A stretch of DNA of 38,064 nucleotides from Pseudanabaena sp. (GTDB lineage: Bacteria; Cyanobacteriota; Cyanobacteriia; Pseudanabaenales; Pseudanabaenaceae). The stretch lies in assembly GCA_003249035.1 (NCBI GenBank), contig QBMK01000035.1, forward strand, positions 1 through 38,064. The letters run 5' to 3'. Shown piece by piece: positions 1 to 38,064 of this stretch. Numbering within the stretch: the first letter of the stretch is position 1; each line of letters starts with the position of its first letter. The notes below the pieces were generated by a model. The model ran no database searches, was not told the origin of the DNA, and saw only the letters and a list, made by a program, of their open reading frames with translations. The position numbers and the translations under genes are program-made.

Positions 1-46
1 ATTAAATTATTATTCCTTAGGGCGATCGCATATTTAACGTATCACA

Positions 47-622
47 TTACCAAATTTCCGCAAGGCTCAAAACAAACTCAGGTAAAACATCTTCTCCAGA
101 GAGCGAACTCGGATTTTGCAAAACCTCCTTAGACTTCCCAATCCGATAAACTTCCACTTCCCGATCTTTGCGATTAATCAGCCAACCAAGCCTTGCACCA
201 TTATCCTGATATTCCTGCATCTTGGCTTGCGTGACCTTCAAATTATCGCTAGGCGACATCAATTCGATTACGAAATCTGGACAAATTGGCGCAAACTTAG
301 CCTGTTGCTCAGGACTTAAGGCTTCCCAGCGCTCTTTCAAAATCCATGAAGTATCAGGAGAGCGATCACTTCCATTGGGAAGTTTAAAGCCAGTTGACGA
401 GCCAAAAATAAAGCCTAACTTAGTTTTGCGATTCCAAATTGACAAATCGGTAGTAATGCTAGCACTCCGCATTCCTGTGCCGCCACCTTCTGGAGCCATA
501 ATTGTGATATCCCCTTGAGCATTGCGCTCGAATCTGAGGTCGCTATTTTTGCAGCAAAGTTGAAAAAACTGTTCGTCAGTAAGATCGATCACAGATTCTA
601 GGCTGATTGTTAAAGCATTCAT
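47..622 (-). CDS. Uma2 family (DUF820) putative endonuclease
   Basis: This 191-residue protein has the Uma2/DUF820 fold signature, a family very expanded in cyanobacteria and related to PD-(D/E)XK nucleases. The candidate metal-binding residues are visible: D90 in RSPDTSWI, then D116 and E120 in PDFVIELMSPSD, followed by the RLGWLINRKDREVEVY strand near 144-159. The length is normal for the family (about 185-200). The ATG at 622 is the natural start because the protein begins directly at the usual N-terminal helix. The biological role of Uma2 proteins is mostly unknown; association with mobile DNA is often suggested but not shown here. No partner gene is visible within the window. Family call is firm, function is not. 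Confidence 0.9.
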   Translation of the reverse strand: MNALTISLESVIDLTDEQFFQLCCKNSDLRFERNAQGDITIMAPEGGGTGMRSASITTDLSIWNRKTKLGFIFGSSTGFKLPNGSDRSPDTSWILKERWEALSPEQQAKFAPICPDFVIELMSPSDNLKVTQAKMQEYQDNGARLGWLINRKDREVEVYRIGKSKEVLQNPSSLSGEDVLPEFVLSLAEIW

Positions 623-993
623 AGTTCTCAGTATAGTCTAGAGCCTACATTCCGATTCTATCACAAGCACTAATTCATGGTGTTTAGAGCGATCCCATCT
701 CACGCATTACAAACCGATAAAACTAAATGAGATAAAGTGGAAGCCTATCGTCAAGATTGTGGAAGGAATTGGGCAAAGGATCGTAATAGGGAAGTTTTTG
801 TATTGCCCTAATCCACTCATAATCAATCCTCTTTAGATAAACGTTTAAAGCTATGACTCACGAGTGATCGCTATATTACAAACTGAAAATAGGTGTAACG
901 TAATTTCTGAGCGTTTTTAGCTGATAATAAATCGGGTTGGGCAGCGAAAACTTCCCTGTCTATGTAGCTCAAGACACCTGCACAGATAAAATT
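623..993. other. Intergenic region between divergent genes, no gene seen
   Basis: About 370 bases separate the Uma2 gene from the import ATPase gene. Only very short open frames are present, such as a 24-codon GTG frame around 738-812 that resembles nothing I know. No long palindrome of the kinds found elsewhere in the window is present. It must contain the promoters of both flanking genes, but I cannot point to convincing -35/-10 pairs. Confidence 0.5.
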
Positions 994-2337
994 ATGGATC
1001 AAAACACGGCAAAAAATAGCTTCGTTGCCTTAGAAGGTGTAGGTAAGTCTTACTTACAGCCAAATGGGCAGACTATTTCGATCATTGAAAATATTAACTG
1101 TCAGTTGCAAGTAGGCGAAATTATTGCCTTATTAGGACCTTCAGGTTCTGGTAAGTCAACATTAATGCGAATGATTGCGGGATTAATTCCACCTTCCACT
1201 GGGAAAGTACTGTATTACAATCGCCCATTAGTAGGACTAAATCCAGGGGTAGCGATCGTTTTTCAAAACTTTGCGCTTTATCCTTGGTTAACTGTCTTAG
1301 AGAATGTGGAACTTGGTCTAAAAGCAAAGGGAGAGGCAAAGGATACGAGAGAGCAAAAAGCCCTTCGCATGATCGATGTGATTGGTTTAGATGGATTTGA
1401 GAATGCTTATCCTAAGGAGTTATCGGGGGGAATGCGTCAGCGCGTTGGTTTTGCCAGAGCTTTGGCGGTTGAGCCAGAACTATTATGTATGGATGAGCCA
1501 TTTTCGGCATTGGATGTATTGACGGCAGAGAACTTACGGTTTGAGTTGCTTGACCTTTGGTTAGAAAAACGCATTCCTACTAAATCAATTTTGATTGTGA
1601 CTCATGGGATCGAAGAAGCAGTGACCCTCGCCGATCGCGTAATTGTTTTAGGTCGTAATCCTGGAAGGATTCGGGCTGATTTGCCAATTACTTTGCCGCA
1701 TTATCGCGATCGCAAAAGTCCTGAATTCCAAGCCTTAGTTGACCAAGTTTATAAAATTCTCACAAATCCCGACTTGCCCGATTTACAGCAACCAATGACC
1801 ACAACTTCCACATCTGAACCCAAACAGGATTCACAGCCTAAATATCAATCTCTACCCCATGTACGAATTGGCTCCGTGGCTGGTTTACTAGAACTCCTCG
1901 AAGGTCGTCAAGAGAAAGATATTTATCGCATTGCTCAAGAGCTTTTGTTAGAAGTTGATGATTTATTACCCATTGTTGACGCTTGCAAATTAATGGATCT
2001 CGTGGCAATTACGGAAGGGGATATTCAATTAGCTACGATGGGTGAGAAGTTCATCAATAGTAGCATTGACGAACGCAAAGCCATTATTCGCGATCTATTA
2101 CAAAAACACATTCGATTAGTGCAGCAGATTTGTCAGCTTTTGCAAGCCAAGCGTAATAAAAGGATCTCGGAAGAACTAGTTCTTGATATTTTAGAAAATC
2201 ACTTCACAAGTAAGGAAGCTCAACGTCAGCTCAGAACCGCAATGGATTGGGGACGCTATGCAGAGCTATTTAGCTATGATGAACCTTCAGGTGAAATCTT
2301 TATTGAAAGTGTTGCTGACATTGAAGAGCCAGAATAG
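994..2337 (+). CDS. ABC transporter ATPase, nitrate/sulfonate/taurine type, with C-terminal AAA-associated domain
   Basis: This is the cytoplasmic energising subunit of an importer of the nitrate/sulfonate/bicarbonate class. Walker A GPSGSGKST lies at about residues 48-56 counted from the ATG at 994. The Q-loop (VFQNFALYPW), signature LSGGMRQRVGFARAL, Walker B LLCMDEPFSALD and H-loop VTHGIEEA follow in order. After residue 280 comes a low-complexity T/S/P/Q linker and a helical C-terminal domain of about 150 residues, of the kind annotated as AAA-associated in ATPases of this class. The frame is open back to a TTG at 937, but the ATG at 994 starts just before the first strand and is preferred. 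No permease or solute-binding gene is in the window, so the substrate is unknown. Confidence 0.88.
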   Translation: MDQNTAKNSFVALEGVGKSYLQPNGQTISIIENINCQLQVGEIIALLGPSGSGKSTLMRMIAGLIPPSTGKVLYYNRPLVGLNPGVAIVFQNFALYPWLTVLENVELGLKAKGEAKDTREQKALRMIDVIGLDGFENAYPKELSGGMRQRVGFARALAVEPELLCMDEPFSALDVLTAENLRFELLDLWLEKRIPTKSILIVTHGIEEAVTLADRVIVLGRNPGRIRADLPITLPHYRDRKSPEFQALVDQVYKILTNPDLPDLQQPMTTTSTSEPKQDSQPKYQSLPHVRIGSVAGLLELLEGRQEKDIYRIAQELLLEVDDLLPIVDACKLMDLVAITEGDIQLATMGEKFINSSIDERKAIIRDLLQKHIRLVQQICQLLQAKRNKRISEELVLDILENHFTSKEAQRQLRTAMDWGRYAELFSYDEPSGEIFIESVADIEEPE

Positions 2338-2400
2338 ATAAGACTTAAGCTTTGAGCTGACTACACTTCCATTGTCAATTTGATTAGCCTAGAGCGATAA

Positions 2401-2496
2401 TACCAATTCACAAAAGTGTGACAACACTTTTGTGAATTACAACACAAACCCAGTAAGGGTTTTAAAGACACAAAATGGCATAACCATTTTGTGTCT
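2401..2496 (+). repeat. Two-hairpin intergenic repeat, copy 1
   Basis: Hairpin 1 (2405-2438) has an AAAGTGT/ACACTTT core extended by AATTCAC/GTGAATT. The centre is the palindrome AAACCCAGTAAGGGTTT at 2446-2462. Hairpin 2 (2467-2495) has an AAATGG/CCATTT core extended by GACACA/TGTGTC. The element begins with ATACCAA, as do copies 2 and 4. It lies just after the import ATPase gene and may also end its transcript. Other copies: 17804-17899, 19723-19816, 35243-35344 and a decayed one at 25549-25630. Confidence 0.85.
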
Positions 2497-2522
2497 AGGG
2501 AGAATTTAGGAAGAAAATAGTT

Positions 2523-2598
2523 CTTAAGTACTTGTGCAAAATAAATTATCCAAAACCGTAAAATTGCGCCCCTACGGGGCGCAATTTTACGGGTTTGG
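2523..2598 (+). repeat. Palindrome with one-sided conserved tail (inverted relative to the copy at 4145)
   Basis: The palindrome at 2550-2598 has 23-base arms (CCAAAACCG...GCGCCCC) with one mismatch and a TAC loop. Its left flank (2523-2549) contains AAGTACTTGTGCAAAATAA. The reverse complement of that flank follows the related palindrome at 4145-4195, so both tail and hairpin are shared and the two copies are in opposite orientation. It lies 24 bases past the stop codon of gltA and probably also ends that transcript. Confidence 0.8.
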
Positions 2599-2622
2599 AT
2601 GTGTAATTAATACTTAATTATC

Positions 2623-3759
2623 CTAGCGATCGCTAATAGGCAGATAGGTGACATCATGTAACCCTGTATAAACCTGCGTTGGTCGGAAAAGTCGATTGTC
2701 GGAAAGTTGCTCTTTCCAATGAGCTAGCCAACCAGGAACACGGGCGATCGCAAAAATAGTTGTAAACAAATTACTAGGAATCCCTAATTTCTTGTAAACC
2801 AATCCCGAATAGAAATCCACATTCGGGTGGATACCTTTACTAGATAGCTTCTCAAAGGCTTGCTTTTCTAGTTCGAGAGCAATGTCATAGTAAGGATCGT
2901 GACCAAACTCGTCGAACATTTTATGTACTAAGTCCTGCAAAACGATCGCGCGAGGATCTTTGACTTTATATATGCGATGTCCAAATCCCATGAGCTTTTC
3001 TTTGCGCTCAATTTTATTCTCAAGGTAAGCAGTCACATTCTCAACCGAGCCAATTTCTTCGAGCATCATCATGACTTGCTCATTAGCACCACCATGCAAA
3101 GGTCCAGCAAGAGTACCGATCGCTGAAGTAATAACCGCATAGGGATCGGTCAGCGTTGAAGCCGTAACTAAAGCCGCAAAAGTCGAAGCATTAACAGTAT
3201 GCTCGGCATGAAGAGTTAAACAGACATCAAAAACATGTGCTGCAAGAGGAGCAGGAACCTTCTCGTTTAACATGTACAGGAAATTAGAGGCGTAGTCCAA
3301 ATCATCGCGAGGCATCACAGGATCATTACCTTGACGCATCATATGAAAAGCCGCCACCATTGTTGGTACTTTTGCTAGCAGCCTTAAGGTTGCCTGATAA
3401 ATGTAGTCCACATCATGGAAATTACCCAGAGGATAGAACATTCCCAAAGCTGCAACACTTGTTTGCAGTGCATCCATCGGATGTGCATTATCAGGGAATG
3501 ACTTAATCATGTCGCGAATGCGATACTTAATTCTTCTTCTATGCCTGAGATCGTGCTCAAATTCTTCTAGTTGAGTAGCTTTTGGCAATTCACCGAAGAT
3601 TAGTAAGTAGCTGGTTTCAAGAAAATTACTATGCTTGCAAAGATCCTCAATGCGGATACCTCGATATTCGAGCAACCCTGCTTTCCCATCAACATAGCTT
3701 ATATTAGATTGGGTTGCAGGAACCCCCTCTAAACCAGGCTTATATTCTCCGATCGCCAT
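2623..3759 (-). CDS. gltA: Citrate synthase
   Basis: It condenses oxaloacetate and acetyl-CoA to citrate, entering the oxidative TCA branch in the cytoplasm. The 378-residue length fits the small, Gram-positive/cyanobacterial type II-like enzyme rather than the longer proteobacterial one. Catalytic residues are visible: H222 in GPLHGGANE, H261 in MGFGHRIYK and D315 in NVDFYSGL. H187 in LHAEHTVNAS is the other conserved histidine. The ATG at 3759 starts directly at the first conserved block (EYKPGLEGVPATQS). The gene is alone, with a palindrome at its 3' end and psbY upstream on the same strand. Aconitase B, the next enzyme of the pathway, is encoded at 15139-17739. Confidence 0.97.
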   Translation of the reverse strand: MAIGEYKPGLEGVPATQSNISYVDGKAGLLEYRGIRIEDLCKHSNFLETSYLLIFGELPKATQLEEFEHDLRHRRRIKYRIRDMIKSFPDNAHPMDALQTSVAALGMFYPLGNFHDVDYIYQATLRLLAKVPTMVAAFHMMRQGNDPVMPRDDLDYASNFLYMLNEKVPAPLAAHVFDVCLTLHAEHTVNASTFAALVTASTLTDPYAVITSAIGTLAGPLHGGANEQVMMMLEEIGSVENVTAYLENKIERKEKLMGFGHRIYKVKDPRAIVLQDLVHKMFDEFGHDPYYDIALELEKQAFEKLSSKGIHPNVDFYSGLVYKKLGIPSNLFTTIFAIARVPGWLAHWKEQLSDNRLFRPTQVYTGLHDVTYLPISDR

Positions 3760-3847
3760 ATTTTAGCTACCCTACAAGATTAGTTTTGTTTATTTCTTTA
3801 GATTATTTTATCGCTATGTCTGCTTATGACTGTACATACCTAACAAT

Positions 3848-3900
3848 AAACCCAAATATTAAGAAAGGACGCTATGCGTCCTTTCTTAATATTTGGGTTT
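3848..3900 (-). terminator. Perfect 53-bp AAACCC-type palindrome, likely psbY terminator
   Basis: Two exact 25-base arms start with AAACCCAAATATT and are separated by the loop TAT. It sits 10 bases after the psbY stop codon and upstream of gltA, so it probably ends the psbY transcript. The outer AAACCC/GGGTTT bases match the palindromes at 4145, 5143, 7521 and 9101. Confidence 0.75.
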
Positions 3901-3910
3901 TGCGATGAAC

Positions 3911-4045
3911 TTATTGGAAAGGATTGTTACCTTGCTTGCCAAATAGAGAAGCTTCACCCTTAATTACAGCTTTGCCAAGGTTAAAGGCTGCCCATGCAGC
4001 TACCAAAACAATGGGGCCTAATACTATTAATACTCTTAAATCCAT
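3911..4045 (-). CDS. psbY: Photosystem II protein Y
   Basis: This is a 44-residue protein. It begins MDLRVLIVLGPIVLVAAWAA and continues with FNLGKAVIKG, one thylakoid membrane helix followed by a polar tail ending in NNPFQ. The MDxRVxxVxxPxxxAxxWAxxNxG pattern is that of PsbY, a peripheral low-molecular-weight photosystem II subunit near cytochrome b559. Cyanobacterial PsbY is about 39-45 residues. The tail here is slightly extended. No clear Shine-Dalgarno precedes the ATG at 4045. The gene is monocistronic, with a strong palindrome right after it. Confidence 0.85.
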   Translation of the reverse strand: MDLRVLIVLGPIVLVAAWAAFNLGKAVIKGEASLFGKQGNNPFQ

Positions 4046-4113
4046 ATGTTTATACCGATTAACTAGAAATTGCTTTTAGTACTCATTATGACAGCAAATC
4101 TGAAAGTTGAACT

Positions 4114-4253
4114 CTAAAAAGTAGACGTGTCAGTAATTCTCATTCCCAAACCCGAAAAGTTGCGCCCCTGCGGGGCGCAACTTTTCGGGTTTGGGTAATT
4201 ATTTTGCACAAGTACTTAGATTCGCGAGCTTTGCTCGCACATCTACTTTTTAG
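4114..4253. mobile_element. 140-bp MITE-like element with CTAAAAAGTAGA ends
   Basis: The ends are inverted repeats of 16 bases, CTAAAAAGTAGACGTG at 4114-4129 and CACATCTACTTTTTAG at 4238-4253, with one mismatch. The element contains the AAACCC-type palindrome and tail (4145-4219) and a small hairpin GCGAGCTTTGCTCGC (4224-4238). It encodes no protein. No obvious target duplication was seen. It lies between the starts of psbY and uppP. Confidence 0.65.
4145..4219 (+). repeat. AAACCC-type palindrome with conserved tail
   Basis: Exact 24-base arms (4145-4168 and 4172-4195) start CCCAAACCCG and end GCGCCCC, with loop TGC. They are followed by a tail containing TAATTATTTTGCACAAG. Both palindrome type and tail recur in opposite orientation at 2523-2598, and a weaker version is at 5143-5213. 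It is nested inside the inverted-repeat element at 4114-4253. Confidence 0.8.
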
Positions 4254-4301
4254 GGTTTTGCAAATTCGTGATATAAGTCGTTTGTCTAATTTTTGATTTT
4301 T

Positions 4302-5144
4302 ATGGAATACTGGCAAGCTTTTGTTTTAGGGATCGTGCAAGGATTAACTGAATTTTTGCCGATTAGTAGTACGGCTCATCTGAAGGTAGTTCCTGCAATA
4401 TTTGGATGGAAAGATGCTGGTCTATCCTTTGATGCTGTGATTCAGCTGGGGAGCATTGCCGCTGTTGTCGGCTATTTCTGGAAAGATCTCAGCAATATAA
4501 CTCTAGGCAGTATCAAAGCCGTCCGATCGCAAAACTACAAGTCCCAAGAATTTAAGTTGGCAGTGGCGATTGCCCTTGGTACAATCCCAATTTTATTTGG
4601 TGGTTTGCTAATTAAAATTTTTGTCCCAGACTATGACAAGTCTCCTTTGCGAAGTTTGACAGCGATTGCGATCGCCTCAATTGTCATGTCCAGTTTGCTT
4701 GCGCTAGCGGAGATATTAGGTCAGCGTGGCAAAACTGAAAAGCGTCAATTCCAAAGAGTAAGAGTAATTGATGGCATTTTGATGGGCGTAGCGCAAACTA
4801 TGGCTCTTGTTCCAGGAGTATCGCGTTCAGGCTCAACATTGACCGCAGGTTTATTTTTAGGATTAGATCGCGTTGCCGCAACAAGGTTTTCCTTTTTGCT
4901 AGGCATTCCTGCTATCACCATTGGTGGGCTGGTTGAGTTAATCAGCTTGATTAGAAAAGGCTTTGGTGACGTTGGTGCAGGACAGCTTGCGATCGGGCTA
5001 TTCTCCTCGGTGATTTTTTCGTATTTAGCGATCGCATGGTTGTTGAAGTTTTTTCAAACCCATACAACATGGGTATTTGTAATCTATCGACTTATTTTTG
5101 GAACATTGCTTCTAACCGCTCTAGGAATAGGATGGCTTAAATAA
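4302..5144 (+). CDS. uppP: Undecaprenyl-diphosphatase
   Basis: This integral membrane phosphatase recycles undecaprenyl pyrophosphate to the monophosphate carrier used for peptidoglycan and other envelope polymers. Both family signatures are present: EFLPISSTAHL near residues 18-28 and PGVSRSGST near 170-178, which together form the active site. The protein is 280 residues with about eight hydrophobic segments, normal for UppP/BacA. The ATG at 4302 (MEYWQAFVLGIVQGLTE) is preferred over a TTG three codons upstream. The stop codon is immediately followed by an AAACCC-type palindrome that likely ends the transcript. Confidence 0.96.
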   Translation: MEYWQAFVLGIVQGLTEFLPISSTAHLKVVPAIFGWKDAGLSFDAVIQLGSIAAVVGYFWKDLSNITLGSIKAVRSQNYKSQEFKLAVAIALGTIPILFGGLLIKIFVPDYDKSPLRSLTAIAIASIVMSSLLALAEILGQRGKTEKRQFQRVRVIDGILMGVAQTMALVPGVSRSGSTLTAGLFLGLDRVAATRFSFLLGIPAITIGGLVELISLIRKGFGDVGAGQLAIGLFSSVIFSYLAIAWLLKFFQTHTTWVFVIYRLIFGTLLLTALGIGWLK

Positions 5145-5213
5145 AACCCAAAAATTAGAAAAGGCACGCTTAGCGTGCTTTTTCTAATTTTTAAAATAAT
5201 TTTTTGCACAGTG
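5143..5213 (+). repeat. AAACCC-type palindrome with degenerate tail, likely uppP terminator
   Basis: The sequence AAACCCAAAAATTAG opens an inverted repeat of about 20 bases per arm, with GCTTAGC at its tip. It ends at about 5192 in a T-rich stretch. It is followed by AATAATTTTTTGCACA, a weaker form of the tail next to the palindromes at 2550 and 4145. The element begins inside the uppP stop codon. Confidence 0.7.
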
Positions 5214-5355
5214 AAAATTTATTTGTTTATTTCCTGTATAGTTATAGATCGCACGATCTTTCATGCTCGGATCGGGTTATTTAGAAAAATTGGTGAAACT
5301 AGGTAAAACTAAATTTCCCAATACCTGTACGGCATCTACTGAATATTTAAACACC

Positions 5356-5685
5356 ATGAGTTACGCAATCATTGAAACAGGCGGTAAGCAATATCGCGTC
5401 GAAGTCGGCAGATTTTATGACGTTGAGCTACTTGAAGCCGAAGAAGACAGCAAACTGTCTATTGAAAAAGTTTTGTTTGTCAATATGGAAGGTGCCATTT
5501 CAATTGGTCAGCCTTTAGTTGATAGCGCAAGCGTAGAAGTTACTGTAATGCGCCATCATAAGGCGAAAAAAGTAATCGTTTACAAAATGCGTCCTAAGAA
5601 GAAAACTCGCAGAAAGAACGGTCACCGTCAGCCTATGACTCGGATCATGGTTGAAGCAATTAACCTAAGCGGTAAGGCAGCTTAA
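5356..5685 (+). CDS. rplU: 50S ribosomal protein L21
   Basis: This 109-residue protein carries the L21 hallmarks: [16 protein letters not shown] at the N-terminus, a central VLFV block and the basic stretch [19 protein letters not shown] that contacts 23S rRNA. The frame is open back to a TTG at 5263, but the ATG at 5356 is the family start. The 210-base leader contains a small palindrome AGATCGCACGATCT (5246-5259), a possible part of an L21 leader, though this is unproven. rpmA follows 79 bases downstream with a hairpin between, the universal L21-L27 order. Confidence 0.96.
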
Positions 5686-5689
5686 ACCA

Positions 5690-5733
5690 ACTAAAGCAAA
5701 TGTCACATAGCTGTATTTGCTTTAGTCATTTTT
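5690..5733 (+). terminator. Hairpin between rplU and rpmA
   Basis: ACTAAAGCAAAT pairs with ATTTGCTTTAGT around a loop containing CACATAGCTG, followed by CATTTTTTG. This is a likely intrinsic or attenuating terminator between L21 and L27. Confidence 0.7.
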
Positions 5734-5764
5734 TGATTAGCACTTTTTAGAGGATACAAAACAA

Positions 5765-6052
5765 ATGGCACATAAGAAGGGTACAGGTAGTACAAGAAAC
5801 GGACGTGACTCTAATGCTAAGCGCCTTGGCGTAAAGCGTTATGGCGGTCAAGTCGTTAAGGCTGGCAGCATCCTAGTCCGCCAACGCGGCACTAAGTTTC
5901 ACCCAGGCAATAACGTTGGTCGTGGTAGCGATGATACATTGTACGCAACCGTTGATGGCGTTGTAACCTTTGAGCGCTTTGGCAAAACCCGTAAGAAAAT
6001 TAGCGTTTATGCACCTGTAGCTGTAGAAGTTGCAGAAGCAGAAGTTGCTTAA
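5765..6052 (+). CDS. rpmA: 50S ribosomal protein L27
   Basis: The 95-residue protein starts [17 protein letters not shown]27's flexible N-terminal arm reaches the peptidyl transferase centre. The segment with [19 protein letters not shown] and [13 protein letters not shown] is the family signature. There is no extra N-terminal cleavage peptide of the Firmicutes type. The start at 5765 is preceded by GAGGAT about 13 bases upstream. A strong terminator begins at the stop codon. Confidence 0.97.
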
Positions 6053-6094
6053 AACAAAAAAGTGAGTGCCCTCAAGCACTCACTTTTTTGTTTT
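6051..6094 (+). terminator. rpmA terminator (bidirectional)
   Basis: A near-perfect palindrome, AAAACAAAAAAGTGAGTGC pairing with GCACTCACTTTTTTGTTTT, begins at the rpmA stop. The A-tract/T-tract symmetry would let it also end the convergent receiver gene transcript. Confidence 0.9.
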
Positions 6095-6120
6095 AGAGGC
6101 TGTTCTTTTCACAGCCTCTA
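6094..6120. terminator. Second hairpin between convergent rpmA and receiver gene
   Basis: TAGAGGCTG pairs with CAGCCTCTA around a loop TTCTTTTCA, followed by seven T on the plus strand. The right arm overlaps the stop codon of the receiver gene. Confidence 0.7.
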
Positions 6121-6540
6121 TTTTTTTGTTTTCAATGATGCGTAGTGCTGCAAAAGATTTTTGAGCTTTTCAATCTGAATGGGTTTACTGATGTAATCAT
6201 TCATTCCTGCATCACGAAAGATGTGTTGATCGTCATCTATGTCAGTTGCAGTCATCGCAATGATCGCTATAGGGGGAAGTCGTAATTCTGATTCCTGCTT
6301 GCGGATATATTTGGTTGTCTCTAAGCCGTCCATCTCAGGCATCTGAATATCCATCAAGATCAGATCGTAGGATTGATCGGCGATCGCTCTAATTGCTTCT
6401 AAACCGTTATTAACTATATCGGCTTGGTATCCTAAGTGAGCCAGCATCCTTTTGGCTACCTTCTGGTTAACAGGATTATCTTCGGCTAACAGTATTCTGA
6501 AACCAGATAAAGACGAATCGAGTCTGCCTGAGGCATCCAT
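6118..6540 (-). CDS. Stand-alone response regulator receiver protein
   Basis: A single CheY-like receiver domain of 140 residues. Acidic residues E20 and D21 (LLAEDNPVNQ), phospho-acceptor D64 (LILMDIQMPEMDG), T97 (AMTA) and K119 (YISKP) are all present, so it should be phosphorylatable. The DNPVNQKVAKRML and MDIQMPEMDGLE motifs resemble receivers attached to hybrid histidine kinases rather than DNA-binding regulators. It has no output domain, and no kinase is in the window. The ATG lies 6 bases after the gatC stop, so the two genes are probably co-transcribed. Its cognate kinase and target are unknown. Confidence 0.9.
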   Translation of the reverse strand: MDASGRLDSSLSGFRILLAEDNPVNQKVAKRMLAHLGYQADIVNNGLEAIRAIADQSYDLILMDIQMPEMDGLETTKYIRKQESELRLPPIAIIAMTATDIDDDQHIFRDAGMNDYISKPIQIEKLKNLLQHYASLKTKK

Positions 6541-6546
6541 AGGTAT

Positions 6547-6837
6547 CTAACCCATAATTTGCGGTACGCGGAAAAAGTCTTCTTCGCGATCGGGTGCACA
6601 GTCAAGTAAGACTTCGCGATCGGCAAAGGGCTGTAATACGTCGGGGCGAGTAATGTTGACAGTATTTACTGCTCTTGTTGTCGGCTCAACTCCTTCTAGT
6701 AAAGGATCGAGTTCATTTAGCTGTTGGAAATAATCCAAAATGCTATCTAGTTGCTTAGTAAAAGAAATTTCTTCAGCTTCGGTTAATTGTAACCTGCCTA
6801 AATGGGCAACGTGGCGAACTTGGTCTCTGTCAATCAT
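6547..6837 (-). CDS. gatC: Asp-tRNA(Asn)/Glu-tRNA(Gln) amidotransferase subunit C
   Basis: GatC is the small stabilising subunit of the GatCAB amidotransferase that makes Gln-tRNA(Gln) by transamidation. The 96-residue protein matches the family: IDRDQVRHVAHLGRLQLTEAE at the N-terminus, ILDYFQQLNELD in the middle and TTRAVNTVNITRPDVLQPF towards the end. The ATG at 6837 is chosen; the frame extends 13 codons further upstream without family similarity. gatA and gatB are not in the window, as is usual in cyanobacteria. A receiver gene follows almost immediately. Confidence 0.95.
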   Translation of the reverse strand: MIDRDQVRHVAHLGRLQLTEAEEISFTKQLDSILDYFQQLNELDPLLEGVEPTTRAVNTVNITRPDVLQPFADREVLLDCAPDREEDFFRVPQIMG

Positions 6838-6862
6838 AACTTCTATATATGTAAGCAAATAT

Positions 6863-6902
6863 GAATCTTGAAACAAGATGCTTAAGCACCTTGTTTCAAG
6901 AT
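6863..6902 (-). terminator. Palindrome between ycf3 and gatC
   Basis: AATCTTGAAACAAG and CTTGTTTCAAGATT form 20-base arms with one mismatch and almost no loop. It lies 48 bases past the ycf3 stop and just upstream of the gatC start, so it probably separates the two transcripts. Confidence 0.7.
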
Positions 6903-6950
6903 TTTGAGAAAAGAACTATGCAAATCTGTGGGTAATTATATAAAAACAGT

Positions 6951-7463
6951 CTAGAAGAACAAGTTAATGTCGGCTCTACCAGTAGTTTTTAGCCAGTTTT
7001 GGGCTTCGATGTAGTTGTTTGGCGCAAGGCGGATTGCTCTCACCCAATGGTCGGCTGCGATGTTGAAATATTCTTCAGATTGTTCTTCATCTTGGGCATT
7101 TTCGCCTTTATGGTGATAAATCACTGCCACATTATTGAGAGCTTGTGGCATTCGAGGATTAAGGTCGATCGCCTGCTCATAAAGCTCAAGAGCTTTGTCA
7201 TGGTCACCATTGCTAGCATGAATCAGTCCCATGTTGTAATACACATAGCTGCGATCGTAGGAATTCTCCTCAAGGTTGAGGGCTTCTTCGTAGTTTGCTA
7301 ATGCTTCGGCATATTCACCATCGCCTTGAGCTGACATACCGTCACGGTAGTAAGCAAAGGCTTCTTTTTCTCTCTGGCTAGCAGGAAAGAGTTTTAAAAT
7401 CGTGTCGGCAATAACGGTAAAAGTTTGATCGACGAAGTTGTCATTACGTTGCGATCTAGGCAT
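6951..7463 (-). CDS. ycf3: Photosystem I assembly protein Ycf3
   Basis: Ycf3 is a thylakoid-associated tetratricopeptide-repeat chaperone required for assembly of the PsaA/PsaB core of photosystem I. The 170-residue protein begins [20 protein letters not shown], as in the family (usually about 170-173). It contains three TPR units, near residues 37-68 ([20 protein letters not shown]), 75-108 ([20 protein letters not shown]) and 110-155. The C-terminal [18 protein letters not shown] is also diagnostic. It is separate from its neighbours and flanked by palindromes on both sides. Confidence 0.96.
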
Positions 7464-7520
7464 AGTTCTTTATAAATTTGCAGTCAATTACTAATCAGCA
7501 TAGCAAAAGCTTGATAAATT

Positions 7521-7575
7521 AAAACCCATAAAGTTAAGAGACACGCGAACCGTGCCTCTTAACTTTATGGGTTTT
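7521..7575 (-). repeat. AAACCC-type 55-bp palindrome, likely terminator of the ABC-2 permease gene
   Basis: AAAACCCATAAAGTTAAGAG pairs with its complement ending TGGGTTTT, with one mismatched position near the tip CACGCGAACCGTG. It overlaps the stop codon of the permease gene by two bases and lies upstream of ycf3. Its length equals that of the palindromes at 9101 and 9165. Confidence 0.8.
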
Positions 7576-8356
7576 AACTAGATGCACTTGTGTAAAACCT
7601 CAATGCAAATCGCCAAAATCTATTCGAAGCATAAAGTAAACCGATCGCTAAAAACATCGAACCGATGATCCATGCGGGTTCTCCACGCCCTAAAAGTGTT
7701 TCGGCGGGAACCGTTGTCAAAAAGGCTATGGGTACAACAAAAGTAAAAAAGAAACGGTAGGAGGCGGGATAGGCTGCCATCGGATATCGACCTGCCTCCA
7801 TGAGTCCACGTAAAACTTCGGTAACGTTATAAATTTTTACAAGCCAGATGCTAGTTGCCCCGAGCATGAACCAAATGCTGTAGAGACTAATACAGCCAAA
7901 AATGAGAGGAATTAAACTCAAAAGATAATTACTCAGTCCTAATCCCAGTTTGTTGCCTGCATATAGCAAAATGCCACAGCCAAAAATCAGATTAGGAAAT
8001 CCCCAAGGTGATAATGCTCTTGCTGATAACCAAAATTGACTGCTAATTGGTTTTAAAAGTACAAAATCCAACGTGCCATTCTGCACATGATCTACGATCT
8101 TGCTTAAGTTCGGCGCAAGAAAGGTGCTAGAAAAGCCTTCGAGGATCGTAAATATACCAAGTACAAGGATCGCCTCTTCCCATCGCCACCCCGCAAAAGT
8201 GTAACCAGTGCGATAAAACAAAAATAATCCAAACAGACTTCCTGCCAAATTGCCAATACTACTCAGGGCAGCGATCGCAAAATTAATCCGATATTCAAGT
8301 TCGGCGGAGATCGCAGTTGACCAGAAAAGCTTTAAGACAAGTACGTATCTGCTCAT
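7574..8356 (-). CDS. ABC-2 type transporter permease (DUF990 family)
   Basis: A 260-residue inner-membrane protein with about six hydrophobic segments. The pattern VQNGTLDFVLLKPISSQFWLSAR near residues 90-113 is typical of the DUF990/ABC-2 permease family, where two such permeases and one ATPase form an exporter. Cyanobacterial genomes usually carry the second permease and the ATPase elsewhere, and neither is in this window. The substrate is unknown. The ATG at 8356 begins the protein (MSRYVLVLKLFWSTAISAEL). Confidence 0.85.
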   Translation of the reverse strand: MSRYVLVLKLFWSTAISAELEYRINFAIAALSSIGNLAGSLFGLFLFYRTGYTFAGWRWEEAILVLGIFTILEGFSSTFLAPNLSKIVDHVQNGTLDFVLLKPISSQFWLSARALSPWGFPNLIFGCGILLYAGNKLGLGLSNYLLSLIPLIFGCISLYSIWFMLGATSIWLVKIYNVTEVLRGLMEAGRYPMAAYPASYRFFFTFVVPIAFLTTVPAETLLGRGEPAWIIGSMFLAIGLLYASNRFWRFALRFYTSASS

Positions 8357-8371
8357 ATTGGTTTACTCATA

Positions 8372-8411
8372 GCAAAATACGAAGAACACCATGGCATTCT
8401 TCGTATTTTGC
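8372..8411 (-). terminator. Palindrome after the RNA-binding protein gene
   Basis: GCAAAATACGAAGAA pairs with TTCTTCGTATTTTGC around ACACCATGGCA with partial pairing. It lies 21 bases past the stop of the RRM gene and immediately before the start of the ABC-2 permease gene. Confidence 0.7.
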
Positions 8412-8432
8412 GATTTTTGCAATTAATTAGAC

Positions 8433-8717
8433 CTAGGCGTAGCCACGACCTCTAGGGCGATCATTACTACGTTCAGCACGGGGCTTAGCCTTATTAACGC
8501 GAAGGGTTCGTCCCATCCATTCGGCTTCGTTTAGCGCCGCGATCGCCGCTTCTTCTTGAGCATCGTCCTCCATATCCACGAAGGCGAAGCCCCGAACTCG
8601 ACCTGTTTCTTGGTCGGTGGGCAATTGCACGCGCTTTACGGTGCCGTAGTCTGAAAAGACGCTTGTTAAGTCGTCTTTAGCAGCTTGATAAGACAAATTT
8701 CCAACGTAAATAGTCAC
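8433..8717 (-). CDS. RNA-binding protein with one RRM domain (cyanobacterial Rbp type)
   Basis: A 94-residue protein with a single RNA recognition motif: RNP2 is IYVGNL at residues 3-8 and RNP1 is RGFAFVDM near 42-49. The C-terminus is short and basic, rich in R and G (RSNDRPRGRGYA), as in cyanobacterial Rbp proteins. Several of these are cold-induced or direct photosystem mRNAs to the thylakoid membrane. The start is a GTG at 8717, supported by GGAG about 11 bases upstream and by the family N-terminus. Which Rbp paralogue it represents cannot be told. Confidence 0.93.
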   Translation of the reverse strand: MTIYVGNLSYQAAKDDLTSVFSDYGTVKRVQLPTDQETGRVRGFAFVDMEDDAQEEAAIAALNEAEWMGRTLRVNKAKPRAERSNDRPRGRGYA

Positions 8718-9100
8718 AGTCAGTTCGCTCCAAAAAAGAGATCGATATAATAATTTAGCCAGTCTTCGGAAAAGACTCGCTCGATCCGAGATCTCACAAA
8801 TCCAACCTAAATTTCAGCTTTGATATAGTTTACCGTCTACCCGCAGCAATTTGCGTAGGCTGTATTACAAAGCTTTGCGCAACTAATGGTAAAGAGCTTA
8901 TAAAGGCTTTATAAGCTCAATAAATTCCTTGTAAAAGTGGTACTTCTGGTGATTTGCGATCGCTCCTATCATAATATTTTCGAGTTTTATCCTAAAATTT
9001 CTGTCCAAAGGCATAGGCTATATTACAGCCGTCAGCAAAATGAGATTAAGCCAATCGTGATTTTGTTTTATAGCTTCAGTCACTTGTCTTAGGACAAATC
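8718..9100 (-). promoter_or_regulatory. Upstream/leader region of the RRM gene
   Basis: No gene is present. The region contains a small hairpin AGTCTTCGGAAAAGACT (about 8761-8777), a stem GAGCTTATAAAGGCTTTATAAGCTC (about 8894-8918, given as two arms GAGCTTATAAA and TTTATAAGCTC), and a direct repeat AGGCT(G/A)TATTACA at 8857-8869 and 9015-9027. Long leaders upstream of cyanobacterial rbp genes often hold temperature-responsive control, but the elements here are not identified. Confidence 0.35.
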
Positions 9101-9155
9101 AAACCCCAAGAATTGATTGACGGCGCTCTGCGCCGTCAATCAATTCTTGGGGTTT
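9101..9155. repeat. Perfect 55-bp AAACCC-type palindrome
   Basis: Exact 26-base arms begin AAACCCCAAGAATTGATTG and end at GCGC-TCT-GCGC. It is the first of two back-to-back palindromes between the RRM gene leader and the 3' end of the conserved membrane protein gene. The CCAAGAATT block is shared with the palindrome inside the element at 10975-11074. Confidence 0.85.
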
Positions 9156-9164
9156 ATGAGTTAA

Positions 9165-9219
9165 CAACTATAAAAAATAAGAGGGGGCACTTAGTGCCCC
9201 CTCTTATTTTTTATAGTTG
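9165..9219 (-). terminator. Perfect 55-bp palindrome, likely terminator of the 192-residue membrane protein gene
   Basis: Exact 26-base arms begin CAACTATAAAAAATAAGAGG and meet at GGCAC-TTA-GTGCC. It lacks the AAACCC end but has the same total length and triloop design as its neighbour nine bases away. It starts 22 bases beyond the stop codon of the membrane protein gene. Confidence 0.8.
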
Positions 9220-9241
9220 AATGAATTTTACCTATTTCGTT

Positions 9242-9820
9242 TTATGGGGTTTGCCCATTATTATACTTTTGCGCAGTCGTGGTGGTGGGCATTACGCCAT
9301 CAGTATTAGGTGATGCGACTTCAGATGGATCGAGGAGCTTAATCGACATTTGATTATTTTTGATCCAGCCATACTTTCTCAATAACATTTCTTGAGATTT
9401 ACCAGAGTTTATGGTTTGGGGTAATTTTTCTCGCAACCCATTTACCCTTTGCTCGACTGAGTTTACCTCTGTTGTCATCTCGTCGAGGCGATCTTTTTGT
9501 GAAGATTGGTAGGGAAGTAATTTAGCGATCGCCGCGATCGCCGCAATAGACAAGGCAACATTTACCGCAATGACGATGATTGACTCTGTAGCTTTGGCTC
9601 GGCAGAACTGTTCTTTTTTTAGCTGGACGTTCTGAGCAAATGCTTCACTGTAGTTGCTAGCGCCGTTAAAAATTGATGCAACGTTGTTCCCAGAGGCAGA
9701 ATGGTTGCTGCGTGAATGTATACCGACGGCATCATTTCGCCCGTACTGACCCCGCGATCGCGGAGTTTGTTTTTGTACTTGCTGAGAAAAACGCGGAGAT
9801 AAATCTCGTTTGGCAACCAT
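9242..9820 (-). CDS. Conserved cyanobacterial membrane protein with one TM helix and coiled coil
   Basis: A 192-residue protein of unknown function. A polar, basic, low-complexity N-terminus of about 65 residues is followed by a short charged block (QLKKEQFCRAKATE). One hydrophobic helix (SIIVIAVNVALSIAAIAAIA) lies near residues 80-100. A coiled-coil stretch (LDEMTTEVNSVEQRVNGLREKL) follows, then a polar tail. The arrangement suggests a cytoplasmic N-terminus and a periplasmic or lumenal coiled coil. The ATG at 9820 is used; a TTG two codons upstream is less likely. psaM lies 38 bases upstream on the same strand, so the two may share a transcript. I recognise the general type but not a named family. 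Confidence 0.75.
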   Translation of the reverse strand: MVAKRDLSPRFSQQVQKQTPRSRGQYGRNDAVGIHSRSNHSASGNNVASIFNGASNYSEAFAQNVQLKKEQFCRAKATESIIVIAVNVALSIAAIAAIAKLLPYQSSQKDRLDEMTTEVNSVEQRVNGLREKLPQTINSGKSQEMLLRKYGWIKNNQMSIKLLDPSEVASPNTDGVMPTTTTAQKYNNGQTP

Positions 9821-9858
9821 TTGCAACCTCTAGGCTGAAAAAATAGATATGATGAGGA

Positions 9859-9957
9859 CTAGGAATTGGAAAGAGCGGAACCTAAGAGAGCTGCTAATAC
9901 TGCGGGAACGAGTGCAACTGCCAATGCTGTAAAAACTTGGGTATCCGAAAGATTCAT
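9859..9957 (-). CDS. psaM: Photosystem I reaction centre subunit XII
   Basis: The 32-residue protein starts MNLSDTQVFTALAVALVPAV and continues LAALLGSALSNS. PsaM is a single-helix photosystem I subunit of 30-32 residues with the consensus M-L-(S/T)DTQ-ALxxALxPAxLA, which is matched closely. The C-terminal half departs from the common RLSTELYK ending. An AAGGAGAT Shine-Dalgarno lies 6 bases before the ATG, unusually strong for this window. About 260 bases of AT-rich DNA without features lie upstream and must hold the promoter. Confidence 0.87.
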   Translation of the reverse strand: MNLSDTQVFTALAVALVPAVLAALLGSALSNS

Positions 9958-10220
9958 GAATTATCTCCTTTTATTATAAATATTAAGTATTTAGATAAAA
10001 TACTTACACCAGTAAAGTGCTTTAGGAATTATAGCCCTAGCAATGTTTATGGGTAATTAATTTCGTTAAAATACTTAATTTCTATTTCAATCTTAACAAT
10101 ACACTGTGATATCAAAAATTGACTAGATAATTAGCAAAAAAGAAGTAATTATCATCATAAAAATTGGTTCCATAATTAGAGTTAATACAAAGAAGCGCAA
10201 AGAAGCTCAGTATTTAGGGT

Positions 10221-10850
10221 TTAAGTATTCTGATGTTCTAAAATAAATGTCTGGATGCGATCGCATGTTTCAGGACGGATCTCATGTGACATCTCATATT
10301 CTTCATATTCTACCGTTACGCCTAAACGCTCAAAAAACTCTCTTGTATTACGCGCCACACTAATTGGAACAACTGTATCTTGCGTACCATGAGTGATTAA
10401 AATCGGCGGGAATGAAACAGATGCAAGTTCTTTGACTTCTTCTTCAGTAATGTGCAAGTACCCACTTAGAGCAATTAATCCTGACAAGGGAAATACTAAA
10501 CCCACATCCAAGGTCATTGCTGCTCCCTGCGAAAATCCTAACAAAAATGTTTTCTCTAACGGTATGCCCGTCATGGCTGGTAAATCTTCGAGAAACTGGC
10601 TGAGCATTTCGCAGCTTTTGGCTAAACCTTCAGTATCAAGACTTTGCAAGTCGTACCACATTTTGCCATTGGGCATTGGGTGGTTAAAGGGAGCTTCAGG
10701 ACAAATCCATTGATAGTTTTGAAGTCCTACAAGGGGCGCAAGGGAAATTAAATCATCACAGTTTGCTCCCCAACCATGCAGTGCGACGATCGCGCCAAGC
10801 GCATTTGGATTGGGCAGTTGTACGGGAAGCGATCGGTAATTTAAGGTCAT
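10221..10850 (-). CDS. Alpha/beta hydrolase, phospholipase/carboxylesterase family
   Basis: A 209-residue cytoplasmic esterase of the Abhydrolase_2 (carboxylesterase/lysophospholipase) family. The catalytic triad is visible: S107 in GFSQGAAM, D158 in THGTQDTVVP and H189 in MSHEIRPE. The oxyanion-side motif LHGWGAN lies at residues 24-30. No signal peptide is present. The natural substrate is unknown; relatives act on short acyl esters and lysophospholipids. The start at 10850 (MTLNYRSLPVQLP) gives the usual length. The gene stands alone, divergent from the hydrolase/ABC cluster that follows. Confidence 0.9.
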   Translation of the reverse strand: MTLNYRSLPVQLPNPNALGAIVALHGWGANCDDLISLAPLVGLQNYQWICPEAPFNHPMPNGKMWYDLQSLDTEGLAKSCEMLSQFLEDLPAMTGIPLEKTFLLGFSQGAAMTLDVGLVFPLSGLIALSGYLHITEEEVKELASVSFPPILITHGTQDTVVPISVARNTREFFERLGVTVEYEEYEMSHEIRPETCDRIQTFILEHQNT

Positions 10851-10974
10851 AGCCAGAATTATATATAAAGATGGCGATTGCCCGCTTGATGACTGCTACC
10901 CATAATTCTTTGCCGAACCAATTTTGGGCTTTATATGCACATGTTATTTAATTTTCATTCCTTAACAAAACTCT

Positions 10975-11074
10975 ATACTCCCTTCCCACTATAAAACTAG
11001 ACATTAAAACCCAAGAATTAGACGGTGCGGCGCGAAGCGCCGCACCGTCTAATTCTTGGCTGGGAAGGGAGTAT
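10975..11074. mobile_element. 100-bp MITE-like element with ATACTCCCTTCCCA ends, copy A
   Basis: Perfect 14-base terminal inverted repeats (ATACTCCCTTCCCA at 10975-10988 and its complement at 11061-11074) enclose a spacer containing CTAGACAT. They also enclose a long palindrome with AAACCCAAGAATTAGACGG arms and a GCGAAGC tip. A second copy with the same ends and spacer but a different palindrome lies at 32444-32537 in inverted orientation. No coding capacity and no clear target duplication. It lies upstream of the cysteine hydrolase gene at 11235. Confidence 0.8.
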
Positions 11075-11234
11075 TTTGCAGGTTGGCTTGTAACTTTTTT
11101 AGCTCATTCGAGAAAGTAGCGATCACTATAAGTTTCTCAGGAACAGTCTGAGCGATCTAGATACTTAACAATTAATACAAACTACCAAATGCAATTTTTT
11201 TGTATTAATAATTAATTACTTGTTAAAAGCGCTT

Positions 11235-11918
11235 ATGTATATTGACGCTACGCCCTACCCATATCCTTATAATGGCGATCTTAGACCAGACAATACTGCT
11301 CTGATCATCATCGATATGCAGACCGACTTTTGCGGTGTCGGCGGCTATGTGGACAAAATGGGCTATGACCTCTCACTCACCCGTGCCCCGATTGAGCCAA
11401 TTAAAAAAGTTTTAACCCTGTTCCGCGAAAAGGGCTTTCTAATTATTCACACCCGCGAAGGACATCGCCCTGACTTATCAGATTTACCTGAAAACAAGCG
11501 CTGGCGATCGCAAAGAATCGGTGCAGGCATCGGTGATGATGGGCCCTGCGGCAAAATCTTAGTCCGTGGCGAAAAAGGTTGGGATATCATTCCAGAGCTT
11601 TACCCGATCTCAGGTGAACCGATTATCGACAAACCTGGAAAAGGCTCATTCTATGCCACCGATCTCGATTTGCTTTTAAAACGCAATGGTATTCAAAATA
11701 TTATATTGTCAGGCATCACCACCGATGTCTGCGTACACACGACCATGCGAGATGCCAACGATCGCGGCTATGAATGTTTGATGTTGTCTGATTGCACAGG
11801 CGCAACCGACTATGGCAATCATCTTGCAGCTTTGAAAATGATCGAAATGCAGGGCGGCGTATTTGGTGCAGTCAGTGATTCTGAAACATTGACTACAGCG
11901 ATCGCGCAAAATTTCTAG
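11235..11918 (+). CDS. Isochorismatase-superfamily cysteine hydrolase, probable biuret hydrolase-like amidohydrolase
   Basis: A 227-residue cysteine hydrolase. The triad is D27 (IIIDMQTDF), K133 (DKPGKGSF) and C166 ([17 protein letters not shown]), and Q206 lies in [10 protein letters not shown]. As I recall the biuret hydrolase BiuH numbering (D36, K142, C175, substrate-binding Q215), all four differ by the same offset of 9, and the [18 protein letters not shown] block also resembles that family. Ureidoacrylate hydrolase (RutB) relatives are the alternative. A TTG five codons upstream is possible, but the ATG at 11235 is preferred. It opens a co-directional block with a double ABC ATPase, a cupin and a second hydrolase. 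The role in hydrolysing a urea-like amide is inferred. Confidence 0.85.
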
Positions 11919-11953
11919 TTAAATTATCAAATATGTTTTAAGTGTACGTTGCC

Positions 11954-13594
11954 ATGGAAAAACCGATGCCTGACGATCTTGAAGGCAATCTAGCCGATAA
12001 TCTGGTTGAAGCAGAATCTATGAAAGGGTCGATACCATCCTTGACTATTCCATCTAGTGTTTCCGCTGATACCCTGCGATCGCACTTACCACCTGAATTA
12101 GAGCTAGTAAATATCTCTAAAAAGTTTGGCTCGTTCGTAGCGGTTGATAATGTCTCGCTCAAGCTTGCTCCTGGGACTTTTCATGCACTACTCGGCGAAA
12201 ATGGAGCTGGCAAAAGTACGCTAGTCAAATGCATTATGGGTTTCCATGCTGCGAGTCACGGCGATATTTTGATCGACAAACATTCTCGCGATATCAGCAG
12301 TCCACGTGATGCCTATAACTATGGCATCGGCATGGTTTATCAGCATTTCACAGTTGTGCCTGCGATGACGGTTGCCGAGAATCTCTTGCTGGTTCGTCCT
12401 GACACTCCAAAGATCATTAATTGGAAGGATGAATTAGATAAGCTAGAAACATTTATGGCATCAGCTCCTTTTAAAATCGATCTCAATACCCCAATCTCGC
12501 AATTAGCGGCTGGGCAAAAGCAGAAGTTAGAAATTCTCAAACAACTTTATCTCAAAAGTCGCATTCTCATTCTCGATGAACCAACATCAGTTTTGACTCC
12601 TCAAGAAGCCGATGAAGTGTTAGGGCTTTTGCGCGAGGAAGTTACAGCAGGACGCTTGAGCGTCTTGATGATCAGTCACAAGTTCCGTGAGATTACTGCC
12701 TTTGCGGATGATGTCACGGTGCTCCGTAAAGGCAAATATGTAGGGACAGGTTCTACTAAAGATCTGTCAGTCTCGGATATGGCGGCAATGATGCTTGGTG
12801 AAGCCAAAGAAGCACGTCAAGTTATTAAAACAGAAGTTGCGACAGATAATCTCGTTCTTGAAGTGCGGAATATCCATGCCGATCGCGACAATGGGTTAGA
12901 AGCAGTTGCTGGTGTTGATTTAAAAATTAAAAGCGGTGAAATTGTGGGTATCGCTGGCGTGTCAGGCAATGGACAGAAGGAGCTAGTGGAAGTTCTCTCT
13001 GGCCAGCGCATCCCCACCTCTGGCGAAGTTTTGGTCAATGGCGATCGCTACTATGCAACCCGCAAAGAAATGTATAGCCATCAAGTATTCTCACTACCTG
13101 AAGAACCTCTTCGCAATGCCTGTGTACCCTATATGAGCGTTGCAGAGAATTTGGCTTTAAGAACCTTTGATAGAACTCCACAAGCTAAAGGCGGAATTTT
13201 ACTGCTATTTAAAGCAATTCGCGAAACTGCCAAGAATTTGATTAAGGTATTCTCGATCAAAACGCCATCACCTGAAACCCCTGTCGGTAATCTCTCAGGA
13301 GGTAATGTGCAGCGTACAGTTCTTGCGAGAGAGCTTTCCGCAGAAAAAATCAAATTATTGATTGTGGCAAATCCTGTCTTTGGTCTAGACTTCGCAGCGG
13401 TTGAGTATATTCACAACCAAATTGTGGAAGCTCGGAATCGGGGTGTAGCTGTACTCTTGGTCAGCGAAGATCTTGATGAGATTTTGACTTTAAGCGATCG
13501 CATTTTGGTCATTAGCGATGGCAAATTCGTTTACGAAAGCACCAGTGCTGAAGCTAATCTCGCTGAGATCGGACAGAAAATGGCAGGACATTAA
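11954..13594 (+). CDS. ABC transporter ATPase with two nucleotide-binding domains, nucleoside/sugar (BMP-associated) type
   Basis: A 546-residue double ATPase of the RbsA/YufO class. The N-terminal domain has Walker A GENGAGKST, Q-loop MVYQHFTVVPAM, signature LAAGQKQKLEI and Walker B ILILDEPTSVLTPQE. The C-terminal domain has the usual degenerate P-loop (GVSGNGQKEL), a good LSGGNVQRTVLAREL signature and a Walker B region with N instead of D/E (LIVANPVFGLD). Such ATPases power uptake of nucleosides, purines or sugars with two permeases and a BMP-type lipoprotein, none of which is in the window. The ATG at 11954 is preferred over a GTG at 11942. The 35-base gap after the hydrolase gene suggests one operon. 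Confidence 0.9.
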   Translation: MEKPMPDDLEGNLADNLVEAESMKGSIPSLTIPSSVSADTLRSHLPPELELVNISKKFGSFVAVDNVSLKLAPGTFHALLGENGAGKSTLVKCIMGFHAASHGDILIDKHSRDISSPRDAYNYGIGMVYQHFTVVPAMTVAENLLLVRPDTPKIINWKDELDKLETFMASAPFKIDLNTPISQLAAGQKQKLEILKQLYLKSRILILDEPTSVLTPQEADEVLGLLREEVTAGRLSVLMISHKFREITAFADDVTVLRKGKYVGTGSTKDLSVSDMAAMMLGEAKEARQVIKTEVATDNLVLEVRNIHADRDNGLEAVAGVDLKIKSGEIVGIAGVSGNGQKELVEVLSGQRIPTSGEVLVNGDRYYATRKEMYSHQVFSLPEEPLRNACVPYMSVAENLALRTFDRTPQAKGGILLLFKAIRETAKNLIKVFSIKTPSPETPVGNLSGGNVQRTVLARELSAEKIKLLIVANPVFGLDFAAVEYIHNQIVEARNRGVAVLLVSEDLDEILTLSDRILVISDGKFVYESTSAEANLAEIGQKMAGH

Positions 13595-13605
13595 ATAGGA
13601 TTTTG

Positions 13606-13640
13606 AGGTTTTGAATTTGCCATACGCAAATTCAAAACCT
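13606..13640 (+). terminator. Hairpin after the double ABC ATPase gene
   Basis: Exact 15-base arms (AGGTTTTGAATTTGC and complement) around CATAC, followed by TTTATATT. It lies 12 bases past the stop codon and 15 bases before the cupin start, so it may partially terminate within the cluster. Confidence 0.75.
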
Positions 13641-13655
13641 TTATATTAAAAAAAC

Positions 13656-14009
13656 ATGATTATCAATCAACAGGTTCGGATCTTTCCTGAATTGCTCACT
13701 CGTTCTAGCTATGACGATCTGCCATGGGAGCCATTTCGCAAAGGAGTTGAAATCTACCCTTTATACAAAAATGATATGGGAGCAAGTGCAGCTTTGTTGC
13801 GCTATGAGGCAGGAGCGAAGGTTCCCCATCATTCCCATTCAGGATACGAACATATATTTATCTTGTCGGGTTCACAAGCCGATGCTAATGGCAAATATAC
13901 CAAAGGTTCAGTAGTCATCAATTCACCTGATACTAGTCATCAAGTCTCTAGCGAAGAAGGATGTGTAGTTCTCATTGTCTGGGAAAAGCCTGTAATTATT
14001 CACGAATAA
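13656..14009 (+). CDS. Cupin-domain protein (ChrR-like)
   Basis: A 117-residue single-domain cupin. Motif 1 is near residues 48-72: KVPHHSHSGYEHIFILSGS, with H55, H57 and the E/H pair of GYEHIFIL as likely metal ligands. Motif 2 is near 86-97 (INSPDTSHQVSS) and carries the last histidine. It resembles ChrR-type cupins and small cupins with dioxygenase or isomerase roles. A catalytic role is not assured. It sits between the ABC ATPase and the second cysteine hydrolase in the same direction, so it may process or sense the same substrate. Start ATG at 13656. Confidence 0.85.
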   Translation: MIINQQVRIFPELLTRSSYDDLPWEPFRKGVEIYPLYKNDMGASAALLRYEAGAKVPHHSHSGYEHIFILSGSQADANGKYTKGSVVINSPDTSHQVSSEEGCVVLIVWEKPVIIHE

Positions 14010-14011
14010 GC

Positions 14012-14044
14012 AGTTTGCATTTTGCTGTAGGCAAAATGCAAACT
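14012..14044 (+). terminator. Hairpin after the cupin gene
   Basis: Exact 14-base arms, AGTTTGCATTTTGC and its complement, around TGTAG. It starts three bases after the stop codon. No T-tract follows, so termination may be Rho-independent only in part. Confidence 0.65.
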
Positions 14045-14118
14045 CCAAGCCCCTATACTCAAATTACTCACCTTACGCAGATAGAATTCCAGCAACAGCA
14101 AAGATTTAGGGCTGGTAC

Positions 14119-14185
14119 AGGGGCACAGCCCCTACAAGATCTAAATTTTTCAGGTAGGGGCAATCCCCCCGTGGTTGCCCTGCCA
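14119..14185. repeat. G/C-rich cyanobacterial intergenic hairpin repeats
   Basis: Two adjacent hairpins, AGGGGCACAGCCCCT (14119-14133) and a stem of AGGGGCAA with TTGCCCT (about 14156-14181), belong to a G/C-rich repeat type widespread in cyanobacterial intergenic DNA. The surrounding 14045-14252 region has no gene. An open frame across it is composed of these repeats. Confidence 0.65.
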
Positions 14186-14252
14186 CTCTAGCAGCAAGAG
14201 ATTCATCATCTGCGTTCCACGTAATATCAGTTAAATTATTGAGGACAAACTT

Positions 14253-14939
14253 ATGTCTGCGATCGCGGCTCAACCTTACGACTATGAATTGCCAACTGAG
14301 AGCAAAATAGCTCTAGTCATTATTGATATGCAACGTGACTTCTTAGAGCATGGTGGTTTTGGTGATGCATTGGGTAACGATGTCACTCAGCTCCAAAGCA
14401 TTGTGCCAACAGTTAAGAGTCTCTTAGAAACTTTTCGATCGCTAGATTTACCTGTAATTCATACCATCGAGGCTCATTCTCCTGACTTATCAGACTGTCC
14501 TCCATCTAAGCTCAATCGAGGTCAAGGCAATCCTAAAATTGGCGATCAAGGGACAATGGGCAGAATTCTAATCGTTGGTGAAGATGGAAACAACATTATT
14601 CCTGAGCTTACGCCTCTAGAGAATGAAATTGTGATTGTTAAACCAGGGAAAGGAGCATTTTGTCGCACAAGTTTAGAGGAGATTCTGCAAAAAGAAGGGA
14701 TTACCCATCTTCTATTTACTGGCGTTACTACGGAAGTATGTGTACAGACCACGATGCGTGAAGCTAACGATCGCGGTTACGAATGCTTGCTAATTGAAGA
14801 TGGAACGGCGAGCTATTTCCCAGAATTTAAATCTTCAACGATTGAAATGCTTCGTGCTCAAGGCGGTATTATTGGCTGGACAGCTAACGCTGACGCAGTG
14901 ATTTCGGCATTAGCCCCTCAAGCAATGGCGATCGCTTAA
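14253..14939 (+). CDS. Second isochorismatase-superfamily cysteine hydrolase
   Basis: A 228-residue paralogue of the hydrolase at 11235. The triad is D25 (IIDMQRDF), K130 (VKPGKGAF) and C163 ([17 protein letters not shown]), and Q203 lies in [10 protein letters not shown]. Spacing of K, C and Q is identical to the first copy. The region between D and K is more diverged and lacks the [11 protein letters not shown] block, having [10 protein letters not shown] instead, so the substrate may differ. GAGGAC lies 6 bases before the ATG at 14253. The two hydrolases may act in sequence on one compound, as biuret and allophanate-like or ureido compounds do. That is inference. Confidence 0.85.
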
Positions 14940-14965
14940 TTTTTGATGAGCTAAGCATAGAAGAA

Positions 14966-14996
14966 AATAAATGCGTAGAGAAGCTACGCATTTATT
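14966..14996 (+). terminator. Terminator after the second cysteine hydrolase gene
   Basis: AATAAATGCGTAG pairs with CTACGCATTTATT around a short AGAAG loop, 26 bases after the stop codon. Confidence 0.75.
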
Positions 14997-15138
14997 CTCA
15001 ACCCCTCAAGAACTAGAATAGATTAGGAAAATAGTCATGATCGCATCTAATCATATTTCACGCATAGAATATTCATAGGATTTAGTATTACGATCAATAA
15101 TGAATATAAGTTTTCGTAAGAATTAAAAATAACACCGT

Positions 15139-17739
15139 ATGTTGTCAGCCTACCGTGACCATGTTGCCGAACGCGCTCAGCAAGGAATTCCACCTTTGCC
15201 CTTGAATGCTGTGCAAGCTTCTGCACTTTGTGATTTATTGCAAAATCCCCCCGCAGGCGAAGAGGAATTTTTATTATTGTTACTTCGCGATCGCATTCCT
15301 CCAGGTGTCGATCAAGCTGCCTACGTCAAAGCAGGATGGCTAACCGCGATCGCCAAAGGTGAGCAAAAATCACCACTCATTTCGCCATCAAGGGCTGTGG
15401 AACTGCTCGGCACTATGGTAGGCGGCTATAACGTCCACACCCTAATTGATTTGCTCGCCAATGACCAACTAGGGGATCTTGCTGCCACAGCTTTGAAGAA
15501 AACCCTATTGGTGTTTGATGCTTTTAACCAAGTTTTAGAACTTTCCAAGACCAATGCTAGAGCTAAAGCCGTGATCGATTCATGGGCGATGGCGGAATGG
15601 TTTACCAGTCGTCCTGTGCTGCCTGAAACTTTGACCGTGACAGTATTTAAAGTCACAGGCGAAATTAACACCGATGACTTCTCACCCGCCTCTCAAGCCT
15701 TCTCTCGTCCCGATATTCCCCTCCATGCCCTAAGTATGTTGGAATCGATGATGCCTGAAGGTTTGAAGAAGATTGTGGAACTCAAACAGAAAGGTCATCC
15801 CGTCGCCTTTGTCGGCGATGTCGTAGGAACAGGTTCTTCACGCAAATCAGCGATTAACTCGGTGCTGTGGCATATCGGCAATGATATTCCGTTTATTCCT
15901 AACAAGCGATCGGGCGGAGTGATTCTCGGTAGCACAATCGCCCCGATTTTCTTTAATACCGCCGAAGATGCAGGTGCATTGCCGATTCAATGTGATGTTT
16001 CAAAATTGGAAATGGGTGATGTGATTACGATCCACACTCACGAAGGTAAGATTACCAACTCAGCTGGCGAAACCCTTTCCACCTTTAGTCTTACTCCAGA
16101 CACCATCTCTGACGAAGTGCGTGCTGGTGGTAGAATCCCCCTTCTGATTGGGCGCAGTTTGACTGCCAAAACTCGCCATGCGCTCGGCTTACCTGCTAGC
16201 GAAGTATTTATCCTTCCATCTACTCCTGTTGATACTGGCAAAGGCTTCACCCTAGCTCAAAAGATGGTTGGTAAAGCTTGCGGTGTCGTTGGTGTGCGCC
16301 CCTACACTTCTTGCGAACCCCTTATGACCACAGTTGGTTCTCAAGACACAACAGGTCCCATGACTCGCGATGAGTTACAGGAGCTAGCCTGTTTAGGATT
16401 TAGTGCTGACTTAGTATTACAGAGCTTCTGCCACACCGCCGCTTATCCTAAACCCACTGACATCAAAACTCATAAGGAACTTCCCGATTTCTTTGCTACC
16501 CGTGCTGGTGTGGCGCTACGTCCCAACGATGGCATTATCCACTCTTGGCTAAATCGGATGCTGTTGCCTGACACCGTCGGCACTGGTGGCGATTCTCATA
16601 CCCGTTTTCCTCTTGGCATTTCTTTCCCTGCTGGTTCGGGACTGGTCGCCTTTGCTGCTGCCCTTGGCATTATGCCATTAGATATGCCTGAATCGGTTTT
16701 AGTGCGATTTACAGGTGAGTTACAACCTGGTGTCACCCTAAGGGATGTCGTAAATGCGATTCCTTATATTGCAATTCAAAAAGGATTGCTGACCGTTGAG
16801 AAGAAGAATAAAAAAAATGTCTTCGCTGGTAGGATTATGGAGATTGAAGGCTTACCCGATCTCAAGGTTGAGCAGGCTTTTGAGTTAACCGATGCCACCG
16901 CCGAGCGTTCTTGCTCAGGTAGCACGATTAAACTAAGTATTGAGACAGTTTCAGAATATTTGCGATCGAACATCGCCTTGATGAAAAACATGATTGCCCG
17001 TGATTACCACGATGCGAAAACCCTCACTCGTCGCATTGCCAAAATGGAAGAGTGGTTAGCTAATCCTGTTCTCATGGAAGCAGATCCTGATGCCGAGTAT
17101 GCAGAGATCATTGAGATCGATCTTAATGAAATAAAAGAGCCAATTGTTGCTGCACCAAACGATCCTGACAATGTAAAGTTGCTCTCGGAAGTTGCAGGCG
17201 ATCGCGTTGATGAAGTATTTATTGGCTCATGCATGACCAATATCGGTCATTACCGTGCTGCCGCCAAGGTTCTCGAAAAAGAACCGCCTGTCAAAACTCG
17301 TCTCTGGATTGCGCCTCCAACCCGTATGGATGAGTTTCAACTCAAAGAAGAAGGGATTTACAGCACTTTCGGTGTAGCTGGTGCAAGAACGGAAGTTCCT
17401 GGTTGTTCACTCTGCATGGGCAACCAAGCCCGTGTTGCCGATGGTGCAACCGTATTCTCGACTTCCACCCGCAACTTCAATAATCGCATGGGCAAAGATG
17501 CTCAAGTCTATCTAGGCTCGGCAGAACTAGCGGCTGTCTGTGCCTTGCTAGGTCGTATTCCCACGGTAGATGAGTATCAAGCGATCGTGACTAGAAAGAT
17601 CGATCCGTTTGCCAGCGACCTCTATCGCTATCTCAACTTCGATCAGATCTCCAATTTTGAAGATCAAGGTCGGGTGATTCCTTTAGACCAAATGCCTCGC
17701 ATCGAGGACATTTTGGGTATGCCTGTAGAGGCAAAGTAG
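15139..17739 (+). CDS. acnB: Aconitate hydratase B
   Basis: Cytoplasmic 4Fe-4S enzyme isomerising citrate to isocitrate, the AcnB type used by cyanobacteria. The 866-residue protein has the AcnB order. An N-terminal HEAT-like domain (1-160) is followed by the swivelling domain ([18 protein letters not shown] near 220-245). The catalytic core carries [19 protein letters not shown] near 480-500. Cluster cysteines lie in [14 protein letters not shown] and [13 protein letters not shown] near 700-765. No Shine-Dalgarno is visible before the ATG at 15139, but the N-terminus matches the family (MLxAYRxHVAERAxxGIPPLPL). Its partner enzyme, citrate synthase, is at 2623-3759. Confidence 0.97.
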
Positions 17740-17764
17740 GCGCTGGACTTTCTGCTTAAGATAT

Positions 17765-17797
17765 TAGGGTGAGTTCTTGTAACTCACCTTTTTTTTA
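17765..17797 (+). terminator. acnB terminator
   Basis: AGGGTGAGTT pairs with AACTCACCTT around CTTGT, followed by eight T. It starts 26 bases after the acnB stop. A typical intrinsic terminator. Confidence 0.88.
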
Positions 17798-17803
17798 TGA
17801 TTA

Positions 17804-17899
17804 TACCAACTCCCGAAAGTGTCGCCACACTTTCGGGAGTTGAAAAGCAAACCCAGTAAGGGTTTCGGAATCACGAAATGGCATTGCCATTTCGTGATT
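17804..17899 (+). repeat. Two-hairpin intergenic repeat, copy 2
   Basis: Starts TATACCAA. Hairpin 1 (17808-17841) has AACTCCCGAAAGTGT arms, the centre AAACCCAGTAAGGGTTT is at 17849-17865, and hairpin 2 (17869-17899) has AATCACGAAATGGC arms. Compared with copy 1, the outer arm bases differ on both sides in matching fashion, so every stem stays paired. It lies directly after the acnB terminator and may serve the convergent amidase gene. Confidence 0.9.
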
Positions 17900-17919
17900 T
17901 GATGTTGTTTGTTGTTGGG

Positions 17920-18885
17920 CTAGCGTGCTGAAGGACATCCAATAAAGATTTCTTTAATTCTAGGATACTCACTTAACAGTTTTTGGAAAAGATTAAAATT
18001 GAAACTGCGAGGATCGATACGTGAACCTGAGCGATCGACAATTTTGTGCGTAGTAATTCTCTCTAGCGGGACATCTGTTTTAGCAACTAACCATGCTAGA
18101 GACTGATATTGAGCTTCTGTATATCCACTATGGGTATAACCATTATGCATTCCATCTTCGGGCGTTTCTAGAGAAATATGATAGGCAAAATTATTTACAG
18201 AACTGGGATATCGAGGGTTAGTCTGTACTGCTTCATTGCCTGATGAACTTACAAAAACAGAATTCCCTGCTCCAAAAGCGCGTTTATCTGGTGGGACAAA
18301 GTAGATAATCGTTCCATCGATCGCAATTAACGTGTGATAGCTAGCCTGATTATCCTCATCAGTATGGAATTCTTGGAAAAAATTAATGACACTATTAGTA
18401 GATCCCACAGTTTCATGAAGGACAATGATGGGTGATAGATTTGCGAGATTGCCTGATAGATCTTTTATATATCGCTCTCCATAGTTGGAGGCTGCCGCCA
18501 AAGCAATTATTTCCCTAGGGCTATAAGCGATAGTCTTGGGGGAAGAATTAGTATTCGATGTAGAGTCGCTGATTGGCTTCCGAAATCGCTCCATAGTTAT
18601 AGGCGTAGCAGTAAGTGCTGCGGGTAACGATGGATCGGGTGGATTCGCTGGCGGTTGGATTTGACAGCCAAATACTGGTGCTGATTGGTTGATTTCTGAC
18701 GAAAAATTAATTTCTGGAAGATTTTGTTGTGCAATTTTTTTCGTATAGCTCTGTGTGCTTTTTGGACGAGTTTCCGTAAACTCGGCATCAGCAATTACCT
18801 TGGTTTTAGCTGGCTCTGCTAAGTGGATAAATATCACCAAGGTCAGAAAGAAGAAGGCGATTGCTACTAATCGTTTAACTTGCAT
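17920..18885 (-). CDS. Secreted N-acetylmuramoyl-L-alanine amidase (Amidase_2 family)
   Basis: A 321-residue envelope enzyme that should cleave the amide bond between muramic acid and the stem peptide. Residues 1-24 form a signal or membrane anchor (KRLVAIAFFFLTLVIFIHLA). A disordered S/T/P-rich linker runs to about 120. The Amidase_2/PGRP domain runs from about 150 to 295, with zinc ligands H157 (IIVLHETVG), H280 (ITTHKIVDRSG) and D291 (SRIDPRSF). The glutamate-like catalytic position may be provided around SYHTLIAIDG. It may work in cell separation or wall recycling. The start at 18885 gives the signal segment. Confidence 0.88.
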   Translation of the reverse strand: MQVKRLVAIAFFFLTLVIFIHLAEPAKTKVIADAEFTETRPKSTQSYTKKIAQQNLPEINFSSEINQSAPVFGCQIQPPANPPDPSLPAALTATPITMERFRKPISDSTSNTNSSPKTIAYSPREIIALAAASNYGERYIKDLSGNLANLSPIIVLHETVGSTNSVINFFQEFHTDEDNQASYHTLIAIDGTIIYFVPPDKRAFGAGNSVFVSSSGNEAVQTNPRYPSSVNNFAYHISLETPEDGMHNGYTHSGYTEAQYQSLAWLVAKTDVPLERITTHKIVDRSGSRIDPRSFNFNLFQKLLSEYPRIKEIFIGCPSAR

Positions 18886-18949
18886 AATTGGCTAATGGTA
18901 ACGGCAGAAAAGAGAAACAACATTTACGAGGGAGATTTATGAAAGTAAC

Positions 18950-19690
18950 TTATATTAAATAAATCACAATATTTATTTTCAAAGTGTTGAGAAGTAACTC
19001 TTTGAAAATAAATATTTTAGAGAGAAGCATATTCTTCTTTATGTGTTTCTCTCTACTAATCATTTTGGTTGAACGATGGTTACGGTCAACAGAATCGGCG
19101 AAGGGATAATTCGACTCAAAATAGCGATCGCATATCCAGTTAATACCGTAAGTGCGATCGCTAATCCGATCCATATGCGATTGCAGTTTTTCTGCGCTTG
19201 CTTTATCTGTTGTATGGAAATAGCCCTTTTGATGAACTATTTGTAATACTCGAACGATTTGACGCATCCATCCCATCGCCATTTGCTCTGAGAGCTTTTT
19301 ATAGGTATAGTTCCAATCATGAAGATTAATTCCTTCAATTTTTTCCATGACAATGCCATATATCATTTTTCTGTCTGGTAAATAATGATGGATATAAGCA
19401 TCGATTTTGGGTAATCCCATGAAATCAATTTGCCCAAACAAAAAAGCTTCTTTTTCAAAAAGCTCGACGGTTTTTTGTTGATCGTTTAACTCGGGTTTGA
19501 GAATTTTGAGTACTTTAGGATGTTGATTGGCATCTTCAACTTCGTAGATTGTCCCAAAGCCGCTTTTATCGCTAAGTAATCTCTTCACTGCATATGCGCG
19601 ATCAATGAGTAATTCGCATCCACATTGCTGGCAAAGCATTAATGTGTCTATATTCTGGCTATTGCAATTAGGATTGAGGCAAAGGCGCAT
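18950..19690 (-). pseudogene. Truncated Ser/Thr protein kinase with N-terminal zinc ribbon
   Basis: Residues 1-26 form a four-cysteine ribbon (CLNPNC...CQQCG) typical of cyanobacterial Ser/Thr kinases. The N-lobe follows: glycine loop SGFGTIYEV, lysine in VLKILKPE, an acidic helix and the hinge YGIVMEKIEGINLHDW. The protein then breaks where the catalytic loop should be. GYFHTTDKASAEK replaces the expected GYFHRDIKPSN, and no DFG or APE motif follows. The last 60-80 residues read through two inverted repeats (18968-19016 and about 19020-19056) and look like translated intergenic DNA. It probably lost its C-lobe by a deletion or rearrangement. A pseudokinase remains possible. Confidence 0.75.
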
Positions 19691-19722
19691 AATGAAGCTT
19701 TGTTTGCGACAAAATCATTATA

Positions 19723-19816
19723 GCGCCCAAAAAGTGTGACTACACTTTCGAGGGTTGAAAAGCAAATCCAGTAAGGCTTTTAGATTCTCAAAATGGCAAT
19801 GTCATTTTGAGAATTG
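19723..19816 (+). repeat. Two-hairpin intergenic repeat, copy 3 (partly decayed)
   Basis: Hairpin 1 (19726-19754) has CCCAAAAAGTGT against ACACTTTCGAGGG with mismatches. The centre reads AAATCCAGTAAGGCTTT, with two changes from the consensus. Hairpin 2 (19784-19814) has ATTCTCAAAATGGC arms with one mismatch near the loop. Located just upstream of the truncated kinase gene. Confidence 0.8.
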
Positions 19817-19959
19817 TTGTAATAAATATATTGATATTCTTAGATCCCTACTTGTTTTAAATGATAGATATTGCTAAATAATGATTCTCATACTTTAGTT
19901 TTGGGGTTTACAATAAGTTGAGTTCAAAGAAATTAAATATAGTTTAAATTATTAGTTCT

Positions 19960-20310
19960 ATGGAAATATTGTCAGTGCCGACAGAGATTTGTACTCTTTA
20001 TCCTGAAAGCACTTTAGGCAAAATATACCTAGATTGGATGCCGCAACCCGGAGACCATATTGATTTGGAAGGTAAAACCTACACAATTTTAGAACGTCGT
20101 CATCGATATCAGTTTCGTAGAGGTAAATACAACTTATTTAGAGTTTTAGTATATGTACAGTTAATACCAGAAAATCTGGAGAGAAGCTTGAGCAATGGTC
20201 GTTGGGTTATTGGAGATAGTAGTTGTCGCTATAACGCTTGTTCAGAAATGATCCGTTGTGCTGTAAATCCTGACGGACCATGTCAAGGCTGTCCCTTTTG
20301 GGAAGCATAA
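19960..20310 (+). CDS. DUF6464-type conserved cyanobacterial protein
   Basis: A 116-residue soluble protein. The N-terminal half is a beta-rich segment with WMPQPGDHIDLEGKTYTILERRHRYQFRRGKY near residues 27-58, followed by LFRVLVYVQ. The C-terminal third has five cysteines in SSCRYNACSEMIRCAVNPDGPCQGCPFWE, a likely metal- or disulfide-binding cluster. This layout matches the cyanobacteria-specific DUF6464 family, of unknown function. The ATG at 19960 is preceded by AT-rich DNA without a clear Shine-Dalgarno. Transcription is ended by the hairpin that starts at the stop codon. Confidence 0.8.
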   Translation: MEILSVPTEICTLYPESTLGKIYLDWMPQPGDHIDLEGKTYTILERRHRYQFRRGKYNLFRVLVYVQLIPENLERSLSNGRWVIGDSSCRYNACSEMIRCAVNPDGPCQGCPFWEA

Positions 20311-20338
20311 AAAAAGAAGTCGCGAAGCGACTTCTTTT
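20311..20338 (+). terminator. Terminator of the DUF6464 gene
   Basis: AAAAAGAAGTC and GACTTCTTTT arms enclose a GCGAAGC tip, starting right after the stop codon. Confidence 0.88.
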
Positions 20339-20340
20339 AG

Positions 20341-20389
20341 AGAACAAAAAATAGAGGTGGCGCTTCGCGCTGCCTCTATTTTTTGTTCT
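20341..20389 (-). terminator. Terminator of the outer-membrane-like protein gene
   Basis: AGAACAAAAAATAGAGG pairs with CCTCTATTTTTTGTTCT with a GCTTCGC tip. It abuts the stop codon of the convergent minus-strand gene at 20391. Confidence 0.88.
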
Positions 20390-20390
20390 T

Positions 20391-20891
20391 TTAGAATTGA
20401 ATGCCTACACCTGCTTGGAGCGAGGTACCTGCAGTTCCATTGCTTTGACCATTGAATGGAATCACTGCGTTGCTGTAAAGTAGAACGCTCTTGTTGAGGC
20501 TAACTTCTACTCCGGGTTGCAGAGCGAAAGAGGTTTGATTGCCTGTTAAGCTACTATCTCCGCCAACTTTAAATGATGCTCCAGCGCCAAGATAAACATT
20601 AGTGCGATCGCCAACAGGTAAGTCATAGGATACAGTAGGAACAATTGAAGTTCCACCATTCCCAAAGAGCACAGAACTTCTAGCAGAAATTGGTACACCA
20701 TCAAATTTATAGCGGCCAGCTAAGTTTGCACCAAATGTAGATGGGGTTGTGGCAAAGCTTTGGAGAGAGATACCCAAGCCTACGTAACTACCAGGTTGTT
20801 TTACTTCTTCGGCTGAGGCGATCGCGCTAAAAGAGGTAAGAACAGAAGTAGCGATCGCAATACCGAGAGAGATTTTTGTAAGAGATTTCAT
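20391..20891 (-). CDS. Small outer-membrane beta-barrel-like protein
   Basis: A 166-residue exported protein. Residues 1-27 are a signal peptide (MKSLTKISLGIAIATSVLTS, cleaved after SAIASA). The mature part has alternating beta-strands rich in G, V and S, and ends in GTSLQAGVGIQF with a terminal phenylalanine, the usual outer-membrane assembly signal. The ATG at 20891, with AGGA about 9 bases upstream, is preferred over the one six codons earlier. Function is unknown; it could be a small porin-like or surface protein. Confidence 0.75.
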   Translation of the reverse strand: MKSLTKISLGIAIATSVLTSFSAIASAEEVKQPGSYVGLGISLQSFATTPSTFGANLAGRYKFDGVPISARSSVLFGNGGTSIVPTVSYDLPVGDRTNVYLGAGASFKVGGDSSLTGNQTSFALQPGVEVSLNKSVLLYSNAVIPFNGQSNGTAGTSLQAGVGIQF

Positions 20892-21083
20892 GAGCTTGAT
20901 TTCCTGCATTGTTTTGCTGTGTGAGATGACTCTTTTGACTGGAGAGAATTCGCATTGTTCCCATTGTTCCTTTTGCCATAAAAGTTGCTAAAATTCCTTC
21001 TGCATCTATGTTGTGGCTTTTTAAAATGGATTCTATCTCTAAACAATCATGCTAATGGGTGACCTATCTCAAAGCAAATCTGC

Positions 21084-21128
21084 AACAAAAAAGAGAAGTA
21101 GAGCTTAGCTCTACTTCTCTTTTTTGTT
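21084..21128. terminator. Perfect palindrome between Gfo/Idh gene and outer-membrane protein gene
   Basis: AACAAAAAAGAGAAGTAGA arms meet at a GCTTAGC tip. It is one of two consecutive hairpins downstream of the Gfo/Idh gene. Confidence 0.75.
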
Positions 21129-21132
21129 AATT

Positions 21133-21163
21133 ATGAGAGTCGGTGCGAAGCACTGACTCTCAT
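21133..21163 (-). terminator. Hairpin just after the Gfo/Idh oxidoreductase gene
   Basis: ATGAGAGTC(G)GTGC pairs with GCAC(T)GACTCTCAT around GAA with one mismatch. It lies 11 bases beyond the stop codon. Confidence 0.75.
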
Positions 21164-21173
21164 CTTTAGGCTT

Positions 21174-22220
21174 TTAATAACTTCCTGCGATCGCAATTTC
21201 ACGTAGTTGCAGATCGCAACTGCGCCAAACTTGACCATCAAGAGCCGTTTGTTCGATCAGGCTAGCAAGGCGCAACGTCTTGAGAGCTTGATCGCCGCCG
21301 ACCGATGGTTGCTGGTTATCACGAACACAAGCCACGAAATGTTCTAGCTCAGCATGAAGTGGCTCGATATTACTGGTATGAACTTTTTCGATAAACCCAT
21401 CTTGACGATAAAGGACTTGGCCGTAATCAGTTGTCCAGTTAGCCGTAGTTTGGCGATAAATCAAAATTTCGTTGTTTAAGAAATCAGACTCGGTGAGTGA
21501 GTTTGTGCAATGAGCCGTAATTTTGCGTTTTTTGCGATGTGTAACTTTGCTAGCGGTGAGCGTGGCAATCACACTATTTTCAAAACCAATTGTTGCAGTC
21601 ACATAATCGAGGTACTCAGACTCAGGAGATACACGATTGCCATGAGCAGAAACACGTACGATGGGCGCATCAACTAGCTCCAAAATGATGTCAATGTCGT
21701 GAATCATTAGATCAAATACGACTGATACATCATTAGCCCTTTGTGAATAGGGACTCATGCGATCCGCCTCGATCGCCAAAATTGTCTCATGCTTTAAAAC
21801 TTTGCTGAGCTCTTGAAATGCAGGATTGAATCTTTCGATATGCCCGACTTGGAGAATTCGATTGTGGTCGGATGCAGTTTTAACTAGGGATTCAGCCTCT
21901 TCAATGGTGGCAGCGATCGGCTTTTCGATAAGTACATGAACCCCCGCTTTGAGACAAGTTGTGCCTACATCATAATGTAACCTTGTGGGTACTGCAATGC
22001 AGACCGCATCCACCAGAGGTAAAAGGTCTCGATAATCCTCAAAAAAGAGAACACGATGTTTACTAGCAGTATCGCGCCCACGCTCTACGCTCAAGTCAGA
22101 AACGCCAATTAGTTCTGCATCCTTGAGCAAGCTGAGAACCCTTGCGTGATGCTGCCCCATATTACCGATACCTATAACACCAACCCTGATGGGATCGTGG
22201 AAATTACGATTGGGGCTCAT
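21174..22220 (-). CDS. Gfo/Idh/MocA family NAD(P)-dependent oxidoreductase
   Basis: A 348-residue cytoplasmic dehydrogenase. The Rossmann motif is GVIGIGNMGQHHARVL near residues 15-30. The catalytic-lysine motif EKPIA is near 97-101, preceded by AGVHVLIEKPI. HIERFNPAFQEL near 127-138 is typical of members acting on nucleotide-sugars or cyclic polyols (WlbA/UDP-sugar 3-dehydrogenase-like), which suggests a role in polysaccharide precursor synthesis. The exact substrate is not determinable. The ATG at 22220 has GAGGA immediately upstream; a GTG three codons earlier is the alternative. Confidence 0.88.
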   Translation of the reverse strand: MSPNRNFHDPIRVGVIGIGNMGQHHARVLSLLKDAELIGVSDLSVERGRDTASKHRVLFFEDYRDLLPLVDAVCIAVPTRLHYDVGTTCLKAGVHVLIEKPIAATIEEAESLVKTASDHNRILQVGHIERFNPAFQELSKVLKHETILAIEADRMSPYSQRANDVSVVFDLMIHDIDIILELVDAPIVRVSAHGNRVSPESEYLDYVTATIGFENSVIATLTASKVTHRKKRKITAHCTNSLTESDFLNNEILIYRQTTANWTTDYGQVLYRQDGFIEKVHTSNIEPLHAELEHFVACVRDNQQPSVGGDQALKTLRLASLIEQTALDGQVWRSCDLQLREIAIAGSY

Positions 22221-22385
22221 ATTCCTCACAGCTTATGTAAACGCGCTCAGTTTGTCCAAAATCGTAACATGGATACATAGCGCTTTGTGTTCTAACTAGA
22301 AAGCACATCCAGTGTGCTTCAGCAATTTTGATTGTCAAACAAGCCTTTGGAGTTTGATCTCTGAACTTAAATGAGGCTATCTCTT

Positions 22386-22418
22386 AAAAGGAATGGACAT
22401 TTCTTGTCCATTCCTTTT
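22386..22418 (-). terminator. ppc terminator
   Basis: AAAAGGAATGGACA pairs with TGTCCATTCCTTTT with two extra bases in the loop (TTTCT). It ends at the base before the ppc stop codon. Confidence 0.85.
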
Positions 22419-25346
22419 TTAGCCTGTATTTCTCATGCCTGCGGCAATGCCGTTGATGGTAAGTAATGCACCACGCAATAGTTCGTTTTTGGAGTAACGC
22501 GATCGCAGATCGACAGTATCAGAACGGTGTTGACGTAAGCGCTTGAGCAACGAAGCTTGGATGAAACCAAGGGGGACGATCGAGCCATTACGCAATTGTA
22601 CAGATCGCTGAAGATCGCGATCGCTATCAAGGATTTGTTTTTGTCCTGTAATTGCTTGAATTACTTTTCGAGTACGTTGATACTCTTCATGGATTTCTGC
22701 AAATACTTCTATAAAAGCTTCTTCATAGCCTTCTCTGGTCAGCTCCCGCATATAGTGATGCGCGATTTGTAAATCAGTTTTAGCTAGTGTCATCTCCACA
22801 CGAGAGATTGCCGTTTTAAAGAATGGCCATTTGCTATAAAAATATTGCAACAATGATAAATGACCATCAGGGTTTTGCTGAAGAAACTCTTCAAGGGCTG
22901 CCCCAATGCCATACCAAGAAGGTAATAAAAATCGGCTTTGAGTCCAACTAAATACCCACGGAATTGCCCTTAAACTTGCCAGATCTCTCTTACCTGCTCG
23001 TCTTGCGGGGCGGGAGCTAATTTGTAATTGACTGATTTCTTCGATCGGGGTGACTTGATGAAAAAATTCGACTAGATTTGGTTGCTCATATATGAGATGT
23101 CGATAAACTTGGCGCGATCGCACCGAAATCCCTTCCATCGTATCTAGCCAGCAGTCGAGAGTGTCAGTACTGCTAGGTAAGAGAGCCGCTTGGATGACTG
23201 CTGCTGCGATCGTCTCCAGATTGTAGAGAGCTATTTCAGGCAAAGAATATTTTGAAGCAAGTACTTCACCTTGCTCGGTGATCTTGATCCGCCCTTCGAT
23301 ACTGCGTCCTGGTTGAGCCAAGATCGCTTCATAGGTTGGTCCGCCACCTCGTCCGACCGATCCACCTCGTCCATGGAACATGCGGAGATCGACTTGATAT
23401 TTTTGGCAAACCTCTTGGAGAGCACGTTGTGCTTTATAAATTTCCCAATTGCTGCTTAAAAATCCCGAATCTTTGTTGCTATCTGAGTAACCAAGCATCA
23501 CCTCCTGCAAATGTTCATGGCATTCAAGATAAGAACGGTAAAGCGGCAGCTCAAATAGCTCGGTCATAATTGGCGGGGCGCTGCGTAAATCCTCGACCGT
23601 CTCAAATAAAGGTGCGATGCTGAGCGAACCCATACCCGTTGCAGGATTATAAAGTCCTGCCTCCTTAGCCAGCAATAATACTTCGAGAATATCGCTGACA
23701 CTACGATTCATACTGATCACGTAGTTGTTGCAAATGGCGACAGAAAATTCTTGTTGAACCTTGGCAACCATCCGAAATGTCTCAATAATTTCGTTTGTTC
23801 TGGCGCTAAAGTCGAGCTTGGCAGGAATCATTGGGCGACGAGTTTTTAGCTCTTGAGTTAACCATGTAACCTTTTCGACTTCGGTCAGGTCATCATAGGG
23901 CTTATCAAGAAGCTGAAGTGCATCGGCAATTTCCGCGATGGTGTTGCTATGTTGGGTACTCTCTTGTCGGATATCAAGGTGGGCAAGATGAAACCCATAG
24001 ACATCAACCTGACGAATCAGATTCTCGAGGGGTTTGGGGTTGAGTTTTGTTTCTACTAAACTTGCCTGAACTAGCTTTAACTCTGCCAAAAATTCCGAAA
24101 CGTGATTGTATAGTTGATTCTCTTGACCTTTGGTGGATAGCTCCATTTCTGAGGCTTGCCAACCGCTATGACGTAATTTTTGGTTGCGATCGCGGGTTCG
24201 GATGAGTCGCTCGTGTACATAGGCTAGTTTTAGACGGTAAGGCTCTTGTCGGTACTTGAGTGAGTATTTCTCATAGATTTCAGGCAAATAAATTTGATCG
24301 TCCCCAAGGGAGTCGAGCAATTCTTGGGACACATCACTGAGACTTTGCGATAGCGACAGCAGGCGACTAAGTCGCTCAACGGATTTAATGTACTTGTTAA
24401 GCACAAGATTGCGCTGATAGCAGGCGGTTTGCCAAGTTACTTCAGGTGTGACATATGGGTTTCCGTCGCGATCGCTACCTACCCATGAGCCAAAGTTACA
24501 AAAGTTGTAGCGCGGTAAGGTTAGCTTGGGAAAGGTTTCTGAAATAGCTGAAGCAATGCGATCGTAAAGTACGGGGATTGCATCAAATAAGACTTCTTCA
24601 AAATAGTGCAATGTATAGTCGGCTTCGTCTAAAACCGTGGGCTTGATTTGGTTTAACTCATCAGTGCGCCACCAGAGTCGGATTTCTTCGGCAATTTGCT
24701 CCTGCAATGCTGCAGCTTCCCAGCTCAAAGAGATCGCCTGTGGGGCGATTTCGGCGCCTTTAGGATCGCTGATTCGATCCAGTTCCTTAAGCATCTTTGC
24801 GATCGTGCGTTGTTTCTCACGAATTGTATGCCGCACAATTTCGGTAGGGTGAGCGGTAAAGACTAGACTGATATCAAGATTGTTTAGAACTTTTTGAATT
24901 TGGCGTGGGGGCACATTTAGTTTTTTGAGCTCAGGGAAGAGCCAACGAAATGTGCCGACAGGGTATTCAGCTTCACTATTGATCGGGCTGATCCGATGGA
25001 TGTTAGTTTGCTCTTGCTCATGATCTTGCTCAACAATATTAATTAGTTGAAAAAATAAAGCAAAAGCACGAGCTGCCGTAGTTGCTTCTTGTAAATCAAG
25101 GCTTTCGACCACTTTTAAGACTTCTTGGGCTGGATATTCAGGTGCTTGCCCTTCGGGAGAACACATGGCTCTTAGTTGTCGTAATAAATCGACTAATTCT
25201 TGACCGCTTTCTCTTAATAGGACTGATTCCCACAAATCCTCTACGAGCTTGAGACGATATCGTAGACGGGAATTGGCGGCACGCAGATCGCTCTCTAAAT
25301 TAACTATCTGTACTAATGACGCTGACAGTGCTGCTGGGGAACTCAT
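22419..25346 (-). CDS. ppc: Phosphoenolpyruvate carboxylase
   Basis: This cytoplasmic enzyme fixes bicarbonate onto PEP to give oxaloacetate, the anaplerotic feed for citrate synthase. The 975-residue protein carries the diagnostic motifs: the active-site histidine in [13 protein letters not shown] near 165-177, [20 protein letters not shown] near 288-307, and the second-site block [19 protein letters not shown] near 665-683. [14 protein letters not shown] is near 620, and the C-terminal NTG is intact. Its N-terminus lacks the plant phosphorylation serine motif, as in other cyanobacterial enzymes. The length is near the usual 970-1050. The ATG at 25346 is the natural start. Confidence 0.97.
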
Positions 25347-25845
25347 CCAACTTTCTCCAAAATTTTCTTTCTAATCTAAAATTTTCCCACTTTAAGACCC
25401 AATCTTCTGTTGCTGATATAGCAATTAACAACTGTTGTAGTTACAGAATTTAGAATCTTAAGCAGGAAGCAAGCATAAAATCTCTATTCTTTTCTATACC
25501 ATACCAGCCTAACTGTTAGTTAGTTGTAACCTTTTTAGACAATTATCTTTTTTCAAAATGGCAAGGCAATCTTAAGGATTCAAAACCCTTGCTGGGTTTT
25601 ATGTCTTAGTACACTTGGCAAAAGCTATATCAGAATTTATTTGAGGTAAGGGCTTTTTTGATTGCTCTCATGCTGATAAAGACAGCAATTATCGATTTAG
25701 TGAAGTCATAAAATTCATTTAGTTCTTGCTTCAGGCTAAATGAATTTAGGTATAGTTAAAAATATCTGTGATTTTGCAATATTTCTTTACAAAGTATTGA
25801 TAATAAGAAGAACTATAAAAAACAATTTAGAAAGTAACTTAACTA
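25347..25845. other. 500-bp intergenic region upstream of ppc and the UbiH-like gene
   Basis: The two flanking genes diverge, so both promoters should lie here. No gene larger than about 15 codons was seen. The only recognisable structure is the decayed two-hairpin repeat at 25549-25630. The rest is AT-rich DNA in which I cannot defend individual promoter boxes. Confidence 0.5.
25549..25630 (-). repeat. Two-hairpin intergenic repeat, decayed copy 5
   Basis: In the orientation of copy 4, TTTTTTCAAAATGGCAAGGC is a half-lost hairpin 2. AAACCCTTGCTGGGTTT at 25583-25599 matches the centre motif. GTACACTTGGCAAAAGC is a broken remnant of hairpin 1. Order and spacing agree with the intact copies, though the stems no longer pair fully. 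Confidence 0.6.
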
Positions 25846-27066
25846 ATGTTTGATGTGCTGATTGTCGGTGCGGGAATGGTAGGAGCGAGTTTAGCCTGTG
25901 CGTTAGGTGACAAGAATTGCTTAGCAAACCGCAATCTCAAGGTGGGAATTATTGAAGGTAATGGTAATTTCTTGCGTGGAGAATTTACGGCTGATGGTCG
26001 CGCTAGTGCGATCGCATATGGCTCAAGCCAGATTTGGCAAAATATCGGTGTTTGGGGAGGAATGCAGCAACGAGGTGTAACCCCAATGCATACGATTCAA
26101 GTCTCAGAAGGAGATTTGCCTTATCAAGTACACTTGTGCCGTGAGGATATGGGGCAAGAAGCATTAGGCTATATTGTCGAAAATGCTGTGACTTTGGCTT
26201 CGCTCTGGGAATTTGCAAAGGAATGCCAAAATTTAGAACTAATTTGTCCTGCCAAAATCTTAGATATCGAGCATGTCAACGATCGCGATGTGATGCGTGT
26301 AAAAATTAGTTCGGAAATCGGCGAACAATATTTGGAAACCAAATTATTAGTTGGTGCTGATGGTGGGCGATCTCAAGTGCGCCAAATGGCAAAGATTGAG
26401 ATCTCGGAGCGTCAGTACGAGCAAACCTGCATTGTGACTACAGTTAAGTCAGAGAATCCTCATCAAAATTTTGCCTACGAAAGATTTCAATCAAGTGGTC
26501 CCTTTGCAATTTTGCCGTTAGGTTGCGATCGCGCTTGCATTGTTTGGACTGCCACCAAGGAAGAAACCCCGATTTTATTAGCCCTTGATGAATCGACATT
26601 TTTACAAGAGCTAGCAAAACGGTTTGGTGCACCTCTCATCCACAAGCTGGGAAAGCTCACAGTTGAATCGCGAACTCGGACTAACTATGTTCCTCGATGG
26701 ATGCATAGCCAAACTTATATTCAGCCTCGCATAGCCCTAATTGGTGATGCAGCGCATACTACTCACCCGATCGCAGGTCAGGGCATGAATCTTGGTATTC
26801 GTGATGTTAATGCTTTGGCAAAGGTGTTAAAAGCTGCTCATCAAAATCATGAGGATCTGGGGGCGATCGCAGTTTTAAAACGCTATCAATCCAAACGTAA
26901 ATGGGATAACTTAGGCGTAATTTGGCTTACTGATATTTCTAATCGCCTATTTTCTAACCATAACTGGTTCTTTAAAGTCTTACGCCGCTTTGGGTTACTG
27001 CTTCTGCAAATCTCTCCACTCAAGCGCATTTTGATGTACTTTATGATGGGCTTACATCAGGTATAA
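25846..27066 (+). CDS. FAD-dependent hydroxylase, UbiH/VisC family
   Basis: A 406-residue flavoprotein monooxygenase. The dinucleotide-binding motif VGAGMVGASLACALG is at residues 7-21. LLVGADGGRSQVRQ near 170-183 is the middle motif, and IALIGDAAHTTHPIAGQGMN near 300-320 contains the FAD/ribityl motif. These define the UbiH/Coq6 group, which hydroxylates aromatic rings of quinone precursors. Cyanobacteria make plastoquinone, so a quinone-related substrate is plausible but not shown. A coiled-coil protein, ureidoglycolate lyase and ftsW follow in the same direction with small gaps. Confidence 0.9.
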   Translation: MFDVLIVGAGMVGASLACALGDKNCLANRNLKVGIIEGNGNFLRGEFTADGRASAIAYGSSQIWQNIGVWGGMQQRGVTPMHTIQVSEGDLPYQVHLCREDMGQEALGYIVENAVTLASLWEFAKECQNLELICPAKILDIEHVNDRDVMRVKISSEIGEQYLETKLLVGADGGRSQVRQMAKIEISERQYEQTCIVTTVKSENPHQNFAYERFQSSGPFAILPLGCDRACIVWTATKEETPILLALDESTFLQELAKRFGAPLIHKLGKLTVESRTRTNYVPRWMHSQTYIQPRIALIGDAAHTTHPIAGQGMNLGIRDVNALAKVLKAAHQNHEDLGAIAVLKRYQSKRKWDNLGVIWLTDISNRLFSNHNWFFKVLRRFGLLLLQISPLKRILMYFMMGLHQV

Positions 27067-27109
27067 AACATCAGGTGTAAAATTGAGTTGTACGTCAAGG
27101 GAATAAAAA

Positions 27110-27439
27110 ATGACTCAAGACATAAACAATAGACTAGACCGTGTAGAGATTGCTTTGATTGCTCTAGCAGAAGAGTCACAAGCATTGAGACAAGAATTAC
27201 GTGCTACAAATAGTAGATTAGACAGTCTGATTGAGCATCTTTACACTCAGCGCGATGTGGTTGCCCTTGATGTGGTAGATATAAAAGACGAGTTACATGA
27301 ACTCAAGGAAGTGACTAAACAGCAAAGTGCAACTGCCGATCGCTATTCAATTTCGGCGCAACTGCAAGCGGAAACAGTCAAAATCCAAGCCGAAAATATT
27401 CGGATCATGATTGAAGCTTTGAATCTCAAACAGGCTTAA
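27110..27439 (+). CDS. Hypothetical coiled-coil protein
   Basis: A 109-residue protein that is almost entirely alpha-helical, with heptad-like spacing of L/I/V (LDRVEIALIALAEESQALRQ, then LRATNSRLDSLIEHLY). There is no signal peptide, transmembrane segment or recognised catalytic motif. It resembles the short coiled-coil proteins of unknown role common in cyanobacteria, often annotated only as hypothetical. It lies 43 bases after the UbiH-like gene and 12 bases before ureidoglycolate lyase, so it is probably part of the same transcript. The start at 27110 is an ATG. Confidence 0.7.
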   Translation: MTQDINNRLDRVEIALIALAEESQALRQELRATNSRLDSLIEHLYTQRDVVALDVVDIKDELHELKEVTKQQSATADRYSISAQLQAETVKIQAENIRIMIEALNLKQA

Positions 27440-27451
27440 AGCATTTTCTAT

Positions 27452-27949
27452 ATGGCGATCGCACATTTACCAACTCAGTTTACTCCGCAATTAATTACGC
27501 CTGAAAATTTTCAACCCTATGGGCAAGTAATTTTTCCGACTGATGACAGTAAGCAATTTGATATGAATGATGCTCAGCTAGTCTTATCGGGGATTCCGCG
27601 TTTTTACATCATGCACCTCCACAAAGTTGGGCTTAAATTTAAGAGCTTGGCGCGGCATCAACAATGCACTCAATGTCTGGGCTCTCTTAATGGGAAAGCA
27701 TGGTTCATGGCAGTTGCTCCAGCCTCAGCACCAGCGCAAATTGATTTAACGCAAATAGCTGCATTTCAGATTACGGGCAATTGTTTTATCAAACTAAATG
27801 CTGGCACTTGGCACGCGGGGCCCCTTTTTGAAGAAGAATTTATAGATTTTTATAATCTGGAATTGCATGACACCAATATCAATGACTATGAAGTTTGCAA
27901 TTTACGAAAACTTTATAACTTGAATTTTGAGTTAACTGTAGTAAAGTAA
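27452..27949 (+). CDS. allA: Ureidoglycolate lyase (AllA family)
   Basis: A 165-residue protein of the AllA cupin-like family, which releases urea and glyoxylate from ureidoglycolate in purine/allantoin degradation. The N-terminal PQLITPENFQPYGQVI (about residues 11-26), the central HQQCTQCLGSLNGKAWFMAVAP (about 67-90) and the metal-binding block LNAGTWHAGPLF (about 117-128) are family features. Length is normal (about 160-170). It is the only purine-catabolism gene recognised at this locus. Its relation to the cysteine hydrolase/ABC block at 11-15 kb is speculative. The start ATG at 27452 is directly downstream of the coiled-coil gene. Confidence 0.85.
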   Translation: MAIAHLPTQFTPQLITPENFQPYGQVIFPTDDSKQFDMNDAQLVLSGIPRFYIMHLHKVGLKFKSLARHQQCTQCLGSLNGKAWFMAVAPASAPAQIDLTQIAAFQITGNCFIKLNAGTWHAGPLFEEEFIDFYNLELHDTNINDYEVCNLRKLYNLNFELTVVK

Positions 27950-27993
27950 AACCCAGAAAGTTGAGATGGCGATTTGTCCGCTTCTCAACTCCG
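27949..27993 (+). repeat. Degenerate AAACCC-type palindrome overlapping the ftsW start
   Basis: AAACCCAGAAAGTTGAGA is followed 15 bases later by TTCTCAACT, an imperfect stem of the same design as the palindromes at 3848, 5143 and 7521. The ATG at 27966 lies inside the left arm, so this sequence may be an inserted element rather than original coding DNA. Confidence 0.5.
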
Positions 27994-29255
27994 ACTCCTT
28001 CAGTCCCCATTCAGCCGTGAAACTCCTTCAGATTTTTCAAGCCTTTCCATTTTTCGATCGCACCGTCGATAAATGGGCAAAAGAAGCCCGTCTCCTTAGA
28101 TGGCTGACTTTCTTGTGGTTATTTGCCGGACTAGCAGTTCTTTTCTCTGCATCTTATCCCGTTGCGGATATTGCCTTTAAAGATGGCACGCTTTATTTCA
28201 AATACCAATTAGCGTGGGCGGTGATTGGTTTATTGCTCTTTAATGCGATCGTGCATGTGCCATTAAAGTTCATGCTCAAAATCAGCCCAATCTTTTTGTT
28301 CATTATTCTGGCAATGCTCTATGCAACCCATATCCCAGGGCTAGGGACAACACGCAACGCGGCAACAAGATGGCTATCAGTGGGATCTAGTTCATTCTTA
28401 TTACAGCCATCGGAGCTAATTAAGCCATTCCTGATTTTGCAAGCAGCTCAGCTTTTTGGTAACTGGAATCGCACGCCTTGGAAAACAAGGATTGGATGGC
28501 TGTTGGTGTTTTTGTTGGTGCTAGGGGGCATTTTAATGCAGCCTAGTTTGAGCGTGACTGCTCTATGTGGGATTACGCTATGGTTGATTGCATTAGGGGC
28601 AGGATTGCCAAGCTTACAACTTTTGGGGACTGCGGCTGTAGGTACTTGTGTTGCAATAGCGAGTGTCACTTTTCGCGAATACCAACGCAGAAGAATTATG
28701 TCATTTCTCGATCCTTGGCAAGATCAAGCAGGTGATGGTTATCAATTGGTGCAAAGCTTAATGGCGATTGGCTCTGGTGGTCTCTGGGGGACTGGTTTTG
28801 GCTTATCCCAACAAAAGCTATTTTTGCCTATTCAATATACTGACTTTATTTTTGCGATTTTTGCTGAAGAATTTGGCTTGTTTGGCGGGATTTGTTTATT
28901 AGTTCTGGTGATGATTTACGGCTCGATTGGGCTGATGGTAACTTACAAGTGCAAAGATCCCGTGGTTCGTTTGATTGCCCTTGGTTCTACGTCATTAATT
29001 GTGGTGCAAGCAATTTTGAATGTGGGAGTAGCAACGGGTGTCTTGCCAACAACGGGTCTGCCTTTTCCTTTCTTAAGTTACGGTGGCAGTTCGACGATAT
29101 CTTGTTTGTTTATTGCTGGTTTGCTGATTCGGTCGGCAAGGGAAATGTCTGCGGCTGATGTGATTCCGTTTCCTAGGGGTAAGAGCGATCGCAATGATTT
29201 CAAAACTAAGCAGCAAGAAAAAATAGAAGCATCGCGACGGCGATCGCCAGTATAA
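27966..29255 (+). CDS. ftsW: Cell division protein FtsW (SEDS peptidoglycan glycosyltransferase)
   Basis: An inner-membrane SEDS-family glycosyltransferase that polymerises septal peptidoglycan with a partner class B PBP. About ten membrane segments are visible. The family motifs ATRWLSVGSSSFLLQPSELIKP (about residues 134-155), FLDPWQDQAGDGYQLVQSLMAIGSGG (about 242-267) and GLPFPFLSYGGSST (about 363-376) are clear. The full frame is 429 residues from the ATG at 27966, but its first 17 codons lie in or near a repeat palindrome. A GTG at 28017 (MKLLQIFQAF) gives an N-terminus more like other cyanobacterial FtsW proteins. It could also be read as RodA, but FtsW fits the N-terminal EARLLRWLTFLW block. 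Confidence 0.9.
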   Translation: MAICPLLNSDSFSPHSAVKLLQIFQAFPFFDRTVDKWAKEARLLRWLTFLWLFAGLAVLFSASYPVADIAFKDGTLYFKYQLAWAVIGLLLFNAIVHVPLKFMLKISPIFLFIILAMLYATHIPGLGTTRNAATRWLSVGSSSFLLQPSELIKPFLILQAAQLFGNWNRTPWKTRIGWLLVFLLVLGGILMQPSLSVTALCGITLWLIALGAGLPSLQLLGTAAVGTCVAIASVTFREYQRRRIMSFLDPWQDQAGDGYQLVQSLMAIGSGGLWGTGFGLSQQKLFLPIQYTDFIFAIFAEEFGLFGGICLLVLVMIYGSIGLMVTYKCKDPVVRLIALGSTSLIVVQAILNVGVATGVLPTTGLPFPFLSYGGSSTISCLFIAGLLIRSAREMSAADVIPFPRGKSDRNDFKTKQQEKIEASRRRSPV

Positions 29256-29288
29256 AAAAAAGGAATCGCTTTGCGATTCCTTTTTTTA
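29255..29288 (+). terminator. ftsW terminator
   Basis: AAAAAAAGGAATC pairs with GATTCCTTTTTTT around a GCTTTGC tip; it starts at the stop codon. Confidence 0.92.
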
Positions 29289-29377
29289 TCGATATCGCAA
29301 AGCTTATAACTTTACTGAAGATCGCCATAGTCTCTACAATGTTTGAGAAAAGCCACTTTAGCTAGCTATTTTTACAG

Positions 29378-30670
29378 ATGTCTGAACCCGATCTAAACTC
29401 ACCCGCTGGCTATCTAGTAGTTTTGCGTAATCGTCAATTTTTGGCATTGTGGCTCGCCCAAATATTGGCTCAGTTAGTTGATAAAGTTGTCCTGATTTTG
29501 CTGATTGCCCTTGCTGTTGCTGATGGCGGTAATGATGTGAATACGCGAGAATCAGCAATCATGATTGCTATGACCTTGCCTGCTGTATTTTTGGGTTCTA
29601 TTGCAGGTATTTTTGTTGATTGGCATCCAAAACGCGAAGTTTTAATCTTGTGTAACTTTTTGCGTGGGGCTTGTATTTTTGCTATTCCGTTTGCTCCACG
29701 ATCATTAGCCGTCTTACTACTACTAACCTTTCTTATTTCCACCCTAACTAACTTCTTCGCACCTGCAGAACAATCCGCAATTCCTTTAATCGTTCCCAAG
29801 AAAGATCTTTTAGCTGCTAATTCTCTATTTACAATTACCGAAGTGGGATCATTGATTGTTGGATTTGCGATCGGAGCGCCACTGCTCGCTTTTACATTAA
29901 GTCTCTTTCCTGAGGCTAAAGCTTATAGCCGTGAAGTTTTGCTAGGTAGTTTATATGTAATCTCTGGGTTCTTTCTATTTGCTTTACCAAAAGATGAGAT
30001 TATCCAGCCTAAAAAAGTAGGTTCGGGAATATGGACTGATTTAAGAGAAGCTTTTCAATATGTTCGCCACAATCATTTGATTGGTGGGGCAATGTTGCAG
30101 ATGATTTTGCTATACGCAGTTCTTGGTGCGATGCAAAAACTTTCGCTAAATCTCGCTGAAGTCGTTACAGGTAATCGCGAGGAGTTTGGATCTTTTGTTG
30201 CATCGGTAGGCGTCGGGTTAGTTATCGGGGCATTTATTTTAGGAAAATTTGGCAAGAAGTTTGGACATAGACCATTACCATTCATTGGCTTTGTTGGAAT
30301 AGCGATCGGCTTGATGATGTATGCATTTGTAACTAATCAATGGGTTGCTTGGCTGATCGGCAGTTTTATTGGTGTCAACGGTTCGTTAATCGTGATTCCT
30401 ATGCGAACGGCGATTCAAGAGCATACTCCTGAGAATATGCGCGGCAAGGTGTTTGGGTTATTAAATAATGGTGAAAACATAGCTGCTAGTTTGCCTCTTG
30501 CCCTGATTGCTATCTCCCTAGATTTTCTGACAGGGGTATTTGGCACACAAAACGGAGGCAAGCAACAAATTGGCTTTCAAATAGTGCTAATTGTTTTTAG
30601 CTTAATTGTATTTGGTCTTGGCTCTTGGGCTTGGAAAAGAACTAAGAAAGCATTATCAAATGCTCTATAA
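29378..30670 (+). CDS. MFS transporter
   Basis: A 430-residue integral membrane protein with about twelve hydrophobic segments, arranged as two six-helix halves joined by a central loop near residues 205-225. The N-terminal segment LRNRQFLALWLAQILAQLVDK is typical of cyanobacterial MFS permeases related to the enterobactin-exporter-like or lysophospholipid transporter groups. The conserved loop between helices 2 and 3 (DWHPKREVLI) is visible. Direction and substrate are unknown. The start ATG at 29378 is 122 bases beyond ftsW and is separated from it by a terminator, so it has its own promoter. Confidence 0.88.
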   Translation: MSEPDLNSPAGYLVVLRNRQFLALWLAQILAQLVDKVVLILLIALAVADGGNDVNTRESAIMIAMTLPAVFLGSIAGIFVDWHPKREVLILCNFLRGACIFAIPFAPRSLAVLLLLTFLISTLTNFFAPAEQSAIPLIVPKKDLLAANSLFTITEVGSLIVGFAIGAPLLAFTLSLFPEAKAYSREVLLGSLYVISGFFLFALPKDEIIQPKKVGSGIWTDLREAFQYVRHNHLIGGAMLQMILLYAVLGAMQKLSLNLAEVVTGNREEFGSFVASVGVGLVIGAFILGKFGKKFGHRPLPFIGFVGIAIGLMMYAFVTNQWVAWLIGSFIGVNGSLIVIPMRTAIQEHTPENMRGKVFGLLNNGENIAASLPLALIAISLDFLTGVFGTQNGGKQQIGFQIVLIVFSLIVFGLGSWAWKRTKKALSNAL

Positions 30671-30697
30671 AAAAGGGCGCTTTGCGCCCTTTTTTAT
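30667..30697. terminator. Terminator shared by convergent MFS and glutaredoxin genes
   Basis: ATAAAAAAGGGC pairs with GCCCTTTTTTAT around GCTTTGC. The A- and T-tracts make it functional in both directions. It lies between the two stop codons and overlaps the end of the MFS gene. Confidence 0.9.
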
Positions 30698-30701
30698 TTA
30701 C

Positions 30702-31028
30702 CTATTGAGCGATCGCCTCTTGAACAATAGTGGCAAGTTCACCGCGTTGGTTTAGCTCCATTACAATGTCGCAGCCGCCAACAAATTCTCCACCAACATA
30801 CACTTGAGGAAAAGTCGGCCAACTAGAAAACTCCTTCATTCCCATGCGTAAATCTCCATCTTCAAGGATGTTTGCGGTTTCATAAGGATGTCCTAATGCA
30901 TTAAAAGTTTGCACAACTGCTGCTGAAAATCCACATTGAGGCTGTTGGGGCGTTCCTTTGATGTAGAGCATGATTTTATTATTATTAATCTGACTCTCGA
31001 TCTTAGTTTTCAAAATAGGGCTAAGCAT
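30702..31028 (-). CDS. grxD: Monothiol glutaredoxin Grx4 family
   Basis: A 108-residue CGFS-type glutaredoxin. The single active-site cysteine C32 lies in PQQPQCGFSAAVVQ. KGTPQQP upstream and the WPTFPQVYVGGEFVGGCDI block (about 71-89), with the cis-proline, are the family glutathione-binding features. Such proteins carry 2Fe-2S clusters and deliver them to apoproteins. The ATG at 31028 gives the standard length. The symbol follows the E. coli name; cyanobacterial genomes may use another. Confidence 0.93.
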   Translation of the reverse strand: MLSPILKTKIESQINNNKIMLYIKGTPQQPQCGFSAAVVQTFNALGHPYETANILEDGDLRMGMKEFSSWPTFPQVYVGGEFVGGCDIVMELNQRGELATIVQEAIAQ

Positions 31029-31202
31029 ATTAGTTGGTTTGATTCAGTTGTGAATAAATTTACTATTGCTACTATAGCAATCGTCATAATGCTTAGAGCA
31101 AATTAAATATCAAAAGCCAACAACAATTGGGAAGCTCTAGGTTTCCTTTTTATTAAAACTTACAAATATTGGCACTACGAAATTTTTACTGACAAGATCA
31201 AA

Positions 31203-32222
31203 TTAGACATCATGCTTTGCGCGCCAGTTTGGATATTCAGCTTTTGGTGATCTTAAGCATTCTTCAACAACTTCAGCTACATTGCGCCAGGTAATATCAT
31301 CTCTTTCGAGTAGTTCTCTCAATTGCACTAAAGTCGCTTCTAGCTCAAGATTGAACTTCTCAAAAGGTAAGGGTGATAAAGATCTTTCAGGTGCTTGGAT
31401 TACTGTGTTTAAAGCTTCTTTGACAATACTGATAATTTGATTTGTCATCTCAGACTTGACTTTTTGTCGCAAATTTTGTAAACCGCGACGACTCGTGGCA
31501 TACATGGGTGGTAACCGATTAAGAACATACGATGCCACATCATCAATGCTAATTTTTTTCTGAACTACCTCGTCAAGACGTTGTACACGTCGCTCGACGA
31601 TCGCCGCCACAAGACTTTCAAGAATATTACTATAACGATAAATAGTTCCTGACATGTAGGACTCAAAGTCTTTAATATCGGTTGAGATATCTTTCTCAGT
31701 TTTAGGAGTCTTAGATGAGTTCGGCAAAGTCGTCATTGTCTTTCGACGGACTGCATAGCTGCGGGCTAAAAGAGAATTACGTCGGTCTAAGCTGACATAT
31801 GTACCATTAGCAAGACTCTGATAGAATCCTGAATTCAAAGCATCTCTAACAATCTCAGGAACATCTTTCCACTTGAGATAGTCTTTGCCAAATAATTTGC
31901 GTAATTTAAAAAGTGATCGCGCCTGACTAATCAGCTCATGAGCTGGAATTGGATCGTTTTGCCTTAGGACATCGCTTTGTGTACTAAGAAAACCATTGCG
32001 TACAGTTTTCGCGATCGCTGCGCCTAATTCCTGTTCAGCTCTCTTACGCTGCTGTACCCATCCACGCTGAGTAGTTGCATACATTGGCGGTAATCGATTG
32101 AGTGTATAGGCGATTACTTCACTAAGATCGACGCGTTTTTTTACGTCAGCACCCAAGCGTTTGTATTGTGCTTCTGCCTCTTCGATTACCAATTCTTCTA
32201 GTGCATTTCTACAACTGCTCAT
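31203..32222 (-). CDS. Protein with two ComFB domains (putative cyclic-dinucleotide receptor)
   Basis: Two copies of a ComFB-type module are fused. ComFB 1 spans about residues 30-100 of the longest frame, with LNRLPPMYATTQRGW. It is followed at about 118-158 by LRKLFGKDYLKWKDVPEIVRDAL. ComFB 2 spans about 222-295, with LNRLPPMYATSRRGL. A second helical tail at about 317-347 ends RNVAEVVEECL. The ten residues LNRLPPMYAT are identical in both. Family members (ComFB, CdgR) bind c-di-GMP and/or c-di-AMP and affect cell size, natural competence or motility in cyanobacteria. The ATG at 32222 starts 24 residues after a possible upstream ATG at 32294; neither has a clear Shine-Dalgarno. The second tail is weaker than the first. 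Confidence 0.85.
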   Translation of the reverse strand: MSSCRNALEELVIEEAEAQYKRLGADVKKRVDLSEVIAYTLNRLPPMYATTQRGWVQQRKRAEQELGAAIAKTVRNGFLSTQSDVLRQNDPIPAHELISQARSLFKLRKLFGKDYLKWKDVPEIVRDALNSGFYQSLANGTYVSLDRRNSLLARSYAVRRKTMTTLPNSSKTPKTEKDISTDIKDFESYMSGTIYRYSNILESLVAAIVERRVQRLDEVVQKKISIDDVASYVLNRLPPMYATSRRGLQNLRQKVKSEMTNQIISIVKEALNTVIQAPERSLSPLPFEKFNLELEATLVQLRELLERDDITWRNVAEVVEECLRSPKAEYPNWRAKHDV

Positions 32223-32443
32223 GGGAAATATTCCATCTTGAGTATTTTTAGATGTGCTGATTACATCGTATTTTAATCTTATAAAGTTATACATAGTAGC
32301 ATAAAATCAATAATTATAAATATGAAGCTGATTTTATTTTTCAGTACTCTAAACGATACTGCCATTAGTATATAAAAACTAAAAAGTATAAGTAACGAAA
32401 AGCATCACCTATACTTTACTTTTTGTTTTTTGATTTTTCCTAG

Positions 32444-32537
32444 ATACTCCCTATCCAATAAATAGCGGGGCGTGGCTTTACCACGCTCCGCTATTTATTG
32501 GCTTTATATGTCTATTTCTCTAGTGGGAAGGGAGGAT
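32444..32537. mobile_element. MITE-like element with ATACTCCCT/TCCCTTCCCA ends, copy B
   Basis: The reverse complement of this stretch reads TCCTCCCTTCCCACTAGA, a spacer with TAGACAT, then a 21-base-arm palindrome (CCAATAAATAGCGG...) and ends GGATAGGGAGTAT. Ends and spacer match the element at 10975-11074 while the palindrome is different. One terminal repeat is partly mutated. It lies between the DUF3318 and ComFB genes and probably also serves as a terminator of the DUF3318 gene. Confidence 0.75.
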
Positions 32538-32543
32538 TTTTAC

Positions 32544-33155
32544 TTAGAAATCATTAAGACCTGTTTCTGGAACTGAGGTTTTTGATAAACCAGCAATCGC
32601 TCGTAAGTTTTGACAACGAATTAACTCTGTAAACTCGGGTGTATCTCGTCCTATTAACTTTGCAGCAGCATGTATAGCTTCAAGTAACGCTCTAGCTGCT
32701 TCAGCCTCCCCATAACCACGTTTTTTTGCAATATCAAGCGCTTCATTATCCGCTTGAATTTGAATTTGTGAACTTTTGGCTTTACGTAAAATTTGATTGA
32801 TGCCGATAGTGCCTAATAATATTGCGATCGCTATGCCAGTGACATCACCCTGCACAGCTTCGACGACTCCTCCTACAAAAGCAGCCGCAGCAATACCTTG
32901 GTATGGCCCTGTTTGTAGCCATTTAGTTAGTTGTCGCCAGCTTATCTCATGCAATAACAACATATCTCTCTGGGCTTCAGGTAACTGTCTCCATAGTCGA
33001 AAATTAATATTTACTTGAGTCCCTTTCTGCCAAGGCAAAATTTGTAAACTTGAGACTGGCTCAATTTGCTCAGGCTTTGATTTTATTGACGTTGACATGC
33101 GCCAAGAGGCTGGTAATAGATCGCGCAAGCGAGCAATTTCTTCGTTAATGTTCAT
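32544..33155 (-). CDS. DUF3318-type conserved cyanobacterial membrane protein
   Basis: A 203-residue protein with a DUF3318-like N-terminus: EIARLRDLLPASWRM, then LPWQKGTQVNINFRLWRQLPEAQRDMLLLHEISW. This is followed by two hydrophobic segments (GIAAAAFVGGVVEAVQGDVTGIAIAILLGTI region, about residues 84-122, where the stretches are separated by a short polar turn). A helical C-terminal region (about 130-190) follows. The family is found in cyanobacteria, with no known function; a membrane-associated role is inferred. AAGGAGAG lies 12 bases before the ATG at 33155. It diverges from the DUF1824 gene, with only 39 bases between starts. Confidence 0.8.
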   Translation of the reverse strand: MNINEEIARLRDLLPASWRMSTSIKSKPEQIEPVSSLQILPWQKGTQVNINFRLWRQLPEAQRDMLLLHEISWRQLTKWLQTGPYQGIAAAAFVGGVVEAVQGDVTGIAIAILLGTIGINQILRKAKSSQIQIQADNEALDIAKKRGYGEAEAARALLEAIHAAAKLIGRDTPEFTELIRCQNLRAIAGLSKTSVPETGLNDF

Positions 33156-33194
33156 AATATAATTTAGCTCTCCTTACCCTAGAAACGTGGACCC

Positions 33195-33599
33195 ATGAGC
33201 AATAATCTAACCATCGCCGATGCTGAACGTATTCTCTGGGAACTAAGTGACTTAGATCGAGAAGCTGCAACTTCAGAACGGCGATCGCAAATTTGTGAAG
33301 CACTAGATTACTTAACTAAACAAGCTGATTATCACATTTTTGGGATCTGTGCCGATACCACAGCTGAAGCTTTGCAAGCTCTTCAAAATTATGCATCTCA
33401 TTTTCGCTATGAGTTACCCGAAACTGATATACCTGCGATCTCCGACGGCGTATATATTAAGTACAACCCTCGAAGTCGTCGCTATCATTCTGACAATTAC
33501 AAAGGTATTTATCGGGGGGTATTGCTATCTCTGCATACCGATTTTGCTGATGGCTATAGCGGCACTCACGGACATTTTCCTTTAGATCTCTTTAAATAG
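33195..33599 (+). CDS. DUF1824-type conserved cyanobacterial protein
   Basis: A 134-residue soluble protein. The N-terminal helix ADAERILWELSDLDREAATS (about residues 8-27) is followed by a mixed alpha/beta region. The C-terminal motif GVYIKYNPRSRRYHSDNYKG (about 87-106), then GVLLS and GTHGHFPLDLF, matches the cyanobacterial DUF1824 family. No active site is known. The start ATG at 33195 is supported by the family N-terminus. Its upstream region overlaps that of the DUF3318 gene, so their promoters must be interleaved or reach into the other gene. Confidence 0.8.
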   Translation: MSNNLTIADAERILWELSDLDREAATSERRSQICEALDYLTKQADYHIFGICADTTAEALQALQNYASHFRYELPETDIPAISDGVYIKYNPRSRRYHSDNYKGIYRGVLLSLHTDFADGYSGTHGHFPLDLFK

Positions 33600-33600
33600 C

Positions 33601-33625
33601 AAAAGGGGCGCTTTGCGCCCCTTTT
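33601..33625. terminator. Terminator shared by convergent DUF1824 and carotenoid oxygenase genes
   Basis: AAAAGGGGC and GCCCCTTTT arms around GCTTTGC, one base after the DUF1824 stop and two bases before the oxygenase stop. The symmetry allows use in both directions. Confidence 0.9.
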
Positions 33626-33627
33626 GT

Positions 33628-35070
33628 TTAAAAGATTTCAGTAGTAAAACTACCGTGCAATCCGTAAGGCACATGATGTTTTAAATGCAAAGTTGCTACA
33701 GGGTTACCCGTAATATTTTGAGCGTCAAGTACCACTAAGTCTGAACGATTGTGGGTTGCGTCAAAAATTAATGTCAGAATCCAGCCATCGTCTTCAGCAC
33801 TATCAGCATTGCAATTGCGTGGCACAAAAATCGGCTCACTAATAAACCCTCGTGGCGCAAAACTATGGAATTCTTGCTTACCAGTTTCCATATCGACTTT
33901 GGCGATCGCTTGCAATGGCGCGTTGCCAGATTCCTTTGCGATCGCGCCAATATAGGCATAACGATGTTTTCGCCCCACACAACGGGGATGTACCACAGGA
34001 AATTCGCAAGATCTCTTTAAAATCAGTTCGCGCTTTACTGTTCCAAGTTTGGGATTAATCGTAAAGCGATATAACTGTCCTGCAATCACCTTGTCAAAAT
34101 TAATCTCACGAAAATCCGTATTTGGTTCCAACTTGGGATAGTCAGGATAGCAAACCGAATCCAAAATAATCTCATCGCCTTGTTCGTAGGCATTACAGTG
34201 ATGAAATACAAAACAAGGATCGGTCTCAATGGTTTGTAGATTGCCTTGGCGATCGATTAGCAAAAATTGACTAGGAGCATTTGGCTTTAATTCAATACAT
34301 TCACCTGCCGTAGCCAATCCCAACATAAATGGCAAAGGTTTAAAAGACACAGGATTTTGCATAAAAATCCGATAGTTTGGCGTATAGGCAAAATCATGCA
34401 AGAAACAAAATCCTGAAACTTTGACCTGAGATTCTGTCGCTAACTTGCCCTCATCTGTCACCTGATAAATCGAAATCGTAGACTTTGGCCCAGGCTGTAC
34501 CCCAAATCCCCATAAATCCCCAGTGCGATCATCCTTTCTTGGATGCGCAGTAAAGACTTGCCCCGCAGTTAATTTACCATCAAAAGTTTCTTGACCCAGA
34601 GTATCCAAACTTTGAGGATTGAGAGCGTAGGGGCGAGCAGCTTCCCACAAAGCTAATAACTTCCCGCCCTGATACACCACGTTGGTATTAGCAACATTTT
34701 TATTCCGCAAATCAAAAATATTGCTGAGCCAGCCGCCCGCCTTTTGTGTACCAAATACGCCCCGATATAAAATCTTGCCTGCTTTCTGCTCAGCAATAAA
34801 CTCAGGTGTTTTGACAAATTGATTTGCAAAATGCGCCTTGCCATTTTTAAAGGCGATCGCGCAGATCATGCCATCGCCATCAAATGGGTGTCCATACTTC
34901 TGCCCGTTAATATCGAGCTGTCCAGGTCCATTCCGAAACAATGTTCCTTCTAACCCCGGCGGTATCTGACCATCTATTTCATCAATCCAATAAGCCTGCT
35001 CAGTTCGCAATGACTCATATCCCTTTTGCCAATCTTCGCGCGAAAAAGTAGTCGATGCAGCCTGAACCAT
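33628..35070 (-). CDS. Carotenoid oxygenase (apocarotenoid-15,15'-oxygenase type)
   Basis: A 480-residue seven-bladed propeller non-haem iron enzyme that cleaves carotenoids, in cyanobacteria typically apocarotenoids to retinal. The four iron-binding histidines are visible at about H176 (FTAHPRKDD), H225 (FLHDFAYT), H290 (FVFHHCNAYE) and H472 (YGLHGSF). Their spacing is consistent with the Synechocystis enzyme (H183, H238, H304, H484, from memory). LFRNGPGQLDINGQKYGHPFDGDG near residues 45-67 is a conserved N-terminal block. Retinal production suggests supply to a rhodopsin, but no opsin gene is in the window. The ATG at 35070 is the start. Confidence 0.93.
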   Translation of the reverse strand: MVQAASTTFSREDWQKGYESLRTEQAYWIDEIDGQIPPGLEGTLFRNGPGQLDINGQKYGHPFDGDGMICAIAFKNGKAHFANQFVKTPEFIAEQKAGKILYRGVFGTQKAGGWLSNIFDLRNKNVANTNVVYQGGKLLALWEAARPYALNPQSLDTLGQETFDGKLTAGQVFTAHPRKDDRTGDLWGFGVQPGPKSTISIYQVTDEGKLATESQVKVSGFCFLHDFAYTPNYRIFMQNPVSFKPLPFMLGLATAGECIELKPNAPSQFLLIDRQGNLQTIETDPCFVFHHCNAYEQGDEIILDSVCYPDYPKLEPNTDFREINFDKVIAGQLYRFTINPKLGTVKRELILKRSCEFPVVHPRCVGRKHRYAYIGAIAKESGNAPLQAIAKVDMETGKQEFHSFAPRGFISEPIFVPRNCNADSAEDDGWILTLIFDATHNRSDLVVLDAQNITGNPVATLHLKHHVPYGLHGSFTTEIF

Positions 35071-35242
35071 AAATATTTATAAATGAATTTCCCTCATTGT
35101 AACAATTTCGTCACAATTGCGAGCCCGATCCACAAATTTTAGAAATGCTCAATCCAATCCACTGTAAGAAGGTTTGTAGGGCGAAGCCCCGCAATATTTT
35201 TTATGTTTTTACTTGTTGAGGGTCTGTAATCAAATTGATTTA

Positions 35243-35344
35243 TACCAAAACACAAAATGGCGTAGCCATTTTGTGTTTTTAAAACCCTTACTAGGTTTGT
35301 TTTTTAATTCACAAAAGTGTCGTCACACTTTTGTGAATTGGTAT
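35243..35344 (-). repeat. Two-hairpin intergenic repeat, copy 4
   Basis: Inverted orientation relative to copies 1-3. Hairpin 2 (35247-35279) has AAAACACAAAATGGC arms, the centre AAACCCTTACTAGGTTT is at 35282-35298 and hairpin 1 (35306-35339) has AATTCACAAAAGTGT arms. Both ends carry TATACCAA/TTGGTATT, a short terminal inverted repeat. It is the most complete copy and lies upstream of the carotenoid oxygenase gene. The rest of 35071-35408 holds no gene. Confidence 0.9.
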
Positions 35345-35355
35345 TACTGATCAAC

Positions 35356-35388
35356 AAGAAGGGACATCACCTTGTGATGTCCCTTCTT
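35356..35388 (-). terminator. Terminator of the DUF5340 gene
   Basis: AAGAAGGGACATCA pairs with TGATGTCCCTTCTT around CCTTG. It lies about 20 bases beyond the stop codon of the minus-strand gene at 35409. Confidence 0.8.
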
Positions 35389-35408
35389 TCTGGCTTAGTG
35401 CGAATTGA

Positions 35409-35717
35409 TTACGATTCTTTTGTGGGACTAGAAATTTCTTTTAATGATTTTCCCATTTCTTGCTCCGACTCACTCAGCGACCAACGGTAAGAAACTTGAA
35501 TGCCATGATACTCGCACAGATCTTCAACCTGTTTCTGCAAAGCAAAAGCTTTGCGGAGATTAATAATAGCTGTTTGAAGATGTTCTCTTGAAACATTCAT
35601 TTTTGTCGCCATGTGCGGTTGCTTCATCTCAGTGTGCAGCGCCGGCAAGGTTTGACGCTCCAGCAACTGAAGCAAAAGCTCGTAGTGGATATGGGATGGA
35701 ACAGGAAGTGAACTCAC
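35409..35717 (-). CDS. DUF5340-type conserved cyanobacterial protein
   Basis: A 102-residue protein matching the cyanobacterial DUF5340 type. LPVPSHIHYELLLQLLERQT at the N-terminus is diagnostic. LRKAFALQKQVEDLCEYHGI near residues 63-82 and YRWSLSE near 86-92 follow. It is helical, soluble and of unknown function. The GTG at 35717 is chosen because GAGG lies 7 bases upstream and the protein then starts just before the conserved block; a TTG five codons earlier is the alternative. The middle (about residues 29-48) looks longer than I remember for the family. Confidence 0.75.
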   Translation of the reverse strand: MSSLPVPSHIHYELLLQLLERQTLPALHTEMKQPHMATKMNVSREHLQTAIINLRKAFALQKQVEDLCEYHGIQVSYRWSLSESEQEMGKSLKEISSPTKES

Positions 35718-35892
35718 AAATACCTCGATCAACGCAAAACCAAAATCAAATCTTTGGCTGTATATTTTAGTGGGAGTTTTAACAGCTAGTACGCGCAGTA
35801 TCTCAAGAAACTATTTCAGTTACTGAGCGTCAAGCTTGGCATATTCAAGACTTAAAAATTCGAGACTTAAATAAATTGTAGAGGATAAATTT

Positions 35893-37719
35893 ATGTCATT
35901 TTCGCGGACATCTCTGAGACTTGCTTTTCTTTTTACTTTTGGACTATCTCAAATTGTTGCATTAACCGAGTCTGCGATCGCTCAAAATGCTATTTCAGTT
36001 GACATAAATTCTCCAACCAGCATAGTTGCTCAAGCCAACACAACTATCTTCGTTTCCGCTAACGGTTCAGATGCTAACTCAGGCTCCTCGGCTAATCAAC
36101 CGTTGCGAACCATAACTGCAGCCCTCAAGAAAAATCCTCAAAGCGGTGCGATCATTCAACTTGCATCTGGGACTTACTCAACGGAAACTGGAGAACAATT
36201 TCCCCTCATAATCCCCGCAGGCGTAACTTTGCTCGGCAACTCCGCTAATCAAGGCCAATCAATAATTATTTCAGGCGGAGGAGTTTTCGTTAGCCCCACT
36301 TTTGCACGACAAAATATTGCCATGCTTGCAGGCAATGGTTCTCGTATTGAAGGTATTACCTTAAGCAATAAAAATCCTAGGGGCTACGCTCTCTGGGCTG
36401 AATCTGCTCAAAATGTCACAATCACAAATAACACCTTTGCCAATTCCACCCATGATGGAGTTTTCTTGACAGGTGCAACTTCTGCCAATGTTAGCAGCAA
36501 CATTTTTACCAAAAATGGTGCAAATGGTCTTTCTGCCCTTGGTACAAGTACAGGCAATATTCAGGCGAACACTTTCGACAACACTGGATTTGGATTAGCG
36601 ATCGGGCAAAAGTCAAGAGTAGCTGTTATTTCCAATCGTATCGTCAATAACCGAGGTGGCATTGTTGTCTCGAATCTATCTACACCATCGTTTCGCAATA
36701 ATCTCATTGCCAACAGCAAAGAAAATGGTTTAGTGATTTTAAAGGATCGTAAGGGTCAACCAATAGTCGATCTCGGCTCCACCTCTAGCCCTGGTCAAAA
36801 CATTTTTCAAAATAATAAACAAGCTGACATTAACAATGCTTCAGGAGTCACAGTTGTTGCGATCGGTAACCAAGTTGATCCCAAGCGCATCCAAGGCTCC
36901 GTCGAACTTGCTCAGCCTACCTCACCAATCACCGCTCCATCTACCCCCACAGTTCCAATAGCTCCAAAAGCCCCAGATCCAAAAACTCCAGCTACCACTA
37001 CTCCAAAGACCCCAGCTCCAAAAACTCCAGCTACCACTACTCCAAAGACCCCAGCTCCAAAAACTCCAGCTACCACTACTCCAAAGACCCCAGCTCCAAA
37101 AACTCCAGCTACCACTACTCCAAAAGCTTCAGCCACTTTTAAAGATGTCCCTAACAACCATTGGGCGCAAACTTTTATCCAAGAATTATCATCTAGAAAT
37201 ATTGTTAAGGGATTTCCTGACAGTAGTTTTCGCCCCAACGATCCGGTCACCAGAGCCCAATTTGCTGCATTGCTTAGTCAATCTATGAATAAGTCACCTA
37301 TTCGCAGTGGCGCCACTTTCACTGATGTTGCTTCAACCTACTGGGCTGCTACTGCAATTCAAAAAGCCTATTCCACAGGTTTTATGTCTGGTTATTCCGC
37401 AACCACATTCCGCCCCAACGAAAATATTTCACGCGTCCAAATTCTTGTTGCCCTAGCCAACGGACTAGGTTATGCACCAACTAAACCTGCCGATGCAACT
37501 TTGCAAGCATACTCAGACTCAACTACTATCCCCGCTTATGCTCGTAACAGTGTTGCTGCCGCAACTGACCATCGTATGGTCGTAAATTATCCAAATCCAA
37601 AAATCTTAAATCCCAACCGACCTGCAACCAGAGCCGAAGTGTCTGCCTTCATTTACCAGGCTTTAGTGCGATCAGGTGAACTAAAAGCGATTTCTTCTCC
37701 CTACATCATCAACCAATAA
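35893..37719 (+). CDS. Secreted right-handed beta-helix protein with SLH domains
   Basis: A 608-residue surface protein. Residues 1-30 are a signal peptide ending AIAQNA. About 47-340 is a DUF1565/right-handed parallel beta-helix region with recurring N-T/N-N strands (VTITNNTFANS, ANVSSNIFTKNG, GNIQANTFDNTG). About 345-415 is a T/P/K-rich linker with a 13-residue repeat. About 417-600 contains three SLH-like units (FKDVPNNHWAQTFIQELSSR, FTDVASTYWAATAIQKAY, and a weaker third around YSDSTTIPAYARNSVAAA). The C-terminal SLH units probably anchor it to a polysaccharide or S-layer. A role in adhesion or carbohydrate binding is inferred. GAGGA precedes the ATG at 35893 by about 8 bases. Confidence 0.9.
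   Translation: MSFSRTSLRLAFLFTFGLSQIVALTESAIAQNAISVDINSPTSIVAQANTTIFVSANGSDANSGSSANQPLRTITAALKKNPQSGAIIQLASGTYSTETGEQFPLIIPAGVTLLGNSANQGQSIIISGGGVFVSPTFARQNIAMLAGNGSRIEGITLSNKNPRGYALWAESAQNVTITNNTFANSTHDGVFLTGATSANVSSNIFTKNGANGLSALGTSTGNIQANTFDNTGFGLAIGQKSRVAVISNRIVNNRGGIVVSNLSTPSFRNNLIANSKENGLVILKDRKGQPIVDLGSTSSPGQNIFQNNKQADINNASGVTVVAIGNQVDPKRIQGSVELAQPTSPITAPSTPTVPIAPKAPDPKTPATTTPKTPAPKTPATTTPKTPAPKTPATTTPKTPAPKTPATTTPKASATFKDVPNNHWAQTFIQELSSRNIVKGFPDSSFRPNDPVTRAQFAALLSQSMNKSPIRSGATFTDVASTYWAATAIQKAYSTGFMSGYSATTFRPNENISRVQILVALANGLGYAPTKPADATLQAYSDSTTIPAYARNSVAAATDHRMVVNYPNPKILNPNRPATRAEVSAFIYQALVRSGELKAISSPYIINQ
36981..37125 (+). repeat. 39-bp in-frame tandem repeat in the beta-helix/SLH linker
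   Basis: Just under four near-identical 39-base units encode the PKTPATTTPKTPA motif. The copies differ by almost no bases, which indicates recent expansion and likely length variation between strains. The translated minus-strand frame across it is an artefact of the same repeat. Confidence 0.9.
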
Positions 37720-37732
37720 ACCTAATTAAATC

Positions 37733-37890
37733 GGCTCTATAGGTGTTTCGGGGAGTTCAAACATGATAAACGGCTCAATGCTTTTAATGACAGGTGTTTC
37801 ATACATCAAAGACATCCGAGGCTAAAACTATTACACTTAAGGCATTTCAGCTATTTAAGCTAAAGCCCCCCCCGAAACACCTATTGAGCC
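37733..37890. mobile_element. 158-bp MITE with 21-bp inverted ends and 8-bp target duplication
   Basis: Terminal inverted repeats begin GGCTCTATAGGTG and end in the complement CACCTATTGAGCC, 20 of 21 positions matching. The flanks are identical on both sides: ATTAAATC at 37725-37732 and ATTAAATC at 37891-37898, an exact 8-bp target duplication. Inside, GGCTCAAT and AGGTGTTTC occur again, separated by 12 bases (about 37780-37810). No protein is encoded. GGCTC-type ends with an 8-bp duplication recall ISL3-family elements, so it may be moved by such a transposase elsewhere in the genome. Confidence 0.9.
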
Positions 37891-38029
37891 ATTAAATCTC
37901 TTGCTTCAATTTACGCTGAATTGCTAGCGCCAGATAAATTTTTTTAAATTTTTCTACTTGAAAGCTTTACACAGTAATGAAAATAGCGATTTAAAGAAGT
38001 CAACACCAAAACAAAAAGGAAAAAGGGGT

Positions 38030-38058
38030 TGACAAGTCCAACTAAGCAAGCTAACTTA
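38030..38058 (+). promoter_or_regulatory. Candidate strong sigma-70 promoter reading off the right edge
   Basis: TTGACA at 38030-38035 and TAACTT at 38053-38058 are separated by 17 bases, an ideal spacing. It lies in gene-free DNA after the MITE and points out of the window. Strong -35 boxes of this kind are typical of stable RNA or highly expressed genes, but the downstream gene is not visible. The stretch 37899-38029 between the MITE and the promoter shows no gene. Confidence 0.5.
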
Positions 38059-38064
38059 GTAAAG

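Follow-up and report, generated by a model that had tools for sequence, protein, structure and literature searches.

Gene content and layout of the locus

The window, the whole 38,064-nucleotide stretch of Pseudanabaena sp. DNA analyzed here, carries at positions 11235–14939 four open reading frames, all on the plus strand, in the order biuH, double ABC ATPase, cupin and trtA. The open reading frame list agrees with the first-pass annotation in position, order and single direction. The biuH gene (11235..11918), for which an in-frame TTG at 11220 is a possible alternative start, is followed by the ATPase gene (11942..13594), the cupin gene (13656..14009) and trtA (14253..14939). Inverted repeats occupy the gap between ATPase and cupin (13607..13639, seen by eye) and that between cupin and trtA (14012..14044, 14 pairs), and the latter gap measures about 240 bp. 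These repeats and the length of this gap bear on whether the four genes are co-transcribed. The repeats are not needed by the biuret/triuret explanation developed below. Co-conservation of the genes had been made a condition of the first-pass proposal, and neighborhood comparison found the order biuH-ATPase-trtA kept across many genomes. No GTAN8TAC (NtcA-type) box was found upstream of the window biuH. Such boxes lie upstream of the BMP gene in 5 of 17 other loci compared with 6% of random stretches, which is too weak a signal to argue for NtcA control.

The two hydrolases resemble BiuH and TrtA

As evidenced by its score against the biuret amidohydrolase equivalog NF050097 (413.6 bits, cut-off 370) and its match to the BiuH crystal structure 6azo (411 bits), the first hydrolase belongs to the BiuH family, scores too high for a chance resemblance; it shares 79% identity with a Rhizobium leguminosarum plasmid homolog. 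The catalytic residues D27, K133 and C166 as well as Q206, all named in the first-pass annotation, are present in the sequence, and the selectivity positions Y38, Y44, D164 and V209 are of the BiuH type. Using a 42-row tree that included TrtA, RutB, PncA and EntB we found the enzyme inside a BiuH group of 16 rows (support 91/98), within a starred set of 7 rows. The tree has no guanylurea hydrolase row, for want of a named sequence, and the placing of distant outgroups is unsure because of long branches. We predict that the enzyme acts as BiuH in this organism, hydrolyzing biuret to allophanate and NH3.

The second hydrolase has its best PDB match in 6xix with 276 bits, compared with 195 bits for BiuH 6azo. 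6xix is the structure of TrtA (PMC7948467). In the tree the enzyme falls in the TrtA clade (support 99/98), separate from the BiuH group. TrtA selectivity has been assigned to F35, N41, E160 and I205, in a residue list that also includes Q202 (PMC7948467). The window protein displays the D25, K130, C163 triad together with the equivalents F36, N42, E161, I206 and Q203, in keeping with the earlier reading of D25, K130, C163 and Q203. Equivalents of F35, N41, E160 and I205 occur in 81, 81, 81 and 80 of 81 TrtA rows, whereas BiuH rows have Y, Y, D and V where aligned, the single exception being H at the second position. Both enzymes had been read as biuret-hydrolase-like; this stands for the first, while the TrtA residues and clade rule out a second biuret hydrolase. 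The enzyme is probably a triuret hydrolase, with triuret as the substrate suggested by its sequence. A TrtA-type gene accompanies BiuH in all 13 BiuH-positive cyanobacterial genomes, on the same contig and strand and less than 3 kb from biuH in 11 of them.

Neither hydrolase groups with PncA, EntB or RutB in the tree, the outcome of a placement that the first-pass annotation had suggested. Both remain far below the cut-off of the RutB equivalog TIGR03614 (115.1 and 83.2 bits, cut-off 377.95), on which E. coli RutB as control scores 457.6. RutB, nicotinamidase and isochorismatase identities are excluded by these scores and the tree placement.

A probably split BMP-type transporter and a module-specific cupin

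The ATPase is a double-domain protein of the BMP/CUT2 type. Profile search revealed two ABC_tran stretches, and the protein is 55% identical to the ATPase of a Mesorhizobium biuH/trtA operon. The earlier BMP-type reading was right. Its best match among 188 families is the putative B6-type BMP ABC ATPase NF047930, at 425.3 bits and below the cut-off of 670. It stays below the cut-off in all 25 equivalog and subfamily models listed for it, and we therefore infer the transporter cargo from synteny alone. The BMP lipoprotein and permeases, for which a search elsewhere in the genome had been suggested, were found outside the window, clustered at another locus (C33:98015-101423), where orthologs of BMP, permA and permB are 59–81% identical to their operon counterparts. 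No relative of the window ATPase was found in the 19.9-kb stretch around these genes. The window ATPase likely pairs with them. A further BMP gene at C4:9687-10688 was rejected as partner, its product being only 24% identical where the C33 genes reach 59–81% identity to operon genes.

The cupin is a small metal-type protein of 117 amino acids that scores 75.9 bits against Cupin_7 and is 44–47% identical to cupins downstream of trtA in rhizobial operons. The metal-ligand pattern H59, H61, E65 and H95 is invariant in all six aligned sequences. It had been described as ChrR-like, a membership that does not hold: against TIGR02451 it reaches 62.3 bits (cut-off 124.5) and covers only profile positions 94–202 of 216. 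As the N-terminal part is absent and the score lies under the cut-off, we reject the cupin as a ChrR-type redox or anti-sigma protein. Cupin orthologs occur in 9 of 13 BiuH-positive genomes, four lacking the gene, compared with 0 of 67 BiuH-negative genomes. The cupin is a module-specific conserved gene, and we consider it a candidate carboxybiuret decarboxylase (TrtB) or accessory protein.

A probable biuret/triuret pathway without AtzF

Overall, the window very probably holds a cyanobacterial biuret/triuret catabolic module. The first-pass annotation had proposed nitrogen scavenging from imported ureido or imidodicarbonate compounds, a reading that holds, with one BiuH and a BMP-type transporter ATPase. 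Because we read the first hydrolase as BiuH and the second as TrtA, the route would run from triuret via carboxybiuret and biuret to allophanate. Uptake, driven by the ATPase, would use the lipoprotein-permease set (BMP, permA and permB) of the other locus. TrtA, with its Asp-Lys-Cys triad, would then convert triuret to carboxybiuret and NH3. Carboxybiuret may lose CO2 to give biuret, either unaided or helped by the cupin or another decarboxylase; its spontaneous decarboxylation has a reported half-life of about 20 min (PMC7948467). BiuH would finally release allophanate and a further NH3. Without AtzF, allophanate would be turned into urea and CO2, and the urea would pass to urease.

No match to the AtzF model TIGR02713 above the curated cut-off was found in the window genome, which is 95.5% complete, and among 19 genomes searched only two have one. 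AtzF is absent from 12 of the 13 BiuH-positive cyanobacterial genomes; the thirteenth, G060, encodes an AtzF amidase above the cut-off. All 12 genomes without AtzF carry instead a stand-alone relative of the AtzF C-terminal domain (AH_C), here named type A. It occurs in 12 of 13 BiuH-positive compared with 1 of 173 BiuH-negative genomes of the class (7e-17 by Fisher's test; p about 1e-4 when shuffled within families). In the window genome it lies outside the window beside purM on another contig (C4:35205-35582). Annotations of the family read glutamyl-tRNA amidotransferase or, where they follow a model match, allophanate hydrolase. Short AH_C proteins match allophanate hydrolase models despite the absent amidase domain, so that the label atzF would overstate pathway completeness.

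How allophanate is processed may be explained by its spontaneous conversion to urea, with urease finishing the pathway and type A in another role, such as accessory or repair protein for the hydrolase products. Allophanate yields urea and CO2 in solvent unaided (PMC6219798), and urease is encoded in 13 of 13 BiuH-positive genomes, in the window genome with its alpha subunit at C57. Urease is nevertheless near-universal in large cyanobacterial genomes (64 of 67 BiuH-negative genomes) and was rejected as a specific partner of the module. The active-site positions of type A, moreover, are unlike those of AtzF: it has NGTL where AtzF C-domains have GAHL, losing the conserved His, and an invariant Glu80 where most AtzF C-domains have no Glu. 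What spontaneous decay leaves unexplained is that type A tracks BiuH and is missing only from the BiuH-positive genome that bears AtzF.

This distribution is what one would expect if type A replaces AtzF by removing CO2 from allophanate, giving urea, or from carboxybiuret, giving biuret, which we hold to be possible, if tentative, and which extends rather than opposes the biuret/triuret module. Type A lies less than 5 kb from biuH or trtA in 7 of 12 genomes. The single-contig genome G346 has one other AtzF-model match, a 221-bit amidase that we take to be GatA, so that G346 is judged to be without AtzF. In G215 both genes are disrupted, type A as well as biuH, the latter through a stop and split frames. 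On the other hand, type A is located away from biuH in 5 of 12 genomes, the window genome with its copy beside purM among them, allophanate yields urea even without an enzyme, and the lost His and gained Glu80 mean that the chemistry may differ from that of AtzF. The family context in E. coli also argues against this role. The closest solved structure to type A is 5c5z from E. coli (160 bits), which we take to be c4763, a protein of unassigned function. In E. coli a type A gene has as neighbors genes for a TrtA-like hydrolase, AllFGHK-type proteins and a cytosine permease, and of 5426 complete genomes of this species 1543 contain the cluster. Urease is absent from most E. coli. The protein c4763 is cited in PMC7558591.

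That both hydrolases have shifted to another ureide (guanylurea, ureidoacrylate or an N-carbamoyl compound) and resemble BiuH and TrtA in sequence only is very unlikely: PDB matches show that the wider family covers RutB, N-carbamoylsarcosine amidase and nicotinamidase, but the RutB equivalog scores are low, the published selectivity residues checked are all conserved in type, both enzymes sit in the expected clades and the partner genes of biuret/triuret operons are retained. Equally improbable is a decaying remnant, an operon broken up in this genus that lost AtzF and does little. In its favor, transporter and catalytic genes are apart in the window genome, repeats lie in the gaps, searches for BiuH, HIUase and urease gave no match in G282, a 3.5-Mb genome from the same genus, and G215 shows real decay. 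Against it, the four frames are open, both hydrolases retain their residues for catalysis and selectivity, and identity to P. biceps PCC 7429 is 96% for BiuH, 91% for TrtA, 90% for the ATPase and 87% for the cupin.

Link to urate catabolism

Genomes with the biuret/triuret module tend to encode urate catabolism as well (12 of 13 BiuH-positive compared with 13 of 173 BiuH-negative genomes). In the window genome the link to purine breakdown runs via a 5-hydroxyisourate hydrolase encoded elsewhere. A second AH_C family, type B, sits within urate gene clusters. The ureidoglycolate lyase gene (27452-27949), which had been suggested to belong to the same physiology, is 12.5 kb distant and has an FtsW-like gene on one side and, beyond one 109-amino-acid open reading frame, an FAD hydroxylase gene on the other. 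The protein matches Pfam PF04115 above cut-off (50.5 bits), whereas its equivalog score of 39.8 bits is below the cut-off of 230. It clustered with no open reading frame in the compared stretches around biuH or trtA of other genomes. The suggested link finds no support in this family-level match and absent synteny.

The natural source of triuret is described as an open question, and trtA occurs in some phytoplankton (PMC7948467). We speculate that type A is the decarboxylase of the biuret/triuret pathway, that cyanobacteria and Nitrospira run an AtzF-free urea/urease route and that triuret and biuret from oxidized urate feed the cyanobacterial one, a combination that we rate as rather doubtful. 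If true, the oxidized-urate source would explain why the module co-occurs with urate catabolism and with type B. The co-occurrence in oxygenic phototrophs makes this idea directly testable, and the phylogenetic profile provides a substrate prediction for type A, a family with a crystal structure.

Comparison with known systems

The first-pass annotation knew of no described cyanobacterial pathway with this gene set; the same genes form a known proteobacterial biuret/triuret operon, and what looks new is the AtzF-less variant with type A in cyanobacteria. The open-licence literature searched yielded no paper on a cyanobacterial biuret or triuret hydrolase. Of the AtzDGEHF cyanuric acid pathway, AtzD was found in 0 of 29 cyanobacterial stretches around trtA. 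As described in PMC6219798, that pathway has carboxybiuret and allophanate as intermediates in common with the window module, but uses AtzEG and AtzH where the module uses BiuH. The cyanobacterial type A that tracks BiuH is of the same family as E. coli c4763/5c5z; in E. coli a type A gene adjoins a TrtA-like hydrolase, AllFGHK-type genes and a cytosine permease rather than biuH and the BMP transporter.

Genes for trtA, biuH and bmpA-nupABC have been described in nitrifiers (PMC12625717). As described in PMC7948467 and PMC12625717, the trtA-biuH-atzF operon with bmpA-nupABC shares BiuH, TrtA and a BMP-type ABC transporter with the window, both using two sequential cysteine hydrolases; the window differs in being cyanobacterial, in having its transporter genes apart from the ATPase and in lacking AtzF. 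No trtB gene was recognized, as the texts consulted name no family for TrtB. Proteobacterial plasmids and genomes display the arrangement BMP-permease-permease-(formamidase)-biuH-ATPase-trtA-cupin-atzF. The Mesorhizobium operon contains atzF, absent from the window genome, and the R. leguminosarum plasmid has atzD and a formamidase gene, the latter missing from the window. The rhizobial plasmid operon BMP-perm-perm-formamidase-biuH-(atzD)-ATPase-trtA-cupin-(atzF) places the cupin after trtA, whereas in the window it precedes trtA; nevertheless, this operon holds counterparts of all four window genes in the same direction.

Predicted biuret and triuret hydrolases in one gene cluster

The genes at 11235-14939 run in one direction on the + strand, in the order described in the first-pass annotation: hydrolase 1 (11235-11918), a 550-aa double ABC ATPase (11942-13594), a 117-aa cupin (13656-14009) and hydrolase 2 (14253-14939). 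The residue numbers proposed earlier for both hydrolases proved exact when read from the sequence. The description as two biuret-hydrolase-like enzymes holds for hydrolase 1, which classes as a biuret amidohydrolase (BiuH), with 413.6 bits against the biuret amidohydrolase equivalog (cut-off 370) and BiuH 6azo as the closest solved structure (411 bits). It does not hold for hydrolase 2, which falls below the same cut-off at 241.5 bits and matches triuret hydrolase (TrtA) by structure score, residues and tree. Its closest solved structure is Herbaspirillum TrtA (6xix, 276 bits), with only 195 bits for BiuH 6azo.

The passages of PMC7948467 cited here identify the PDB entries of the BiuH and TrtA structures and list F35, N41, E160 and I205 of TrtA as surrounding the key glutamine; in BiuH, Tyr takes the place of the first two and Val that of I205. 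Hydrolase 2 carries the TrtA-type F36, N42, E161 and I206, and hydrolase 1 carries Y38, Y44, D164 and V209. In an alignment that included the window proteins, with TrtA and BiuH groups assigned by profile score, F, N and E were each present in 81/81 TrtA rows and I in 80/81 (one L), while BiuH rows showed Y, Y, D and V wherever the residue was aligned, with a single exception (H at the second position). A 42-row tree placed the TrtA-like (17 rows, 99/98) and BiuH (16 rows, 91/98) sequences apart. E. coli K-12 RutB, EntB and PncA lie outside both groups on long branches, so that their exact placing is unsure. Because the two groups exclude PncA and EntB, neither hydrolase belongs with the pyrazinamidases or isochorismatases, the placement named earlier as counting against a ureide function.

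The window is the entire contig C28 (38,064 bases) of a 4.55-Mb draft genome. Between its TrtA and the Pseudanabaena biceps PCC 7429 protein, identity reaches 91%, which points to Pseudanabaena or a close neighbour of that genus. Upstream of biuH, at 10995-11085, lies a palindromic repeat of ~80 bp with 64 matches in the genome, a number that may include both strands of a single palindrome; the repeat is probably REP-like or a small mobile element.

Distribution among cyanobacteria

BiuH scored over the cut-off in 13/386 cyanobacterial genomes (hereafter BiuH+), spread over 11 genera and 9 families. All 13 encode a TrtA-type protein (239-257 bits against the BiuH model), and in 11 its gene lies within 3 kb of biuH on the same contig and strand. 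A fourteenth genome, G215, has TrtA, but a stop and split frames interrupt its biuH. On its contig C57 (locus L081), biuH and a neighbouring type A AH_C gene (see below) are both broken and trtA and the ATPase gene are open; the lower part of the pathway is apparently being lost. One class holds these 14 genomes, comprising 186 of the 386 (183 with RuBisCO, 3 without), and the type A and HIUase counts below refer to those 186.

A split transporter and a module cupin

The operon of other cyanobacteria opens with BMP, permA and permB. The permeases and BMP lipoprotein that the first-pass annotation proposed to seek elsewhere in the genome were found together at C33:98015-101423 (Bmp and BPD_transp_2 domains), with 59-81% identity to operon proteins of three other cyanobacteria and chaperonin genes downstream. 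The 19.9-kb stretch around them holds no relative of the window ATPase; judged by orthology, this ATPase would be their natural partner. Directly upstream of the transporter genes lies an OprB-family porin (C33:95990-97765), a possible outer-membrane entry for the BMP transporter's substrate.

The cupin is part of the biuret/triuret module. Orthologues (at least 120 bits, 54% identity) occur in 9/13 BiuH+ genomes, the exceptions being G008, G011, G060 and G129, versus 0/67 genomes without BiuH, where the best match reached 61 bits; this count rests on class genomes of at least 4.4 Mb (80 of 91, without 11 of family f7). H59, H61, E65 and H95 are invariant in 6/6 aligned cupins, and 3-His-1-Glu is the usual cupin metal site. 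Among the loci listed, the cupin precedes trtA in 14/15 cyanobacterial loci with both genes, unlike two rhizobial plasmids in which it follows trtA.

The proposed membership of a ureidoglycolate lyase in the same physiology finds no such footing. The window protein at 27452-27949 has a family-level match only (PF04115, 50.5 bits) and falls well short of the equivalog models; in the stretches compared, its surroundings show no conserved connection with biuH.

Stand-alone AH_C proteins in genomes with BiuH

Allophanate hydrolase (AtzF) scored over the cut-off in 2/19 genomes searched, which include all 13 BiuH+ genomes: G060, which is BiuH+ and has the amidase part and C-domain in separate open frames, and G185, without BiuH over the cut-off. 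The AtzF model matches only twice in the single-contig BiuH+ genome G346, once to an AH_C piece and once to a 221-bit amidase that we take for GatA. In the window's genome, the matches were a 217-bit amidase, a fragmentary 120-bit amidase and two AH_C pieces, all of them below the cut-off.

In Pfam, AH_C denotes the C-terminal domain of allophanate hydrolase. A 55-domain tree divides the AH_C proteins that stand alone, most of them ~125-160 aa long, into two groups beside the AtzF C-domain (SH-aLRT 95), type B (99) and type A (79); given the latter value, type A is not firmly supported as one group. Type A occurs in 12/13 BiuH+ versus 1/173 BiuH- genomes (Fisher 7e-17), or 10/11 versus 1/74 by genus. 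Raw Fisher values, here and below, overstate independence since BiuH genomes cluster in few families, and within-family shuffles are the fairer figures (p about 1e-4 for type A). The only BiuH+ genome without type A is G060, the one with AtzF. In 7/12 genomes, type A is no more than 5 kb from biuH or trtA; the other five, the window's genome among them (C4:35205-35582, after purM), carry it elsewhere. This association is the part of our results that deserves specialist attention.

The sole BiuH- class genome with type A, G233, carries it at C1:732055-732435 (L104), adjoining an ABC permease. Nearby, recognized by clustering only, are an ATPase-like ORF and one of 334 aa, whose relatives in G193 are found close to the HIUase gene as well.

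A possible role for type A

According to the parts of PMC6219798 drawn on here, allophanate yields urea and CO2 under physiological conditions, and its fate in R. leguminosarum is stated as unknown. Type A could act as a decarboxylase, accelerating the conversion of allophanate to urea, which would be passed to urease. Urease is present in 13/13 BiuH+ genomes; it is available but not diagnostic, because it is nearly as common in large BiuH- genomes (64/67, 63 over the cut-off). We compared 21 type A rows, 12 of type B and 23 of AtzF, one AtzF row being no genuine C-domain. AtzF C-domains have a conserved histidine within a GAHL motif, and the corresponding motif of type A is NGTL; types A and B have in common a Glu at position 80 that is invariant in both and absent from most AtzF C-domains. 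At the level of sequence motifs, these differences argue against a simple equivalence of type A with the AtzF C-domain. The NGTL motif and later Glu presumably resemble those of gamma-glutamylcyclotransferase-like proteins. The closest solved structure to type A is 5c5z (160 bits), named glutamyl-tRNA amidotransferase. We take it to be the uropathogenic E. coli protein c4763, to which PMC7558591, citing other work, ascribes a part in the breakdown of urea.

A possible link to urate

5-Hydroxyisourate hydrolase (HIUase, PF00576), on which alone our genome-wide urate profile was based, was found in 12/13 BiuH+ versus 13/173 BiuH- genomes (Fisher 2.5e-11; within-family shuffle p 0.004), leaving out 12 further genomes with matches in other classes. 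The exception, G346, is of the same genus as the window. By genus the counts are 11/11 versus 8/74. Shared ecology or large genomes could also lie behind this co-occurrence; among genomes of at least 4.4 Mb, HIUase is present in 12/13 BiuH+ versus 12/78 BiuH-. The co-occurrence fits an origin of triuret from oxidized uric acid, as suggested in the cited portion of PMC7948467.

Type B and HIUase occur together in 24 genomes, HIUase alone in 1 and type B alone in 2. The window's genome has type B at C33:216984-217343 and 217470-217862, and in several cyanobacteria (L089, L090, L096-L103, L106, L108) it stands among urate catabolism genes. Across 12 compared type B stretches, with one member of each neighbour cluster identified by Pfam, recurrent neighbours of type B are HIUase (6), a GntR/FCD regulator (5), an M20 peptidase-fold protein (4), OHCU decarboxylase (3) and a polysaccharide-deacetylase-fold protein (3), probably a PuuE-type allantoinase.

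Comparison with known systems

Type A also occurs in E. coli, where a plasmid has the order TrtA-like hydrolase, DUF2877, fdrA, DUF1116, carbamate kinase, type A, cytosine permease (hydrolase to AH_C, L192:3411-9375). The section of PMC12625717 used here names the DUF2877/fdrA/DUF1116/carbamate kinase genes the AllFGHK set. The hydrolase-to-AH_C cluster (at least 80% of length) is found in 1543/5426 complete E. coli genomes and is mostly chromosomal (1488/1615 places). With 279.8 bits against BiuH, its hydrolase does not reach the cut-off (370), and in the 42-row tree it falls outside the rest of the TrtA rows.

A trtA scan of genome contigs gave at least 80 named loci. The following counts refer to these 80, at which a gene's absence is no proof, many contigs ending nearby. 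BiuH is present at 32/45 pseudomonadotal, 19/29 cyanobacterial and 3/3 nitrospirotal loci, and the ATPase at 36/45, 21/29 and 2/3, respectively. AtzF or its amidase part occurs at 23/45 pseudomonadotal loci and, as the amidase part, at the one SAR324 locus, and at 0/29 loci in Cyanobacteriota, 0/3 in Nitrospirota, 0/1 in Verrucomicrobiota and 0/1 in Rokuibacteriota. A stand-alone AH_C is found at 11/29, 3/3, 1/1 and 1/1 loci of these four phyla and at 0/45 in Pseudomonadota.

For Nitrospira_D, PMC12625717 reports, in the part cited, atzF beside biuH. In the Nitrospira MAG loci L144, L146 and L148, trtA is followed by an AH_C that stands alone (132 aa in L144, where it is the next gene) and is not a complete allophanate hydrolase; AtzF was not found in any of the three. 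Labelling such a short AH_C as atzF would overstate pathway completeness.

Some cyanobacteria, like rhizobia, have a formamidase gene within the biuret operon, with no obvious substrate link to biuret (L066:7828-8820, 571 bits, cut-off 406; by clustering, L067:4373-5392, L079:7088-8116 and L081:11625-12662). In four cyanobacteria, a gene oriented divergently from the operon encodes a large protein of ~1200-1365 aa (L065:1664-5329, L067:9710-13318, L073:836-4810, L078:980-5077); the L065 copy is a WD40-repeat protein.

The biuret/triuret module is a known kind of system. The first-pass annotation knew of no described cyanobacterial pathway with this gene set. Such a statement is true at most for cyanobacteria: trtA, biuH and bmpA-nupABC are described in nitrifiers (PMC12625717, in the part cited), and the set is known in rhizobia. 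An R. leguminosarum plasmid has the order BMP, permease, permease, formamidase, BiuH, AtzD, ATPase, TrtA, cupin, the last annotated as allophanate hydrolase, and a Mesorhizobium plasmid has BMP, permease, permease, BiuH, ATPase, TrtA, cupin, AtzF. The window proteins share 79% (BiuH), 60-61% (TrtA), 55% (ATPase) and 44-47% (cupin) identity with rhizobial plasmid counterparts. Overall, the module in this cyanobacterium is an intact, conserved biuret/triuret variant without AtzF and with a split transporter.
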